Shown piece after piece: positions 1 through 64,000 of a DNA stretch of 64,000 nt (the stretch's first letter is position 1; each line of letters begins with the position of its first letter). The translations under genes were made by a program, and so were the position numbers. Under the pieces are notes generated by a model. That model did not search any database and was not told the origin of the DNA. It saw only the letters and a list, made by a program, of their open reading frames with translations. Where the stretch lies: the NCBI GenBank assembly GCA_947176505.1, contig CAMWQW010000013.1, forward strand, positions 55,565-119,564, in the 5' to 3' direction. The stretch is from an uncultured Lachnospiraceae bacterium (GTDB lineage Bacteria; Bacillota; Clostridia; Lachnospirales; Lachnospiraceae).

Positions 1-37
1 CCTGACAGCCACATTATCTGACCGTCGTATTTCTCAC

Positions 38-53
38 CTTACAAAATCGTAAG
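38..53. promoter_or_regulatory. Inverted repeat, putative response-regulator operator
   Basis: CTTAC-N6-GTAAG is a perfect 5+5 inverted repeat upstream of the first ABC operon. A possible -10 (TACAAT, 86-91) follows with no recognisable -35 hexamer, which fits an activator-dependent promoter. Its centre would lie about 50 bp before the start of transcription, as is usual for regulators of Bce-type transporters. The function is inferred; the repeat itself is seen. Confidence 0.35.
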
Positions 54-149
54 CTGGAATTCACCTGTCTGTAAGATAAGCTTGATACAATTTGTTTCAC
101 AGACTCGGAATAACGAGACAATTTTCTATACAAGAAGGGACTATATATC

Positions 150-866
150 ATGAATATCTTACAAGTACAAAACCTATGCAAAACTTACGGTAAGGGTGAA
201 ATTTCAGTGGATGCACTAAGAAACGTATCTTTCAATCTGGACAAGGGAGAGTTCTGCGCAATAGTAGGCGAATCCGGCTCCGGCAAAAGTACGCTCCTTA
301 ACTGTATCGGCGCCCTTGACACCCCGACTTCGGGCAAAATCCTCATCGACGGAAATGATCTCCTTACAATGAGCGAAGAGGCGCGCACCATATTCAGACG
401 TCGGAACATCGGCTTCATCTTCCAGTCTTTTCAGTTGGTGCCGGAGTTGAACGTGGAACAGAACATCAGCTTTCCCCTTCTCCTAGACTATCGCAAACCG
501 GATTCTTCCGCCATTGATGAAATGCTTGAAACTCTCGGACTCACAGACAGGCGTCACCATCTGCCGAACCAATTATCCGGCGGTCAGCAACAGCGTGTGG
601 CAATCGGGCGCGCCCTGATTACCCATCCGAAGCTGATCTTAGCCGATGAACCTACCGGCAATCTGGACAGCAGAAACAGTCAGGAAGTGCTGGATCTTCT
701 CATGAAAGCCTCAAGGCATTACCAACAGACCATTCTCATGATCACGCATAACAACAACTTGGCAGTGTCTGCGGACAGAGTTTTCCGCGTGTCGGACGGA
801 TGCCTGACAGATATGGGACAAACCAGCCAAAGTAAGGAGGGATACAGAGATGAAAAATTATCTTGA
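150..866 (+). CDS. ABC transporter ATP-binding protein (MacB/BceA type)
   Basis: This is the cytoplasmic ATPase of an FtsX-family export or resistance ABC system. The Walker A motif GESGSGKST is at residues 40-48, the signature LSGGQQQR near residue 143, and the Walker B/D-loop [12 protein letters not shown] near residue 168. At 238 residues it has the usual length for the family. The start is preceded by AGAAGGGA. It overlaps the following permease by 17 nt, so the two are translationally coupled and almost certainly form one complex. Family members move antimicrobial peptides or lipids, or act by mechanotransmission. The substrate here is unknown. No cognate kinase/regulator pair lies beside it inside the window. 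Confidence 0.93.
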
Positions 867-3225
867 CCTCGTTCCTCTCTATACAAAAACACATAAAAAA
901 CAAAACTTCATGTCAGTCTTTTGCATTTTCCTGTCAGTATTTCTCGTCGCCGCGATATTCGGCATGGCGGACATGTATATTCGAAGCATGATTCTCAAAA
1001 CGAAACGCGAAGACGGCAACTGGCACATAGCCCTGTCAAGAATCAGCGATGAGGACGCTGCTCTGATTGCCGCACGACCGGAAGTCAAAGCGCTCTCCTG
1101 CTACGGCACATTGAACTACCGTCTGGACATGGGGTACACGGTCGCGGATAAAGACGTCGTGATTTGCGGCGCAGACGAAACACATTTAACGGAAATCTAT
1201 GCCGGCACTGTCACCGAAGGATCTTTTCCGCAGACTGAAAACGAAATAATAGTAACCGGCAATGCCAAAAAGGAATTAGGGCTTTTCCTTGGCGATCAGA
1301 TATCGATCCGTGATGCATCGGGAGCAGAGTTTCCCTATACGATATCGGGATTTGCCGATGACCTTCCTATGATCTTAAGCAAAGATATTTACGGCGTAAT
1401 CATGAACACTGCAGGATTTCGTAATTTCTATCCCGGTATAACAGACGGTGAGCCGGATGATTATGACAGTTGTTTTCTCGTTCAGTTTCGCAATCATCGG
1501 AATATACGCGGGACAATAAACGATATTAAGACACAGTTTCAGCTGGCGGACGAGCAAGTCGGAGAGCAGGCAATGCTTCTGGGACTTCTCGGGCAGAGCG
1601 ATGAGGGCAATTCGTTTATGATGACAATCTATTCTGTTGCCGCCGTTTTATCCGTACTTGTCCTGTCAGCCGGCATTCTCATGATCGCCAGCAGCCTAAA
1701 CAGTAACATCGCCGGACGGACGGAGTTTTTCGGAATGCTGCGCTGCATAGGCGCTACACCGAAACAGATTATGCGATTGGTTCACAGAGAAGCTCTTTCC
1801 CTTTGTACTTTCGCCATTCCTTTAAGCATACTTTCCGCCATAATTGTCATCTGGATGCTGTGCGCTGTTTTACGCCTGTTAAGCCCTAGGTACTTTGCTG
1901 ACATGCCTGCTTTCGCCATCAGCATACCGGGTATAGCCGCCGGAATCACCATCGGCATCCTGACGGTAGTGTTAGCATCCCGCGCTCCTGCAAAGAGAGC
2001 TTCCAAGGCGTCCCCCCTTGCCGCGGTAACCGGAAACGCCAATCGTCTCGCACCCGCACGAAAGGCTGCTAATACCGTTCTTTGCAAAGTGGATACGGCA
2101 CTGGGCGTTCACCACGCCAAAGCGAGCCGCAAAAACTTTCTGCTGGTGGTAGGTTCTTATGCCTTAAGTATTATCCTGTTCCTGTCTTTCTCCACTACCG
2201 TGGACTTTATGAAACACGCCATCAAAGCGCTTAGCCCATGGTCGCCGGATGTCTCTATCGTAAGCAAGGATAATAGTTGTACGGTAGACCGCTCACTGCT
2301 TGCAGCATTACAGGATAATCCCGCTGTCAAAAGAGTTTACGGAAGGATGTTTGCCTATGACCTGCCCACCGAAGTAAACGGGCAAACCGGCAAAACCATG
2401 CTTATTTCCTATGAAGATAATCAATTTGAATGGGCGAAGAAGTATTTGTTAGACGGCTCTTTGAAAGACGTGCAGAATCAAACCGGAACAGGACTGATTG
2501 TAGCTTCTCCGCAATATGACAACCAAAGCGCCATCTGGACCGGTGATACCGTAACGCTTACCATAGGCGGACAATCCACAGATATCATGATTGCCGGCGC
2601 GGTATCGGAATGTCCTTTCAACACGGCGGACGGTGACATCATCATCTGTTCGGAAGACACGTTCAGACAGTTAACAGGCGCCGAACATTATACCATTCTG
2701 GACATCCAATTAACGAGAAAAGCAACTGAGGACGATGTGGACGCCATCCGCGCTCTGACCGGAACAGACTATACCTTTTCCGACCTGCGCATGAACAACC
2801 AGAGTGTACTTGGAGCCACCTATGCGTGTAAGCTGTTTATCTACGGCTTTCTGTTCCTGATTGCTATGGTGACTGTCTGTAACATTATCAACTGCGTCGC
2901 CATGAGTGTGGAATCACGAATGAAGCAATACGGCGGTCTGCGCGCTATCGGCTTGAGCGGCAGGCAGCTTACCAAAATGATTATCGCCGAGACATCGACA
3001 TATGCCGCAACAGGCGGAATCTGTGGAGTGGTCCTTGGTCTGTTGCTCAACAAAAAACTGTTTGAGCTTCTGGTCACCGCCCGATGGAGTGAAACGTGGA
3101 GTCTGCCGTTTGCCGAACTCGGCATTATCGTGGGCATCGTCATCTTTTCCGTGATTCTGGCAGTACGCGGTCCGATTAGAAAGATTCGCGGAATGTCGAT
3201 TATAGAAACACTGAATGTTCAATAA
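850..3225 (+). CDS. FtsX-family ABC transporter permease
   Basis: The membrane partner of the preceding ATPase, 791 residues. The first helix is at about residues 20-42. A roughly 200-residue extracytoplasmic MacB-like domain follows, then three helices at about 255-385. The pattern repeats: a helix near 435-455, a second extracytoplasmic domain, and three C-terminal helices. Both repeats carry the FtsX cytoplasmic signature (FGMLRCIGATPKQI and YGGLRAIGLSGRQL). This 4+4-helix layout is typical of the large Gram-positive permeases, not the 10-helix BceB. The ATG lies inside the end of the ATPase gene, with AAGGAGGG upstream. The substrate cannot be told. Confidence 0.9.
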   Translation: MKNYLDLVPLYTKTHKKQNFMSVFCIFLSVFLVAAIFGMADMYIRSMILKTKREDGNWHIALSRISDEDAALIAARPEVKALSCYGTLNYRLDMGYTVADKDVVICGADETHLTEIYAGTVTEGSFPQTENEIIVTGNAKKELGLFLGDQISIRDASGAEFPYTISGFADDLPMILSKDIYGVIMNTAGFRNFYPGITDGEPDDYDSCFLVQFRNHRNIRGTINDIKTQFQLADEQVGEQAMLLGLLGQSDEGNSFMMTIYSVAAVLSVLVLSAGILMIASSLNSNIAGRTEFFGMLRCIGATPKQIMRLVHREALSLCTFAIPLSILSAIIVIWMLCAVLRLLSPRYFADMPAFAISIPGIAAGITIGILTVVLASRAPAKRASKASPLAAVTGNANRLAPARKAANTVLCKVDTALGVHHAKASRKNFLLVVGSYALSIILFLSFSTTVDFMKHAIKALSPWSPDVSIVSKDNSCTVDRSLLAALQDNPAVKRVYGRMFAYDLPTEVNGQTGKTMLISYEDNQFEWAKKYLLDGSLKDVQNQTGTGLIVASPQYDNQSAIWTGDTVTLTIGGQSTDIMIAGAVSECPFNTADGDIIICSEDTFRQLTGAEHYTILDIQLTRKATEDDVDAIRALTGTDYTFSDLRMNNQSVLGATYACKLFIYGFLFLIAMVTVCNIINCVAMSVESRMKQYGGLRAIGLSGRQLTKMIIAETSTYAATGGICGVVLGLLLNKKLFELLVTARWSETWSLPFAELGIIVGIVIFSVILAVRGPIRKIRGMSIIETLNVQ

Positions 3226-3248
3226 AAAAACCATTTATATTATAGGCC

Positions 3249-3274
3249 GGGCGAAAACTAACTGTTTTTCGTCC
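3249..3274 (+). terminator. Hairpin after the ABC operon
   Basis: GGGCGAAAA pairs with TTTTCGTCC (one G-U) across an 8-nt loop, 24 bp after the permease stop. A CCCTTTTG stretch lies a few bases further on. It is a plausible rho-independent terminator with a weak U-tract. Confidence 0.5.
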
Positions 3275-3502
3275 GTCCCTTTTGTTTCCTACAACATGTC
3301 TGCTCTAAGGCTTCCGTATTGTCGTCTCAAATTCTTCTGTTGAAATTACATGTATCAAGTGTTATATTTTATTTGTTGTAATATTCTATATATTACATTA
3401 TTTTGTTGTTTTTCGCAAATTATATAGCGGAAAATATACTGCAGTAATGCAGTATTCGTAAGCAGCCTGCAATTTCCATATTAACACAAAGGATTCATAC
3501 AA

Positions 3503-5431
3503 ATGGACAGAACCTCTATCATCAATCGAATCGGAACTATATATCACACCTCCAATGTCGAAAACGGTGAATACAGCTACATACAGGCGGCAGGCTCTAA
3601 GAAGCAATTAATCAAAGCCTTGAATGGATATGTCCCGAAACATTACCGGATAGATCTTCGTTTCCAATCCGATGATACGGTCATACTGGTCGAAACGAAA
3701 AAGGCGTATACGGACGCCGACGAAGACCAGCTTAAGGAATATCTTATGGAAGAACGCGCCCTGCACTACGGTAAGAAAATAATATGCGTCTTAGCCAGTA
3801 CAATCAATGACAAAATAAAGATATGGAAATCCGAGATAGACCGCGAACATTTTCTTTCCGAGGAAACGGTTCTTAACAACATGGCGCACTACCAAGCTCT
3901 ATTCTATATGAATAAGATAAATGACCGTGAGAAGGTCTTAAAGAAAACCTATGCATTAAACGAGCTTCTCCACAAACTGGATATTGATGAAAAGCTCCGG
4001 AGCCAGTTTATCGGCACCATTCTTCTCTACATTAAGAAAATGGTAAAAAATGAAGGTTCACCGGCGATTAACTCTGCTCTTCGCGACAAGTTAAATGCCC
4101 ATTGGCGGATGACCTCAAGCGAAGAAATCACAGCCGCCGTCAAAAATACTCTGAGCGGGCTTCTTGATGATTCCGACAACAAAATCAAAAAGCTCGAATT
4201 ACTACAAAATAATATCCTGAACAATCAGAAAATCAAGAAGCTCTCTCTCGATAACTGGATTGAAATTTTAGATACCGTCTTAACGGATATTTATCAGTAC
4301 ATTGATGCCGACAGTTCAGAGGGACAGGATATTCTCAACATGTTTTTTATCGCTTTTAATAAATACACCGGAAAAGCGGATAAAAATCAAGCCTTTACAC
4401 CCGACCACATCACGGAATTTATGTGCCGCCTGACGGACGTTGACAGAACAAAGGTTGTCTTAGACGGCACCTGCGGAAGCGGTTCCTTTCTGGTACAGGC
4501 TATGGTCAAGGAGTTTGCACACTGTCACAAAGGCACGTCGGAAGGCGAAGCAAAACTGCTAAAGAATATGGTTGCTTCCAAACACATTTACGGCATCGAA
4601 GCGGACGAATATGCCTACGGACTCGCCGCCACCAACATGCTGATTCACGGCGACGGCAACAGCAATCTGAAACTGGCAAGCCTTTTTGACTGTAAGGAAT
4701 ATATCGAGAATGCAGATCCTGATATCATCTTGATGAATCCGCCCTACAACGCCAAACCAATCGGAATCCCCGACTCGTACAAATCCGCGTGGGGTAAAGC
4801 AAAAAACGGCAAAGAAGACCCTACGAAGGGATTGGTGTTCATCCAATTCCTCTCGGATGTCGTAAAAGGCATGAATGAAAAACGTGAGAAAAGTGGAGCT
4901 GCACGCAAGGAAGTGAAGCTTGCCGTTCTCCTACCGGTAGCCGTTGCAATCGGAACCGGCAAGCTGCTGACAGATGCTAAAATTCAAATGCTGCAAGACA
5001 ATACGTTAGAAGCGGTCTTTACACTTCCGAACGAAATCTTCTATCCGGGTGCATCCGCCTCCGCCTGTTGTATGCTCTTTACACTGGGCAGACCGCATGT
5101 CGGTGCAGACGGCAGTGTCAATGAAACCTTTTTCGGATACTGTAAGGAAGATGGTTTCAAGAAGAAAAAGAATCTGGGGCGCATTGAGCAGTTTGATTCT
5201 GATGGCAAAAGTAAGTGGAAAGCAATTGAGGAAAAATGGCTTCACTTATTCCGTAACAAAATCACTTTGGACGGGTTATCTGCCAAAGCAGTCATTGACG
5301 GCAATTCGGAATGGCTCTGCGAGGCATACATGAAAACAGATTACAGCACTCTGTCGGAAACGGACTTTCAACAGACTATAAATAATTACCTTGCATATTT
5401 GATGAAAGAGGGACGGATTCATGAAGCTTAA
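3503..5431 (+). CDS. Fused nuclease-N6-adenine DNA methyltransferase (type IIB/BcgI-A-like)
   Basis: A 642-residue restriction-modification subunit. The N-terminal region (about 1-130) looks like an HsdR_N/PD-(D/E)xK nuclease fold: D51 in RIDLRF is followed 13 residues later by E64-T-K66, an ExK motif. A helical HsdM-like segment follows, then the gamma-class amino-methyltransferase core with motif I DGTCGSGSF (321-329) and catalytic NPPY (412-415). Length and domain order match the BcgI A subunit family, in which one chain cuts and methylates. It overlaps the specificity gene by 11 nt. A methylase-only HsdM with a decayed nuclease domain is the alternative. Nuclease activity is inferred from the motif. 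Confidence 0.85.
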   Translation: MDRTSIINRIGTIYHTSNVENGEYSYIQAAGSKKQLIKALNGYVPKHYRIDLRFQSDDTVILVETKKAYTDADEDQLKEYLMEERALHYGKKIICVLASTINDKIKIWKSEIDREHFLSEETVLNNMAHYQALFYMNKINDREKVLKKTYALNELLHKLDIDEKLRSQFIGTILLYIKKMVKNEGSPAINSALRDKLNAHWRMTSSEEITAAVKNTLSGLLDDSDNKIKKLELLQNNILNNQKIKKLSLDNWIEILDTVLTDIYQYIDADSSEGQDILNMFFIAFNKYTGKADKNQAFTPDHITEFMCRLTDVDRTKVVLDGTCGSGSFLVQAMVKEFAHCHKGTSEGEAKLLKNMVASKHIYGIEADEYAYGLAATNMLIHGDGNSNLKLASLFDCKEYIENADPDIILMNPPYNAKPIGIPDSYKSAWGKAKNGKEDPTKGLVFIQFLSDVVKGMNEKREKSGAARKEVKLAVLLPVAVAIGTGKLLTDAKIQMLQDNTLEAVFTLPNEIFYPGASASACCMLFTLGRPHVGADGSVNETFFGYCKEDGFKKKKNLGRIEQFDSDGKSKWKAIEEKWLHLFRNKITLDGLSAKAVIDGNSEWLCEAYMKTDYSTLSETDFQQTINNYLAYLMKEGRIHEA

Positions 5432-6008
5432 CATAGATGATTGGAAAGAATTTAAGATATCTTCTATCTGTTCGATTCATAACGGCAAAGGTATCACCAA
5501 AGAAGAAATAGACGATAATCCCGGAACATTCCCCGCGGTTCAAAGCGGTGAGGAGAATAACGGCGTCTTGGGATACATAGACTTGGATTACTGTAAATCT
5601 ATGAACTACACACTGTCAGAAAAACCATGTCTGACCGTAGCAAGAAGCGGCAGCGCCGGCTATGTCTCCTATCAGCCCACCGGATGTGTTGTCGGCGACT
5701 CCGCCAAAATTTTATTGTTAAAAAACAGACAGCCGGGCAAATACCAATATTTGTTCCTGCAGACCATACTGACAGCCAACAGATTTAAATACGCATACGG
5801 ACGCAAAGTAACGGAAGAAAAATACGGCAATGATATCATAAATCTTCCGGTTCTTCGTGGTTCTGACAACGCACCGGTCATTGACAAGACGCATAAATAT
5901 TCGGAGTGCGGCTACGTCCCGGATTGGACGTTTATGGAACGGTATATGGGTGCGCTTCATGATAAGACGTGGGAGAAACTAAAGCTTCTCTTTATAACAG
6001 AGACATAA
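5421..6008 (+). CDS. Short restriction-modification specificity subunit (single TRD)
   Basis: A 195-residue HsdS-like target-recognition protein translated from within the end of the methyltransferase/nuclease gene. The N-terminal DDWKEFKISSI and the segment ending NLPVL are typical of one target recognition domain and its junction with the helical spacer. The C-terminal PDWTFMERYM is a recurrent ending in BcgI-B-like S proteins. A usual S subunit of 340-450 residues has two TRDs; this one has room for only one, so it may act as a homodimer reading a symmetric site. No frameshift or remnant of a second TRD is seen downstream. Confidence 0.82.
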   Translation: MKLNIDDWKEFKISSICSIHNGKGITKEEIDDNPGTFPAVQSGEENNGVLGYIDLDYCKSMNYTLSEKPCLTVARSGSAGYVSYQPTGCVVGDSAKILLLKNRQPGKYQYLFLQTILTANRFKYAYGRKVTEEKYGNDIINLPVLRGSDNAPVIDKTHKYSECGYVPDWTFMERYMGALHDKTWEKLKLLFITET

Positions 6009-6018
6009 GTCTCCCTGT

Positions 6019-6471
6019 TTACTCCTGCCCCTCTGTCACCCCTGTTGACATTCTCTCTTGCTCCCGTTCGCGCTCCCGCTCTTTCTCCTTTTCCTTCGCT
6101 ATATGTAAAAATCTGCGCACTACGCACAAAAGTCCGATACTGATGACCGATACGAAGTCTTCAAAAGGCGTCGTATCACCGATAATCATATGTCGTGCTA
6201 CCAAGAAAATCAGCACTTCCATGACATTGTCCGAATTGGGTCTGCAAAGCATCTGCAAGAACTCGATACCGATGACGATCACAAATATATCTTCCAGAAA
6301 AGGCTTGAACTGCGCCGTGTCCCACAGCATGGAACGAAAAATATCAAAATCGCTCAGAAGGCTGAAAATCGTCAAAATTATCCCCGCCAGCACAATTAAC
6401 GCAACTGCCATCTCCAGCGTCTCACATAACCGCTGTACATCCTTTTTAAATCTGTTCTTGAATTTATCCAT
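6019..6471 (-). CDS. PsiE-like small membrane protein
   Basis: A 150-residue protein with about four predicted membrane helices (AVALIVLAGIILTIFSLL near 22; FVIVIGIEFLQML near 63; VMEVLIFLVARHMII near 84; VSVISIGLLCVV near 106). It ends in a strongly charged tail of alternating K/E/R, likely a cytoplasmic helix. The pattern resembles the phosphate-starvation-inducible PsiE family, whose biochemical role is not established. AGGGAGGA precedes the ATG. It is convergent with the restriction-modification genes (11 bp apart), with no partner on its own strand. The family call is by pattern recall only. Confidence 0.6.
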   Translation of the reverse strand: MDKFKNRFKKDVQRLCETLEMAVALIVLAGIILTIFSLLSDFDIFRSMLWDTAQFKPFLEDIFVIVIGIEFLQMLCRPNSDNVMEVLIFLVARHMIIGDTTPFEDFVSVISIGLLCVVRRFLHIAKEKEKEREREREQERMSTGVTEGQE

Positions 6472-6563
6472 AATCTATTCCTCCCTGTTTCATTATAGCC
6501 GCCGGCATAAGATATTACAATGACAATCCAAACGGTTTATGATAAAATCTCTCCATCCCAGAA

Positions 6564-6593
6564 ACACCGGGGACGTTTGTTCGTCCCCGGTGT
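6564..6593. terminator. Perfect 12-bp hairpin between genes
   Basis: ACACCGGGGACG and its exact complement are separated by a 6-nt loop. The hairpin sits 17 bp beyond the stop of the minus-strand permease, so it probably ends that ABC operon. The U-tract is poor on either strand. Confidence 0.6.
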
Positions 6594-6610
6594 ATGATAA
6601 TTTAGTAATA

Positions 6611-9139
6611 TCAGTCTGTTGCACGCAGCCGCTCCACCAGACTGTCCTTCTCCAGATTCTTAAAGCACAGATACGGAATCAGTACGGCAAACACCACAAG
6701 AAGCGGCGTACACAGTACAAGCGGCAGCAATGTAAAGTGAAAAGTCGTATAGCCTCCCGCAACCATCGCTCGAACACCGATGCCCACTCCCAACGCGCTC
6801 AAAACATAGGTGACTATTAAAGTCAATCCAGCGTAGTCCAATCCCTCGAATACAAGCAGTTTACATAACTGAGATTTTGTCATCCCCACACTCTGTATCA
6901 TGGCAAATTCTTTTTTGCGGGAAACAATCGCCGTGATCATGGAATTGACAAAGTTCAGTACGCCTACAAGCGCAATCACACTACTGATGGCATTGCCCAT
7001 CACAGCACTGGAGCGTGTCTCTCTCCCATATTGCTCCGCCATAGAATTTCTGGAAGTGACCGGAAGGGTCAATCCAATCCTGCTAAAATACTCATCTAAT
7101 TTATCCTGCGCCTCATCAAGCTTATCATCACTGACATTGAAGTACAGTTTACGCAGGGTATTATCCCGCCAATTCTCCTTGAACGTCTCTGTCGGCATAA
7201 TAAAATCCAGATAGAAAGCATTCTGTGGTCCTCCCTCATAAGCGCCATCCGTCACCGGCTGTAAGCTGTTAAGCACCGCCATAACCGTATACTCTCTGCC
7301 TTCTATATCCACTTTGTCACCCACACTGACAGTCGGCATAGCCTGCTCTTTGATGCCGGGTTCCATCCCCGGACCAATCGCCAGCACATATTCGCCCGTG
7401 GCAAAAAGTTCGCCGTCAAAGCTTCCGTTCTCCCAATATTCTTCCCCACTGTATACATCCAATGGAATGCCGTCTATACCGTAAATTACGGAATGGGCTT
7501 CTTTATTCTCGATGGCTTCGCGCAGCGTCTCAACCCCTGTCGGGTCGTACGATGCCCAAAAAGAGAGTATCTCATCCGTATAAAATCCCTCTATATTCTC
7601 TATAGTCTGTTCGTCCAACCCAATCCGAGTCTCATGACTGTACAGATGTCCTGTTTGCTCCAGCCCCTCTATTGACTCAACCAGTCTAGGCAATTCACCT
7701 TCTAAAGTGATGCTCTGTGGGTCATACCCTGTCATATAAGCCTCGTTTGTAATCTCATCTATCTGATAATCCGCTATCGTCAGGCTTTCCAGATATTTAT
7801 CCATATCAAAAGACATATTCTTGGCATAGAAGCAGCTCATCAGCGTGAGTCCCAAGGTAAGAGAACAGATTACCGTAATCGTGCGTTTCCGGTTACGTCC
7901 GAGATTTGACCATGCCAGTGCAAATAGCGACGCACTGCCCTGTCTCTTCTTCCTGCTTCGTCCAATTCGATCTACATCGCTGTAGCGCAGCGCTTCCATG
8001 GGCGATACTTTTCCTGCCATTTTTGCCGGACGCATACAAGAGACCACTACAGTCAATCCTGCAAACAAAGCAGAACCTATGAAAATAACCGGACTCGCAG
8101 ACGCACTTCCCACCTGAAAACTAATAAGCGCCGGAACCAGAGCTGCTCCAAGCAGGTACCCCAGAAGCAGACCAATCGGAATACCGATGATACACAATCG
8201 TCCCGCCTGCATATAAATCAGCTTCTTAATCTGCTTCTTCGTAGTTCCCAACGTTTTCAGTCTGCCGTAGAACTGTATATCCGCCGTGACAGATATCTGG
8301 AAAATATTATAGATAATCAAATATCCTGCCACAAATACAAGAATCATTCCCAGATACATAGGTATATTCTCCTGCGCTGCCATTCGGTTCATCTCGGAAG
8401 AATATGCCAAATTCACATTATACTCCAAGCCGTTCATCCCTAAGTCCGACAAAATACGCTCCATACTGCCCTCAATATCCCTGTCATGATAAAGAGTAAC
8501 CTGCGCCATACGGATTCCCATTCTTGTCTCCGGATTCGGTCCGCCGATGGCATTCACGATTCCATCTGCAAACTCTCTGCTTACCCACGCCATACTGGCA
8601 TAACTGCTTTCATTCGCCTCCCAGAAGCCGCACAGGATAAATGTGGAAGTGCGCATCTCTTTTGATACAAAATCCGCCATCCACTCTATCGTCACCTGCG
8701 CGCCTAACTCATGCTCCACGCCAAGCCTGTCAAGCACCATGGTATCCAGCGCGATCTCATTCTCCGCTTCCGGCATTCTTCCTGTAACCGGCATTGCAAA
8801 AGAATGCTTCGCATAACTTTCGTCCGCCCACCGCACTTCCACCTGCCGTCCTGCAACACGTCTGTCCTGTGCCAGCCCGACCACGATGCTGTTTCCTACT
8901 TCTTCCACTTCGGGATGGGCTGCAAGCTTATCAGCCTGCTCTTCGGTAATCGTTTTAAAGGATGCCTGTGCATCATAACCGGTCTGTTTGAAAGTCATCT
9001 CGATGATATTCTTGTTCATGCTCTGACTTAAAACAAAGAGTGTGGTAAACATTAAAGTGGTAAGTATAATAGCAAGTACTGCCACCATATTACGCCCTTT
9101 ATTCTGTTTGAAAGTTCGTTTACTTATCACTGAAATCAT
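6611..9139 (-). CDS. FtsX-family ABC transporter permease
   Basis: An 842-residue permease built like the one at the left edge: N-terminal helix (about 18-40), a large extracytoplasmic domain to about residue 255, helices with the signature FYGRLKTLGTTKKQIKKL, then a second half with its own extracytoplasmic domain and a second signature (FAMIQSVGMTKSQL). Its start overlaps the end of the ATPase gene by 20 nt, so the pair is co-expressed. An 11-bp-phased operator lies before the ATPase, suggesting induction by an OmpR-family regulator, perhaps the one at 21.1-21.8 kb. The substrate is unknown; peptide-antibiotic resistance is the common role of the family. Confidence 0.9.
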   Translation of the reverse strand: MISVISKRTFKQNKGRNMVAVLAIILTTLMFTTLFVLSQSMNKNIIEMTFKQTGYDAQASFKTITEEQADKLAAHPEVEEVGNSIVVGLAQDRRVAGRQVEVRWADESYAKHSFAMPVTGRMPEAENEIALDTMVLDRLGVEHELGAQVTIEWMADFVSKEMRTSTFILCGFWEANESSYASMAWVSREFADGIVNAIGGPNPETRMGIRMAQVTLYHDRDIEGSMERILSDLGMNGLEYNVNLAYSSEMNRMAAQENIPMYLGMILVFVAGYLIIYNIFQISVTADIQFYGRLKTLGTTKKQIKKLIYMQAGRLCIIGIPIGLLLGYLLGAALVPALISFQVGSASASPVIFIGSALFAGLTVVVSCMRPAKMAGKVSPMEALRYSDVDRIGRSRKKRQGSASLFALAWSNLGRNRKRTITVICSLTLGLTLMSCFYAKNMSFDMDKYLESLTIADYQIDEITNEAYMTGYDPQSITLEGELPRLVESIEGLEQTGHLYSHETRIGLDEQTIENIEGFYTDEILSFWASYDPTGVETLREAIENKEAHSVIYGIDGIPLDVYSGEEYWENGSFDGELFATGEYVLAIGPGMEPGIKEQAMPTVSVGDKVDIEGREYTVMAVLNSLQPVTDGAYEGGPQNAFYLDFIMPTETFKENWRDNTLRKLYFNVSDDKLDEAQDKLDEYFSRIGLTLPVTSRNSMAEQYGRETRSSAVMGNAISSVIALVGVLNFVNSMITAIVSRKKEFAMIQSVGMTKSQLCKLLVFEGLDYAGLTLIVTYVLSALGVGIGVRAMVAGGYTTFHFTLLPLVLCTPLLVVFAVLIPYLCFKNLEKDSLVERLRATD

Positions 9140-9821
9140 TTCCGTCTCCCCCTATCACAATGTGTCCGTCTTCAATGCGTACCACCCTGTCCGCACGTGC
9201 CGCAATCTCCGGATTGTGGGTAATCATCACAATCGTCTGGTGAAACTGTTCGCTGGTCATCTTAAGCAGACTGATAACATCGTCACTCGTTCCCGAATCC
9301 AGATTACCCGTCGGTTCGTCAGCCAGAATAATAGACGGTTTCGTCGCCAACGCACGGGCAATCGCCACCCTTTGCTGCTGCCCGCCCGAAAGCTGGTTCG
9401 GCAGGCTGTCCAGCTTGCTCTCCAATCCGAGTAAACCCACTATTTCCATGATAAATTTCCGGTCCGGCTTACGGGAATCGAGTGAAATCGGAAAAATAAT
9501 ATTTTCCCAAACAGTCAACACCGGCACCAGATTATAATTCTGGAAAATAAATCCGATCTGTTTCCTTCTGAAAATCGTCGCCTGCTCTGCATTAAGTCCC
9601 GCAAGCTCCTGATTTCCGATTCTGACGCTGCCTTCGCTCGGCACATCCAATCCGCCGAGTATATTTAACAGTGTAGATTTGCCGCTGCCGCTTGTACCGA
9701 TAATCGCGGTAAATTTTCCTCTCTCAATCTCCAAATCAACGCCGTCCAAAGCCTTGACAAGCGTCTCACCCGCACCATAATATTTCTTCAATCCCGTAGC
9801 TTTTACAATCGCCTCCATCAC
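9120..9821 (-). CDS. ABC transporter ATP-binding protein (MacB/BceA type)
   Basis: A 233-residue ATPase with Walker [10 protein letters not shown] near residue 41, signature LSGGQQQR and Walker [13 protein letters not shown]. It is the partner of the permease just downstream. It closely resembles the ATPase at 12.6-13.2 kb in the Y-loop ([18 protein letters not shown]), so the two systems look like paralogues. A probable terminator separates it from the preceding operon, and it has its own regulated promoter. Confidence 0.92.
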
Positions 9822-9892
9822 TTTTCCACCTTTCTTTTCTTACCCTATGGATTCGAGCGCACATTGTCCGACATCCGAATCCTTACAGTAAT

Positions 9893-9937
9893 ATTCTATC
9901 AGCGCTAAGTTACAGGCAAGGTACAGAAAAGGTACAT
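9893..9937 (-). promoter_or_regulatory. Promoter with three 11-bp-phased direct repeats
   Basis: On the minus strand, ATGTACC-tttt-CTGTACC-ttgc-CTGTAAC (9937 to 9909) is three heptamers with 4-bp spacers, the 7+4 geometry of PhoB/OmpR-family boxes. The last repeat ends 10 bp before a -10-like TAGAAT (9898-9893), the spacing known for regulator-activated promoters lacking a good -35. It drives the ATPase/permease pair at 9821-6611. The binding protein is inferred. Confidence 0.55.
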
Positions 9938-9963
9938 TTTTGTGAGCTTCGCTAAATTACAAA

Positions 9964-9991
9964 ACGGACTGCAACTTCCGTTACAATCCGT
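9964..9991 (-). terminator. Rho-independent terminator
   Basis: A 12-bp stem (two G-U pairs) with a 4-nt loop, followed on the minus strand by TTTTG. It lies 14 bp after the stop of the 10.0-12.6 kb permease and separates that operon from the next ABC pair. Confidence 0.7.
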
Positions 9992-10005
9992 CTTATTCAA
10001 CATTC

Positions 10006-12597
10006 TTACTCCACCATCTGCAATCTCTGCGTAACACTCTCCTTCATAATCACCCGCAGACAACATGGAGGAATCGCCATCGCGATGATCAATAGCAACG
10101 GCAGCGTAACCCACATCGGCAACAGAGAGTATCTCCATGTGACGCACCATGCACTGGGGGAATAAGCTGCCCACCATCTCCCCCACAGCCATGTCAGAAC
10201 AGATACCAACGGTACAAGAAGAGCAGTCAATATCCCTCCGTACATCAATCCTTCTCCGGCAAACAACCTGCGAATCTGCATACGCGTCATGCCAAGGCTC
10301 TCATACACCGCTATCTCCCTCTTGCGGATAAGAACCCCTGTCACCAGTGCATTACCGAGATTCAATATGCCAATCAAAAGAAGGACTGCCCCCACAAACA
10401 TCGGAATCAAATAATTATGAAACAGTGCGTTACGAAAGTTCCATTGGTGGTCGCTCCGCATAGTCACTGCAATACCGCTATCCCGGGTCACTTCAGTCAA
10501 AAAGTCCTCAAACTCTATTTGACCATTATAGTCAATATTCACCAACATATTTCTGATACCGCTGTCGGGAAATAATTCCTCAAATACCTGCACCGGCATA
10601 TAGTAAGAAACATTGAATGCCGCCTCTCTGCTATCGGCACCGGCAATCAAACCTCCCTTATAAGAAACGGACGCCATAATCTCAAAGGAGCGTCCTCCGA
10701 TTTCTACCCGGCTTCCAACCGGAGGCGTCGAAACAAAAGACGTTGTGCTGGCGCCCGATGCAACCACATAGTCTCCCGTTGCAAAGCGCTCTGCATCATA
10801 GATGCCTTCCACATATTCTCCTTCAGCCAACGCCACGGTCAATGCCAGTCCGTCTATTCCGGAAGCAATCCCGATATAATCCCCTGTTTCCCGGAATTTC
10901 TCGTAGCCGGCTATCCAGTCCGGTGAGTCAGCCATAACCTCTTTTCTGACTATGCCATCCTCATTCTCACCTTCAAAGTTCTCCACGATAAGGGCACGTT
11001 CTTCCCAGTCCGCATGCATAGGCACCTCCATCGTGCAAATCGCCCCCATCCCGGTCACTGCCTCATGCTCCGCAAGCGCCTTCATGAATTCCGGCGTGAT
11101 ACTATGGCTCGCAGGATTATATCGTTGATAACTGCTGGCGGCGGAAGCATCCGCGATCAGATAATCACTGTAAGCGATATCTTCCAGATACTTCTCTTCA
11201 TCGGTACTGACATACTGCGTCCAAAAGCCGCACAGCAGTGTCAATGACAAGAGCATGGATGCCGCAGCTAACACGGTTTTCCTCTTATTCCGTTTCATTC
11301 CGGACAATGCCATAAGAGATACTCTGTCACGCCGCCTTCTCCCGATACGACGGCGGTATCCATTCTCGTGCTTATGGTTCTCTGCACCGGCTCCGCCGTC
11401 ATGCAGCGGGCTTGCTTTGCTGAAATCAACGACTTTCATCGCTTCAGCCGGACTGATTCGTGATACAAACCACGCCGGAAAAATACATGCAGTCAGCGTT
11501 GAAAACCATGTGAGCAGTCCGCTGCACACAAACGGACTCAGACGAAAGAACAAAAAAGCCGGATTTATCCCGTCCGTCTCAAGGATTATGTACGGTGCAA
11601 CTACAGCATAAAGTACAAATCCAAACAGCCATCCAATAGGAATCGCCGGCAGGCATAAATATGCCGCCTGCTCAAATAAGAGCCTGCCAATCTGTCTGGG
11701 ACTCATTCCCAAACTCTTCAATCTTCCATAAAACTTCACATTCTGTGCTGTGGAAATGCGCATGATATTATAAACCATCAAAATACCGCCCACCACTACT
11801 GCAATATTGATGATATGGTAAGGCGCCGCTTTTTCGTCCGCCCGCTTCATTCTGGCACTGTTATATGCCAGATTTGTCGTATAAGAAACATTACTGATTC
11901 CCAGTTCACCTAACAGACTTTCCGCCTGCCTTTCCAAATCATGCGGACGATACAAGGTTACCCCGAGAGTTATCAGATCCGGTGCTTCCGGACAGAGCGC
12001 ACTCGCGGCATCCGGAGTAATCCATGCACAAGTTTCCGTATATCCCATAACATTATTCCACCATCCGCAAAGCCGGAACGTGTCCACACGCTTTTCACCC
12101 CCATCCGCAGGCGTCCACACAAGCGTTACCTCGGCTCCTTCCTTGCGCGGAATCGCCAAGGACTGCAGCGTAAGCTCATCCAATGCAATCTCATCGTCAG
12201 CTTCCGGCATCCTGCCGCAAATCGGAACTGCCTGCGTTGCCGCAGCCCAAGCGTCATCCACCGCCGCAAGCTTCACACTGCGATATTCCATCATATCATC
12301 AGACAGCAGTCCTATCGCCTTTAAGCGAACCGTTTTCTTCACGTCGGCATGACCCGCAACAGATAATGCCTGCGTACTGTTTAATCCGTAATACAGAATA
12401 TGACTCGCTGAACCGTATCGAACCTGATAACTGTACAACAATCCGTCCCGAATCATAAATCCGAGCGCAAAAGAAAAAGTACACAGCATACTCATCAGCA
12501 CAATTGCCGTTATGAGAAGTATGCTGCGTCCTTTATGAAATTGAAACTCTCGCCACACCAGTCTGCGGCATATTTTAAGATTATTATTCTCTAACAA
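10006..12597 (-). CDS. FtsX-family ABC transporter permease
   Basis: About 863 residues from the TTG at 12597, which has GGAGG nine bases before it. A longer in-frame opening exists (TTG 12633, ATG 12606), but homologous N-termini begin close to the first helix, so I prefer the shorter form. The layout is the same as in the paralogue at 6.6-9.1 kb: two halves, each with an extracytoplasmic domain, and the signatures FYGRLKSLGMSPRQI and IAVYESLGMTRMQI. A basic loop follows the first half. It is the partner of the ATPase encoded immediately upstream and is part of the operon that carries the DegV-fused kinase. Confidence 0.85.
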   Translation of the reverse strand: MLENNNLKICRRLVWREFQFHKGRSILLITAIVLMSMLCTFSFALGFMIRDGLLYSYQVRYGSASHILYYGLNSTQALSVAGHADVKKTVRLKAIGLLSDDMMEYRSVKLAAVDDAWAAATQAVPICGRMPEADDEIALDELTLQSLAIPRKEGAEVTLVWTPADGGEKRVDTFRLCGWWNNVMGYTETCAWITPDAASALCPEAPDLITLGVTLYRPHDLERQAESLLGELGISNVSYTTNLAYNSARMKRADEKAAPYHIINIAVVVGGILMVYNIMRISTAQNVKFYGRLKSLGMSPRQIGRLLFEQAAYLCLPAIPIGWLFGFVLYAVVAPYIILETDGINPAFLFFRLSPFVCSGLLTWFSTLTACIFPAWFVSRISPAEAMKVVDFSKASPLHDGGAGAENHKHENGYRRRIGRRRRDRVSLMALSGMKRNKRKTVLAAASMLLSLTLLCGFWTQYVSTDEEKYLEDIAYSDYLIADASAASSYQRYNPASHSITPEFMKALAEHEAVTGMGAICTMEVPMHADWEERALIVENFEGENEDGIVRKEVMADSPDWIAGYEKFRETGDYIGIASGIDGLALTVALAEGEYVEGIYDAERFATGDYVVASGASTTSFVSTPPVGSRVEIGGRSFEIMASVSYKGGLIAGADSREAAFNVSYYMPVQVFEELFPDSGIRNMLVNIDYNGQIEFEDFLTEVTRDSGIAVTMRSDHQWNFRNALFHNYLIPMFVGAVLLLIGILNLGNALVTGVLIRKREIAVYESLGMTRMQIRRLFAGEGLMYGGILTALLVPLVSVLTWLWGRWWAAYSPSAWCVTWRYSLLPMWVTLPLLLIIAMAIPPCCLRVIMKESVTQRLQMVE

Positions 12598-13246
12598 TCC
12601 TCCCATCCTCCATATGCAGCACCCGATCTGCAAGCTGCGCCAGCTCCTGATTGTGAGTGATCATTACAAGCGTCCGGTGATAAAGCTGTGCTGTCATCTT
12701 TAAAAGCCCGGCTACATTCTGTCCGTTACGGGAATCCAGATTTCCGGTGGGTTCATCAGCCAATATAATAGGCGGTTTTGAAATCAACGCTCTGGCAATC
12801 GCAACCCTTTGCTGCTGTCCGCCGGAAAGCACATTGGGATATGTCTGCATCCTGTCTTCCAATCCCAACAGACTCACGATTTCTTTCAAGAAATTTCCAT
12901 CGGGTGCGGAACCGTCCAAATCCAGCGGAAACATAATATTTTCTTCAACCGTCAAAGTGGGGACGAGGTTATAATTCTGAAAAATAAATCCAATCTTCTT
13001 ACGCCGGAAAACTGCTAACTGTTTTTCCCGCAAATTCTCGAGATTTACACCGTCCACACACACTTTACCCTCCGTAGGTACATCGAGACCGCCAATCATA
13101 TTAAGCAACGTTGTCTTTCCGCTGCCCGATGCTCCCACGATGGCTGCAAATTCTCCCCTTGCGATTGTAAGCTCAATACCGTCCAGCGCCTTGACCAGAT
13201 TCTCGCCTCTCCCGTAATATTTCTTAAGGTTATGTACTTTAATCAT
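12584..13246 (-). CDS. ABC transporter ATP-binding protein (MacB/BceA type)
   Basis: About 220 residues from the ATG at 13246, preceded by GGAGAAGC. An in-frame extension to 13327 would run through the end of the upstream kinase gene and is rejected. The protein carries Walker A GASGSGKTT, signature LSGGQQQR and [12 protein letters not shown]. It starts only 20 bp after the stop of the kinase-receiver-DegV gene and ends inside the opening of the permease gene. The kinase, ATPase and permease are therefore very likely one transcription unit. Confidence 0.9.
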   Translation of the reverse strand: MIKVHNLKKYYGRGENLVKALDGIELTIARGEFAAIVGASGSGKTTLLNMIGGLDVPTEGKVCVDGVNLENLREKQLAVFRRKKIGFIFQNYNLVPTLTVEENIMFPLDLDGSAPDGNFLKEIVSLLGLEDRMQTYPNVLSGGQQQRVAIARALISKPPIILADEPTGNLDSRNGQNVAGLLKMTAQLYHRTLVMITHNQELAQLADRVLHMEDGRIVRE

Positions 13247-13266
13247 AGCAAAAAAGCTTCTCCAAT

Positions 13267-15963
13267 CTACCCCTGCTCCACTTTCTCCTTCTTCACAAAC
13301 ATCAGACCAAACACTCCCACACCGCAATTACTTGATACAGTAGCTGAAGCTTTCTGGGTAATGACTCTGTCAAAATGTATATACTTCTCTGCTTCTTCCA
13401 ATATTTCCCCGACTTGATGCACCGTACATCCCGCATAAGTAAGGAACAAAATGCTCGTATCTATCTGCTTACCGTGTTGGAGCAGACGCTTTACATATCT
13501 GCGCCTTACATGATTCATATTTCCCGCTTCTATCTTCCAAAGTTTCAATTCATTTTGGGACATGTGCAGAACCGGATGCAGATTTAACCTGCTGCATACC
13601 TTATGCACCAGTGCGCTGATTTTACCGTTACGGTAAAGGGCTTCCGTGCTCGGTACAAGAAAGTTAGAACATATTCTCTCGCGCATCCCGTCCAATGCCT
13701 CGCATATTTCCTGAACAGATTTTCCCTCTTCCGCCATAACGGCTGCATACAGCACCATAAGACCGTGCCCGCTGCTGATGTGTGCTGAATCCACTATGGT
13801 GACATTGTCAAAACTCTTACTCGCCTGCAACGCGTTCGGATAAGCGCCGCTTAAATCCACGGTTGCCGTGATATGGATCACATGCTCTGCTGTTTCCAGT
13901 GTATCCGCAAAGAAATATTCATATTCTGCGGGCGGTGCCGTGGAAGAATGCGCATAATTCCCCTCCGTCTGCAGATAATGAAGCACGCTGTCGGAAGAAA
14001 CCTCAAAGAGGTCGCAGAACCGTCCTTCTTTCGTATGGACATAACAATACATCAGCCTGATCTGATATTTTTCCAGTAAATTTTTCGGCAGATCACAGAT
14101 ACAGTCCGCAGTGATGGCTACTTTACGTTTTCTCACACTGGTCACACGGTTAACCGCCGTCTCTTCCTCCGTCTCGTCATCCTCCTCCCGGGCGGTGTAC
14201 TCGATCAGTTCCGGCGGCAGATATTTTAACAGACTTGCCTCCAGCAGCGCGGCGTTAATAGGCTTCGCAAGATATCCGTCGAATCCCATATTCTGATAGA
14301 CCTGTTCTGCGTTTGTCATGACATTGGCAGTCAGAGCTACGATGGGCGATTTCTGACAGAATCCTTTCGTCTGGGCACGCACTGCCTTCATGGTTTCCTC
14401 TCCATCCATATCCGGCATCATGTGATCCATCAAAATTGCATGATACAGATTCTCCGCCGTCAGTCTCAGACACTGTTTGCCGCTGTCAGCCGTATCAACC
14501 TTGATTCCCGTGCCTCTTAACAGCTTGATTGCTACCATACGGTTCATATCATTATCATCCACGACAAGCACTCTGGCATCCGGCGCCGTAAAACTCTGCT
14601 TATATTTCTCACGGTTGTTAAGCTGTTTCTGCGCTGCAAAATTAATCACGCCGATAGGGCGTACATTGACAATACGCTGCCTGATTTCTATCGTAAAGGT
14701 GGATCCCTTGTGGTAAACGCTGTCCACGTATATTCTGCCGCCCATCATCTCTATCAGCTGCTTGGATATATTAAGTCCCAATCCGGTTCCCTCGATATTA
14801 CGGTTTTCTCCCTCATCCACGCGCTTGAAGGAGCTGAACAAATCATCCAAGCTCTCTTTACGGATTCCCATACCGGTATCCGTCACGGAAATACGCAGCA
14901 TAATCTGATCCGCCGCGATCCTCTCTCCCTTCGCCGTTAAAGTAACCGAACCCTCCGCAGTATATTTGACTGCATTGGTCAACATATTGGTGACCACCTG
15001 TTTGATCCGCACTTCATCACCATAGAGCATGGACGGAATCTCCGGATCGATATCTACCTTAAATTCCAGCTCTTTCTCATGGGCGCGGATCCAAATCAAG
15101 TTTACCAAATCGCTGAACATGGAACTGATTTCGTACTGTGCCGGTACAATCTCCATTTTACCTGACTCTAACTTAGACAAATCCAGAATGTCATTGATGG
15201 TAGTAAGTAACATTTTACTGGCATTTTGAATATTAATGGCATTCTCGGCAATCTCATCGGAAATATCTTCTCTGAGCGTCATTTCATTCAATCCGATGAT
15301 GGTATTGATGGGTGTGCGAATCTCATGACTCATATTTGCAAAAAAAACATCCTTGGACCGGGCAATCTGCTCAATCTCTTCCTTCTGCTTCTCCGCCAGC
15401 TTCTGCTCCTTGTCATAGGTTTTCGCCTGAATTTTCATTAAAAGACCGATAAAACAGCTCACAACCACCATCGTGATATACGAATCGGAAAAGCTGTATG
15501 TACGGCTTCCTGCCGGAATCATGTCCGGATACTTATACGCAATAAAATATGTCACAAGAAAAGATGCCGCAGAAATAAAGAATGTAATGACTAATTCTTT
15601 GCCGTCAAAAAGCAGGAATATATAGACAAGTCCCAATACAAACCAGACGGGCGTGCCGCTTTCCACCCCGCCGCTCATAATGAAAATAATCGGAAACAGG
15701 ATGACATTCGATGTGATGACAAGCAGTCTTGCTGCCTGTTTGATTTTTCGTCTGTCTTCTGCTATATAAAGCGAAATGCCTGAAACGATGCACATCGGTA
15801 TCAGAGCATACATTACCTTAGACGCCGCACCCAGAATCACCCGCCCCATTCCGATCACAGACGCTGCAAATGCCAATAACAGAACGATTCTGATAAGCCT
15901 TGTCTGAAAGTCCACCTTGTCATTTAACAGAGACCGCACAAATCTACGCATTCTCCTAATCAT
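13267..15963 (-). CDS. Hybrid histidine kinase-receiver-DegV fusion protein
   Basis: About 898 residues from the ATG at 15963, which has GGAGG six bases upstream and overlaps the previous gene by 8 nt. In order: six or so membrane helices (about 20-175); a short coil; HisKA with the phospho-acceptor in FFANMSHEIRTP (His about 213); HATPase_c with DTGMGI and GTGLGL; a receiver (about 464-576) with VLVVDDND and acceptor Asp in LMDHMMPDMDG; a linker; then about 280 residues matching the DegV family: KVAITADCICDLP at its start, AHSSTAPP, HITATVDLSGAYPNA, VDSAHISSGHG and TYAG further on. DegV/FakB proteins bind fatty acids. Fusion to a kinase suggests lipid sensing or output, which is inference. 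Confidence 0.85.
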   Translation of the reverse strand: MIRRMRRFVRSLLNDKVDFQTRLIRIVLLLAFAASVIGMGRVILGAASKVMYALIPMCIVSGISLYIAEDRRKIKQAARLLVITSNVILFPIIFIMSGGVESGTPVWFVLGLVYIFLLFDGKELVITFFISAASFLVTYFIAYKYPDMIPAGSRTYSFSDSYITMVVVSCFIGLLMKIQAKTYDKEQKLAEKQKEEIEQIARSKDVFFANMSHEIRTPINTIIGLNEMTLREDISDEIAENAINIQNASKMLLTTINDILDLSKLESGKMEIVPAQYEISSMFSDLVNLIWIRAHEKELEFKVDIDPEIPSMLYGDEVRIKQVVTNMLTNAVKYTAEGSVTLTAKGERIAADQIMLRISVTDTGMGIRKESLDDLFSSFKRVDEGENRNIEGTGLGLNISKQLIEMMGGRIYVDSVYHKGSTFTIEIRQRIVNVRPIGVINFAAQKQLNNREKYKQSFTAPDARVLVVDDNDMNRMVAIKLLRGTGIKVDTADSGKQCLRLTAENLYHAILMDHMMPDMDGEETMKAVRAQTKGFCQKSPIVALTANVMTNAEQVYQNMGFDGYLAKPINAALLEASLLKYLPPELIEYTAREEDDETEEETAVNRVTSVRKRKVAITADCICDLPKNLLEKYQIRLMYCYVHTKEGRFCDLFEVSSDSVLHYLQTEGNYAHSSTAPPAEYEYFFADTLETAEHVIHITATVDLSGAYPNALQASKSFDNVTIVDSAHISSGHGLMVLYAAVMAEEGKSVQEICEALDGMRERICSNFLVPSTEALYRNGKISALVHKVCSRLNLHPVLHMSQNELKLWKIEAGNMNHVRRRYVKRLLQHGKQIDTSILFLTYAGCTVHQVGEILEEAEKYIHFDRVITQKASATVSSNCGVGVFGLMFVKKEKVEQG

Positions 15964-18832
15964 AGTTTCCTCCATTCTGACTGTCCATATTCTTCTCTTT
16001 CCAATTATCCAGCACATTGATGGCTTCGAGGAAATCAAACTCCTCCACATTCTGTCTGATTCTGGCTGTCATTTCGCTTAAATGTATTCCGTGATATGTA
16101 TAAGGCATCAGCTGTTTCAGAATTTCCTCCACACCTTCGCTCTCAAAATTATCAAGCTGCTCCCGCAACAGACTAAGCTGCTTTGTCAGTATCCTCTCTT
16201 CTATCTCCGTTTCGCTCTCATCCGTCGTCCTCTCGCTCTTTTCCTCGTGTAATCCTGCCTCCGACCCGTTTTCTGATTCCGGATCGTGATATCCGTCAGG
16301 ATAAATAAACGAATTATTCCCAAGTGCTGTCAAAAGTTCTTCATGCTTCTTCATGAATTCTGCATGATGTTCCAAAATGTACTCTATGCGGTTTTCCTTG
16401 CCTGCCATCTCCATGCCAAAAGCAAGCTCTGCCAGATCGTTGGCTCCGATTCCTCTGGAATTGCTCTTTAAGGCATGGGCGGTAATGGCATAATTTTTCC
16501 AATTCTGTTCCTCAAACAACTGTTTAAGCTGACGGCTCCGCCCTGCTCCCTGTGCATGATACATGGCAATGATTTCCCGCAGCCCTTCTCTGTCTCCGCA
16601 ATAGGATATTCCCTGCGAAATATTGATTCCCGCACGGCGTAATGCCTCCAGCCCCTCAGATTCAGGCGAAACCTCTTCCGTTCCTGCCTCTTTGTCTGTT
16701 CCTGCAGGCGCCTTAACCTCACTGTCCCTATCGGCAAAATCTGCTCTCTCTTCCTGCGTCTGCGTTTCCACTTTAACCTGCTTCTGTGTCGGAATATAAC
16801 GCTGCAGCATTCTCTCAAGCACACTCAGCTCTATCGGCTTGGCAATGAAATCGTCAAACCCTTCCTCCATAAACATTTCTCTCGCGCCGCCGATGGCATT
16901 TGCCGTAAAAGCAATCACCGGAAGAGATTGGAAATACGCGCCCGGTTTCTGGCGTATTCTATGTAATGTCTCTACGCCGTCCATATCCGGCATCATATGG
17001 TCTAAGAATACACAGTCGTATTCCATGCTGTTTAGTTTATCCAGCGCTTCCTGTCCGCCCAGCGCCATGACAACCTTAATCTGATACGGCAGCAAAAGTC
17101 TTGCCATGACTTTCAGATTCATGGCATTGTCATCCACCACAAGAACCTTTGCCTCAGGCGCAACGAACCGGTAACGGTTGTGATTTTCTTCGTTTTGAAG
17201 CACTTTCTCGCCATTCAATACTGCTGCTATGGACAGCACGGTAAATGGTTTGTAGATACGCAGCATATTGCCTTTCTCCTGCTGCTCCTGATCATAGTCA
17301 AGTATGAGCACCACTTTGAGTTCCAAAGACACCTTCTCAAAAAACTCTCTGTCCTCACCGTACTCTTCCCAACCGATAAAAACATGCGTGTAATTCTCAT
17401 TATCCATACGCCGCTTCAACTCGGAAAGGTTCCTGCACACACGAAACATAATGCCAAACTGTTCCGCCATATGGCGCATACATCTCTCGTACCCTTCCCG
17501 CACCACGGAATAGTCATATTTATCCATATTGATATAACATGCCACGAAAATGCGGCTCTTGTTTCTAATAGAGACGATAGGTGTTTCATCCAGCACTTTC
17601 TGCGGAATCGTGAACCGAAATTCCGTCCCGTTTCCGGGTTCGCTCTCAACGCTGATAAAACCGCCCATATTGCGCACCAATGCCTGTGTGATGGCAAGCC
17701 CCAGTCCGACGCCGCCCTCTTCTCTGTTCCGTCCGGAATTGACTTGGCTGAAGCTTGCGAAAATTTTCTCCAGATCGTCCTCTTCCATTCCGATGCCGGA
17801 ATCCTTAATACTGACCATCAGATTGATTCCGTACTCTTCTTTCCGGCTCTTAATGCGGAGGATAATACCGCCCTCCTTCGTAAATTTAATGGCATTTTCC
17901 AACAGGTTCATGACAATGCGCCGAAATTTCTGTTCATCACCTAACAGGTTACTCGGAAGGTTCGCATCACAATCTACAATCAATTCCAGCTGCTTGCCGT
18001 TTTCCAATGTCATAGCCATATTAATGATATCCGTAATCGTGGAAGTAATATTATAACTCTCTTCCGCCAGTTCCATTTTGCCGCTCTCTAATTCGGAAAA
18101 ATCCAGTATATTGCTGACCGTGGAGAGAAGGTTGCGTCCTGCCGTCTGAATATCTATGATATCGCGTCTTACACTCATCGGGATGTCTTCCTGCAGTATT
18201 GCCTCACTCATACCGCACACCGCATTGATGGGCGTACGGATTTCATGCGAAATATTGACCATAAAATCATCTTTGCTCTTCTCGACAATCTCCAGCTCCC
18301 GTATATTATCAATCAGCTCCTCATTGGTCTCCTGTCTGGTACGGATCGTAATCCACGTAACAAGCAAAATGGCATAGGCTGATACAATATGCAGAACCGT
18401 ACGCAGTATGTCGTTGGCGGATTCCACATTGATCGTCCGCAAGACAAAACCGTGATAAGCAAAAATCACCGTCGTAAAAAAGACTCCCATATACACAATA
18501 TCGTTAATGCCAAAGATGCCTAAGAGGACAATCAAAGCAAGCATCGTTGAAAGCATGGAAGTAAAGCTGACTGACTGTATCGCATAAACAATAAAGTTCA
18601 CCCAAGAAATAACTGCCAGAAATTTTGCGCGGTACACGTAATCCCGATACTGCTTCATATGAACAATCCATCCCGCAGCAATCGTGACAACAATGATTTC
18701 CTTAAAGATCAGATTCCATTCTAACAATATTGATGAGACAAACATGGAGAATGAGAAGGCTGTAAAAAAGCCCAATACAATCTGCTCCAGTTTCCTTCCC
18801 ATCTTATCATTCCTAAACTGTCTCTCGTCCAA
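15956..18832 (-). CDS. Hybrid histidine kinase with pseudo-receiver, receiver and Hpt domain
   Basis: A 958-residue phosphorelay protein; the start is a TTG with GGAAGG about ten bases upstream, and ATG 18802 is an alternative. About six membrane helices (20-165) precede HisKA (MVNISHEIRTP), HATPase_c (DSGIGM, GVGLGL), a receiver-sized segment lacking the phospho-acceptor pattern, a full receiver (VLVVDDNA, FLDHMMPDMDG), and an Hpt domain with ITAHALKSNSRGIG near residue 785. A C-terminal helical tail of about 70 residues follows an acidic linker. Phosphate could pass His-Asp-His to another receiver, for example the neighbouring REC-HD-GYP protein or the receiver of the DegV fusion. The coupling is inferred from adjacency. 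Confidence 0.88.
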   Translation of the reverse strand: MDERQFRNDKMGRKLEQIVLGFFTAFSFSMFVSSILLEWNLIFKEIIVVTIAAGWIVHMKQYRDYVYRAKFLAVISWVNFIVYAIQSVSFTSMLSTMLALIVLLGIFGINDIVYMGVFFTTVIFAYHGFVLRTINVESANDILRTVLHIVSAYAILLVTWITIRTRQETNEELIDNIRELEIVEKSKDDFMVNISHEIRTPINAVCGMSEAILQEDIPMSVRRDIIDIQTAGRNLLSTVSNILDFSELESGKMELAEESYNITSTITDIINMAMTLENGKQLELIVDCDANLPSNLLGDEQKFRRIVMNLLENAIKFTKEGGIILRIKSRKEEYGINLMVSIKDSGIGMEEDDLEKIFASFSQVNSGRNREEGGVGLGLAITQALVRNMGGFISVESEPGNGTEFRFTIPQKVLDETPIVSIRNKSRIFVACYINMDKYDYSVVREGYERCMRHMAEQFGIMFRVCRNLSELKRRMDNENYTHVFIGWEEYGEDREFFEKVSLELKVVLILDYDQEQQEKGNMLRIYKPFTVLSIAAVLNGEKVLQNEENHNRYRFVAPEAKVLVVDDNAMNLKVMARLLLPYQIKVVMALGGQEALDKLNSMEYDCVFLDHMMPDMDGVETLHRIRQKPGAYFQSLPVIAFTANAIGGAREMFMEEGFDDFIAKPIELSVLERMLQRYIPTQKQVKVETQTQEERADFADRDSEVKAPAGTDKEAGTEEVSPESEGLEALRRAGINISQGISYCGDREGLREIIAMYHAQGAGRSRQLKQLFEEQNWKNYAITAHALKSNSRGIGANDLAELAFGMEMAGKENRIEYILEHHAEFMKKHEELLTALGNNSFIYPDGYHDPESENGSEAGLHEEKSERTTDESETEIEERILTKQLSLLREQLDNFESEGVEEILKQLMPYTYHGIHLSEMTARIRQNVEEFDFLEAINVLDNWKEKNMDSQNGGNYD

Positions 18833-18873
18833 AGTAATCTACCTTCCCCGCTTTGTCTTCATTTCATCTTTAC

Positions 18874-19941
18874 TTAACTGATATCCAGCACTTCCTTTAA
18901 CATCGGAAGCATCTCCATAAACACATCAATAATCACCGGATCGAATTGCGTGCCCCTCCCGTCCAGCATAATCTGCATAATCTTCTCGATTGGACGCACC
19001 GGCGGCTTATAGCATCGTTCCTCGTAGAGCGCATCAAAGACATCTGCCACTGCCATAATCCGTGCCGCTAACGGTATCTCCTCCTGCTTTAGTCCCGTCG
19101 GATATCCCGTGCCGTCCCACCTCTCATGATGATACAGGGCAATATCTTCCACAATCCGCACGTAATGCTCGTCTTCCACATCTCCGATAATCATCTGAAT
19201 GATCTTGCTGCTGTGTGTAGTGTGCTGCTTCATGGTGTCGAATTCTTCCGGCGTGAGCCTGCCGGGCTTTTGCAAAATAGAATCCGGAATTTTAATCTTC
19301 CCCACATCATGGAGCGGCGCCGCTTTACAGAGATCCTCTATGTATTCTTCCGTCAATTCCTCCATAAAAAGATTACGCCTGCGCAGCTCATCCGCAATCA
19401 TACGCACATACATCTGCGTATTTTTGACATGCTTGCCGGTGCTGCCGTCCCTGCTCTCAATCAGATTCGCCATACCGATAATAACAGAGTCCTGAATCTT
19501 ACTGATACGGCTGGAAGCTTCAATAATTTTGTCCGCCTGCTCTTTGACCATATTCTCTAAGTTATGCCGGTACTGGTCAAGCTCTATCGTCTTATCCACA
19601 CGACTGAGCAGGATATCCGGAACAAAAGGCTTCGTAACGAAATCCATTGCGCCCATCTGAAAACATTTGATTTCCGTCTCCGCCAGATTATCCGCCGTCA
19701 GAAAAATCACAGGAATCGTCTTCGTATCTTCCTTCATTCGAAGCTGTTCCATCACTTCATATCCGTCCATGTCCGGCATATTGATATCCAGAAGAATCAA
19801 TTCCGGATGATGACTCTCCAAATATTTCAAAGCTCCCATACCGGAGTTGGAAGCTGCGATGCGGTACCGCGGCATAAGAATCTTCTGCGCAAGCGCCAGA
19901 TTCGTCTTGTCATCGTCCACCACCAAAATTGTATTTTTCAT
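18874..19941 (-). CDS. Response regulator with HD-GYP phosphodiesterase domain
   Basis: A 355-residue RpfG-like protein. The N-terminal receiver (VVDDDKTN; acceptor in LLDINMPDMDG; FVTKPF) is joined by a short coiled segment to an HD-GYP domain with HDVGKIKIP and HHERWDGTGYPTGL, the metal-binding and GYP signatures intact. It should hydrolyse cyclic di-GMP when phosphorylated. It ends 41 bp before the Hpt-bearing hybrid kinase on the same strand, which is a natural phosphodonor. No active GGDEF cyclase was seen in the window. Confidence 0.92.
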   Translation of the reverse strand: MKNTILVVDDDKTNLALAQKILMPRYRIAASNSGMGALKYLESHHPELILLDINMPDMDGYEVMEQLRMKEDTKTIPVIFLTADNLAETEIKCFQMGAMDFVTKPFVPDILLSRVDKTIELDQYRHNLENMVKEQADKIIEASSRISKIQDSVIIGMANLIESRDGSTGKHVKNTQMYVRMIADELRRRNLFMEELTEEYIEDLCKAAPLHDVGKIKIPDSILQKPGRLTPEEFDTMKQHTTHSSKIIQMIIGDVEDEHYVRIVEDIALYHHERWDGTGYPTGLKQEEIPLAARIMAVADVFDALYEERCYKPPVRPIEKIMQIMLDGRGTQFDPVIIDVFMEMLPMLKEVLDIS

Positions 19942-20015
19942 TGAGTTCTCCCTTCCTTGGCAATCTGCCCTCTCAACCTATCATAAGCATCTTTTGACAC
20001 CCGAATCTATATAGG

Positions 20016-21089
20016 CTAATTCAACAAATATACGGAAAAGGTGCTTCCTCTTCCAACCTTTGATTTGACACTGATATAGCCTCTTTGTCTGTTCATAATC
20101 CCTTGCGCCAGATAGAGTCCAAGACCGACTCCCTCCAAACCTGAGGCATCCTCTCCGCGATAGAAACGTTTGAACACGTCATGGCAGTGCTCATCCGGTA
20201 TGCCGATTCCGGTATCTGTAATATCCACGCGCGTATAAAACTGCCATGGACGGACATTGACATGTACGCTTCCGCCCTCCGGGGTGTACTTGACCGCATT
20301 GTCCAGAATATTACCGAGAGCCTCTGCCGTCCACTTGGAATCATGCCGCACCATGACTGATTCGTCACACGCCACCGAAAGCCCGATATGCTTAGCTTCT
20401 GCCCTTGCCAGAACACCGTTTAACGCCTGTGCAATCGTATCGTACAGGCTCGTCTCTTTTGTATGCATCATAAAAGTCCCTGTTTCCAGCCGCGACATCT
20501 TAATCAACGACTGCATAAGGAAGTCCAGTTTATCAATCTGTCCCGCCATAGTAGCCAAAAATTCCGACTGCTTTTCCTCACTGAGCTGATGCTTCTGTAA
20601 TATGCCTATAAACATCGAAAGATTAGCTATCGGTGTTTTAACTTGATGGGAAATATCGCTCACCAATTCCTGTATGGTCTGCTTGTCTTTCAGGCTGCGT
20701 CTCCACTGCTCACTCATCAGATCATAATATTGCAGGAATTTCCCCTGCACCCTTGCCGTCAGAGTATCCTCGTAGGGGTCGTAGTTCTCCGGTTCACGTC
20801 CTGCCATCAATTCATCCAGTGTCCGGCATAGCTCCTCCGCAAAACCGCAAACCTGTTTCCGCTGCCACAGACACCATATAACCGCCAGAAGACAGATGCC
20901 CCCGCACAAAGCAAGCAGCGTATATCGCACTTCACTGCGCGGAACCCATATCCACAACACATACAAAAACAATGCAAACAACGCTGTTCCTGTAACAATC
21001 ATCACCGTCTCGACCATGCGGCTTCCCATATGGCTGCCTGCATAGCTTCCGGTCTGTCTTCTCTGCGCCTGTTCCATAATTGTATTCAC
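20016..21089 (-). CDS. Sensor histidine kinase with short extracellular loop (BceS/VanS-like)
   Basis: A 357-residue kinase. Two closely spaced helices (about 26-48 and 55-75) leave only about seven residues outside the membrane, so there is no room for a sensory domain. That is the intramembrane-sensing layout of kinases that read the state of a partner ABC transporter. HisKA has SDISHQVKTPIANL; the ATPase domain has DNAVKYTPEGG, DTGIGIP and GVGLGLYLA. It begins 9 bp after the regulator gene. The FtsX-type ABC pairs downstream on the same strand are plausible partners. Confidence 0.9.
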   Translation of the reverse strand: MNTIMEQAQRRQTGSYAGSHMGSRMVETVMIVTGTALFALFLYVLWIWVPRSEVRYTLLALCGGICLLAVIWCLWQRKQVCGFAEELCRTLDELMAGREPENYDPYEDTLTARVQGKFLQYYDLMSEQWRRSLKDKQTIQELVSDISHQVKTPIANLSMFIGILQKHQLSEEKQSEFLATMAGQIDKLDFLMQSLIKMSRLETGTFMMHTKETSLYDTIAQALNGVLARAEAKHIGLSVACDESVMVRHDSKWTAEALGNILDNAVKYTPEGGSVHVNVRPWQFYTRVDITDTGIGIPDEHCHDVFKRFYRGEDASGLEGVGLGLYLAQGIMNRQRGYISVKSKVGRGSTFSVYLLN

Positions 21090-21098
21090 CCGTTCTTC

Positions 21099-21794
21099 TT
21101 ATTTCTGCTGCCTCTGCCAGACATATCCCATCCCCCGCACTGTCTTGACACAGATATGCTCATCATCTTCAATTTTCGCACGAAGTCTGTTCATAGTCAC
21201 CGTCAAAGTATGGTCATCTATATAATTGCCGTCACAGTCCCACAACTTTTCAAGCAGGACCTGTCGCGTCACTACTTTGCCTGCATTTGCCGTCAAAACT
21301 TTTAAAAGCTTATATTCGTTCGGTGTAATCGACAGCTTCTCCCCTTTGCAGACCGCGGTAAGCGCTCCAAAATCTATCTGTAAGAAATCATCCTGATAAA
21401 GCTCTTTATCATCCGGTCTCTCATGCAAAACACTTCCCCGGCGAATCGCCACCTCTACCCGCCTTAACAGTATCTGCATATGAAAAGGTTTCGTAATATA
21501 GTCCTCCGCCCCCAAATCAAAACCGCGCAATACATCTTCGTCCAAATCGTTAGCGGTAAGAAAAATTACCGGCATCCGCGGATGTGCACTCTTTAGCTCC
21601 CGACACAGTTCAAATCCGCTTCCATCCGGCAGATTCACATCGAGAATAGCCAGCGCAAAGTCTTCCTGTGATGCCAGATATCTCGCCTTCTTGCAGTTGT
21701 AGGCTGCCTGCGTCGCATAGCCGGTCTGGTCCAGTTCAAAGCACAGACCGGTACTTAGGGCAAGGTCATCTTCCACAACTAAAATTCGTTCCAT
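21099..21794 (-). CDS. OmpR-family response regulator
   Basis: A 231-residue regulator. The receiver has VVEDDLALS, acceptor Asp in AILDVNLPDGSG and KPFHMQIL; it is joined to a winged-helix Trans_reg_C domain (ITPNEYKLLKVL, DDHTLTVTMNRLRAKI, VRGMGYVW). It is co-transcribed with the kinase 9 bp downstream. AAGGAG precedes the ATG. Its own promoter has a TTGGCA-N16-TATAAA core behind a tandem repeat array. Regulators of this type bind 11-bp-phased repeats, as found at 9909-9937. Confidence 0.93.
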   Translation of the reverse strand: MERILVVEDDLALSTGLCFELDQTGYATQAAYNCKKARYLASQEDFALAILDVNLPDGSGFELCRELKSAHPRMPVIFLTANDLDEDVLRGFDLGAEDYITKPFHMQILLRRVEVAIRRGSVLHERPDDKELYQDDFLQIDFGALTAVCKGEKLSITPNEYKLLKVLTANAGKVVTRQVLLEKLWDCDGNYIDDHTLTVTMNRLRAKIEDDEHICVKTVRGMGYVWQRQQK

Positions 21795-21823
21795 TGATGT
21801 CTCCTTAACAGTTCTCTTTTCTT

Positions 21824-21851
21824 TTTATATCTTAACATATCTGGTTGCCAA
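21824..21851 (-). promoter_or_regulatory. Promoter of the response regulator/kinase genes
   Basis: TTGGCA (21851-21846) and TATAAA (21829-21824) are separated by 16 bp on the minus strand, about 30 bp before the regulator's start codon. The tandem repeat at 21871-21934 begins 20 bp upstream of the -35. Confidence 0.5.
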
Positions 21852-21870
21852 CCTCAACGAATCTTCTTAT

Positions 21871-21934
21871 TTCACGCGGAAATATTTTCACGCGGAAATA
21901 TTTTCATGCGGAAATATTTTCACGGGGAAATTTT
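21871..21934. repeat. Four tandem copies of a 16-bp unit
   Basis: TTCACGCGGAAATATT occurs at 21871 and 21887 exactly, at 21903 with one change, and at 21919 with three changes. The array fills the middle of the roughly 308-bp divergent region between the regulator (minus) and the GH31 gene (plus). Its position upstream of the regulator promoter suggests repeated protein-binding sites; slippage could change copy number. Confidence 0.9.
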
Positions 21935-22102
21935 TTGCCTTGTTCCCACGCAAACGACATTGCGGTATACATGTTAAATGTGATAAACTGACAGCATACT
22001 CAGGTTTCTCTGCATACACTTTTTCCTATTTTTTGTCCGCAGAAAATATACGGAATATGCATTGCAGATTAACGTATTGAAATATAAGAAAGGAACCCGG
22101 CT

Positions 22103-24367
22103 ATGTTTGGAAAATTACTGGATTACTCCCGTCAGGGACAAACAATCACCCTGCATTATGAAAAGGAGACGGCATATCTGCATGTTCTGACAGATCAGAT
22201 CATCAACGTATTTGTCCCCTATGCCACGAAAGACCATCGCTCCAAAGCCATCGAAGGCGATAAAGAGCAGAATACTGCCTTTACACTGGAAGAGACTTCG
22301 GTAGGTTTATCTTCCGAAAAATGCATTATGTTAACTACTTCTTTTCTCTCCTGCCACATCTACGATGATTTCAAACTGGATTTCTATGACAAGAATGGAA
22401 CTCTATTATGCGCAGACTACCGGGGCAGCAGAGTGCCTCGCTTTACCATACAGGAATCTTTAATCGAATTGATCAAGCAGGAAGGGCATGACGTAGCTCT
22501 GACCGGAGATACGGATTATCCCGTGCAGTGTGTCAAAGCGCTGGATGCACATGACTGCATCTATGGTCTGGGCGATAAGACCGGCAGTTTGAATAAGCGC
22601 TATTATGAATATGAGAACTGGAACAGTGACATTCCGGATCCCCACGAAGACAGTTTTAAATCCCTTTACAAAAGCATTCCCTTCTTTATCACGCTGAAAG
22701 AAAAAGGCATTTACGGAATCTTTTATGATAATACATACAAGAGTTATTTTAACTTCGGCAAAGAAAATGACGGTTATTACAGTTTCGGCAGCGATAACGG
22801 TAATCTGGACTACTATTTCATCGGCGGAAGCTCCATGCCCGACATCATAAACGGTTACACTTACCTGACCGGACGGATGCCGCTGCCTCAGAAATGGACG
22901 CTCGGGTACCACCAGTCGCGCTGGGGTTACGACAGTGAGGAGACCTTCCGTTCAATCGCCGCCAAACTTGGAGAATGCCGGATTCCCTGCGACGCCATCC
23001 ATTTTGACATCGACTATATGGACCGGTACAAAGTCTTCACTTGGAATACTTCACGCTTTGCAGATCCCAAAGCCCTACTCTCCGACTTAAAGAAACAGGG
23101 AATAAAAGCCGTCACAATCATTGACCCCGGCGTCAAGGCAGAAAGGGACTATACCATGTACGATGAGGGCATTGCAGGTGATTACTATGCCAAGACGCCC
23201 GATGGGGAAGTCTACGTCAATGCGGTATGGCCCGGTGACGCAGTATACCCTGACTTCGGCAACCCAGCCGTAAGGAAATGGTGGGGAGAACATCTTAGTT
23301 TTTATACAGATCTGGGTGTGGCAGGCATCTGGAACGACATGAACGAACCTGCAAGCTTTAACGGTCCGCTCCCCGGCGACATTGTCTTTACAGATGAAGA
23401 CAGACCGTCCACACACGCCGAAATGCACAATGTCTACGGACACAACATGGCTAAAGCCACTTATGAAGGATGGAAGAAGCTGACCGGAAAGCGTCCCTTC
23501 GTCATCACCCGCGCCTGCTACAGCGGCTCACAGAAATATGCCACCGCATGGACCGGGGATAATCAGAGTCTCTGGACACATCTGCGCATGGCGATTCCCC
23601 AGCAGTGCAATCTGGGGCTTAGCGGCATGGCTTTTGTCGGTACGGATATCGGCGGCTTCGGTGCGGACACTACTCCGGAGCTGATGGCACGCTGGGTACA
23701 AGTCGGGTGTTTTTCTCCGCTTTTCCGCAATCATTGCGCCAAAGGCAGCATGAATCAGGAGCCTTGGCTCTTCGGAGACAGCGTACTCTCCATCTACCGG
23801 AAATACGTTGAACTGCGCTACAGCCTGCTGCCCTACTTCTACGACCTGTGCAGGGTATGCGAGCAGACCGGGCTTCCCATTATCCGCCCGCTTGTGCTCC
23901 ACTACGAGAATGACATAAATGTCAGAAATATGAACGATGAATTTCTGGTCGGGGAATCCCTGCTTGTCGCTCCGGTCGTTGACCAAGGTGTCACCAAGCG
24001 GCTTGTCTATCTGCCTGAGGGCGTCTGGTATGACTATTGGACACACCAAGAATATCAGGGCAGAGAATACTATCCCGTAGACGCACCTTTAGACGTCTGT
24101 CCGATTTTCGTCAAAGCAGGCTCCGTCATACCGAAGGCTCCCGCCCAAATGTATGTGGGTGAGATTCCCGACCCCGAACTGATTCTGGAAGTCTGGCAGG
24201 GCGAAGGCTCCTATGTGCATTACCGGGACAACGGCGAAGATTTCGCCTACCGCGACGGTGCCTACAACGAGTATCTGATTGAGAATAAAGGCAGCCATGA
24301 GCTTAGCATCACAAAGCTGCACGACGGATATACGGATTATCCTAACGTGCGGGTAGAATATATGTAA
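22103..24367 (+). CDS. Glycoside hydrolase family 31 alpha-glycosidase
   Basis: A 754-residue GH31 enzyme with no signal peptide, so cytoplasmic. The N-terminal beta-sandwich precedes a (beta/alpha)8 barrel with the nucleophile motif GIWNDMNEPASF (about 417-428) and the acid/base Asp in WTGDNQS (about 480). HYDGYTDYPNVR-like beta domains close the protein. Family members are mostly alpha-glucosidases; alpha-xylosidase activity cannot be excluded from sequence alone. AGAAAGGAA precedes the ATG. It stands alone on the plus strand and is not joined to an importer here. Confidence 0.92.
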   Translation: MFGKLLDYSRQGQTITLHYEKETAYLHVLTDQIINVFVPYATKDHRSKAIEGDKEQNTAFTLEETSVGLSSEKCIMLTTSFLSCHIYDDFKLDFYDKNGTLLCADYRGSRVPRFTIQESLIELIKQEGHDVALTGDTDYPVQCVKALDAHDCIYGLGDKTGSLNKRYYEYENWNSDIPDPHEDSFKSLYKSIPFFITLKEKGIYGIFYDNTYKSYFNFGKENDGYYSFGSDNGNLDYYFIGGSSMPDIINGYTYLTGRMPLPQKWTLGYHQSRWGYDSEETFRSIAAKLGECRIPCDAIHFDIDYMDRYKVFTWNTSRFADPKALLSDLKKQGIKAVTIIDPGVKAERDYTMYDEGIAGDYYAKTPDGEVYVNAVWPGDAVYPDFGNPAVRKWWGEHLSFYTDLGVAGIWNDMNEPASFNGPLPGDIVFTDEDRPSTHAEMHNVYGHNMAKATYEGWKKLTGKRPFVITRACYSGSQKYATAWTGDNQSLWTHLRMAIPQQCNLGLSGMAFVGTDIGGFGADTTPELMARWVQVGCFSPLFRNHCAKGSMNQEPWLFGDSVLSIYRKYVELRYSLLPYFYDLCRVCEQTGLPIIRPLVLHYENDINVRNMNDEFLVGESLLVAPVVDQGVTKRLVYLPEGVWYDYWTHQEYQGREYYPVDAPLDVCPIFVKAGSVIPKAPAQMYVGEIPDPELILEVWQGEGSYVHYRDNGEDFAYRDGAYNEYLIENKGSHELSITKLHDGYTDYPNVRVEYM

Positions 24368-24390
24368 TTATACTTACCACTATGCTGAAT

Positions 24391-24420
24391 CGGCGCTGCC
24401 ATAACCTTATAGCAGCGCCG
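24391..24420. terminator. Terminator hairpin shared by convergent genes
   Basis: CGGCGCTGC pairs with GCAGCGCCG across a 12-nt loop between the GH31 stop and the stop of the convergent hybrid kinase. Flanks are A/T-rich without a clean U-run. Confidence 0.65.
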
Positions 24421-24431
24421 ACTTATCATCG

Positions 24432-27400
24432 TTAATTTAATATTTCATGTAATACTTCCAAGAGTACCGGAATATCAATAGGTTTCGCAATATGCCCATT
24501 CATTCCAGCATTTAACGCCTCTTTCTTATCTTCGTCAAAGGCATTGGCTGTCATGGCAATAATCGGAATATTCGCCAATTCCGGATCATCCATCGCCCGA
24601 ATCTGCCTTGTAGCCTCATAGCCGTCCATCTTCGGCATCTGTATATCCATCAGAATCAAATCGTACTGTCCGGGTTTTGCTTCCTTCATCTTCTCTACCG
24701 CAACAACGCCGTCGTCAGCTACCTCAATGACAAAGCCGGTCTCACCGAGAATCTCCACTGCGATCTCCTGATTCAGCTCATTGTCCTCCACAAGCAGAAT
24801 TTTCTTTCCCTCAAATGATATAGGCTCTTCTTCCGTCGTATCGTCTGTGTTCCTAACCACAAAAGGAGATTCCAGAATCTCTCTAAGCTCCGAAAGGAAT
24901 ATCGGTTTCGAGCAAAATGCCGTGACACCCGCCTCTATCGCTTCCTTCTCGATATCCGACCAGTCATAAGCCGTCAGAATAATAATCGGCTTACCATCTC
25001 CGATGATGCCTCGAATCCGTCTTACTACTTCAACTCCGTTCATATCCGGCATAAGCCAGTCAATGATATACACCGCGTACTCGTCACCCTGCTCCGCTGC
25101 AAGCTGGACGCGCAGCACTGCTTCCTTACCTGAAGTCGTCCAATCCGGACGCATACCGATTATGGAAAGCATCTTGGTAACACTGGAGCATGTGTTAAAG
25201 TCATCATCCGCCACAAGCGCGCGAAGTTCGTTCAGCTCAGGAATCACTTCCTGCCGTACCGAACCGGTACAAGTCTTAAATTGCAGCGCAACCGTAAAAG
25301 TTGTTCCTTTTCCTTCTTCACTCTCGACGGAAATCGTACCGTTCATCATGTCCACGATATTCTTGGTAATCGCCATTCCAAGTCCCGTTCCCTGTATGCC
25401 GCTGACCGTACTCGTCCTTTCGCGCTCGAAAGGCTCAAAAACATGCTCTAAGAATTCCTTGCTCATTCCGATTCCGGAGTCTTTGACCTCAAATTCGTAA
25501 GACGCAATGCCTTCCGACGCATTACCCTTTTGCACGATACGGACGCCCACCAGTCCTCCGGGTTTTGTAAATTTCATAGCATTGCTGAGCAGATTCAAAA
25601 GAACCTGATTTAGCCTGAGCTTATCGCACATAACATGCTCGTTGACCACGTCCGCCGTATCTATGTAGAATTCCAGCCGTTTCGATGTGACATCCGCCTG
25701 CACAATCGTCTTCAAGTCATGCATAATTTCCGGAAGAGAAGTCTCCTTCTCCTCAATCTTCACCTTACCGCTCTCGATACGGCTCATATCCAGAACATCA
25801 TTAATCAGACTGAGCAAGTGGTTGCTGGATGTCGTAATTTTTGCCAGATAATCCTGAACCTTCTCGGTGTTGTCAATATGCGCCGCCGCAAGGGATGTAA
25901 ATCCGATGATCGCATTCATCGGCGTCCGGATATCGTGAGACATATTGTTAAGGAAGGTAGTCTTCGCCCGATTGGCATGCTGTGCCGCCGCCAGAGCATC
26001 CTCCAGATCAATCTTCTGTCGTTCCAGCTGTTCTTCCAATTTCTTTTCGTCATCAATATCCACAAAAAGTCCCACAAAATCAATCGGCGAACCGTCTTTT
26101 CTTCTGGACAGCCTTCCGGCAGCATGGAACCAGCGCAGCCCGGCTTTTCTGGTGTACAGACGGTACTCCACATCATAGGTCTTCTCTCCGGTATAATCCA
26201 TGACGGTATCCCAGTATTCCTTAATCACCTGCTCTTTATCTTCCTCATACAGCAAATCACTCCATGATTCAAGCCTATTGGGAAAATCCTCTTCGTTCTC
26301 GTATCCGACCATTTTGCGGAAAACATCCGTCCATATACAGGATGTCATTTCCGCCTTTTCGTTAAATCCCATGCTCCAGAGACCGGAACCCATTGCAGCG
26401 TGGATATTATCCATTGCCATCTGTTCTTTCTCAATCTGAGCATAAGCCGCCCGAATCTTATCTCCGTCCGCTTTCTCCTGCGCCAAAAGCTGCTCGGCAT
26501 TCTTCCTGATTCGTCTGATAAGTGCAATAAACACAAACAGCATCACAAGAACCGTAATAACAATCTGGATAATGCTTCGCTGCATCATCTCGGAACTGAC
26601 GGAACTGATCTGATCGGTAATAACATTGTCACGAATCAACACCGTCAGCATCCAGTTCGTTCCTTCCACCGGAATATAACACAGATTCTCCTGTGTCCCC
26701 ATGTAGCTGAAAGAGATCTGCCCTTCTCTTCCGTTAGCAAAATCATCCGCCAGCTGTTCGTAGCTGAAGCCGTTATATATATCTGCATCTTTCAATTCGG
26801 ACAAAAGATTGGTTCCAGCCTCCAGATTACCGAAAGCATTGTTTGCCAGATCCTCCCCGTTGCGGTGGAACAGGCTCCAAGAAGTTTCATTGTAATCAGT
26901 CTGTGATGTCAGGGAACTGAGCATCTCTTCGATGTCAAGCTGAATGAAGCACGACTCAATCCGTGCACCCTGAAAAGTGATATTGTCAACAGGCATTGCA
27001 AGGACTACCTGTTTCCTTACACCGTCGGGCTTCTCCGTACTAATCACAGGTCCCGTCAATTTCTCAGAAAGGAAATTATATCTGCCAACTCCCGATTCCG
27101 TATAGAACTCCGTATATACGATTCCGTTCTCGTCTACCAGCGCAAATTTGTCTATACCGCAAAGTTTTTTAACTCTTCCTACAAAGTTATGTAACGTATC
27201 CAACGACTCTAAATCGGTTTCATCGATAATATCCAGCGCATTCTCTATGTATCCGAAGCCTCTCCTCAGTTCCTCGGCAACGACCTGCGCTCTTCTCCCT
27301 GCCAGCTCCTCCAGATAAAAATCACTAACCTTGCTTACCGCCTGACTCGTACTCTTTCTCGCACTATTCGATACCCATATCGTAGTAAGGAGAAGAATCA

Positions 27401-27500
27401 ATGCAATGATCACTCCTCCCACTACGGCAGTTGTAATTGTCTGTTTCTTTTGTCTCTCATTCACGGCAATTGTGCCTCCCTCATGCTTCCACCATTTCAT
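24432..27500 (-). CDS. dCache-PAS hybrid histidine kinase with two receivers
   Basis: A 1,022-residue kinase (GTG 27464 with GGGAGG upstream is an alternative start). A helix (about 23-45), an extracytoplasmic region of about 260 residues resembling dCache, and a second helix (about 310-330) are followed by a PAS/PAC sensor, HisKA ([13 protein letters not shown]), HATPase_c ([14 protein letters not shown]), then two receivers: the first with acceptor in [11 protein letters not shown], the second with VEDNELNQ and [11 protein letters not shown]. This is the common Lachnospiraceae arrangement for sensing small extracellular ligands. No dedicated output gene is adjacent. Confidence 0.9.
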
Positions 27501-27627
27501 TATCCCTCGCCTTAAACATTCCTACAAAAATGTCGGCTTGTCAATTATATTATAATAGCATAAGGAATTTGTAAACACTATTTATTTTAAGAAAAATCTG
27601 CAAAATCTGTTAAAAATGCTATTCTCT

Positions 27628-29208
27628 TTACATACCCGGCACATAATAAAAACAGGTTTTCTCCGGGACTGCAATAAATCTTGTCCCTAAAGGATGCTCC
27701 TCTATACGATAATCACCGATATCCGCAAAGACGATTCTTCCATCGGGCAGCGCACAGCTTCTTACACCTTCCCAGTCACAGGGCGCTTCATATGGCGGCA
27801 GCACATTTTCCGCTCTCTCATCGCCCAGATTATAGGTAAAAATACCGTCATATCCCCAAAATACAAAATCTGACTCCGCGCCCTGTGCTATGATATCAAT
27901 CATAATCGCCGCGTTCTCCGGCATAATGTCGTAATAGATCTCCCCAAGCATCCCCCTCTCTACGTCCAAAGAAGCAATTCCCATTTTATTCTGCGGATTG
28001 TCCGGGTCATAGAAATTCTCTATATAAGTATAGACTTTGCCGTCTTTTCCCACGCCCAATCCACCGTTTAATCTGAATGCATACTCATTCGAAGTAATAC
28101 TCGAGACATAATTGCCCTCCCTATCCAGCACAAGGATCTCACACTCCTGTGCTTCATTAGATGATTTAAGTCCCGCCACATTCAGATACAGCCATCCGTT
28201 ATGGTCTATTGTCATTCTTCTTACATAACCTTGACGCCCCGGAGCAAGGTAAGATGACAGATCAATCTTGTGAAGCAGTTTTCCTTCCTTACTTACAACC
28301 CATACCGCCATCGTCCTATTCTCAATATCATTCTCGTCAAGCCACTGCCACAGCGCCATGTAGACATCGCCGTTCTTATCCTGACACATGGCTAGAATCC
28401 TCGTCTCCGCCCCAAAATCATCAAAGAAAAGCTCCGAATCGCTGCTGCCGATTGCCATTCTGTGTACCGTGTGATATCCCGCTAGGAACAATTCGTTCTG
28501 TCCTGCCGCTATCGTCAAATCCAGCTCCAGATCGCCCGTATACGGAATCGTTAATTCCTGTTCCGGTTCATAAACTGCATCCGTGGCAAGGATTTCTTCA
28601 TCGGTCGCCTCGACCTCTTCCTCCCGGATTACAGGCATCTGCGCTTCCCCGGCTGCAATCATCTCGTTCATCTTCTGCAGACTGTAATCCCTCTTATACA
28701 TAAAATCAATAATGCAGAGAAGTTCCTCATCGCTCATCTCCTCGTCAGGAAAGAAAAAGCTGGAGGTGGCGCCAAGGAAAGCGACTCCTCTTCCTTTATA
28801 CTCCTGCGCCTGTTCAATCATAGTCAGCTCACCCTTCGGAAAACGCGCCTCATTTTCATAGGCTTCCCGAAGTTCTTCCATCCTTTTCTTTTCCGTGTCA
28901 AAGTAAGGTCTATTATAATTGTCAGCTCCCAGCTTTGTCGTATAAATTTGTGCAAAATACGCTTCAATCTTTTCCCTGTTCATAGCTTCCATCCGTTCTC
29001 TTACTGCTCCCACGGAAGCTACGGCGGTAACGGAGCAAAGCAAAATAAGCGCCGCCGCAAGAATCAGACTTTTCCGAACTGACATATGGAATTTTCCATT
29101 TTTTGGTTTGCATAATATTCCTTCTATCTTATCAGACAGCGATTCCGGCATAACAATCTGCTCCTGCCCTGCCATATGAAACAATGTCTCTTCCCATCTG
29201 TCTTTCAT
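27628..29208 (-). CDS. Anti-sigma-like membrane protein with extracellular propeller-like domain
   Basis: A 526-residue protein. The first 40 residues are cytoplasmic and likely hold the sigma factor. A single helix lies at about 46-66 (LILAAALILLCSVTAVASV). About 450 extracytoplasmic residues follow, of which the last 300 show repeated blade-like segments (MCQDKNGDVYMAL, MTIDHNGWLYLNV, LGVGKDGKVYTYI, ALPDGRIVFADI), suggesting a six- or seven-bladed beta-propeller. It starts 75 bp after the ECF sigma gene. The call as an anti-sigma factor rests on topology and gene order, not on a recognised zinc-finger motif. Confidence 0.7.
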   Translation of the reverse strand: MKDRWEETLFHMAGQEQIVMPESLSDKIEGILCKPKNGKFHMSVRKSLILAAALILLCSVTAVASVGAVRERMEAMNREKIEAYFAQIYTTKLGADNYNRPYFDTEKKRMEELREAYENEARFPKGELTMIEQAQEYKGRGVAFLGATSSFFFPDEEMSDEELLCIIDFMYKRDYSLQKMNEMIAAGEAQMPVIREEEVEATDEEILATDAVYEPEQELTIPYTGDLELDLTIAAGQNELFLAGYHTVHRMAIGSSDSELFFDDFGAETRILAMCQDKNGDVYMALWQWLDENDIENRTMAVWVVSKEGKLLHKIDLSSYLAPGRQGYVRRMTIDHNGWLYLNVAGLKSSNEAQECEILVLDREGNYVSSITSNEYAFRLNGGLGVGKDGKVYTYIENFYDPDNPQNKMGIASLDVERGMLGEIYYDIMPENAAIMIDIIAQGAESDFVFWGYDGIFTYNLGDERAENVLPPYEAPCDWEGVRSCALPDGRIVFADIGDYRIEEHPLGTRFIAVPEKTCFYYVPGM

Positions 29209-29283
29209 ATATGTCTCCTTTCCGAAATCATGTACTCGTTTCTATACACTCAACTGTTACAAGCAATTCTGTTTCTCCCCGGT

Positions 29284-29754
29284 TCATTCCTCCAGCATGT
29301 CCCGCAAGGCTTTCTTACCTCTGGACAATCTGGACTTTACGGTTCCCTCGGGCACATGGATGATTCTTCCGATTTCTTTGATAGAAAATCGTTCATAGAA
29401 ATACAAAATAATCACTTCCCTGTGCATCGACTCTAACTGCATCACCACATCCCACAGCTCATGCTTCTCATCCCTGAATGCCGGCATATAAGTCTCCACA
29501 TCTTCCACCGGTGTCATCCGCTTATTTTTCCCGTAGATTTTTCTTGCTTCATTCGCGGTAATCTGCATAATCCATGGCTTAAAACTACTCTGACTGCGAA
29601 GAGTTCGCCGTTTCTCATAGGCTTTAAGCACCGCTTCGCTGACCGCATCCTCCGCATCCTCTTTGTTGTGCAGCATCGCCAACGCCAAACGATACATATT
29701 CGGCGCATAATCCCGTATATACTGTTCAAATGCATCTTGTCCCATACCAGACAC
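29284..29754 (-). CDS. ECF RNA polymerase sigma factor
   Basis: A 156-residue sigma factor starting at a GTG with AAGGAGGTG seven bases upstream. Region 2 (YRLALAMLHNKEDAEDAVSEAVLKAYE) and region 4 (LYFYERFSIKEIGRIIHVPEGTVKSRLSRGKKAL) are both clear. It should direct polymerase to envelope- or stress-related promoters when released by the membrane protein encoded next. Confidence 0.92.
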   Translation of the reverse strand: MSGMGQDAFEQYIRDYAPNMYRLALAMLHNKEDAEDAVSEAVLKAYEKRRTLRSQSSFKPWIMQITANEARKIYGKNKRMTPVEDVETYMPAFRDEKHELWDVVMQLESMHREVIILYFYERFSIKEIGRIIHVPEGTVKSRLSRGKKALRDMLEE

Positions 29755-29821
29755 ACAGCCACCTCCTTATCCGTATCCGAAGTACTTCCTCATATAAAGC
29801 GCTTTCCTATAAGATAAAAGA

Positions 29822-29843
29822 AGCAGGGAAAAAGTTCCCTGCT
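29822..29843 (-). terminator. Rho-independent terminator
   Basis: AGCAGGGAA and TTCCCTGCT with a 4-nt loop, followed on the minus strand by TTCTTTTATC. It ends the HD-GYP gene transcript ahead of the sigma gene. Confidence 0.8.
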
Positions 29844-29876
29844 TTCGTAAAAACATTGTTCCTACTTCAAAAATAA

Positions 29877-31898
29877 TCATGCTTCATCATTAATGACCTT
29901 GAGGAAAACCGTCACAAGATGCGGATCAAACTGTGTTCCGGAGCATTTAAGCAGTTCCTCCATAGCCTGCTCCTTACTCATCGCTTTGTGGTACGGTCTG
30001 TCATGCACCATAACATCATGGGAATCCACTACCGTAATAATACGCGAGAGCAAAGGAATTTCCTCTCCTTTTAATCCGCTCGGATACCCTTTACCATCCC
30101 ATCTCTCATGATGATGCAGTATGTATTCCGCAATAGACTGCAGTTCTTTGGAGGCGCTGGCTATACGATACCCCTTCTCCGTATGGGTCTTCATAATCTC
30201 CCACTCATCCTCTGTCAGCTTACCCGGTTTTAGCAGAATCGTATGTGGAATCGCTATCTTGCCAATATCATGCAGCACGGCTAGAAGCGCCAGCTTGCCA
30301 AGCTCGGCATCAGAAAGCTTCAACGCTCTGCCCAGTCTGACTGCCATCTCCTTTGTACGTTCCACATGCTCCTCGGTCTCATAATCGCTTTCTGTCAATG
30401 TCTGTGTCAAAGAATCAAGCAGCGAACTTTTCTGCGACGTTTCATTCATCAGTTTCTTCGTACGCATACTGCCTTCCGCTTCTTTCAAAGCCTCTTCGAT
30501 GCTCTTGCTGTCATCTCTGATAACCGCGATACCATATTCCAGATCCGTATTGATACCCGTATCGTTGTGCTGCTGATACTGTTCCCTGATATTTTCAAAA
30601 AGTCTCACGGCATATTCCTGCTCTACCTCGGTAAAACCCGCCGCCATATCTCCGTCTTTCAATCTCGCAAGTACGGCAGTCTGCGGAAGATTGTCCCGCA
30701 GCATATCCGCCGCCATACGGAGCATTTCATTCCCTTTTGTCCATCCGAACACATCATTGACAAATCCGATTCCATTCGTATTGCATACCACAATGGTAAT
30801 AGGGTATCCGCCCTGATTCACAATCCCTTCCATTCTGGATAAAAAACTCTCCTTGGAATACAGCTGGGTCAGCATATCCCGCTCCACTTCCAGATTTTTC
30901 ATGATGAGCAGCTGTCCGATATTTCTGCCCTTCTCATCTTTCAGACATGTAAAATTGCACTGATACACTTTTGCTCCGGTATCGTTGGGGTTACACCACT
31001 CAAACACCTGATCCGTCGCGGTACTCTGAAGTCCTTTGATTGAAGCTATCTGCATGAAATCCATCATGCTGATTTTCCGTTCCCGATTATTCAATATCGG
31101 AAAAAGATTACGCATATCCTGATTGGTATCCGCCACATATCCTTCGAAGTCAAACAGAATCATCGGCGTACCCATATATTCCAATATCATCTTGCGGGTG
31201 GTATTGAGCATTCCCTTTGACGTATAGTCCAGTATATTCCAATATATAATCGGACAAAGAAAACCATATGCCAAAACTGCAAGGTCAATGCTGACCCGTA
31301 TTTTCTCCGCTATATATAAATAGGTAAATACTATGATCAAAACAACTGCTATCAGACTGTTGCGGTATCTTGCACTATAGATTTTCGGTACGCTGCACAT
31401 CTTCTTAATAAGAAGGTACACTATCACCGCAGCAAGCAGATACACAAACCCCATGTGAAAATAAAACACCGGTTTCGCGACATACATATATTTAATCGTA
31501 TAAATACTGTACAGATTGTATTGAAAACGCAGTTCTATTTCAGAGAAAACATTGATTATCAAAAAGACAATATCCGCCAATACAAGCAAATTCAAAAATA
31601 AATATGCATATTTCTTATATTTGAACGCCGAAATCTTCGATTCCGTAAATTCTACCGAAAATTGCAGTGCCGACAGCACCATCAAATCCAAACATACAAA
31701 ATACATGCTTGTGCTCAACGATGCCATAAAATAAGAGCCTGCCCCGATTCTTACAGCGTAAGTGATATTCACCAGAGCCGCCGTCACAAACATGTTTCCC
31801 GCAAACACAGCCAGACGATTTTTCTGCCTGTAAGTTTTCACGGCATAGATTACTGCACATAAGGCAGCAAAACCATACCATATGTAATACCAAATCAC
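29877..31898 (-). CDS. 7TM-PAS-degenerate GGDEF-HD-GYP protein
   Basis: A 673-residue membrane protein. About seven helices (4-225) resemble the histidine-kinase N-terminal 7TM module. A PAS domain (about 232-345) follows, then a GGDEF-like domain whose active-site position reads LARLKDGDMAAGF, so cyclase activity is unlikely. The HD-GYP domain has HDIGKIAIP and HHHERWDGKGYPSGL intact. It should break down cyclic di-GMP, with the GGDEF remnant possibly binding nucleotide as an allosteric site. It is monocistronic between a promoter near 31.95 kb and the terminator at 29822. Confidence 0.88.
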   Translation of the reverse strand: MIWYYIWYGFAALCAVIYAVKTYRQKNRLAVFAGNMFVTAALVNITYAVRIGAGSYFMASLSTSMYFVCLDLMVLSALQFSVEFTESKISAFKYKKYAYLFLNLLVLADIVFLIINVFSEIELRFQYNLYSIYTIKYMYVAKPVFYFHMGFVYLLAAVIVYLLIKKMCSVPKIYSARYRNSLIAVVLIIVFTYLYIAEKIRVSIDLAVLAYGFLCPIIYWNILDYTSKGMLNTTRKMILEYMGTPMILFDFEGYVADTNQDMRNLFPILNNRERKISMMDFMQIASIKGLQSTATDQVFEWCNPNDTGAKVYQCNFTCLKDEKGRNIGQLLIMKNLEVERDMLTQLYSKESFLSRMEGIVNQGGYPITIVVCNTNGIGFVNDVFGWTKGNEMLRMAADMLRDNLPQTAVLARLKDGDMAAGFTEVEQEYAVRLFENIREQYQQHNDTGINTDLEYGIAVIRDDSKSIEEALKEAEGSMRTKKLMNETSQKSSLLDSLTQTLTESDYETEEHVERTKEMAVRLGRALKLSDAELGKLALLAVLHDIGKIAIPHTILLKPGKLTEDEWEIMKTHTEKGYRIASASKELQSIAEYILHHHERWDGKGYPSGLKGEEIPLLSRIITVVDSHDVMVHDRPYHKAMSKEQAMEELLKCSGTQFDPHLVTVFLKVINDEA

Positions 31899-32040
31899 AT
31901 TGTTCCCCTCGCACTTCTTTTATTCAGACCCTTATATCATCCCCATGATATATATCTTTAATAATATATTGATATTATCATATCACAATTTGACTTTATT
32001 CAACAGTTTTCCCTCATTGTAATATCGTACAAATCTAAGC

Positions 32041-32067
32041 TGTATAAATTGTATACATTGTATACAT
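32041..32067. repeat. Three tandem 9-bp repeats
   Basis: TGTATAAAT-TGTATACAT-TGTATACAT: three 9-bp units, of which the last two contain the self-complementary octamer TGTATACA. They lie about 145 bp upstream of the HD-GYP start codon and just beyond the stop of the CmpB-like gene, so they are a possible operator. Confidence 0.6.
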
Positions 32068-32107
32068 TGCCTATCTCCATACATCATAAAGTATCTGCTC
32101 ACTCTCC

Positions 32108-32659
32108 CTAGTAAGTGATTCCCTTGCCGTAGTGAGGAGCGATTGCACTGTAAGCCGCATCCGCTACAAAGAGCAGGATAAGGGCAAGACCGATCCCGGT
32201 TCTGAGTCTGAGAGGAATCCTACGGTACAGCGAATAAAACAGAGGACTAATCACCCAAACCAACAGCATCCCTCCTACCCCGAACATCATACTGCCCCAA
32301 AAGCAAATTCTTCCGTGCAGATTCAGCGGCATTTCACTGTAATCCCACCATTTGACTCCCCAAGTCAATTCCAAGTACCATCCAGCCAGATACTCTAGGA
32401 TTGTACAGATTACCATAGATGACACAAATATCATTATTGGTCTGTCACGCCATTTATGAAATAGAATTTCCAGCATGACTCCCCCCATTCCATAGATTGG
32501 CAGCCATGGTCCGGTGAGGAAGCCTCGATTGACATATATGTCATCTTTAAAAAGATACAGGAATCCTTCCCACAACCATCCGAATAGTGCCAGAAGAAAG
32601 AACAACCATGTATAATACATAAAATTCGCTTCCATAAAATTCGCTTTTATAAATTTCAT
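32108..32659 (-). CDS. CmpB-like putative ABC-transporter type IV membrane protein
   Basis: A 183-residue protein with about five membrane helices and the recurrent blocks FGWLWEGFLY, NRGFLTGPWLPIYGMGG, EYLAGWYLELTWG and WWDYSEMPLNLHGRICFWGS. These match my recollection of the PF06541 family (ABC_trans_CmpB), whose function is unknown. No ATPase gene is adjacent. ATG 32659 is taken as the start; ATG 32635 or 32620 is also possible. Confidence 0.65.
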   Translation of the reverse strand: MKFIKANFMEANFMYYTWLFFLLALFGWLWEGFLYLFKDDIYVNRGFLTGPWLPIYGMGGVMLEILFHKWRDRPIMIFVSSMVICTILEYLAGWYLELTWGVKWWDYSEMPLNLHGRICFWGSMMFGVGGMLLVWVISPLFYSLYRRIPLRLRTGIGLALILLFVADAAYSAIAPHYGKGITY

Positions 32660-32908
32660 AATGGATTCCTCCGGTTTGCATGATTGACTATAATAGTCAT
32701 TTCATAATTTACGGTCTTACTTTCCACATTTTGTAAAGTTCACTCCGTTAGTATGATGCTTTTAGGAATTTCTATTCCTCACATAGCTGTTTTTCTGTAG
32801 GGTTTCGTCTGGTATGCTTGCAAAATTTTGAATTGGCACTTTTCAACATGCCATTATGAGCTATAGTTATTTCATATCTATTTGACGGATAATTAACGGA
32901 GGATTATT

Positions 32909-33514
32909 ATGAAAAACGAAAAGCTGCTGAAACTTGTGATGACCGGTGTCTTTACGGCACTGTCCTATGTTGTATTTACATTTTTACAGATTAAAATCAC
33001 GCTGCCCGGCGGCGACGCTACGTCCATCCATCTCGGCAATGCGGTATGCGTGCTGGGTGCACTGTTAATCGGCGGTGTCTACGGCGGTCTCGGTGGTGCC
33101 ATCGGCATGACCATCGGCGACTTGTTCGATCCTGTCTATGTTGTCTATGCACCCAAGACCTTCATTCTGAAATTCTGCATCGGATTAATCACCGGTGTCA
33201 TCGCCCATAAGCTGGGGCATATTTCTGTCGAGAAGGATAACGGCAAGGTACTGAAATGGACGATAGCTGCCACAGTAAGCGGTCTTCTCTTTAATGTCGT
33301 CTTCGACCCGCTTATCGGTTACTTCTATAAACTGTTAATTCTCGGTAAGCCGGCGGCAGACTTAACGCTGGCATGGAATGTGGCGTCTACCTCCATCAAT
33401 GCGATAACCTCCACCATCGTATCCGTTGCTGTGTACATGGCACTTAGACCCGCATTGAAGAAATCGGGACTGTTCTTTACCATCGGCAAAGCAAAACAGC
33501 AGACTCTCCAGTGA
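32909..33514 (+). CDS. ECF transporter S component
   Basis: A 201-residue, six-helix substrate-binding subunit of an energy-coupling-factor vitamin importer. It shows the typical PF07155-like block (TLPGGDATSIHLGNAVCVLGALLIGGVYGGLGGAIGMTIGDLFDP, here split as positions about 31-75). It needs the shared EcfA/A'/T module encoded elsewhere. ACGGAGG precedes the ATG. I see no riboswitch in the 248 bp upstream, so the vitamin cannot be assigned. Confidence 0.8.
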   Translation: MKNEKLLKLVMTGVFTALSYVVFTFLQIKITLPGGDATSIHLGNAVCVLGALLIGGVYGGLGGAIGMTIGDLFDPVYVVYAPKTFILKFCIGLITGVIAHKLGHISVEKDNGKVLKWTIAATVSGLLFNVVFDPLIGYFYKLLILGKPAADLTLAWNVASTSINAITSTIVSVAVYMALRPALKKSGLFFTIGKAKQQTLQ

Positions 33515-33529
33515 GCCTGCTGTTCTGCT
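33490..33529. terminator. Hairpin at the end of the S-component gene
   Basis: A 13-bp stem with one mismatch (AGCAAAACAGCAG and CTGCTGTTCTGCT) spans the stop codon region, between convergent genes. The U-tract is weak. Confidence 0.5.
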
Positions 33530-33564
33530 TCGTATGAAAACACCTTCTATTGACGTTGTTCCTG

Positions 33565-33774
33565 CTATCTTACTACCGTATTATCTTCCGGTATAATCAG
33601 CGCCGCAACCAGATAAACAATCAGACCGGTTCCACAGCTTGCCAGCGAGCAGATTAGCCATACAAGACGAATCAGCGTGGGGTCCACATTTAAATACTCC
33701 CCGATGCCGCCGCATACACCGCAGATTGTCCTGTTTGTGGAAGAACGTACCAGTTTCTTATAATCATTACCCAT
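33565..33774 (-). CDS. PspC-domain membrane protein
   Basis: A 69-residue protein from the ATG at 33774 (AAAGGAGG nine bases upstream; the in-frame extension to 33846 overlaps the previous gene). KLVRSSTNRTICGVCGGIGEYLNVDPTLIRLVW followed by a helix (here positions about 7-60) is a full PspC domain. It is the last gene of the PadR-DUF1700-DUF4097 operon. PspC proteins belong to membrane-stress responses. Confidence 0.88.
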   Translation of the reverse strand: MGNDYKKLVRSSTNRTICGVCGGIGEYLNVDPTLIRLVWLICSLASCGTGLIVYLVAALIIPEDNTVVR

Positions 33775-33806
33775 ATTCTTTCCTCCTTTTCGTTCTATCA
33801 TAATAT

Positions 33807-34868
33807 TTACTGTGCAAATTCGATACTCACATCTCCCATAGAGCACTCAATATCATAAGTACTGCTGCTGCCGTTTGAGATAGATACATCGTTCGCCAGA
33901 CTTGTATAGCTGCGGCTGCCTATATGCACGTTTCCTATAGAACATTCAATTTCATAGTTGTGGTCTGTCTCCGCGTCATCTAACTTAAGCGACACACTGC
34001 CCATATTGCACTCCAGATTCATATTGCCGATAAAAAGTCCGCCCAGTTCGGCGTTACCTACACCGAGATTTAAATCCGTTTCTCTCTCGACCTGTGCGTC
34101 GGCGATGTACAGTCCTCCGGCTCCAACTTCCATATCAAGTTCGCCTGCACGCAGAGAGTCTAATGTAATCCGTCCGGCGCCGACCGTAAGATCAATTTCA
34201 CCTGTTGCAGTAAGACCGTCAACGTCACATGCGCCCGCTCCAACTTCCATGCTTATTTCTCGTGCCTGCAGACCGATAGATTCCATGTTGCCGGCTCCTA
34301 TTTCGATAGAAAGCTCGCTTAACATAGTGCCTTCCGGCAGATAGAGATATACTTTCGTTGCAGGAGCAATCTTATTCTGCGACCAATTCCAAAAACCATG
34401 CCCTGTCCTGTGCGTTAACGACAAGCTTCCATTGTTTTCCTCCAGATAGCGGAAATACTTTGTCTCACCGCTTATCTCAATCCGTACATGCTCATTCTCG
34501 GATTCCATAATATACAGCTCACATGCTCCCATTTCCATATTAAGACTGCGCAGCGTATCTGCAGTCAAGTCAAGTTCTACTCCTTTGTCGCTGTCATTTA
34601 TACTGCTCCAGTTCTTATATTGTGACCAATCAATATCATCCCAATCATCATCCCAATCATCGTTCCATCCAAAGCCGTATTGAATATCGCCGCTCGCAGA
34701 GCGGTGAAACACAAACGGAATTCCCGTTATACCTTCAATATCCATACCGTCCAACATTCTGAAACCACCGAATAACGCTCCGACGCCGCATAGAAAAAGT
34801 CCTATGATAAATGTAACAAGCGCCGTGATCAGACAACCTTTTGTAAATTTACTCATTCCGTTATTCAT
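33807..34868 (-). CDS. DUF4097-family beta-repeat membrane protein
   Basis: A 353-residue protein. A helix at about 10-32 is followed by an acidic Trp/Asp-rich segment (about 66-90). Then comes a long parallel-beta repeat region with recurring MEMGACELYI, IEIGAGNM, MEVGAGACDV, LTVGAGRITL, LNLGVGNAEL and ECSMGDVSIE blocks, characteristic of DUF4097. The repeats probably form a beta-solenoid on the outer face of the membrane. It overlaps the DUF1700 gene by 4 nt. The role is unknown beyond association with envelope stress. Confidence 0.85.
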   Translation of the reverse strand: MNNGMSKFTKGCLITALVTFIIGLFLCGVGALFGGFRMLDGMDIEGITGIPFVFHRSASGDIQYGFGWNDDWDDDWDDIDWSQYKNWSSINDSDKGVELDLTADTLRSLNMEMGACELYIMESENEHVRIEISGETKYFRYLEENNGSLSLTHRTGHGFWNWSQNKIAPATKVYLYLPEGTMLSELSIEIGAGNMESIGLQAREISMEVGAGACDVDGLTATGEIDLTVGAGRITLDSLRAGELDMEVGAGGLYIADAQVERETDLNLGVGNAELGGLFIGNMNLECNMGSVSLKLDDAETDHNYEIECSIGNVHIGSRSYTSLANDVSISNGSSSTYDIECSMGDVSIEFAQ

Positions 34869-35776
34869 GCCCGCGCACCTCCTCTACCAAAAAGTCTCCG
34901 GCACAGAGAAACACTTCCTCTTACAAACGCCGGTATTGCCATTCCAGCCATCAAAACTGTCAGCCATACAAACACAAGTCCGATGGCAAAAACAATCAGT
35001 GCCGTACCTATCATGCAAACGCCTCCGAGCGGCATTGTGAACAATACTACAAATCCGGCAATCAAAAGTGCTATCGCCACTATGATTGATACAATGCCCA
35101 CAGCCAAAAAACATATGAAAATCCCAAACAGCGCTGCGAGAAGTCCCACCGCTATTCCGAAGACTCCTCCCAGAAGACCGATCCAAACCGGAGAGGTAAG
35201 TATTGCAAGAATCACAAGCAGTACAATCATTCCGCCCGACATACCTTTTTGCGGCTGGGCATATTGACCGCCCGATGAATTACCAGCAAAATTACCATTG
35301 TGATTACCGGAAGAATCACCGGCAGCTGCCTTTTCATACGGGTTCTCATGTCTTCTCGTATCTTCTCTGCCGCCGTAAACACTGTCACTGCCGCTTCTCT
35401 GGTAATAGCCGCCCTGATAGTAAGCGCTGGTATTCTGAGCGCCCGTCCCTGTGTTACCGCTCCAGTCAGACTCCGCCTGTTGTGTCCCATTTCCGGTTTC
35501 CTCACCGGTCTTGATCAATTCGTCTCTATGGGCCTGCGTATATCCACTGAAACCGGCTTCCGTAAACTCACCGCCGTTTCCACCGTCATTCAACCCGGCT
35601 TTGATTGTTCTTGCAAGTTCTTCCGGCGTTCCAAGCGATGCAATGACACCGCTTTCATTCTCTGCTCCTGCATCATCAAAATAGTCATTATAATATTGGA
35701 TAGCTTCATCCCGCTCCGTCGGTGATACATCGCCAAGAAGCTCTGTCAAACGCCTCATAAATTCCGCTCTATTCAT
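34865..35776 (-). CDS. DUF1700-family membrane protein
   Basis: A 303-residue protein. The N-terminal MNRAEFMRRLTELLGDVSPTERDEAI...YYNDYFDDAG...LGTPEELA region is the DUF1700 signature. A Gly/Ser/Tyr-rich linker (about 85-185) leads to four or so C-terminal helices (185-290). It overlaps PadR by 8 nt and DUF4097 by 4 nt, so the three are translationally coupled. DUF1700 with PadR is a recurrent Firmicutes pairing of unknown mechanism. Confidence 0.87.
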   Translation of the reverse strand: MNRAEFMRRLTELLGDVSPTERDEAIQYYNDYFDDAGAENESGVIASLGTPEELARTIKAGLNDGGNGGEFTEAGFSGYTQAHRDELIKTGEETGNGTQQAESDWSGNTGTGAQNTSAYYQGGYYQRSGSDSVYGGREDTRRHENPYEKAAAGDSSGNHNGNFAGNSSGGQYAQPQKGMSGGMIVLLVILAILTSPVWIGLLGGVFGIAVGLLAALFGIFICFLAVGIVSIIVAIALLIAGFVVLFTMPLGGVCMIGTALIVFAIGLVFVWLTVLMAGMAIPAFVRGSVSLCRRLFGRGGARA

Positions 35777-36095
35777 GCTTCAATCCTCCCTCAAAGATAC
35801 TGTTTAACTTGGCAGAATACCGATACCACTCACTGATATACAGGTTAAGCTGTGCTCTTCCCTTCTCCGTTACCTTGTAGTAGCGCCTGTTCCTGCCCGC
35901 ACACTCCATATCGTAGACTTCCAGACATTCATCCTTCTGCAGCCTTCTGAGAACCGGATATAGCGTTGACTCTGAAATCTCAATAACCTGCCGCACTTCC
36001 TGCGTAATCTTGTAGCCGTATGTCCCTTCCGTTTCACTGGACACCACCGCCAGCACGATTGCGTCAAGCAGCGCCGCGCCCGTGTTAAAAACCAT
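35769..36095 (-). CDS. PadR-family transcriptional regulator
   Basis: About 108 residues from the ATG at 36095, which has AAAGGAG eight bases upstream; the longer opening to 36131 lacks a good site. The winged helix has TYGYKITQEVRQVIEISESTLYPVLRRLQKDE and RRYYKVTEKGR, the PadR hallmark. It is the first gene of the operon and probably represses it through the repeats just upstream. Confidence 0.9.
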   Translation of the reverse strand: MVFNTGAALLDAIVLAVVSSETEGTYGYKITQEVRQVIEISESTLYPVLRRLQKDECLEVYDMECAGRNRRYYKVTEKGRAQLNLYISEWYRYSAKLNSIFEGGLKHE

Positions 36096-36210
36096 GCGAT
36101 AGACTCCTTTCCTGCTTTTTACATATTTCATAGCAAATCATCCGTTCCTGCCCAACCTTAAACCTTAAAACAGTCTGTTGTATCATAATATGGCTGTATA
36201 TATTGGACAT

Positions 36211-36286
36211 TATAATATTGTTTTGAATTATAATATTATACATCGTATAATATTGTTTCTGTAGATACTATACGTCATATAATATT
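36211..36286. promoter_or_regulatory. Four TATAATATT boxes upstream of padR operon
   Basis: TATAATATT occurs at 36211, 36229, 36246 and 36278, in an AT-rich stretch 115-190 bp before PadR. The first three are 17-18 bp apart. They could be PadR operators, overlapping -10 elements, or both. The rest of the 414-bp gap (36096-36509) holds the EamA promoter region and nothing else I recognise. Confidence 0.5.
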
Positions 36287-36509
36287 ATTTGTCAACCTAT
36301 ATTTTAGAAAAAACTTTAAGAAAATCTTATTATCATTATGTCATTATCTCTTTCCATCAAACGCCGTAAGTGCTAAAATATACGCGATACCCACGAACAG
36401 CGTACGGCGCTGTTTTATTAATATAACGTTGAAATGAACGAAATTTCTTCATCATATTAATTAAGAATAAATATCAAAAATAGCTCACGAACTGTAAAAG
36501 GAGTACACT

Positions 36510-37418
36510 ATGAACACTACTCACCGACCAAACGGAACCATTCTCATTATACTTGCAGGCATTTTCTGGGGCAGCATGGGCATTTTCGTCCGCGGACTGA
36601 CCACCCTTGCCGGATTTACTTCTTTCCAGATTGTCAGCCTGCGCCTGACCGTTGCCGGAATAATCTTTACTATTATTTTGCTGATCAAAGACCCCAAAGG
36701 ATTCAAAATCAGCCTAAAAGACATCCCTCTGTTTTTAGGTCTGGGATTTGGCAGCGTTCTGTTTTTTACTGCCTGTTACTTTACGGCAATCCGCCTGATG
36801 ACATTATCCCTTGCCGCAATCCTCCTCTACACCTCTCCAATCTGGGTAATGTTGATGTCGCTCCTGTTCTTTCGTGAAAAAATGACGGGGAAAAAGCTAC
36901 TTGCTCTTGGTCTCTCTTTTCTGGGATGCGTTCTCGTCTCCGGACTAGGCTCAGACAAAAGCAGCGTCACTCCCATCGCCATACTCATCGGGCTTGGCGC
37001 CGGACTGGGCTACGGACTCTATAGTATCCTAGGAACAATAGCGCTCCGCAAGTATTCGACCTATACAGTCACCACCTACACCTTTGTGACTGCATCAGTT
37101 GGTTCTCTGTTCCTCTGCTCACTGCCCGATTTATGGCATAAAATAACGGTTTGCCCACGCAAACCGTATTTGTGTTTCTATATAATATTGACCGGATTAG
37201 TTACTGCTGTTATCCCGTTTCTCCTCTACACTCTGGGATTAGAGCAAGTAGAAGCCAGCCGCGCGGCGATTCTCGCCACTATTGAACCAATGGTAGCCAC
37301 GTTAATCGGTGTTGTTGTTTTTCACGAATATATGACATTAATGTCATTAATCGGAATTCTGTGCATTGTCGGTACCATTATACTGTTAAATTATCATAAT
37401 TCACAGAACAAAGACTGA
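36510..37418 (+). CDS. EamA-family (DMT) transporter
   Basis: A 302-residue membrane protein with ten predicted helices in two EamA repeats: the first opens with ILAGIFWGSMGIFVRGL, the second with ILIGLGAGLGYGLYSILG; each ends with the LLYTSPIWVMLMS / AILATIEPMVATLIG motif. Such proteins export or import amino acids, nucleosides or other metabolites. The substrate is not deducible. AAAGGAG precedes the ATG. It is a single-gene unit, convergent with the anti-sigma gene. Confidence 0.88.
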   Translation: MNTTHRPNGTILIILAGIFWGSMGIFVRGLTTLAGFTSFQIVSLRLTVAGIIFTIILLIKDPKGFKISLKDIPLFLGLGFGSVLFFTACYFTAIRLMTLSLAAILLYTSPIWVMLMSLLFFREKMTGKKLLALGLSFLGCVLVSGLGSDKSSVTPIAILIGLGAGLGYGLYSILGTIALRKYSTYTVTTYTFVTASVGSLFLCSLPDLWHKITVCPRKPYLCFYIILTGLVTAVIPFLLYTLGLEQVEASRAAILATIEPMVATLIGVVVFHEYMTLMSLIGILCIVGTIILLNYHNSQNKD

Positions 37419-37484
37419 TGTGTCTTCTTAGAGATGTAACTCTTGAAACAGCGGCTTCTACACCCCTACTGCGGAAAACTTATT

Positions 37485-38585
37485 TTACTCCTGCAGCTCG
37501 AAAGTAATATAAATCGTCTCTTCATTCGGGTCGCCTTTCACAGCTGCCTCCCCTGCCTCGCTATATGTCATAATCTGGCTGCTCACTTTAATATCAACCG
37601 ACTGCGACGTGTTGTCCGAATACTGAACCGTACAAGTGATTACCGTATTATCCAGCATTTTCTGCAATCCGCTGTTAAATGCCTGAAGATCATCCTGCCC
37701 CCATATCAGATCAATGATTTCTTCACTGTTTGGCACATTATTGGCAATATTGATCCATGTGTGCTCGTCCGACTGCTTTTGATAGTCCAGTGTAAAAGAT
37801 TTGTAGAATTTTGCCACAACAACTTGGTCCGAAAGACCGGTTTCCTCACTGTAGCTTCCTCCGATCATTCCACAGTTCATACCATTGACCGTGTCGTCTT
37901 CTACATAAATTTCCCCATCAACAATAATACTCTCCTCTCCTTCCTGTACAATCTGAAATGCACCGTTATTAATGCTGTATGTTACTTTCTCAATACTCTC
38001 TCCTTCACAGGAAAAAGGCATATTAATACAATAATTTACCATACCCGTTTCCTCATCACCGCCAAGTACATAATTCTGCGCCTTATTTCCGGTAACAAGC
38101 GGAATCTGATGCCCCGCTTCCAGCGCAACATACTTCTCGCCTGACTGTGCTCCCTGCTGCTCCGTTCCGGACTGTCCCTGCTGCCCATACGGAGTACTTT
38201 CCTCTGCTCTCACTCGAAGTGTAAACATTTTATCGAGTGCCGAAAGGATCGTCCCGTCACTGCTCTCTGTCGTCTCCGCATCCGAAACCGCTCCCGTTTC
38301 TTTATCGAATCCGTCTTCTCTCCCTGTTAAAACACTTGTTCCTACAACAAGCATTGCGCAAGCCGCGACCGCGACCGCCCCTGCCATTGCTGCTTGAACT
38401 TTTCTGCTTACACAAATATTTCCGCCTCTTTCCTCTTTACTTTTATTTCTCTCATTCTTCAAATTCTTATTTGCTTTCATCGTTTTCTTCCCTTCCGCAG
38501 TAATCATCGAAAAGGCTTCGTCCGCTTTCTCCTGCACAATTTCCGGCAGTTCGATATCACAGAGAAAAATATTTTTTTTCGCCAT
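37485..38585 (-). CDS. Anti-sigma-factor-like membrane protein
   Basis: A 366-residue protein following the ECF sigma gene by 5 bp. The N-terminal 60 residues are cytoplasmic and basic, with a motif (CDIELPEIVQEKADEAF) often seen in sigma-associated Lachnospiraceae proteins. One helix is at about 66-85. A Gln/Gly-rich linker precedes about 210 extracytoplasmic residues of mixed beta character with no family I recognise. Gene order and topology support control of the sigma factor; sequence alone does not prove it. Confidence 0.65.
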   Translation of the reverse strand: MAKKNIFLCDIELPEIVQEKADEAFSMITAEGKKTMKANKNLKNERNKSKEERGGNICVSRKVQAAMAGAVAVAACAMLVVGTSVLTGREDGFDKETGAVSDAETTESSDGTILSALDKMFTLRVRAEESTPYGQQGQSGTEQQGAQSGEKYVALEAGHQIPLVTGNKAQNYVLGGDEETGMVNYCINMPFSCEGESIEKVTYSINNGAFQIVQEGEESIIVDGEIYVEDDTVNGMNCGMIGGSYSEETGLSDQVVVAKFYKSFTLDYQKQSDEHTWINIANNVPNSEEIIDLIWGQDDLQAFNSGLQKMLDNTVITCTVQYSDNTSQSVDIKVSSQIMTYSEAGEAAVKGDPNEETIYITFELQE

Positions 38586-38590
38586 ATGCT

Positions 38591-39109
38591 TTACACCGTC
38601 CTCTCAATCCCATAATAGTCTCTTGCCAGCTTATCCCGACCTCTTTTGAGTCTTGTCTGTACAGTACTTTTAGGGATCTTCAATATTCTTGCAATCTCGT
38701 CAATATGATACCCTTCACTGTAAAACAGTGTCATGACGATGCGGTATTTTTCATCCAGAATAGACAATGCTTCCTTCAGTTCAAGATTATACTTATCATA
38801 AACCGCCGGTTCCTCGTATTCCTCCAATCCTCCTATGTTCTCCGACGCCTTTCTGATCCTATAACATTTATTGATCAGGATTCTTGTCATCCATGTCTTA
38901 AAATACTGATTATATCTTAATGTATCGAATTTCTCCCAGCAGACAAGTATCGTATCCTGAATGGCATCCGCAGCATCTTCATCATTTGCCAGAATCGCCA
39001 ACGCAACTCTGTACATATCATTCAGATAAAACTGCATAAGCTCTGTGAATGCAGCAGTCTCACGCCTTTTCGCCCTTTTAACCAGATTTTCAATTTCTTT
39101 GTCCTTCAT
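38591..39109 (-). CDS. ECF RNA polymerase sigma factor
   Basis: About 172 residues from the ATG at 39109, preceded by AGGAGG at eight bases; the longer opening to 39214 has no such site. Region 2 (MYRVALAILANDEDAADAIQDTILVCWE) and region 4 (LFYSEGYHIDEIARILKIPKSTVQTRLKRGRDKL) are intact. It is the second ECF sigma in the window. The roughly 290 bp upstream (39110-39402) shows no gene; its promoter should lie there. Confidence 0.92.
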   Translation of the reverse strand: MKDKEIENLVKRAKRRETAAFTELMQFYLNDMYRVALAILANDEDAADAIQDTILVCWEKFDTLRYNQYFKTWMTRILINKCYRIRKASENIGGLEEYEEPAVYDKYNLELKEALSILDEKYRIVMTLFYSEGYHIDEIARILKIPKSTVQTRLKRGRDKLARDYYGIERTV

Positions 39110-39402
39110 GAAGTCTTCCTCCTGTGCGCGCAGTCGGTTCAGGACGTTTCGAAATGTTCTTCGTCCTGCCCTACATACATTAGATAGTCGACGTGTTTGA
39201 AAAATCCCATCCATGTATTAAAAAATTTTCCTGTTGGACGGTGGAAACTCCCTATATAAAAATCCTATACAACAGAAAAGCGACTCACCAAAGCAAGCCG
39301 CATTTTTCTTCCATATCTATTGACTATTCCAGTTATATTTCTATTCCTTATTTCCACTCTGCACCGCAAATTGTCTTCCTGACAGATATCATACGCCAAC
39401 TG

Positions 39403-39774
39403 CTAGAACAAATTCACCTTTCCGACAATACCGTCGTTAATTACATAATAAGCCGTAAAGTCTTCCGGTTTCACATAAATCTGTATATCTTCGATGGAGC
39501 CTTCTTTATATCCTTTGGCATAATAGTGTGCCTTGACCCGCTCGGTCACTGCCTCCATAGTCACCTCATATTCACGGTATTGCAGAAATACTTCCGGTGT
39601 GGTCTCATGCTTTAAAGCCGTCTGCTTCTCCTGTTTCCCGTCATCATTTTTCTTGTCGGATACTGGCTGTGCCACTGCGCTCTCTTCCTTCAGGCTCACG
39701 GGCACTACTGTTTCTCCTGCTTTACCCTGCATTTCCGTTATCACTGTGCTTCCTGCTAATTCCTTCTTTTCCAT
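39403..39774 (-). CDS. DUF6465-family protein
   Basis: A 123-residue soluble protein. The first 60 residues are low-complexity and charged. The C-terminal region (EVTMEAVTERVKAHYYAKGYKEGSIEDIQIYVKPEDFTAYYVIND, about 68-112) matches my memory of DUF6465, common in Lachnospiraceae and of unknown function. It is a monocistronic gene with GGGAGAA upstream. Confidence 0.7.
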   Translation of the reverse strand: MEKKELAGSTVITEMQGKAGETVVPVSLKEESAVAQPVSDKKNDDGKQEKQTALKHETTPEVFLQYREYEVTMEAVTERVKAHYYAKGYKEGSIEDIQIYVKPEDFTAYYVINDGIVGKVNLF

Positions 39775-39964
39775 TGAATTCTCCCTCTTCTGTCAGTCCG
39801 ACAGCTTATCCTATTATTATCCGCAGCCGCATATGCATGCACCTCATATATTCAACTATACTATTATAATATAGGCACAAATACTGTAATCTTGTATCAG
39901 CGACGCATGCTGCTAAGCTTGCGTTTATTGTAACACTGTTTACGCTATCTCACAAGGGATAGAT

Positions 39965-41014
39965 TTAACAAGTTTCCCAAATCCCTTCGCCCAGCGATTC
40001 AATAAACCCTGACAGTTCCGCTGCCATCTCTTCTGCCTCGGGAATACGGATATGTCCCGGCGTACCCACTCCATTCCTGCGGTACAGGAAATGATGGACG
40101 TGCTCATCTGCCATGTCCGCGCATACCTGCCCGATTGCCTTATCCCAATTCCCATCATGTTCTAATATCGTCGTGGCAAGGATAATCTCTGCCTGCGGAT
40201 AAATGCCCCGCAGCTTACTCACAAAAGCACGATAAGACTTACGCCAATGCTCTGCCTTTGCTCCCTCATAATCTGTCGCCATATAATCATCCGGATTTGC
40301 ATCATTCTGCCCAATCGCAACGATTACAACATGTGGGCGGTACAGCTGGAAATCCCATTTGACCGCATCGTTCGGCTCCGGATAATACTGAATCCTATCA
40401 TAGAAGCTCTCCATTCCGATAAAATCGGGTCCTGCAAACCAGCCGGTCCCATCAAGAAGCGCCGCGCCGCCTTGCGCAATATCATGGATTTCCGCTCCCA
40501 GCTTCCGCGCCGTCATCCATGTATAAGAATAATAACTGTTTGAAAATTCTCCATCGTGTTCTGGATCTGACTGACCTATATAGTCAACAGCCTCCGACAC
40601 CTCGCCCGCCGACACACTGTCCCCATAAACTTCGATTCTGCGCCTCGGCTTCTCATCCACTTGTAGAAGACTTGCATCGTCATCCACTTCAAACCCATAG
40701 AATGTAAATGTATGGCAGGCATCCATCCTTTTAAAAAGCATCAGCTCATGTTCTCCTTGCTCCAAGCCTTCCGCCAGCATAATTGTCTCCCTGCCACGGT
40801 TCGCCATTTTAACACACTTCTGCTCCCCATCAATAAAATATCCCAAGAAATTACTGAAATATGATTGGTGATTCTCCACCACAGCCGCCACTCTTGTTCC
40901 ACTAAATCTTATTTTGATGTAGCTGCACGGAAAGACCAAAACCGGCGCCTCTTTATCCGACCAGTCAATCCTTCCCGAATATTGTAATAACGAATTGTCC
41001 GGTTTAATCAACAT
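39965..41014 (-). CDS. SGNH acetyl esterase, CE2-like, cytoplasmic
   Basis: A 349-residue esterase without a signal peptide. An N-terminal beta-sandwich (about 8-115; LLQYSGRIDWSDKEAPVLVFPCSYIKIRF) is followed by an SGNH hydrolase domain with the catalytic Ser in VYGDSVSAGE (about 131), the Asn in VIVAIGQND and the His in GHIRIPEAEEMA. This two-domain order is that of carbohydrate esterase family 2. Next to the mannoside phosphorylases it probably removes acetyl groups from imported manno-oligosaccharides, as proposed for mannan loci of Roseburia. A terminator separates it from those genes, so it may have its own promoter. Confidence 0.8.
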   Translation of the reverse strand: MLIKPDNSLLQYSGRIDWSDKEAPVLVFPCSYIKIRFSGTRVAAVVENHQSYFSNFLGYFIDGEQKCVKMANRGRETIMLAEGLEQGEHELMLFKRMDACHTFTFYGFEVDDDASLLQVDEKPRRRIEVYGDSVSAGEVSEAVDYIGQSDPEHDGEFSNSYYSYTWMTARKLGAEIHDIAQGGAALLDGTGWFAGPDFIGMESFYDRIQYYPEPNDAVKWDFQLYRPHVVIVAIGQNDANPDDYMATDYEGAKAEHWRKSYRAFVSKLRGIYPQAEIILATTILEHDGNWDKAIGQVCADMADEHVHHFLYRRNGVGTPGHIRIPEAEEMAAELSGFIESLGEGIWETC

Positions 41015-41128
41015 ATAGCATTTTCCTCCTTAAGTTCACAAACTTCCCACTCCATAATCTGCAATACAGATGCAAGTATCAAAACCGACTTCACATCTAT
41101 ACATATTTGCAAAGACTGCATACAAAAA

Positions 41129-41168
41129 CGCCGGCACTGCATACAGTTAGTTCCATATGCATGCCGAC
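41129..41168 (-). terminator. Rho-independent terminator of the phosphorylase operon
   Basis: A stem of about 13 bp (with one bulge and a G-U pair) between CGCCGGCACTGCAT and ATGCATGCCGACG. It is followed on the minus strand by GTTTTTG and lies about 65 bp after the GH130 stop. Confidence 0.8.
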
Positions 41169-41233
41169 GCATTTCATTTACTCTTGTATTTATGGTTATC
41201 GGATATCGTAGTCCTAATCACCTTGTCCAGTGA

Positions 41234-42256
41234 TTATCTGATTCCGATCTCTGTATCGGACTCTGTCACATGGCTGTGTGTCTTGATATAGTCCACGATC
41301 TCATCTAATTTCGTAAACGCAAGCCCTACATAGCTGTCTGCACATCCGTAGTATAACGCAATCTTGCCGCTCTCGGAATCATGAATGGTCGCGCAAGGGA
41401 AGCATACGTTCGGTACAAATCCTCTCTCCTCATACCACTCTTCCGGTGTCAGCAGGAAGTTCTCACATCTGTACAATACTTTGGACGGGTTATCGATATC
41501 AAGAATTGCTCCGCCAATAGAATACACAAATCCGTTACAGGTTCCGCTTACGCCGTGATAGAATAAAAGCCAGCCTTCGCTCGTCTCGATCGGAGCAGCG
41601 CCACCGCCAATCTTAACTGACTCCCACCACTCGGAGCTTCTTCCCATCACATGTCTGTGCCTGCCCCAGTATACCATATCCGGGCTCTCACTTAAGAATA
41701 CATCGCCAAAAGGAGTGTGACCGGAATCTGACGGACGGCTCAAAAGCATAAACTTGCCGTTAATCTTACGAGGGAACAATACCGCATTCCTGTTAAAAGG
41801 AATAAAAGGATTCTCGATTCTTGTAAATGTCTTGAAATCTGTCGTCTTCGCCATACCGATTGACGCGCCGTAGAAATCCTGACACCAGATAATATAGTAA
41901 GTATCCTCAACTTTAACGAGGCGCGGATCATACGCGTATACCGGCATGAAATCGTTTCCGTCCTCATCTTTAAAAGGAATCTTATTCTGCTCGAACTCCC
42001 AGTGGATCGCATCTTTACTGTGTCCGAGATAAATATACGGAATACCGTTCGTCTGTTCTCCTCTGAATACGCCGATAAACTCATCACCATACGGCATAAC
42101 TGCACTATTGAAGATTCTTGCAACACCCTCTACCGGATTTCTACCGATAATCGGATTCTCGCTGTATCTCCAAATCGGTGCGCCCTTTAAACCTTCAGGT
42201 TTTTCCTGCCACGGTACATTCTTAACTGCCGGGCTGATCATCTTTACTTCGCTCAT
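41234..42256 (-). CDS. GH130 beta-1,4-manno-oligosaccharide phosphorylase (GH130_2-like)
   Basis: A 340-residue five-bladed propeller enzyme. The GH130 block GRNPVEGVARIFNSAVMP and the catalytic acid Asp110 in VYAYDPRL are present; GVFRGEQTNGIPYIYLGHS resembles the oligosaccharide-acting subgroup. It should phosphorolyse beta-1,4-mannosyl ends to mannose 1-phosphate. It is the last gene of the epimerase-GH130-GH130 unit, 38 bp after the other phosphorylase. Subgroup assignment is from recalled motifs. Confidence 0.85.
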   Translation of the reverse strand: MSEVKMISPAVKNVPWQEKPEGLKGAPIWRYSENPIIGRNPVEGVARIFNSAVMPYGDEFIGVFRGEQTNGIPYIYLGHSKDAIHWEFEQNKIPFKDEDGNDFMPVYAYDPRLVKVEDTYYIIWCQDFYGASIGMAKTTDFKTFTRIENPFIPFNRNAVLFPRKINGKFMLLSRPSDSGHTPFGDVFLSESPDMVYWGRHRHVMGRSSEWWESVKIGGGAAPIETSEGWLLFYHGVSGTCNGFVYSIGGAILDIDNPSKVLYRCENFLLTPEEWYEERGFVPNVCFPCATIHDSESGKIALYYGCADSYVGLAFTKLDEIVDYIKTHSHVTESDTEIGIR

Positions 42257-42294
42257 TTTGGTTTCTCTGCTCCTTTCAGCTTCACGTCCTTTTA

Positions 42295-43470
42295 TTATTG
42301 TTTAGATAAAAATTCTAAATTTTTCTTGATCAAATCGCATCTTTGTGCTACACATTCTACGGAACGCAACGGATCTGACGGTGTATTAAACACGTAATCA
42401 ATCAGCTTATCAATCGTTGTTGTTGCCACATGCATTCTCGTGTCGCTGGAAGCATAATAAATATATACGTCACCGTTGTCTCTTGCGATAGCACCATTTG
42501 TGAATACTACGTTAGACACATCGCCAACGCGTTCGCCTTCTCTCGGTCCGATCAACATGCCCGAAGGCTCCGCGATTACCTTGGACGGGTCGTTTAAGTC
42601 GGTTGCAAACGCATAGATGACATACCGGAGTCCGGCTGCCGTATTTCTAACGCCATGAGCAATATGGATCCAGCCCCTGTCTGTCTTAATCGGTGTCGCA
42701 CCCGCGCCGTTCTTTGCTTCGGTAATGGTATGGTACTTACGAAGGGAAGTCATCTTCTCCTCGTCTACCACTGCATGAGTGATATCATCGCACAATCCGA
42801 AACCGATACCGCCGCCTGAACCTGTCTCAATAAAATCATCCATCGGTCTTGTGTAGAAAGCATACTTACCGTCTACAAACTCGGGATGAAGCACTACGTT
42901 TCTCTGCTGTGGGGAGCGCAATGTGGTCAAATTATCAAGTCTCTCCCAATTCTTTAAATCTTTTGTTCTCACGATACCCGCTGCCGCAACTGCCGCCGAC
43001 AAATCATTCACCGTCTTATCCTTACTCTCGGAGCAGAACACTCCGTAAATATAGCCGTCTTCATGCTTGGTCAGACGCATATCGTATACATTCGTCTCCT
43101 CCGGACATGTGTCCGGAAGTAAAATCGGATAATCCCAGAACTTAAATCCGTCAATACCATTGTCACTCTCCGCAACACCGAAGAATGATTTTCTGTCATT
43201 TCCCTCAATACGAGCCACAAGATAAAACTTGCCGTCAAGTTCGATGGCGCCTGAGTTCATAACCGCATTCACACCGAGACGCTCCATAAAATAAGGATTT
43301 GTCTCCGGGTTCAAATCATATTTCCATGAAAGCGGAATATGCTCTCTGGTCAACACCGGATACTCATATCTGTCATAAATACCGTTATAAATGTCTGACT
43401 TCACATTTTTTCTGTTAATCAGTTTATTGTATTTCTCCAACTCTACATAATAATTACCGTGCAACATCAT
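42295..43470 (-). CDS. mgp: GH130 4-O-beta-D-mannosyl-D-glucose phosphorylase (GH130_1-like)
   Basis: A 391-residue enzyme close in length to characterised mannosylglucose phosphorylases. The catalytic acid is Asp130 in [36 protein letters not shown] and the GSGGGIGFG and [15 protein letters not shown] blocks are typical. It converts Man-beta-1,4-Glc and phosphate to mannose 1-phosphate and glucose. Its ATG overlaps the epimerase gene by 17 nt and has AAGGAGG upstream, so the enzyme that makes its substrate is made alongside it. Confidence 0.88.
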
Positions 43471-44632
43471 CGCTCCTCCTTATAACCTCCAGACACATTC
43501 TGCCGTTATGATACGGGCATTTCCACGGTTCCACAATCGGCTTACCGCTCACTGCCTCTCCCTGCGCGTTCACATCCCAGAACCACTCGGAACCTTCTCT
43601 CTTGTCAATGACATGTTCCTTGATAAAATTCCATTCCGCTTTCGCAGCTTCCAAGTATTCCGTATGTTCCGGCGCCAGCTTGTAAGCGTTAAGAAATCCT
43701 ACCACAGCCTCCGCCTGAACCCACCAGATTCTGTTCTGGTCAACAACGCCTTTCTCACACTCATTTGCAAAAGAATTGCCGTCAAACGCCACCTTATATA
43801 CTTGACTAGTTAAGTCAAGTATAATCGGAAGCATTTTGTCTTCGTATATTTTCTCCCCTAATACATCCGTTCCTCTGCGAATCAGCCAAGCCGTTTCGAT
43901 ATCATGTCCGTAGGAGTGCAAGTCTAAGATGGAATTCATCTCACGGTCAAAGAATACTTCCTGTCTGTGCAGTTTAGGATTATAAATTTTCTCCGCGATA
44001 GTATCAAGAATCCACTCCAAACGCTTCTTCACATCGACATTACCGCTCACACGGTATAATTCCGTATATGCCTCGAATACATGTAACAGAGTATTCATGG
44101 TCTTCTCTGCAATCACACCGTTCTCCGACAATTTATCATTCTCGATTTCATGAAACTCTCTGTCGAACGCCTCCTTGTAACCGATGTCATCCATGCACCG
44201 TTCCTCTATGATGCTAAACAGCTCCATCGCCGTATCAAGCGCTTCTTTGTCGCCCGAAGCGTCATAATAGGAAGACAGTGCATAGATGGAAAATGCCTGA
44301 TTATAAGTGTGTTTCGTCGTATCTTCCGGCGTACCGTCATGCGCAACGGACCAGTAAACGCCTCCCTTTTCCTGATCGACACAGTACTTCTGCATAAATT
44401 CATATCCGTGCCGTGCTTCCTCAAGCAACGATTCGTCATGTAATGCCAGATATGCGTTTGCAAAAAACCATGTGATGCGACTGTTTAATATACATCCCTT
44501 GACTGCCTTTCGATCCACTTGAAGGTTATAATCCATGTATCCGTAATAACCGCCGAATTCATTATCCCTAAGCTTCTTCCAAAACGGGATAATGCAGTCA
44601 GTCAGGTGACTTCTGATTTCTTCTACCATCAT
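43454..44632 (-). CDS. Cellobiose 2-epimerase (AGE family)
   Basis: A 392-residue alpha/alpha-barrel epimerase. The conserved histidines are in [26 protein letters not shown] and [12 protein letters not shown], with [17 protein letters not shown] in the active-site loop. In mannan catabolism it epimerises Man-beta-1,4-Man to Man-beta-1,4-Glc for the phosphorylase encoded next. AGGAGGG precedes the ATG. The leader RNA from the promoter at 44791-44818 is about 150 nt long and contains a large hairpin. Confidence 0.9.
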
Positions 44633-44730
44633 TGTCTGCTGCCCTCCTCCTTTTTGATTTACCCTGCCGCAGCTACGGCAATATTTCCTTATTTAGTAAT
44701 ACTTGTAATGCTAATTTCTTTATTTTTTAT

Positions 44731-44777
44731 CTTGTTTTCAACTTAATTTTTGGTTAAAAAGTTAGGTTCAAAACAAG
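44731..44777. repeat. Long imperfect inverted repeat in epimerase leader
   Basis: CTTGTTTT (44731) and AAAACAAG (44770) open a stem of about 21 positions with three mismatches and a 4-nt loop. It lies between the promoter and the epimerase start, so it could be an operator or a leader RNA structure. Confidence 0.6.
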
Positions 44778-44790
44778 TAACTTAATCTAA

Positions 44791-44818
44791 ATTATAAAGT
44801 AAATCCTTATATTGTCAA
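44791..44818 (-). promoter_or_regulatory. Promoter for epimerase-GH130 genes
   Basis: TTGACA (44818-44813), 16 bp, TATAAT (44796-44791) on the minus strand: a consensus promoter inside the locus, between the permease stop and the epimerase. The bases around the -10 (TTTACTTTATAATTT) match those at the LacI promoter. Confidence 0.75.
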
Positions 44819-44886
44819 CAGACTATCGGCAAAACTGTCACCTTTACCCAAATTAAAAATTTTTTTTGTTCAACTTCACTACATCA

Positions 44887-45735
44887 TTACCCTTTGACTG
44901 ACCCTGCTGTCATACCGCTGTAAATCTGTTTCTGGAAAAGAATGAATACAATGAGCGCCGGCAGGAGCGAAATAATAACACCGGCACAAATTAAGTTGTA
45001 CTTGCTTCCCAGTGGACCGACGAAAGTGTAAAGCGATGTTGCCACTGTCGGATAAATCTTCTTATTCTGCAAATAAAGGTTTGCACAATAATACTCGTTA
45101 TATGTTCCTACTCCCTTAAGAATGCACGCCGTAACAATAGCCGGACGAAGAAGCGGCAACAATATTTTATAGTAGATTTTGAAATAGGAAGCGCCGTCGA
45201 TAATCGCCGACTCATCTAAGGAAACACTGATATTCTCAAAAAACTGGATATAAATATAAATCGCAATAACGTCCGTACCGCACATTAGAATAATATAACC
45301 CACCAGCGAATTAATCAGCGACAACTTGAACATAATCTCATACACCGCAATCTGCATTGCCACACCGGGAAGCAGGGTTGCAAACAAAAACAGACTTCTG
45401 ATGATACCGTTGCCCGGGAACTTAAACCTATTTAATACATAGGCAAGAGAGGTACCAATCAAAACCGATACCGTCAGTACGCTCACAAGAATAATCAATG
45501 AATTCATGAAAGCCCTGCCCATATTGGCTTTTGTAAATGCATCTATGAAATTCTGGAAATTCAGCCAGCTTTCCGGCATCTCCATAACATTGGTCTGCGC
45601 ATACTCTGTCTCTGTCTTAAACGCCGTAATCACGCAGGATACGATGGGCAGTACCGCCACAAAGGCAAAGAACACGAGTGAAAAATATTTTAAAACAGTA
45701 AGCACGATTTTTCCGATTTTCTGTAACGCTGTCAT
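44887..45735 (-). CDS. Carbohydrate ABC transporter permease (MalG type)
   Basis: A 282-residue permease with six helices and the EAA loop near residue 190 (ESAIIDGASYFKIYYKILLPLLRPA, split here as ESAIIDGASYF...ILLPLLRPA). It ends with the usual SGMTAGSVKG. Its start follows the stop of the MalF-type gene directly, with no gap. It forms the channel of the manno-oligosaccharide importer with that protein and an ATPase (MsmX-like) encoded elsewhere. No terminator is visible after it. Confidence 0.92.
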   Translation of the reverse strand: MTALQKIGKIVLTVLKYFSLVFFAFVAVLPIVSCVITAFKTETEYAQTNVMEMPESWLNFQNFIDAFTKANMGRAFMNSLIILVSVLTVSVLIGTSLAYVLNRFKFPGNGIIRSLFLFATLLPGVAMQIAVYEIMFKLSLINSLVGYIILMCGTDVIAIYIYIQFFENISVSLDESAIIDGASYFKIYYKILLPLLRPAIVTACILKGVGTYNEYYCANLYLQNKKIYPTVATSLYTFVGPLGSKYNLICAGVIISLLPALIVFILFQKQIYSGMTAGSVKG

Positions 45736-46740
45736 TTATCTCCCTGCCTTTCTATCTGCATATTTTGCGAGTTTTTTATCACGACGCTTTGTTGCATTGA
45801 AATCCTCATCCTCAGAGTTTCTAAACACATACTTGAAGAAAAGTTTCTGCAGAATCGTCGCAACAAAAATAATCAATAGCAACACCACCGCCATCGCCGA
45901 CGCCAATCCTACCTTTTGCTGGGTATGTGCGATATCGTGCATAACGATAAAGTAAGTCGCCGTACCGTTTGCACCGTCCGTGATAACATAAGGCGGCTCG
46001 AAAGCACTCAGGGAACCGGTAATCGACAAGATAACGTTTAACGTTACGATTGTCTTGATACTCGGCAGAATAATATAGATAAACTGCTGGAACCTATTCG
46101 CACCGTCAAGCATGGCTGCCTCATACAATTCAGAATCTACAGACATGATAGCACCGATGAAAAGAACCATGTTCTGTCCGAAATAGCGCCATACGGAAGT
46201 TCCTACCAATGATATATTATTAATGCTCTGGTCTTTTAACCAGTACGGAAGATTGTCTAATTGGAATCCGCACCATTGAAGCACGGTATCAAACACGAAA
46301 CCTCTTGTATAGAAAAATTTGAAGATGAAACCGATTGCGATACCGTTAATCAAGTACGGGAAAAACATGAAGCCTTTAAAAACATTGCCGCCTTTTACTT
46401 TAAAGCTCAGAACCGTCGCCAGATAGAGCGCCAGTACAAGCTGTACAATGGATCCGCCCATATAGTACAGACTAAGCTTCAACGCACTGAAACAGTCTTT
46501 TCTGCTGAATACGCTGGCATAATTCTTCCAGCCGACAAATGTTCTCGCACCAGCATATTTCATTTTCATAAAACTGTATCCTACCATCTTACCGAAAGGA
46601 AGGTATGTAAAAGTAAATAATAAGGCAAGCGGAATAATCATAAAAGCTACAATTATTATCGCCTGCTGTCCTTTCCTGCTCCTAGCCCACTGCAGGAAGC
46701 CTTTTTTCTGTGTTCCTACTGTATTTGCTTGTGCCACCAT
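45736..46740 (-). CDS. Carbohydrate ABC transporter permease (MalF type)
   Basis: A 334-residue permease with an N-terminal cytoplasmic extension, six helices and the EAA loop (YEAAMLDGANRFQQFIYIILPSI, near 225). A basic C-terminal tail of about 25 residues is longer than usual. GGAGG precedes the ATG. It lies about 210 bp from the binding-protein gene, separated by stem-loops that may hold down its expression relative to the lipoprotein. Confidence 0.92.
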   Translation of the reverse strand: MVAQANTVGTQKKGFLQWARSRKGQQAIIIVAFMIIPLALLFTFTYLPFGKMVGYSFMKMKYAGARTFVGWKNYASVFSRKDCFSALKLSLYYMGGSIVQLVLALYLATVLSFKVKGGNVFKGFMFFPYLINGIAIGFIFKFFYTRGFVFDTVLQWCGFQLDNLPYWLKDQSINNISLVGTSVWRYFGQNMVLFIGAIMSVDSELYEAAMLDGANRFQQFIYIILPSIKTIVTLNVILSITGSLSAFEPPYVITDGANGTATYFIVMHDIAHTQQKVGLASAMAVVLLLIIFVATILQKLFFKYVFRNSEDEDFNATKRRDKKLAKYADRKAGR

Positions 46741-46813
46741 ATACTATCCTCCATTCTTGCTTAGCCCGCGAGTTTGAGCAACGCTTAAAGCGTCTTAGCT
46801 CTAAATCCCGCAA

Positions 46814-46880
46814 TTGAAAAATTTCTGATTTTTCAACCTATCCTTCTGATAATTCGAGTCGGGGAAAACATCCCCGACTC
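46814..46880. repeat. Stem-loops between binding-protein and permease genes
   Basis: Two perfect hairpins: GAGTCGGGGA/TCCCCGACTC (46856-46880, 5-nt loop) and TTGAAAAA/TTTTTCAA (46814-46836). The first lacks a U-run on the minus strand, so it looks more like an mRNA-stabilising or processing element than a strong terminator. Confidence 0.65.
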
Positions 46881-46953
46881 AAATGTCATCAATTAATACC
46901 TACATCAATTATTACTTAAATATAATGCAACTACTCTCCCTCATCGCATTTGC

Positions 46954-48423
46954 TTAATACTGAACTTCTATTCCAAGTTCTTCCTGTGCAGCATTCCATC
47001 TTTCTGTCCAATCAGCCATAATATCATCGAAGCTCTCAGAACCTGTTGCAGCTGCCTCTACGATTGACTGTACTTTCGCGTCACCACCTGCGTTGAAAGA
47101 AAGCTCAGACTCAGCGTTCATCTCATTCATGACGTCCTCTTCACCAGTCAGAGCTGTCACGTTTGTCACGACATTAACGCCATCGAACACGAAAGATGTC
47201 GGAGCTGTCTTAGAAATCGGGTAACCGCCCTCAAGATCACACCAGCCGGACTCCTCAACCATAAACTTAACAAATGTCATTGCAGCCGCTTTGTTATCAT
47301 CAGATGCATTTACATTGATACCGTAGCAGTAATCAGGACCTGCTGTTGTATACTGCTGTCCGTTTACGGTAATCGGGAAAGGCATATAACCGATATCATC
47401 CGGATGGTCGCCTGCTTCTTTCATCTGTGCGATTGCCCATGAACCAAGTACCATTGTACCGATTTCGCCGTTGTTAATCATAGCTTTACAGCCTTCCCAG
47501 TCTGTTGTCGTATAGTCATCCTCAATCAGACCCTGTTCAACTGCATCGTAGAGAATCTTGTAAAGCGCATACGCTCCTGTACCGTCGCCATTATCCTTAA
47601 AAGGTTCTGCCGTGTGAGCAAATTTCTGGTTCAACCATGTCTCATCGCCTGTTGTGATTGCTCCTAAGAAGGCATCCCACTGACCGCCCATGGTCCATCC
47701 TGCCGCATAGTTGGTATACAGCGGAATCGCATCTGTGTTATCCTTGATTGCCTGAAGCGCATCGATAAACTCATCGGGAGTCTTCGGAAGTTCTGTAATG
47801 CCTGCATCTGCAAATACTTTTGTATTATAGAGAATACCCTGTGCATTACCCATGTAGCCGACACCATAGCAATTGCCTGCCGCATCCTTCCACTGGTCTG
47901 CGAAGTTTACAAGCTCGCTCATTTCCTCTACTGTTCCGTAAGGCAGATAATATGTAGAAAGATCTGCCGCATCTACAGCCGGGATAAACATTACGTCACC
48001 CCAGTCACCTGTGGAGAGACGAAGCAATGCATCCTCTGCATAATCCGTAATTCCTTCTGTCTCAACCGTGATGTTCGGATACATTTCATTGAACTTGCTG
48101 ACTAAATCAGCTATTGTTCCGTCCTCTTCACGGTCGGTCTTATGATGGATAAACTTAATTGTCGTCGTAATATCCATGTTGTCTTCACCGAGCTGGATGG
48201 ATGCATAGGTAAGTCCTCCTGCTGCCGCACTATCGTCTGCCGCCGCGCTGTCGTCTGCTGCATCTGCTTCGTCTGCCGCATCATCGGCGCTGTCATCTGC
48301 AGCGGGTGCGTCCGTAGATGTATCAGCAGGTGTCTCTGCCGGTGCATCATTGCCACCGCATCCTACCAATGAGAATGTCATGGCTGCTGCTAAAGTAAGC
48401 GCTGTTACTTTCTTCAGTTTCAT
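46954..48423 (-). CDS. Extracellular solute-binding lipoprotein (manno-oligosaccharide importer)
   Basis: A 489-residue family-1 binding protein. The lipoprotein signal ends in SLVGCGG (Cys22). An Ala/Asp-rich linker (about 27-72) leads to the binding domains, with TGDWGDVMFIPAVDAADL and the ligand-site Trp-rich patches (GWTMGGQWDAFLGAIT). AAGGAGG precedes the ATG. Its place at the head of the two-permease unit and beside mannoside phosphorylases argues for beta-manno-oligosaccharides as ligand; this is by context only. Confidence 0.9.
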   Translation of the reverse strand: MKLKKVTALTLAAAMTFSLVGCGGNDAPAETPADTSTDAPAADDSADDAADEADAADDSAAADDSAAAGGLTYASIQLGEDNMDITTTIKFIHHKTDREEDGTIADLVSKFNEMYPNITVETEGITDYAEDALLRLSTGDWGDVMFIPAVDAADLSTYYLPYGTVEEMSELVNFADQWKDAAGNCYGVGYMGNAQGILYNTKVFADAGITELPKTPDEFIDALQAIKDNTDAIPLYTNYAAGWTMGGQWDAFLGAITTGDETWLNQKFAHTAEPFKDNGDGTGAYALYKILYDAVEQGLIEDDYTTTDWEGCKAMINNGEIGTMVLGSWAIAQMKEAGDHPDDIGYMPFPITVNGQQYTTAGPDYCYGINVNASDDNKAAAMTFVKFMVEESGWCDLEGGYPISKTAPTSFVFDGVNVVTNVTALTGEEDVMNEMNAESELSFNAGGDAKVQSIVEAAATGSESFDDIMADWTERWNAAQEELGIEVQY

Positions 48424-48479
48424 AATTATATCCTCCTTATTGTTCCACCAATTTCGTAATTTACTTTACGAGTTTGGTT

Positions 48480-48494
48480 AGTTAATTGATAACT
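48480..48494. promoter_or_regulatory. Inverted repeat upstream of binding-protein gene
   Basis: AGTTA-N5-TAACT, a perfect 5+5 repeat about 57 bp before the start codon. It may be an operator for the LacI or AraC protein of the locus. The shared half-motif TTTGGTTA sits next to it (48473-48480). Confidence 0.35.
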
Positions 48495-48641
48495 TTAATT
48501 TAAGTATATATCACTTTATTTTTTAATCATCACTCATTCTTGTAAATTGTATTATATTTTTGCTTAATTTGTGTTTTTCTTATATTTTATACAATTATTA
48601 CATGCATTTTTTGTACAATACGGCAATATTCAATCTTTTTG

Positions 48642-48690
48642 TTGACAACTTAAAGGTTAAATTATAAAGTTGAGTTAATTTATAATTAAC
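48642..48690 (+). promoter_or_regulatory. AraC-gene promoter and 17-bp palindrome
   Basis: TTGACA (48642-48647) with TATAAA 15 bp later is followed by a 17-bp palindrome GTTAATT-TAT-AATTAAC (48674-48690) near the predicted transcription start, a repression-type position. The 320-bp divergent gap (48424-48743) otherwise holds the less clear promoter of the binding-protein gene. Confidence 0.5.
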
Positions 48691-48743
48691 TAACTATAGC
48701 AAATACGAAATCCAATATGCCATTCCAGCAGAAAGGAGGCGCC

Positions 48744-49643
48744 ATGACATTCAAAGAACAATATTTACAGTCCTTATCCGTCAAACCGACGCCGCCGCCG
48801 GCATTCCCGGTTCACTCCTTTGCTGGTACTTTCTATGAGCTTCTGCCGGACACGATCGGTCTTTTTCCGACAGTTCTCAGCGGCGGCACCGTAGAACTTC
48901 CTTCCGAACATTCCCTTTCACTCAATCCTTTGGACTGTTATATGCTGCTTTATACACGCAGCGGGCGAGGTACTCTACGCATACATTCCAAAGCATATCC
49001 GCTGGAACCGGGAAAACTTCTCTGCATGGACTGTAACGTTTTCCCCCATATAATGGAAGCGGCAGACTTATCATGGCGTTTCAGTATCTTTATGATTCAG
49101 GGAAATTTCTTCTCCCAGTTATTCTCCCTTGTTCCTTTTGATTATCTCCTACTGCAGTCATTGTCTGACTATTCACCAGTCTTAAGCGGACTGGAACAGC
49201 TTCTTTGCAATGATTCCGGTGCTAATCTATACAACAAATTGATCGATGCCTCTCTTCTATGGAACATCGCAGCCGCTCTGATGATTGATTCCTACCATCT
49301 TGAACCGCCGGCGCCCAAATGTGCGCCCTACTTGCTGGAAATCAAACAATATCTTGACATGTATTTTGACAAGCCTTTTCGTCTGGACGACTTAGAAGAG
49401 CGCTATCACATAAGTAAGTACCGGATTTGCCATGAATTTTCCAAGACTTTCCACACGCCGCCACTAAAATATTTAAATACACGGCGACTGGAGGCCGCTG
49501 TACATCTTCTTTTAACTACCGACAAGCATATTCATGAGATTGCCATGGATGTTGGCTATGATAATACAAACCATTTCATTAATCTTTTTAAACGCGAAAA
49601 AGGCGTTACGCCTCAGGTTTTCAGAGACACAAATAAGGGTTAA
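48744..49643 (+). CDS. AraC-family transcriptional regulator
   Basis: About 299 residues from the ATG at 48744 (AAAGGAGG four bases upstream); the in-frame ATG 48717 lacks a site. The N-terminal cupin-like ligand domain (about 1-160; LYTRSGRGTLRIHSKAYPLEPGKLLCMD) is followed by two helix-turn-helices (FRLDDLEERYHISKYRICHEFSKTF and IHEIAMDVGYDNTNHFINLFKREKGVTP). It is divergent from the importer genes, so it likely activates them in response to a mannoside. Confidence 0.9.
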   Translation: MTFKEQYLQSLSVKPTPPPAFPVHSFAGTFYELLPDTIGLFPTVLSGGTVELPSEHSLSLNPLDCYMLLYTRSGRGTLRIHSKAYPLEPGKLLCMDCNVFPHIMEAADLSWRFSIFMIQGNFFSQLFSLVPFDYLLLQSLSDYSPVLSGLEQLLCNDSGANLYNKLIDASLLWNIAAALMIDSYHLEPPAPKCAPYLLEIKQYLDMYFDKPFRLDDLEERYHISKYRICHEFSKTFHTPPLKYLNTRRLEAAVHLLLTTDKHIHEIAMDVGYDNTNHFINLFKREKGVTPQVFRDTNKG

Positions 49644-49677
49644 AGCACGACTGTCATGTCCGTACTTTAACCCTTAT
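49633..49677. terminator. Terminator between convergent regulator genes
   Basis: ATAAGGGTTAAAG and CTTTAACCCTTAT form a perfect 13-bp stem with a 19-nt loop, overlapping the AraC stop codon. CTTATTTTG follows. Confidence 0.7.
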
Positions 49678-49764
49678 CTTATTTTGCTGAAAATCTCTAT
49701 AGAATTGTAAAAGCTTTACGCTGCATACCGTACATTCAAGCTTACTGATTCTCCGACAGTCTCA

Positions 49765-50802
49765 TCAATCTTCCGGCTGTCTTCTCAAAACACTGTCCTT
49801 ATATATAATGCGACCGTTTACAATATACACGCCCTGCTTGTAGTACACACCCGATATCTTACTGATCATATTCTTCACGGTACGCTCCGCCATCTCATGC
49901 ATATCTACTTCATAGCTGGTAATCCCGATATCACACAACCCCGGCGGCTGATAATTATCATATCCCACAACCGATATGTCTTCCGGCACTTTGTACCCGT
50001 TTCTCTCCAATGTCTGTACCAGCATGGCAGCCGCAGCATCATTATTGCACACAAATGCCGTAGGCATCTTCTCCGGCAGTTTAATCGTAAACCCGTCATC
50101 CGACCTGCCTGTCTGAGGGTCTCTGTCGTTGATGACCCATGCCTTATCCACATCAATGCCATGCTCATACAAAGATTTCACATAGCCGAAATAACGGTCC
50201 GTGATACTGTCCGTCGCGAGTACATTTCCCATAAAGGCAATGTCTCTGTGCCCCATATCAAACAAAAAATTAGTCATGGTATACATACCAAAATATCCGT
50301 TTGATACAATCGAATCACACTGCCCGTTCCGCCCATAGAAATCAAGAAAAAATACCGGAACGTCCGCATATTCCATCAGCTTGTCCAGATATTCCTTTCT
50401 CAGGCGCCCTATAATTACCAGTCCTTCTGTTTTCTTTTCCTGCAAGAGCTTCGGCATAATCATGTATTTCTCGTCTTCGCTCTGAAGAACCTCCAGCATC
50501 GTAAAGCAGCCTTTCTGCACCGCCACTGTGGCAACTTCCTGATAAAGCTTCCAGTAAAATGACTCGTATTTATCCAAAAAGCGATCCGCCACAATCGCAC
50601 CGATTGTATAACTGACACTCCGCCTTGCGCGTTCCTGATTCAGTGCGGATGCTGTTCGATATCCCATTGCCTCTGCTTTATCTCTGATTTTGGCACGAAG
50701 CTCCTCACTGACTCCCTTTTGACCGGACAGGGCTTTCGATACTGTGACAGTACTGACCCCCATCACTTCAGCAATATCTGCCATTCTAACTGATTTAGCC
50801 AT
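49765..50802 (-). CDS. LacI-family transcriptional regulator
   Basis: A 345-residue repressor. The N-terminal helix-turn-helix and hinge (VRMADIAEVMGVSTVTVSKALSGQKGVSEELRAKI, positions about 5-40) are complete. A periplasmic-binding-like sensor follows (GLVIIGRL, NDAAAAMLVQTLERNGYKVPEDISVVGYDN). It is transcribed from its own TTGACA/TATAAT promoter. As the only LacI protein near the mannan genes it is the likely repressor of the locus, with a mannose-containing effector; the effector is not deducible. Confidence 0.92.
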   Translation of the reverse strand: MAKSVRMADIAEVMGVSTVTVSKALSGQKGVSEELRAKIRDKAEAMGYRTASALNQERARRSVSYTIGAIVADRFLDKYESFYWKLYQEVATVAVQKGCFTMLEVLQSEDEKYMIMPKLLQEKKTEGLVIIGRLRKEYLDKLMEYADVPVFFLDFYGRNGQCDSIVSNGYFGMYTMTNFLFDMGHRDIAFMGNVLATDSITDRYFGYVKSLYEHGIDVDKAWVINDRDPQTGRSDDGFTIKLPEKMPTAFVCNNDAAAAMLVQTLERNGYKVPEDISVVGYDNYQPPGLCDIGITSYEVDMHEMAERTVKNMISKISGVYYKQGVYIVNGRIIYKDSVLRRQPED

Positions 50803-50853
50803 GTTTTCCTCGATTTCTTACTCAATATTTAAGGTTTATTAGCCTTACATAAA

Positions 50854-50881
50854 ATTATAAAGTAAAAAAGGACAATGTCAA
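50854..50881 (-). promoter_or_regulatory. LacI-gene promoter
   Basis: TTGACA (50881-50876), 16 bp, TATAAT (50859-50854) on the minus strand, with the same spacing and the same TTTACTTTATAATTT context as the epimerase promoter. An imperfect AAGG...CCTT inverted repeat lies just downstream. Confidence 0.75.
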
Positions 50882-50970
50882 TAAAAAATCATTAAATATA
50901 TTGATAAATCAACCAAAATCAAACTATTTTCAATTAAAGCATTCTCTATAGAGCATCGCTCTGTTATCTG

Positions 50971-52743
50971 TTAAATTGAAAATTGTGCCATGTACAATTG
51001 ATAATACACTCCTTTCTTATCCATCAGCTCCCGCGCATTGCCTTCCTCTATGATCTTACCGTCGTCCACTACGAAAATACGGTCTGCTTTCTGAATCGTA
51101 GACAACCGGTGGGCGATAACAAAAGATGTCCTTCCCGCCAGAAGATGCTCTATTCCCTCCTGCACCAGCAGCTCCGTCTTCGTGTCAATGCTCGAAGTCG
51201 CCTCATCCAGAATCAGTATTTTCGGATCGGAGACCATCGTCCTCGCAAATGCTACAAGCTGTTTCTGCCCGATGGACAGTCCTCCGCCACGCTCTGTGAG
51301 CTCCGTATCATAGCCTTTCTCCAGTCTCATAATAAAGTCGTGGGCATTGACCGCCTTGGCTGCCGCTTCGACTTCTTCATCGGAAGCGTCAAGTCTGCCG
51401 TATCGTATATTGTCCCTAATCGTTCCGGAGAACAGGAAATTATCCTGCGTCATAATCCCCATCTGTCTGCGCAGACTCTCAATAGATACTTTTTTCACAT
51501 CATGTCCGTCTACCTTCACAATACCTTCCTGCACATCATAGAAACGGCTGATCAGATTGACTATCGTGGATTTACCGGCTCCGGTCGGTCCGACCAGCGC
51601 AATAGTCTCTCCCGGTTTAATCCGAAAACTAACATCATCTAACACTTTAACCTTATCATCATAAGAGAAATTCACATGCTCAAAAGTTACTTCTCCTTTT
51701 ACCTCCGGCATCTGCATTACGCCTTCTTTGTCCGCAATCGCAGGCGGGGTATCCAGTATCTCAAAAATGCGCTCCGCACCTGCAATATTTGTCACAAGCT
51801 GGTTGTAAAAATTACTGATATTGTGAATCGGCTGCCAGAACATATTCAGATATGTCCCGAAAGCAATAAAAGTACCCACGGAAACCTGATCCACACCCAA
51901 AACAACGATACCCGTATAGTACAGCAGAATACAACCCAATCCCCATGAAAGGTCAATCACCGATCCGAAGGCATCACTCATACGCACCGCGTCAAAAAAG
52001 GAAGACCTATGTTCTGCAAGCAGGGTATCGAATGTCTCTTCCGCCTCCCTTTGCGCGTGAAAACTCTGGATAATCCGGATTCCAGCCATATCCTCATGAA
52101 TAAAGGCATTCAGGTTGGCTGACTTCTTACGAAATATCTGCCAGCGCGGATGCGCCTTAATCTGGATAAACACCGTCCCCACCGCCATAAACGGAATCGT
52201 CATCATAGAAGCAAGCGCCAGCTTCGGGTTCTTCCAGACCATGATAACCACAACGGCTATAACTGTCAGACCATCCGGTATCAGCGTTGTCACACAGTTC
52301 GACAATACATCCTTTAACGAATTGATATCTCCTATAATGCGGGACAGAATCTTGCCCGTCGGTCTGCTGTCAAAGAACTGGAAATCCAGCTTCTGAATAT
52401 GCGTGTACAGTTCCTGTCTGATCGTCAGCAGAATCTCGTTGCATACTTTTGCCATAATATACATACGCAGTTTAACCGTAACCACCAACACAAGATTGAT
52501 CACCAAAGCAAACCCGAGTAATTTATACAAACCGCTTAAATCTTTCACCGCAATGTGATCGTCAATCGCAGACTCCATAATGAGTGGATTGACCAAACTA
52601 ATCAATACACCGTAGCCCATGATCAGAAGTACTAATACAATCTGCCATTTATAGACGAACAAATATCGAAAGAGCCTTATCAGAGTCTGCGCCTTGCTGC
52701 GCTCCACACTCAGTTCGTCATCTTTATATGAATTTACCGCCAT
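50971..52743 (-). CDS. ABC exporter half-transporter, subunit B
   Basis: A 590-residue type IV ABC protein: six helices (about 30-325), then the nucleotide-binding domain with Walker A GPTGAGKST, signature LSIGQKQL (a Gly-to-Ile deviation within the usual LSGGQ) and Walker B ILILDEATSSID. It overlaps the partner gene by 10 nt. Such heterodimers export drugs, peptides or lipids. The altered signature lies opposite the partner's Walker site, so one ATP site may be weak, as in many heterodimeric exporters. Confidence 0.9.
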   Translation of the reverse strand: MAVNSYKDDELSVERSKAQTLIRLFRYLFVYKWQIVLVLLIMGYGVLISLVNPLIMESAIDDHIAVKDLSGLYKLLGFALVINLVLVVTVKLRMYIMAKVCNEILLTIRQELYTHIQKLDFQFFDSRPTGKILSRIIGDINSLKDVLSNCVTTLIPDGLTVIAVVVIMVWKNPKLALASMMTIPFMAVGTVFIQIKAHPRWQIFRKKSANLNAFIHEDMAGIRIIQSFHAQREAEETFDTLLAEHRSSFFDAVRMSDAFGSVIDLSWGLGCILLYYTGIVVLGVDQVSVGTFIAFGTYLNMFWQPIHNISNFYNQLVTNIAGAERIFEILDTPPAIADKEGVMQMPEVKGEVTFEHVNFSYDDKVKVLDDVSFRIKPGETIALVGPTGAGKSTIVNLISRFYDVQEGIVKVDGHDVKKVSIESLRRQMGIMTQDNFLFSGTIRDNIRYGRLDASDEEVEAAAKAVNAHDFIMRLEKGYDTELTERGGGLSIGQKQLVAFARTMVSDPKILILDEATSSIDTKTELLVQEGIEHLLAGRTSFVIAHRLSTIQKADRIFVVDDGKIIEEGNARELMDKKGVYYQLYMAQFSI

Positions 52744-54608
52744 GTGCTCTCACCTCCTATTACGCCTATGTATTCTGCGTGCTCACCGCCCTGTTTCTTC
52801 ATTGCCTCTGTTCCTGTTGCGTGCATGTCAGCATACTCTGACGTCATTGTCAAATCCTGTGTCATATTTTCTGAATATATGTTGTCCGGTTCAGTCACTT
52901 CCCCGTATTGAGACTCGTACGTCTCATGGTAAAGTCCACGTTTCGCAAGCAGTTCCTCATGCGTCCCGCGCTCCGCGATAGCTCCGTTCTCCAGCACAAT
53001 AATCTCATCCGCATTCCGCACCGCACTGATTCTGTGCGCAATAATAATCTTCGTTGTACCTTCAAGTGTCTTTAACGTCTGCTGAATCATGTGCTCTGTC
53101 TCCATATCCAATGCCGATGTGGAATCATCCATCACAAGAATAGGATCTTTCTTTGCAAGCGCCCTCGCAATACTGATACGCTGTTTCTGTCCGCCGGATA
53201 ATCCCACGCCGCGTTCACCGATAACCGTGTCGTAAGTGTCCTCCATGCGCTCAATAAAGCTGCTGGCCTGCGCCTGCGTCGAAGCACGTCTGACCGTCTT
53301 AAAATCTATGTAGTCTTTCTTGCCGAGCTTAATATTTTCATTGATCGTATCCGAGAACAAAAAAACATCCTGCATCACATAGCTTACGCTCGTGCGAAGC
53401 TGCTCCAAAGAAAGTTCCTTAATATTCACGTCATCTAAGTAAATCGCGCCGTCCGTAGCGTCATACATACGCTGCAAAAGCTGTACGATAGATGTCTTAC
53501 CGGCACCGGTAGCGCCCATGATTCCCAGCGTCTTGCCGGGTTCTACCGCAAAAGAAATATCATGCAGTATCTCATACATATCTTCTTTATGGAAAGATAC
53601 ATGGTCAAAGCATATCTTTCCGGCTACTTTTTCAAGTTTGACCGGATTAGTCACTTCCGTGATGGTCGGCTTTACTTCGTAGATTTTCTTAATCTTCTTA
53701 TTGGAAGCAACCGCCGCCGAGAAACTGTTCGTCAGCCAGCCGAGCATCTCCATGGGCCACACAATATTGGCTGAGTACTCCACGAATGCCGTCATCTGTC
53801 CGAGTGTCATCTCACCGTCTATGACAAATTTTCCGCCGACCAATATAGTCAACAACGGCAATACTTTGGTTACCACGGTAAAGCAAGGATAATACCGCAC
53901 GAAAACCTTCGACTGTTCCATGTTTAAATCATAGTATCTCTTGTTATGAGACAGAAACTTGCTGATTTCAAATTTCTCTCTGGCAAACGCTTTTACCGTA
54001 CGTACTCCTGCCAGATTCTCTTCCGCCACCGTATTTAAAGAAGCGTTTTCCTCACTGATTTCTTCATAGACCTTGCCAAGTCTGCGTTCCATAATCACTG
54101 CAAAAGAACCGCATAAAAGCATCGCAGCCGTCGGAATCAGCGCAAGCTTCCAGTTAAGCATGTACATGCACACCAGAATAATACTCGTGTGATAGATCAC
54201 CTCAAGCAGCAGCATGCTGACATATCCCATGGCGTCCCAAACACGGTCTATATCCTCCTTGACCCGCGCCATCAGTTCTCCGGTATTTGTCTTATCAAAG
54301 AAATCGGCGCTAAGCCCCTGAATATGACGAAATAAGTCCCGTCTCATATCTCCCGAAATCTTCGCACCGTTCTTGTCAAAAGTATATTCCTTCACATATT
54401 GGAATACACATCTCCCAAGCCCGATTCCCAAAAAACCGAGCAGTAAATATTTCAACTCACCGATATTGCCGCCTACAATGACATCATCCACCACACGCGC
54501 CGTCAGCCTCGGCGCCATCATGTCCAGTGTGACTGCAATCAAAAGTGATATGACTGCAATCAGATAGGGAATTTTGTATTCCCATATGTAACTCGATATT
54601 TTTTTCAT
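52734..54608 (-). CDS. ABC exporter half-transporter, subunit A
   Basis: About 624 residues from the ATG at 54608. Six helices (about 10-300) precede a nucleotide-binding domain with GATGAGKTS, LSGGQKQR and, at Walker B, ILVMDDSTSALD, where the usual catalytic Glu is Asp. That marks the degenerate ATPase site of a heterodimer. The C-terminus has an unusual tail of about 60 hydrophilic residues after the ABC domain. A hairpin terminator and a 36-codon gene lie immediately upstream. Confidence 0.9.
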   Translation of the reverse strand: MKKISSYIWEYKIPYLIAVISLLIAVTLDMMAPRLTARVVDDVIVGGNIGELKYLLLGFLGIGLGRCVFQYVKEYTFDKNGAKISGDMRRDLFRHIQGLSADFFDKTNTGELMARVKEDIDRVWDAMGYVSMLLLEVIYHTSIILVCMYMLNWKLALIPTAAMLLCGSFAVIMERRLGKVYEEISEENASLNTVAEENLAGVRTVKAFAREKFEISKFLSHNKRYYDLNMEQSKVFVRYYPCFTVVTKVLPLLTILVGGKFVIDGEMTLGQMTAFVEYSANIVWPMEMLGWLTNSFSAAVASNKKIKKIYEVKPTITEVTNPVKLEKVAGKICFDHVSFHKEDMYEILHDISFAVEPGKTLGIMGATGAGKTSIVQLLQRMYDATDGAIYLDDVNIKELSLEQLRTSVSYVMQDVFLFSDTINENIKLGKKDYIDFKTVRRASTQAQASSFIERMEDTYDTVIGERGVGLSGGQKQRISIARALAKKDPILVMDDSTSALDMETEHMIQQTLKTLEGTTKIIIAHRISAVRNADEIIVLENGAIAERGTHEELLAKRGLYHETYESQYGEVTEPDNIYSENMTQDLTMTSEYADMHATGTEAMKKQGGEHAEYIGVIGGESTWR

Positions 54609-54691
54609 AACAATTGTCCCCCGTTCTGCCATCTCCACAGATACCTTTGCATGCCTTATGCCATCCGTTCGAATGCATATACCCGCGCAAA

Positions 54692-54721
54692 AAGGGCTGC
54701 GGTAAAATTACCACAGCCCTT
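54692..54721 (-). terminator. Terminator/attenuator-like hairpin before the exporter
   Basis: A 14-bp stem (one C-A mismatch) between AAGGGCTGCGGTAA and TTACCACAGCCCTT with a 2-nt loop. CCCTTTTTG follows on the minus strand. It ends the short gene at 54868-54758 and lies about 85 bp before the exporter ATG; no separate exporter promoter is evident. Confidence 0.8.
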
Positions 54722-54757
54722 AAATAAGCCTTGCAATATATTGACCTAATCAGTCAT

Positions 54758-54868
54758 CTATTTCATTCCGATCAGGTACCTATCTGCGGAGGTAATTTTG
54801 CATAAAATGTTATTGATTCTGTATGCCATATGCGCATTATTTTTGATTCTATTATTCTTTAACATCAT
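54758..54868 (-). CDS. 36-residue small protein or leader peptide
   Basis: An unrecognised short gene. ATG-ATG at 54868 has a perfect AGGAGG five bases upstream; the stop is TAG at 54758. The product is basic, with Asn-rich KNNRIKNNAH near the start, an ILCKITSADRYLIG segment near the end, and one Cys. There is no signal peptide or membrane helix. TTGACA at 55022-55017 probably starts the transcript, and a terminator-like hairpin follows 36 bp after the stop. It may be a regulatory leader for the ABC exporter, a small protein in its own right, or an exported peptide precursor. Confidence 0.65.
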   Translation of the reverse strand: MMLKNNRIKNNAHMAYRINNILCKITSADRYLIGMK

Positions 54869-55123
54869 GCCTGCCTCCTTTTCTCTAATTTTTAGTTTAT
54901 AAACTTCTTTGTACTTCCATTTTAGCTCAGTCGTTTCATTAAATTTAATCTGTTTACTTTCATAATTTTAACAACCTAAGCAACGTTATTGTTAGCTTAT
55001 ACCAGTAACGCTTTGTTGTCAACAGAATTTTTCTGCAAATTTGTTTATATTTGAATTTGGTTAAATGTGACTCCATACCAAAAATCATAGACATCTCATC
55101 CTATATCAACTAAAATATAATCT

Positions 55124-56476
55124 ATGAAAACTATATTATGCAAATTATATGACAATCATAACAAATTCATCGTCTTTGTGCTCTCAACGCTGACCGCCCT
55201 GTTTCTGCTTAGCGGCTGCACCACCGATCAAAGCGCCTCTGCCACGGCAGACAGTACTGTACAAAACGACAGCGCTTTGCATACAGACAACTCTTCCCAA
55301 TCGGACCGCGCCCCGCAGGAAAACAGCACCGATACGCTCTCTGCCTGCGCACCGCTCACAGACTATGTCAGTGAAGACTGTATGTCTCTCGCGGATATGT
55401 GGGCAAGCTGCGACGATACGGCTCTCGCCGCAGTCATGAATAAAGCAGCCAACGGTGAGCCTGTAACTATTGCCTGTATCGGCGGTTCCATCACACAGGG
55501 TACTATCTCTTCCGGAACGACTGACAGCGAACTTGAATCAAAAAAATGCTATGCCGATATCTTCTTTCAGTGGTGGAAGGACACATACCCCGACACGGAT
55601 TTTACCTTTATCAACGCCGGAATCGGTGCAACAGACTCCTATCTCGGCGTACACCGTGTACAGCAGGATGTTCTTGATGAATCCCCCGACTTTGTTCTGG
55701 TAGAGTTTTCTGTCAACGACGGAACTTCTTCCACGGACAAACGAAACTATGACAATCTGGTCAGGCGGATTCTTCTATCGGAAAGCAGTCCGGCTGCCAT
55801 GCTTCTTTTTATGGGACAGACAGACGGCTATAGCGCGCAGGATATTCATGCCCTGATCGGCTTTAACTATCAGCTTCCTATGGTAAGCTATATCAATGTA
55901 ATCAATGAAATGATGCAGGAGAATACTTATACTGCGAAACAACTTTCCGGCGATACTACCCACCCTTCGGCATTAGGTCACGCCATCGCCGGAGAAATTC
56001 TTTGGAAATATTTGAATGATGTGTACTCACAAAGGGAGTCTTACGGGACGCCGAAGCCTTTTACACAAAAAGCCGTCACAACCGACGTGTATCTGGACTC
56101 AGAAATCATAGACAGCACAGCCCTTGCTCCTACAGAACTTGGCACCTTTGAAGAAAGCAGCGTTTTTGAAGCCTTTCCCAACGATTACACAAGTACTGAA
56201 GGAGATGGAGGGTTGACCTTCTCAGTCAATTGCAAGAGACTTGGAATCCTGTATTACCGTACCACAGATGGCAGCGGCGGACAATTTGAAGTATATGTGG
56301 ACGGGGAATACGTTTACACCTTGGATGCCGACTTTACCGGCGGCTGGGGAAACTACGCCGATGCGGCGGAAGTTTTTGTGTCTGACGACGCGTCCGAACA
56401 CACGATACTCATCAAGAAATCGCCCAACTCTTCCGGCAATACATTCACACTGCTCGGCGTGCTGGCTGCTCATTGA
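55124..56476 (+). CDS. SGNH-hydrolase lipoprotein with C-terminal beta domain
   Basis: A 450-residue secreted lipoprotein (signal with lipobox LLSGC, Cys33), followed by a Ser/Asp/Gln-rich linker. The esterase domain has all four blocks: Ser in IACIGGSITQG, Gly in FINAGIGATDS, Asn in VEFSVNDG, and Asp/His in GDTTHPSALGH. The last 110 residues look like a beta-sandwich (FEVYVDGEYVYTLDADF). The layout resembles the CE17/CBM-type acetylmannan esterases but is extracellular here. No ribosome site precedes the ATG; TATAAT is only 2 bases upstream, so the start is unusual. Substrate assignment is by context. Confidence 0.75.
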   Translation: MKTILCKLYDNHNKFIVFVLSTLTALFLLSGCTTDQSASATADSTVQNDSALHTDNSSQSDRAPQENSTDTLSACAPLTDYVSEDCMSLADMWASCDDTALAAVMNKAANGEPVTIACIGGSITQGTISSGTTDSELESKKCYADIFFQWWKDTYPDTDFTFINAGIGATDSYLGVHRVQQDVLDESPDFVLVEFSVNDGTSSTDKRNYDNLVRRILLSESSPAAMLLFMGQTDGYSAQDIHALIGFNYQLPMVSYINVINEMMQENTYTAKQLSGDTTHPSALGHAIAGEILWKYLNDVYSQRESYGTPKPFTQKAVTTDVYLDSEIIDSTALAPTELGTFEESSVFEAFPNDYTSTEGDGGLTFSVNCKRLGILYYRTTDGSGGQFEVYVDGEYVYTLDADFTGGWGNYADAAEVFVSDDASEHTILIKKSPNSSGNTFTLLGVLAAH

Positions 56477-57111
56477 TAATACCACTTCTGCGCTTCCTCA
56501 CTGTCCTCCTCCACAGACGGCATCAACTTTTTTAGCACATATTCCATCGGGAAGGACAGCCCGAATAAGTATACACCCGGCAGCACAAAGACTGCCCATG
56601 GCATCAGGTAGACCGCTGCACATACGAGTGCAAACACAAACAGCATCGCAAGCGTAAGAGGCAGAAATTTAAATAGCAGATAAGCCGCTGTCTTAATCAA
56701 TTCCGTATTCCTTTTGCGGAATCTGGACAAAAGCGGACAGATATAAACCACCAGCCCGGACACCAGAAAACACATGAATATCAGTACTACAAACAATGCG
56801 TTATTCAATGTGTTCTCATGGTTCCATATGTAAATCAAATCCACAGCCAACACTCCCGACACCACCCAGAATATCAATGTCAACGGCAATATCTGGCGGA
56901 AATTGGATTTAAATGAACGCATAAATTCTCTGCCGATATACCCCGTTTTATGCCTGACACACTTCGCCATGGCATAATACGCCGCCGTAGTAGATGCACC
57001 TGCCGTAATCAGCGGGATACAGCATACAACCCACAAAATCCCCACATACAGTATCTCCGACAACAGATTCATGAATCTGCTAAACGCACTGTCACTGCCA
57101 AATATTTTCAT
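56470..57111 (-). CDS. YesL-like DUF624 membrane protein
   Basis: A 213-residue protein with about five helices. MKIFGSDSAFSRFMN, LLSEILYVGILWVVCCIPLITAGASTTAAYYA (positions about 16-47) and FPMEYVLKKLMP are recurrent DUF624 blocks. Such proteins accompany sugar ABC systems and esterase genes in Firmicutes; their role is unknown. Its 3' end overlaps that of the convergent esterase gene by 7 bp. A TTACGG/TATGAT promoter lies about 70 bp upstream. Confidence 0.8.
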   Translation of the reverse strand: MKIFGSDSAFSRFMNLLSEILYVGILWVVCCIPLITAGASTTAAYYAMAKCVRHKTGYIGREFMRSFKSNFRQILPLTLIFWVVSGVLAVDLIYIWNHENTLNNALFVVLIFMCFLVSGLVVYICPLLSRFRKRNTELIKTAAYLLFKFLPLTLAMLFVFALVCAAVYLMPWAVFVLPGVYLFGLSFPMEYVLKKLMPSVEEDSEEAQKWYYQ

Positions 57112-57259
57112 ACCGTTTCCGTTCCCTTTCCCCGTTTTTCGTCGTCATAACATTCGAAGCCAATTACTATATTTATATCATACCGCCTTCGTAATATTCC
57201 GTAAACAGGAAACTATGTATCAGCTCACCCCCGATATCCGCGTTTATAGTTAGTTTCAA

Positions 57260-57907
57260 CTAATCCTTAATGATTTCCGCTTTGCTCTGTGGTGTATGGA
57301 TATAATGACAATCACAATATTCCCCGCCCTCAAACAACGTCTGCTCTCTCAAAAATTCCGTATTGTTTGCATGAGCAATGTCGTAATCCAACCTGCACAT
57401 GGCAGGAGTAATTTCGGGGATTCCCCATTGCTTGTATAAATAGCAGATTCCGCAGCTCTTAAAATAGGTCGTGAATTCCATAAGCGATTTTCCCACTTGA
57501 AAATCATACTGCCATGAATATGGATTGTGGTCATTTTTGCTCTGCTTTGCACCGTCAGCAAGAGCTTTCTGACCTTCTTTTGTGTAATTTTTTTCGCTGA
57601 CAACACTTTTCAACATCATTTTGTTGTTCATAACAGCTTCACGATTGAAAATTATCATTTTTTCCACAGATGGCTTTTCGTCCATAGAAATATAAACAGA
57701 ACCCAAAATTGATGCAAGAATTATATTAGAAACAAACCTGTTTCGGGGACGAAATTCTTGAACGTTTTCAATCATCTCCTTATATTTTTTGTGAGCTTTC
57801 TTCATGATTTCACCGCTGTTTTCAATGTGCAGAGTATTCTCCAGTTCGCGCTTATATCCGCCCTTGAATACCGTCCAAAATAATCTTTCCATCATTCCGT
57901 ATTTCAT
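57260..57907 (-). CDS. ATC-hydrolase-family protein
   Basis: A 215-residue soluble protein. The C-terminal half (CGICYLYKQWGIPEITPAMCRLDYDIAHAN, TLFEGGEYCDCHYI) matches my recollection of the L-2-amino-thiazoline-4-carboxylic acid hydrolase-like family (PF14196), with conserved Cys, Asp and His residues. Most family members have unknown substrates. It is the last gene of the CydDC-like operon, 30 bp after the YbaN-like gene, so a link with a cysteine- or thiol-related compound handled by the transporter is possible but unproven. Confidence 0.72.
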   Translation of the reverse strand: MKYGMMERLFWTVFKGGYKRELENTLHIENSGEIMKKAHKKYKEMIENVQEFRPRNRFVSNIILASILGSVYISMDEKPSVEKMIIFNREAVMNNKMMLKSVVSEKNYTKEGQKALADGAKQSKNDHNPYSWQYDFQVGKSLMEFTTYFKSCGICYLYKQWGIPEITPAMCRLDYDIAHANNTEFLREQTLFEGGEYCDCHYIHTPQSKAEIIKD

Positions 57908-57937
57908 ATCGTAACCTCTTGTTTTCCATTCTCACTC

Positions 57938-58324
57938 TTACGCAAGATTCTCTGTTCTGATTGTCTTAACCCCAAATAAAAAGTAAAGGACATGAAATAC
58001 CCATACACAAGCAAGGATAATCCTTCCTACCGGAACCTGATCCATCATAATAAAGCCGACTGACATCAAGGCTGTCACCGTAACCATAATCTTAATTTTA
58101 GTTCTGCGGGTCATCCCTTCCCCTTTTACATAGCTTTCCAGATTGTTCTTATACAGCTTCGTCCCTGTAAACCAGTTATGCAGGCGCTCAGAACTTCTGG
58201 CAAAGCAAAATGCCGCAAGCAGAAGGAACGGAACGGAAGGAAGCAGAGGCAGGACTGCACCCAAAGCGCCCAGCGCCACGCTCATACATCCCACAACAAC
58301 AAATAATATTTTTTTCAATTTCAT
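57938..58324 (-). CDS. YbaN-family (DUF454) membrane protein
   Basis: About 128 residues from the ATG at 58324 with GGAG seven bases upstream. Helices at about 6-38 and 75-120 flank the family motif LGAVLPLLPSVPFLLLAAFCFARSSERLHNW (positions about 20-50). Function unknown. It lies between the ABC pair and the ATC-hydrolase-like gene in one operon. Confidence 0.85.
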   Translation of the reverse strand: MKLKKILFVVVGCMSVALGALGAVLPLLPSVPFLLLAAFCFARSSERLHNWFTGTKLYKNNLESYVKGEGMTRRTKIKIMVTVTALMSVGFIMMDQVPVGRIILACVWVFHVLYFLFGVKTIRTENLA

Positions 58325-58402
58325 TGCAATTCTCCAATCTTCTTTTTTGATTCCAACATATGGCATACCGCCTTTTCTCGTTTTGTCTGTATATCTTATG
58401 CT

Positions 58403-60061
58403 TTAGCTCATCCTCCCGTTTTCGACGCAATAAACAGTATCTGCAATCCGCATGGTAGACCGACGGTGGGACACCAACACAACCGTTCTGCCTTCCCGCC
58501 CTTCACATAGAGATTTCAAAATGACTGCCTCGTTCAGGCTGTCAAGGTTGCTGGTCGGCTCATCCAAAAGCAGGAACGGCGCGTCATGCAAAAAAGCTCT
58601 CGCAAGCCCAAGACGCTGTCGCTCCCCGCCCGAAAGAGTATCGCCAAGCTCCCCCACGAGGGTATCGTATCCCTGTGGCAGACCCATGATAAAATCATGG
58701 ATAGACGCCTTCCTGCAGGCAGCAATCATTTCCTCATCCGTAGCGTCCAGCTTTGCAATCCGCAGATTATTCCTTATGCTGTCGTGAAACAGATGAGTTT
58801 CCTGCGTCATAAAGCCTTCCATATCCCTTAAATTGGAGGTATTAATCTTGGACACATCTGTGCCGGAAATTTTCACACTGCCACCCTGTACATCCCAGAA
58901 ACGCATAAATAGCTTTAACAGTGTAGACTTCCCGCTGCCGCTCTTTCCGACAATTCCTGTTACACTGCCTTTGGGAATCTTCAGTGACACGCCGTCTAAA
59001 ACAGCTTCCCCACCGTAGGAAAAAGTCACATTCTCTGCGGATGCCTCGGTAAATCTTATCTCCTTTTTGCCGAACGCTTCCTCTACCACGGGTGTTTCAT
59101 CCAAAAGATCCAGTACCCTGTTTCCCGCCGCAAAGGTGTTCTGCAATGTACTCCCAAGGTTCGCCAAAGCAATAACCGGACCGAATGAGGCAAACAGGGC
59201 AATCGTCGGAATCAGCACACCCGGAAAATCCACACTGCCTCTCTGGTACAGCATGGCGGACAAAAACAGCATACCCAGATCGAAGAGAAGGATGACCGTG
59301 TTTGTGGCTGCAGTATTTCTTCCCGCCGTACGTTTCATCCGTTCCTCATCCCCTGACAGTGCATCCGTCTTTGCATTCATCCTTGCAAGGCGTTCCTTTC
59401 CCTGTCCGTACTGAATCGTTTCAGAAAGTCCCCGGAGGCTGTCAAGGAGAAAACCGCTCAATTCTCCGGATCTTGTGCGGAACATCATGCCGTCCTCTCC
59501 ACTTTGCTTTGAAGTGAAAAAAGGAATCACAATCCCCACTATGAAGTATGCAAGAAACGCCAGTATTCCCAGCGCCGGATGGAAGGAACCTATAAACAGG
59601 CACATGATGACCGTAAACAAAGCAGCAATCGCAGCAGGAGAAATCGTGTGTGCGTAAAATACTTCCAGTAATTCGATATCCGAAGTAATAACTGAAATCA
59701 AATCTCCCTTGTCCCTGCCTTCCAGTTTGGCAGGGCAGAGTATTCGCAAAGTGCGGAAAACCTTATCACGGATCAACGCCAGCAGCTTAAAAGCAATAAA
59801 GTGATTACATGCCTGCTCTGCGTAACGCAGCACTGACCGGACCACAGCAAAAACGGCAACACAGACAAATATCGCCATCAAAGAAAAAGCCACGTCATAT
59901 CCAAGCACCAAAAGCACCGCATACCCGCCAAGAATCGTGATAAAAGCCGCAAGGAGATGACCGGTCAGTCCCATGACAACCGCCAGAACCATAAATCCCG
60001 TAAGCGGTCTCACAAGTCCAATCAGTCTTGCCATAACTGTAAATCCGCTTCGTTTTTTCAT
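58403..60061 (-). CDS. CydC-like ABC transporter, fused permease/ATPase
   Basis: A 552-residue half-transporter: six helices (about 10-300) and a nucleotide-binding domain with [17 protein letters not shown] and LLLDEPTSNLDS. It overlaps the preceding partner gene by 4 nt (ATGA). The pair resembles the thiol-reductant exporter CydDC in size and order, but no cytochrome bd gene is near, so it may move another small molecule. Confidence 0.87.
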   Translation of the reverse strand: MKKRSGFTVMARLIGLVRPLTGFMVLAVVMGLTGHLLAAFITILGGYAVLLVLGYDVAFSLMAIFVCVAVFAVVRSVLRYAEQACNHFIAFKLLALIRDKVFRTLRILCPAKLEGRDKGDLISVITSDIELLEVFYAHTISPAAIAALFTVIMCLFIGSFHPALGILAFLAYFIVGIVIPFFTSKQSGEDGMMFRTRSGELSGFLLDSLRGLSETIQYGQGKERLARMNAKTDALSGDEERMKRTAGRNTAATNTVILLFDLGMLFLSAMLYQRGSVDFPGVLIPTIALFASFGPVIALANLGSTLQNTFAAGNRVLDLLDETPVVEEAFGKKEIRFTEASAENVTFSYGGEAVLDGVSLKIPKGSVTGIVGKSGSGKSTLLKLFMRFWDVQGGSVKISGTDVSKINTSNLRDMEGFMTQETHLFHDSIRNNLRIAKLDATDEEMIAACRKASIHDFIMGLPQGYDTLVGELGDTLSGGERQRLGLARAFLHDAPFLLLDEPTSNLDSLNEAVILKSLCEGREGRTVVLVSHRRSTMRIADTVYCVENGRMS

Positions 60062-61866
60062 TCTGTATCTCCTCTCTTTTCACTTTTTGAGCCTTCTATC
60101 TGTGCAGAATCTCTATTCTGATACACCTTACAGGCATTTCCGTAGTTTTCAAGACTCTGCTGGGCATCCCACAGTCCGGCATAAACACCTCGCTTTGCAA
60201 GTAGTTCTTCATGCCTGCCTTCTTCCACAATGTGCCCCTTATCCATCACATAGATGCGGTCGGATTCTGCCACGTTCGCAAGACGATGGGAAATAAGAAT
60301 CACTGTCTTTTTCCCTGATTTTGCTTTAGCTAATGTGTGGATTTCCCGCATAATGTCATTCTCGCTCTCCACATCAATATTGGAAGTGGCTTCATCAAAA
60401 ATATAGACAGGACTGTCATGGAGCAGCGCCCTTGCAAGGGCAAGCCTCTGACGCTGCCCGCCGGACAGGTTCGAGGCTTTCTCCGTTAGGAGCGTGTCGA
60501 GCCCGTTTTCGTTTTTGATAAAATCTGCCAGATTCGTCCGCTCCAACACCTTCCATAACTCATTGTCCTTGGCTTCCGGCTTTCCCATCAGAAGATTATC
60601 CCGAACCGTTCCTTTGAACAGGTAACTCTGATGACTGATGTATGTAATATTCTTCATCAGGCTTGTTTCATCAATGTCATGAAGCTCCACGCCGCCAATC
60701 TTCACCGAACCTGAATATCCTTTATTCCTTCCCGTCAGTACTGCCGCCACAGTAGATTTCCCGCATCCGCTTTCCCCGACTATAGAGATAAAACTGCCTT
60801 CTATAAGGTTCATACTGATGCCGTGCAGAATTTCATTTTCTCCATAAGAATAACGCAGACCGTCACAGACGATGGAATGCTCCGTCAAGATCTCTTCCCT
60901 CCTCCGCTCCGGCTCCGGCAAATCCAGCAGGCGGAAAATTTTATCGCTTGCCGCCATCCCGTTCATGGCAATATGGAAGAAGCTGCCCAGCTGCCGCATG
61001 GGAATAAAAAAGTCCGCCGCCAGCAGGATGATCAGAAGACTTCCCGCAAGGGACACTTTCCCCTCCCTAAACTGGGTCACCGCCATAATAATGCCCAGCG
61101 CTGCGCCGCCATAGGCAATCAAATCCATAATCGTAATAGAATTAAGCTGCATCGTCAGAACCTTCATGGTAATCCTTCGAAACTCCTCTGACTCCCGGTT
61201 CATCTGCTCATTCTTAAAATCATCCGTCTGATAAATTTTAAGCGTTGTAAGCCCCTGCAGGTTTTCCAAGAAAGTATCGCCAAGCGCCATGTACTGCCCC
61301 CAGTATTTCGACAACAGCTTTTTTGCCCATGTCTGCACCGCCGCTATGGAAACAGGAATCAGCGGGACACAAACAAGCAGGACAACCGCCGAAGGTACGC
61401 TCACAAAACAGAGGTATATAAAAAGTGTAAGCGGCGCAATCATCGCATAAAAGAACTGCGGAAGATACGCTCCAAAATAGGTTTCAAGCTGGTCTACACC
61501 TTCCACCGCCACCTGCACCACTTCCGATGTCTTCACTTGCTCATTGTAAGATGCCCCAAGCCTCAGGAGCTTCCCATAGATTTTCTCACGCAAAGTTTTC
61601 TTTACCGCCCTTGAGGATAGATACCCCATACGGCTTGAGCCAACCGCACATACCAGACGGATGATAACTGCAAAAGCCGCCACCACCACAGTTACCGTAA
61701 TGTTATCCATATCTGCTGTTTTCTCATACAGCGAAGCAAGCAGTCCTGTAATGGCAGTCATCATGGCAATATTGGCAACAAGGGAACACCACTGCAATGC
61801 CACATTTCCCGTCACATATTTTCTACTTTCGCTGACCGTCCCGATCAGCCTTTTATTTATCATCAT
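60058..61866 (-). CDS. CydD-like ABC transporter, fused permease/ATPase
   Basis: A 602-residue half-transporter with six helices (about 20-320) and GESGCGKST, LSGGQRQR and VYIFDEATSNID motifs. It is the first gene of the operon. The ATG-ATG start has only a weak AAGG upstream. A better site (AAGGAG) instead serves a five-codon in-frame ORF ending in TAA just before it. Two operator-like inverted repeats lie in the promoter. Confidence 0.87.
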   Translation of the reverse strand: MMINKRLIGTVSESRKYVTGNVALQWCSLVANIAMMTAITGLLASLYEKTADMDNITVTVVVAAFAVIIRLVCAVGSSRMGYLSSRAVKKTLREKIYGKLLRLGASYNEQVKTSEVVQVAVEGVDQLETYFGAYLPQFFYAMIAPLTLFIYLCFVSVPSAVVLLVCVPLIPVSIAAVQTWAKKLLSKYWGQYMALGDTFLENLQGLTTLKIYQTDDFKNEQMNRESEEFRRITMKVLTMQLNSITIMDLIAYGGAALGIIMAVTQFREGKVSLAGSLLIILLAADFFIPMRQLGSFFHIAMNGMAASDKIFRLLDLPEPERRREEILTEHSIVCDGLRYSYGENEILHGISMNLIEGSFISIVGESGCGKSTVAAVLTGRNKGYSGSVKIGGVELHDIDETSLMKNITYISHQSYLFKGTVRDNLLMGKPEAKDNELWKVLERTNLADFIKNENGLDTLLTEKASNLSGGQRQRLALARALLHDSPVYIFDEATSNIDVESENDIMREIHTLAKAKSGKKTVILISHRLANVAESDRIYVMDKGHIVEEGRHEELLAKRGVYAGLWDAQQSLENYGNACKVYQNRDSAQIEGSKSEKRGDTE

Positions 61867-61872
61867 GATACC

Positions 61873-61890
61873 TTACCACGCTTTCTCCAT
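61873..61890 (-). other. Five-codon in-frame mini-ORF before the CydD-like gene
   Basis: ATG-GAG-AAA-GCG-TGG-TAA, preceded by AAGGAG at four bases, in the same frame as the transporter whose ATG follows 6 bp later. It could be a translational-coupling leader, or the original start broken by a stop codon. Confidence 0.45.
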
Positions 61891-61905
61891 TGCGCTCCTT
61901 ACAAT

Positions 61906-61966
61906 AGTTAGTAAGAGCTAACTCAAATCCAATAATAACGGCTACTTTACGTTAGTAGCCGCTAAC
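61906..61966. promoter_or_regulatory. Paired GTTAG-N6-CTAAC operators
   Basis: Two copies of the same inverted repeat with the same spacing (61906-61923 with AGTTAG/CTAACT arms; 61951-61966), centres 44 bp apart, just downstream of the predicted promoter. This is typical of a TetR-type repressor site. The regulator gene is not in the window. Confidence 0.65.
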
Positions 61967-61975
61967 TTGGTTTTA

Positions 61976-62005
61976 AGTTTACCTTATCTACATTGCTTTT
62001 GTCAA
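61976..62005 (-). promoter_or_regulatory. Promoter of the CydDC-like operon
   Basis: TTGACA (62005-62000), 18 bp, TAAACT (61981-61976) on the minus strand, placing both operator repeats in the first 65 bp of the transcript region. Confidence 0.6.
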
Positions 62006-62044
62006 TAGGTATCAAATCGCCGTAAAACTTTCTTATACAAAAAA

Positions 62045-62073
62045 GATTGGAATGAAATTGCCTCATTCCAATC
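62045..62073 (-). terminator. Rho-independent terminator
   Basis: GATTGGAATGA and TCATTCCAATC form an 11-bp perfect stem with a 7-nt loop, followed on the minus strand by TTTTTTG. It ends the solute-binding protein gene. Confidence 0.88.
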
Positions 62074-62141
62074 TCTTTGTTATTACTGTTCTGTCAAATC
62101 ATTTTGTCCGGTTTCCGCAACCGGCAGTCCTATCACACATA

Positions 62142-63578
62142 TTAGTGATAGAAACCGTCTAGTGCATCCTGCACGCTCTGCTTGTAGGTCTCTGAGAACT
62201 GAGCCGCTGTCATTTCACCGTTTAACAGTGCAGACCAATCCCATTCCAGTCCAAGCGCATTCCATAAGTCAAACGCACCTCTTGTTCCCATATATTCCAT
62301 AACTGCATAGTTCTCTTCTGTGATTGCACAGTCTTCCCACCATGTCAAATCACCGTCACGAAGATCTACGTCATCATGATACCAGTTCTGCCAGTCATAG
62401 AACACATTATATATCAGTTCCGGATTGTCAGCGCCTGTAGGAATCATCCATGCATTACCGGAAGATACGTTCTTAAACTTGTTAGTAGCTTCATCACCGG
62501 AAGGTCCGATGGGCCACGGGCACCATACTACATCAAAGCCGAGTTCAGAATCCTTGTTGGAATCTGAAATCCATGCTGCACTGATCCAGAATGCAACCTT
62601 ACCGTCTATATATGCATTCTGATTTCCGTCAAAGTCTTCACTGTCCCAAGGACGAGCTACATGGTCAACATTGTACATATTGTAGATGAAATCAAGAACC
62701 TCTGCTACTTCAGGGCTTGACAATGTCTCTTTGTCAGACATCGCAATACCTGTTCCGTTACTCATTGTAAGGTTATATACCAAGAAATCCCATCTGGAAC
62801 CGTAACCGTACACATCCGTCACGCCATCGCCATCCGTATCCTGTGTCAGGGCAAGCATATACTCTCTCCACTTATCCCATGTCCATTCACCTTTTTCATA
62901 GAGAGCATTAGGATCTTCCAATCCTGCATCTTCTAACATCTGCTTATTGTAAGCAAGCATATAAGTATTGGCAAGCTGCATCTCCGCATGATTCGTCTGG
63001 AACAAATAAACCCCACTGTCCGTACCTACATCTACCTGTGTAAATACCACTTGATCGTTGAAAATATCTGAATCCGCCGGAAGAATATCCTCCAAATTAG
63101 TTGCAAATCCGTTTAAAGCAGCCGGAATACCGAAACTTAAGTCAACCTCATAAATATCAACGTCAGGCGTTCCTGCCAGAATAGAAGTATTAATGGATTC
63201 CTGTGTTCCGTCCCATGTCAGATTGACAAATTCAATCTTAACATTATATTTATCCTCTACTTCTTTCACGATATCGAAGTGCGCCTGTGCCAATTCCTCA
63301 TCCGACACGCTCGGATCATCATGAATGTCCGTATTTGTGCTGTCATAATAATGGTCATACCATGTACCAATCCTGATTGTTCTTGTGTCGCCGTCATTGT
63401 AGAGCGCGCCCGCATCAGCAGAATCTGCTGCCCCATCATCGGTATTTGCCGCATCTGCGTTATCCGTACCCTCTTGTGTTGAAGCTGCCGGAGCGGCGGA
63501 ATCTCCGCCACATGCCGTAAGCCCTGCAACCATTGCTACACTTAAGCCAAGTGCAAGTAACTTTTTATAATTTCTCAT
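62142..63578 (-). CDS. Extracellular solute-binding lipoprotein
   Basis: A 478-residue family-1 binding protein. The lipoprotein signal ends in GLTACGG (Cys23) and is followed by an Ala/Asp/Thr-rich linker to about residue 60. Binding-domain features include TWDGTQESINTSILAGTPDVDIYEVD (about 122-147), DTDGDGVTDVYGYG, which may bind calcium, and Trp-rich WTWDKWREYM. AAGGAGG precedes the ATG. No permease gene follows before the terminator, so channel genes would be elsewhere or upstream beyond the window. The sugar is unknown. Confidence 0.9.
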   Translation of the reverse strand: MRNYKKLLALGLSVAMVAGLTACGGDSAAPAASTQEGTDNADAANTDDGAADSADAGALYNDGDTRTIRIGTWYDHYYDSTNTDIHDDPSVSDEELAQAHFDIVKEVEDKYNVKIEFVNLTWDGTQESINTSILAGTPDVDIYEVDLSFGIPAALNGFATNLEDILPADSDIFNDQVVFTQVDVGTDSGVYLFQTNHAEMQLANTYMLAYNKQMLEDAGLEDPNALYEKGEWTWDKWREYMLALTQDTDGDGVTDVYGYGSRWDFLVYNLTMSNGTGIAMSDKETLSSPEVAEVLDFIYNMYNVDHVARPWDSEDFDGNQNAYIDGKVAFWISAAWISDSNKDSELGFDVVWCPWPIGPSGDEATNKFKNVSSGNAWMIPTGADNPELIYNVFYDWQNWYHDDVDLRDGDLTWWEDCAITEENYAVMEYMGTRGAFDLWNALGLEWDWSALLNGEMTAAQFSETYKQSVQDALDGFYH

Positions 63579-63667
63579 GCTATATTATCCTCCTTATATT
63601 ATTGTATCATCTAACTTACAAACCCGCGCTGTCGCGCTGCTTATCCGATTTCACCGGATGTCTGCGC

Positions 63668-64000
63668 TTACTCTGCTGCCGTACCGACTGCAACACTGAA
63701 TACTTCCCATGCGCCGGAAGCCTCACATTGCATTGTGCTTCCCCACTTGGACACATCATCACCGCAAAGAGCTGCAATCTGCTCGTAAGTTACCTGACAT
63801 GTCGTACCGTTGAATGCCGCGCTGTCAGAGCCGCTTCCGTCCGCATTGCCCTGTCCGACTCTCATCCAGCCTGCTTCTGCCTCGTTCATTACAACCCACA
63901 AATCGCCGGTCTCACTGGCATATGTGATTACTACTACAGAACCGGGTACTAGCGCTTCAATAATTTCAGGAGTCATAGCTGCACCTGCCTGTGCCCAGCC
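63668..64000 (-). CDS. 3' end of an unidentified gene (C-terminal beta domain)
   Basis: The reading frame is open to the right edge, so only the last 110 residues are present. The visible part is rich in Gly, Thr, Val and Trp (GDLWVVMN, AGWMRVGQGNADGSG, STMQCEASGAWEVFSVAVG), which suggests a secreted beta-sandwich of carbohydrate-binding type. It ends 90 bp before the binding-lipoprotein gene on the same strand. No family can be named. Confidence 0.7.
   Translation of the reverse strand, partial: GWAQAGAAMTPEIIEALVPGSVVVITYASETGDLWVVMNEAEAGWMRVGQGNADGSGSDSAAFNGTTCQVTYEQIAALCGDDVSKWGSTMQCEASGAWEVFSVAVGTAAE

Follow-up and report, generated by a model that had tools for sequence, protein, structure and literature searches.

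A FakB-like DegV domain fused to a hybrid histidine kinase in Lachnospiraceae: a candidate lipid receptor arm of a phosphorelay linked to c-di-GMP

Introduction

A gene that places a DegV domain, the fold of the fatty-acid carrier FakB, at the end of a hybrid histidine kinase raises the question of what such a carrier would do in signal transduction. The gene lies in what we call the window, the whole stretch of 64,000 nucleotides that was analysed from an uncultured Lachnospiraceae bacterium. A preliminary description of it suggested a phosphorelay that reads, or acts on, the lipid state of the membrane. Our analysis favours, with a probability of roughly 0.58, a reading in which the DegV domain would serve as the FakB-derived, FakA-independent receptor arm of a two-kinase phosphorelay controlling c-di-GMP, the presumed ligand being a lipid and probably a fatty acid.

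Results

The fusion gene is intact and recurs within its family

The fusion gene occupies window positions 13267-15963 on the minus strand, as do all features below on that strand, and its translation is a stop-free frame of 898 aa from the initial Met to a final Gly before the stop. Six hydrophobic segments within residues 26-176 form a membrane domain (15436-15888), and Pfam assigned, in the numbering of protein P0001 with its one extra leading residue, HisKA at 205-269 (15160-15354; phospho-accepting His in NMSHEIRTP), HATPase_c at 316-430 (14677-15021), Response_reg, the receiver (REC), at 466-577 (14236-14571; Asp in LMDHMMPDMDG) and DegV at 615-893 (13288-14124). These matches bear out the composition first read from the letters, and the five landmark peptides quoted there for DegV are all in the translation. 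Judged by its sequence, the hybrid kinase has a complete set of parts, namely HisKA with its phospho-His, HATPase_c and the phospho-Asp of REC, with the Hpt on the partner protein described below. By these motifs, almost every fusion member has an intact kinase and an intact receiver (His 122/129, N-box 120/129, REC Asp 124/127). The nearest record in GTDB contigs, in a search that possibly omits records of the window's own genome, was an uncultured Lachnospiraceae MAG (L038), with a best segment 90% identical.

A sequencing or assembly error that joined two genes would also produce such a frame, and at a few loci the gene is indeed split (L098/L130, L045, L078, L093). However, a protein search with annotation of the surroundings found the fusion, as an open frame of 700 or more residues with kinase core and DegV, in at least 46 of 299 genomes of the same family, and it was present at 67 of the 80 loci returned from GTDB contigs; among the rest, 12 lacked a DegV match and one showed a split gene. 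The survey refutes the artefact, whose probability we put close to nil, and with it the frameshift that the preliminary description named as a refuting condition. The count of 46 is a lower bound that includes G180, in which the membrane part is a separate frame, and G240, in which DegV comes first and the frame ends at the contig end; the shorter frames of G163 and G174, ended by contig ends, are additional to it. Outside its own family the fusion is rare. At E <= 1e-45, at least 11 of 295 genomes of the order had a DegV match in a frame of more than 700 aa, ten from the same family and one from another. At E <= 1e-50, at least three of 398 genomes of the phylum had it, a count leaving out a 580 aa frame in G639 and a 397 aa frame in G883; all were of the same family, and none of the 398 showed it outside that family at this threshold. 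MAG labels outside Lachnospiraceae (L050, L095, L104, L113) were treated as untrustworthy.

The C-terminal domain is predicted to have the DegV/FakB fold

The C-terminal domain matched PF02645 over the whole profile (1-280 of 280; 150.2 bits, cut-off 27; E 9.6e-44) and the DegV model TIGR00762 at 161.7 bits (cut-off 99.7). Its AlphaFold2 model had a mean pLDDT of 93.0 and a pTM of 0.90, and in a Foldseek search of the PDB, rows 1 to 45 were DegV/FakB chains, with E from 3.9e-24 to 2.8e-16 and TM-scores of 0.74-0.86 by query length; a fatty acid is present in many of these structures. By this full-length profile match above cut-off and by its predicted DegV/FakB fold, the domain is a member of the DegV superfamily, and the initial identification held in both family and fold. 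Weaker Foldseek matches were DhaK and the FakA C-domain. PF13684, the model of the FakA C-domain, also matches some fusion DegVs (E 1.3e-8 at G288:C22:122656-123207), which we take as a sign of the common fold.

The fusion gene belongs to a cassette with a c-di-GMP regulator

The fusion gene is the third gene of a conserved cassette, the other two lying at 15956-19941. The partner kinase (15956-18832; 958 aa in its longest open reading frame) has the order membrane helices, HisKA, HATPase, a stretch without Pfam match, REC and Hpt, the Hpt scoring 23.6 bits (cut-off 24.6) in one profile search and 28.2 bits, above cut-off, in another. The output regulator (18874-19941; 355 aa) is a REC-HD-GYP protein with the motif HHERWDGTGYP. 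The start codon of the fusion (ATG, 15963) shares 8 bases with the end of the upstream partner gene (15956). Judged by its domains, the regulator probably degrades c-di-GMP. The genome itself has 22 GGDEF and 12 HD-GYP matches, which makes it likely that c-di-GMP signalling is present. Most of the evidence on function comes from these two conserved neighbours, and they point to a c-di-GMP output.

On the same strand, the cassette is flanked by two pairs of an ABC ATPase and a large permease downstream and an OmpR/HK pair upstream (6611-13246, 20016-21794). We considered the ABC-transporter and OmpR/HK genes as parts of the system and dropped them, since they were found in the nearest relatives only: kin of the OmpR/HK pair occur at L038-L040, L042, L049, L070 and L075, and kin of the first ABC gene at L038-L042, L049 and L070 only.

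In the GTDB-contig set, which is biased towards near kin, an HK-REC(-REC)-Hpt gene precedes the fusion at 61 of 67 fusion loci, and at 60 of 67 a same-strand REC-HD-GYP or REC-GGDEF regulator lies no more than 4.5 kb away. The family survey gave 70 loci, 61 with the fusion; 51 of these stand behind an HK-REC gene, in 39 cases with Hpt, and a c-di-GMP regulator accompanies 24, a single receiver 11 more and neither of them 26. The two sets overlap (L098 and L130 are one place), and their counts are not independent events. The regulators near cassettes were REC-HD-GYP and REC-GGDEF proteins and REC-GGDEF-REC-HD-GYP chains, and the HD-GYP motif is kept in 77 of 80. The long chains beside the cassette measure 790-838 aa (L100, L157, L174, L181, L187), and the regulator of L145 is a REC-GGDEF-REC-GGDEF protein of 1018 aa. 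To judge from its motifs, the partner kinase is less uniform than the fusion (His 113/115, N-box 65/115 or 73/115 by a looser pattern, REC Asp 100/115, Hpt 82/102). No common target gene was found behind the cassette among 70 of the 105 downstream genes, those omitted being mostly recognised REC, kinase or GGDEF genes and some second genes. The 70 gave 91 families, and even the most frequent, the Na/Ala symporter and GGDEF, reached no more than 5 of 70.

The same genome carries a paralogous cassette without DegV, made of REC-HD-GYP, HK-REC and HK-REC-Hpt genes (L213, G000:C4:66000-85999, at 11827-17794). Read by eye, one of its kinases shows Tyr where the phospho-His should be, and the ATP-binding motifs of the other are degenerate, as though a single kinase activity served both. 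We had considered this cassette as demonstrating a working relay in the absence of DegV and dropped that argument, as both kinases miss parts of their motifs; because of that loss it is weak evidence and shows only that a DegV-free gene arrangement occurs.

The Hpt domain and DegV change places between genes

Ten fusions, here called class II, have the order HK-REC-DegV-Hpt (1114-1152 aa); the partner has no Hpt in nine of them, and in the tenth it is incomplete (cut). Two class I loci (L176, L179) also have a partner without Hpt, with an Hpt gene directly downstream. This shifting of Hpt between partners suggests that both kinases and the DegV protein act in one relay. DegV itself moves as well: it is an unfused gene beside HK-REC-Hpt (L131, L191, L192), part of a DegV-Hpt protein between HK-REC and REC-GGDEF (L196), or the N-terminal domain of an HK-REC-Hpt chain (L113; also L171, which is cut). 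Extra Hpt genes occur near some loci, for example L122-L124, L157 and L173. In seven class II or related cassettes (L119, L120, L121, L123, L126, L128, L134), we also observed a protein of 248-256 aa, the N-terminal half of which has no domain match and the C-terminal part of which is a true receiver.

The position of DegV after REC, where Hpt stands in ArcB- and BarA-type kinases, together with the Foldseek matches to DhaK and the FakA C-domain, would allow the domain to carry a phosphoryl group itself, like PTS-related EDD-fold proteins. H796 is in fact enriched, being present in 52 of 72 cassette representatives and in two of 22 stand-alone DegVs. However, it is replaced in the other 20 representatives, H697 (64/72) is shared by 16 of the 22 stand-alone DegVs, and no His is both invariant and specific to the cassette. 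Moreover, class II retains a real Hpt behind DegV, and DegV may be a separate gene. We consider phosphotransfer by DegV very improbable.

A tree of 94 DegV domains, built from 53 of the 117 class I rows as representatives plus the other cassette rows and rooted on stand-alone rows, had a 100/100 branch that set the 70 cassette rows apart. The three unfused cassette DegVs fell outside the fused ones (support 98/97), suggesting that DegV entered the cassette as a gene and that the fusion came later. Long branches were those of L190, L126, L127 and L002. L127 also encodes (8117-9901, plus strand) a 594 aa protein of Dak2, FakA middle domain and DegV with Asn at position 266, a FakA-like kinase joined to its own DegV.

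FakA-related residues are lost and most carboxylate-holding positions are retained

Work by Broussard in 2016 reportedly showed that T61, S93 and H266 of FakB hold the carboxylate of the fatty acid, that R170 serves the acyl-phosphate step and that R202 docks FakA. We take these five as the marker residues of FakB. With Ser counted as equivalent at 61, all five occur together in none of 133 cassette DegVs, whereas 19 of 22 stand-alone DegVs, a small set of mostly the nearest stand-alone relatives of cassette DegVs, have them. A stand-alone DegV of the window's own genome (L005) was lost to the coverage filter; it keeps all five and would give 20/23. The 133 rows include many near kin and reduce to 72 representatives under 70% identity.

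The most consistent change is at position 266, where 126 of 133 cassette rows (65 of 72 representatives) carry Asn and one carries His, whereas the 22 stand-alone DegVs have His in 20 and Tyr in two. Arg is kept at position 202 in 2/133 cassette rows and 21/22 stand-alone DegVs, and at 170 in 39/133 and 22/22. The window protein has S61, S93, K170, A202 and N266, the last being Asn879, encoded at 13327-13329, where the cassette-specific change from His to Asn falls on position 266 of FakB2. A hydroxyl at 61, S93 and Asn or His at 266 are jointly kept in 101 of 133 rows, the window protein among them. Positions 33, 36, 38, 257 and 260 carry a further cassette signature.

These counts bear on the possibility that DegV is an output, in which phosphorylation of the receiver would make it load a fatty acid or deliver one to FakA for phospholipid synthesis. 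Its fold and family are suited to this, and a FakA gene is present in the window's own genome and in all 40 fusion genomes searched (of 46 known). However, the cassette clade has lost or exchanged the residues for docking FakA and for the phosphoryl step, and the genome encodes six further DegVs that stand alone, of which four retain the full set of five residues. Action on the lipid state through FakA, one half of the original suggestion, is therefore disfavoured, and we consider the output role improbable. The other half, that the protein reads lipids, appears plausible, since the carboxylate positions are kept or conservatively changed in those 101 rows and the membrane domain has some likeness to lipid receptors. 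The residue pattern fits a DegV that still holds a carboxylate-headed lipid and no longer offers it to FakA; the 32 of 133 rows without S93 count against generalising this to all cassette DegVs.

DegV might also bind a small molecule other than a fatty acid, or only give the partner kinase a platform for docking or dimerisation. The altered polar site, with N266, often K170 and the signature positions named above, and the rows that have lost S93 would suit such a role, but the fold is complete, its best matches are DegV/FakB chains, and the three carboxylate positions persist together in most rows. We regard this alternative as rather unlikely.

The membrane domain may also read lipids

The six-helix membrane domain had no Pfam match. 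Its model appears to resemble the six-helix domains of adenylyl cyclases, a structural likeness only (8% identity; Foldseek E of 0.32), and some of the cyclase domains are lipid receptors. The proteins compared are the cyclases Rv1625c and AC9 and the quorum sensor CqsS, all with six-helix membrane domains; that of Rv1625c and AC9 feeds a cyclase, whereas that of the fusion feeds a kinase. No sensor of the 5TMR or S-component type was among the structural matches listed, which excludes nothing. Tentatively, and at less than even odds, we suggest that Lachnospiraceae have made a FakB carrier into a cytoplasmic receptor, perhaps together with a lipid-reading membrane domain, and so set c-di-GMP from intracellular or from diet- or host-derived fatty acids.

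Discussion

We propose that the HK-REC-DegV protein and the co-encoded HK-REC-Hpt kinase form one relay, in which we infer a flow from His to Asp to the His of Hpt and on to Asp. The relay would end on the co-encoded REC-HD-GYP protein and set the breakdown of c-di-GMP; in relatives with REC-GGDEF it would set synthesis. The DegV domain, of FakB-type carrier descent, has retained the fold and most carboxylate-holding positions but no longer bears the marks of a FakA substrate. Its ligand would probably be a fatty acid or a lipid of that kind, drawn from membrane or cytosol, and whether the site is filled or empty would bias, in either sense, the kinase/phosphatase balance or the step from REC to Hpt. 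A bolder idea is that phosphate passes directly between the receiver and the fatty acid held by DegV, because the Asp-phosphate of a receiver and an acyl-phosphate are both mixed anhydrides; we give it hardly any credence.

The modules are known ones; new are a receptor domain not found described in such a role and its recurrent c-di-GMP context. Consistent with the preliminary description, which knew of no function for the combination, we found no description of a DegV-kinase fusion in the literature searched, that is, papers outside subscription, and, within the same scope, no paper on DegV together with c-di-GMP or with "hybrid sensor" as so spelled. The accessible part of PMC12688256 concerns a separate DegV gene and not a fusion. 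Domain databases may show this combination. DegV, mostly known as a partner of FakA, thus gains a probable second role as a signalling receptor. Asn at position 266 of FakB2 together with the absence of Arg202 is a simple signature that can help to re-annotate DegVs in other genomes. The proposed direct route from lipid to c-di-GMP lies in a major gut family, and these bacteria may read lipids in this way to set their lifestyle. Since one operon encodes both kinases and the HD-GYP regulator, the proposal is directly testable.

An enzyme-associated EDD-fold protein that became a ligand-sensing regulator is known in DhaQ, and PDB 2iu6, which we take to be a DhaQ-type EDD-fold regulator, was among the Foldseek matches of the DegV domain. 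DhaQ has another ligand and acts on a TetR-type factor, whereas the window DegV is tied to a phosphorelay. FakB is closer: S. aureus FakB2 (PDB 4x9x) and the FakA-FakB2 complex (7w7h) gave TM-scores of 0.84-0.85 to the window domain, and the likeness covers the full length of the domain; the window protein also shares the hydroxyl at 61 and Ser93. In contrast to FakB2, the window DegV has Asn for His266, Lys for Arg170 and Ala for Arg202 and belongs to a separate clade, and cassette DegVs are fused to, or encoded beside, a hybrid kinase.

The pairing of an HK-REC-Hpt sensor with an adjacent REC-HD-GYP regulator within an operon, seen in the window and at other loci, resembles RpfC/RpfG of Xanthomonas, for which the accessible part of the source gives the fatty-acid signal DSF and a c-di-GMP output (PMC3749722). 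Here a second hybrid kinase with DegV is added and the host is a Lachnospiraceae bacterium; the likeness is one of gene architecture. A Firmicute kinase responsive to intracellular free fatty acids is SaeS of S. aureus (PMC5539427), which senses through a two-helix membrane anchor and for which the accessible part of that source describes no DegV domain, whereas the window kinase has one. We regard RpfC/RpfG and SaeS as analogies and not as a sign of membership. On the tentative broader reading given above, of a FakB carrier made into a receptor for fatty acids, the cassette would parallel Rpf/DSF signalling, its receptor having an entirely separate origin.
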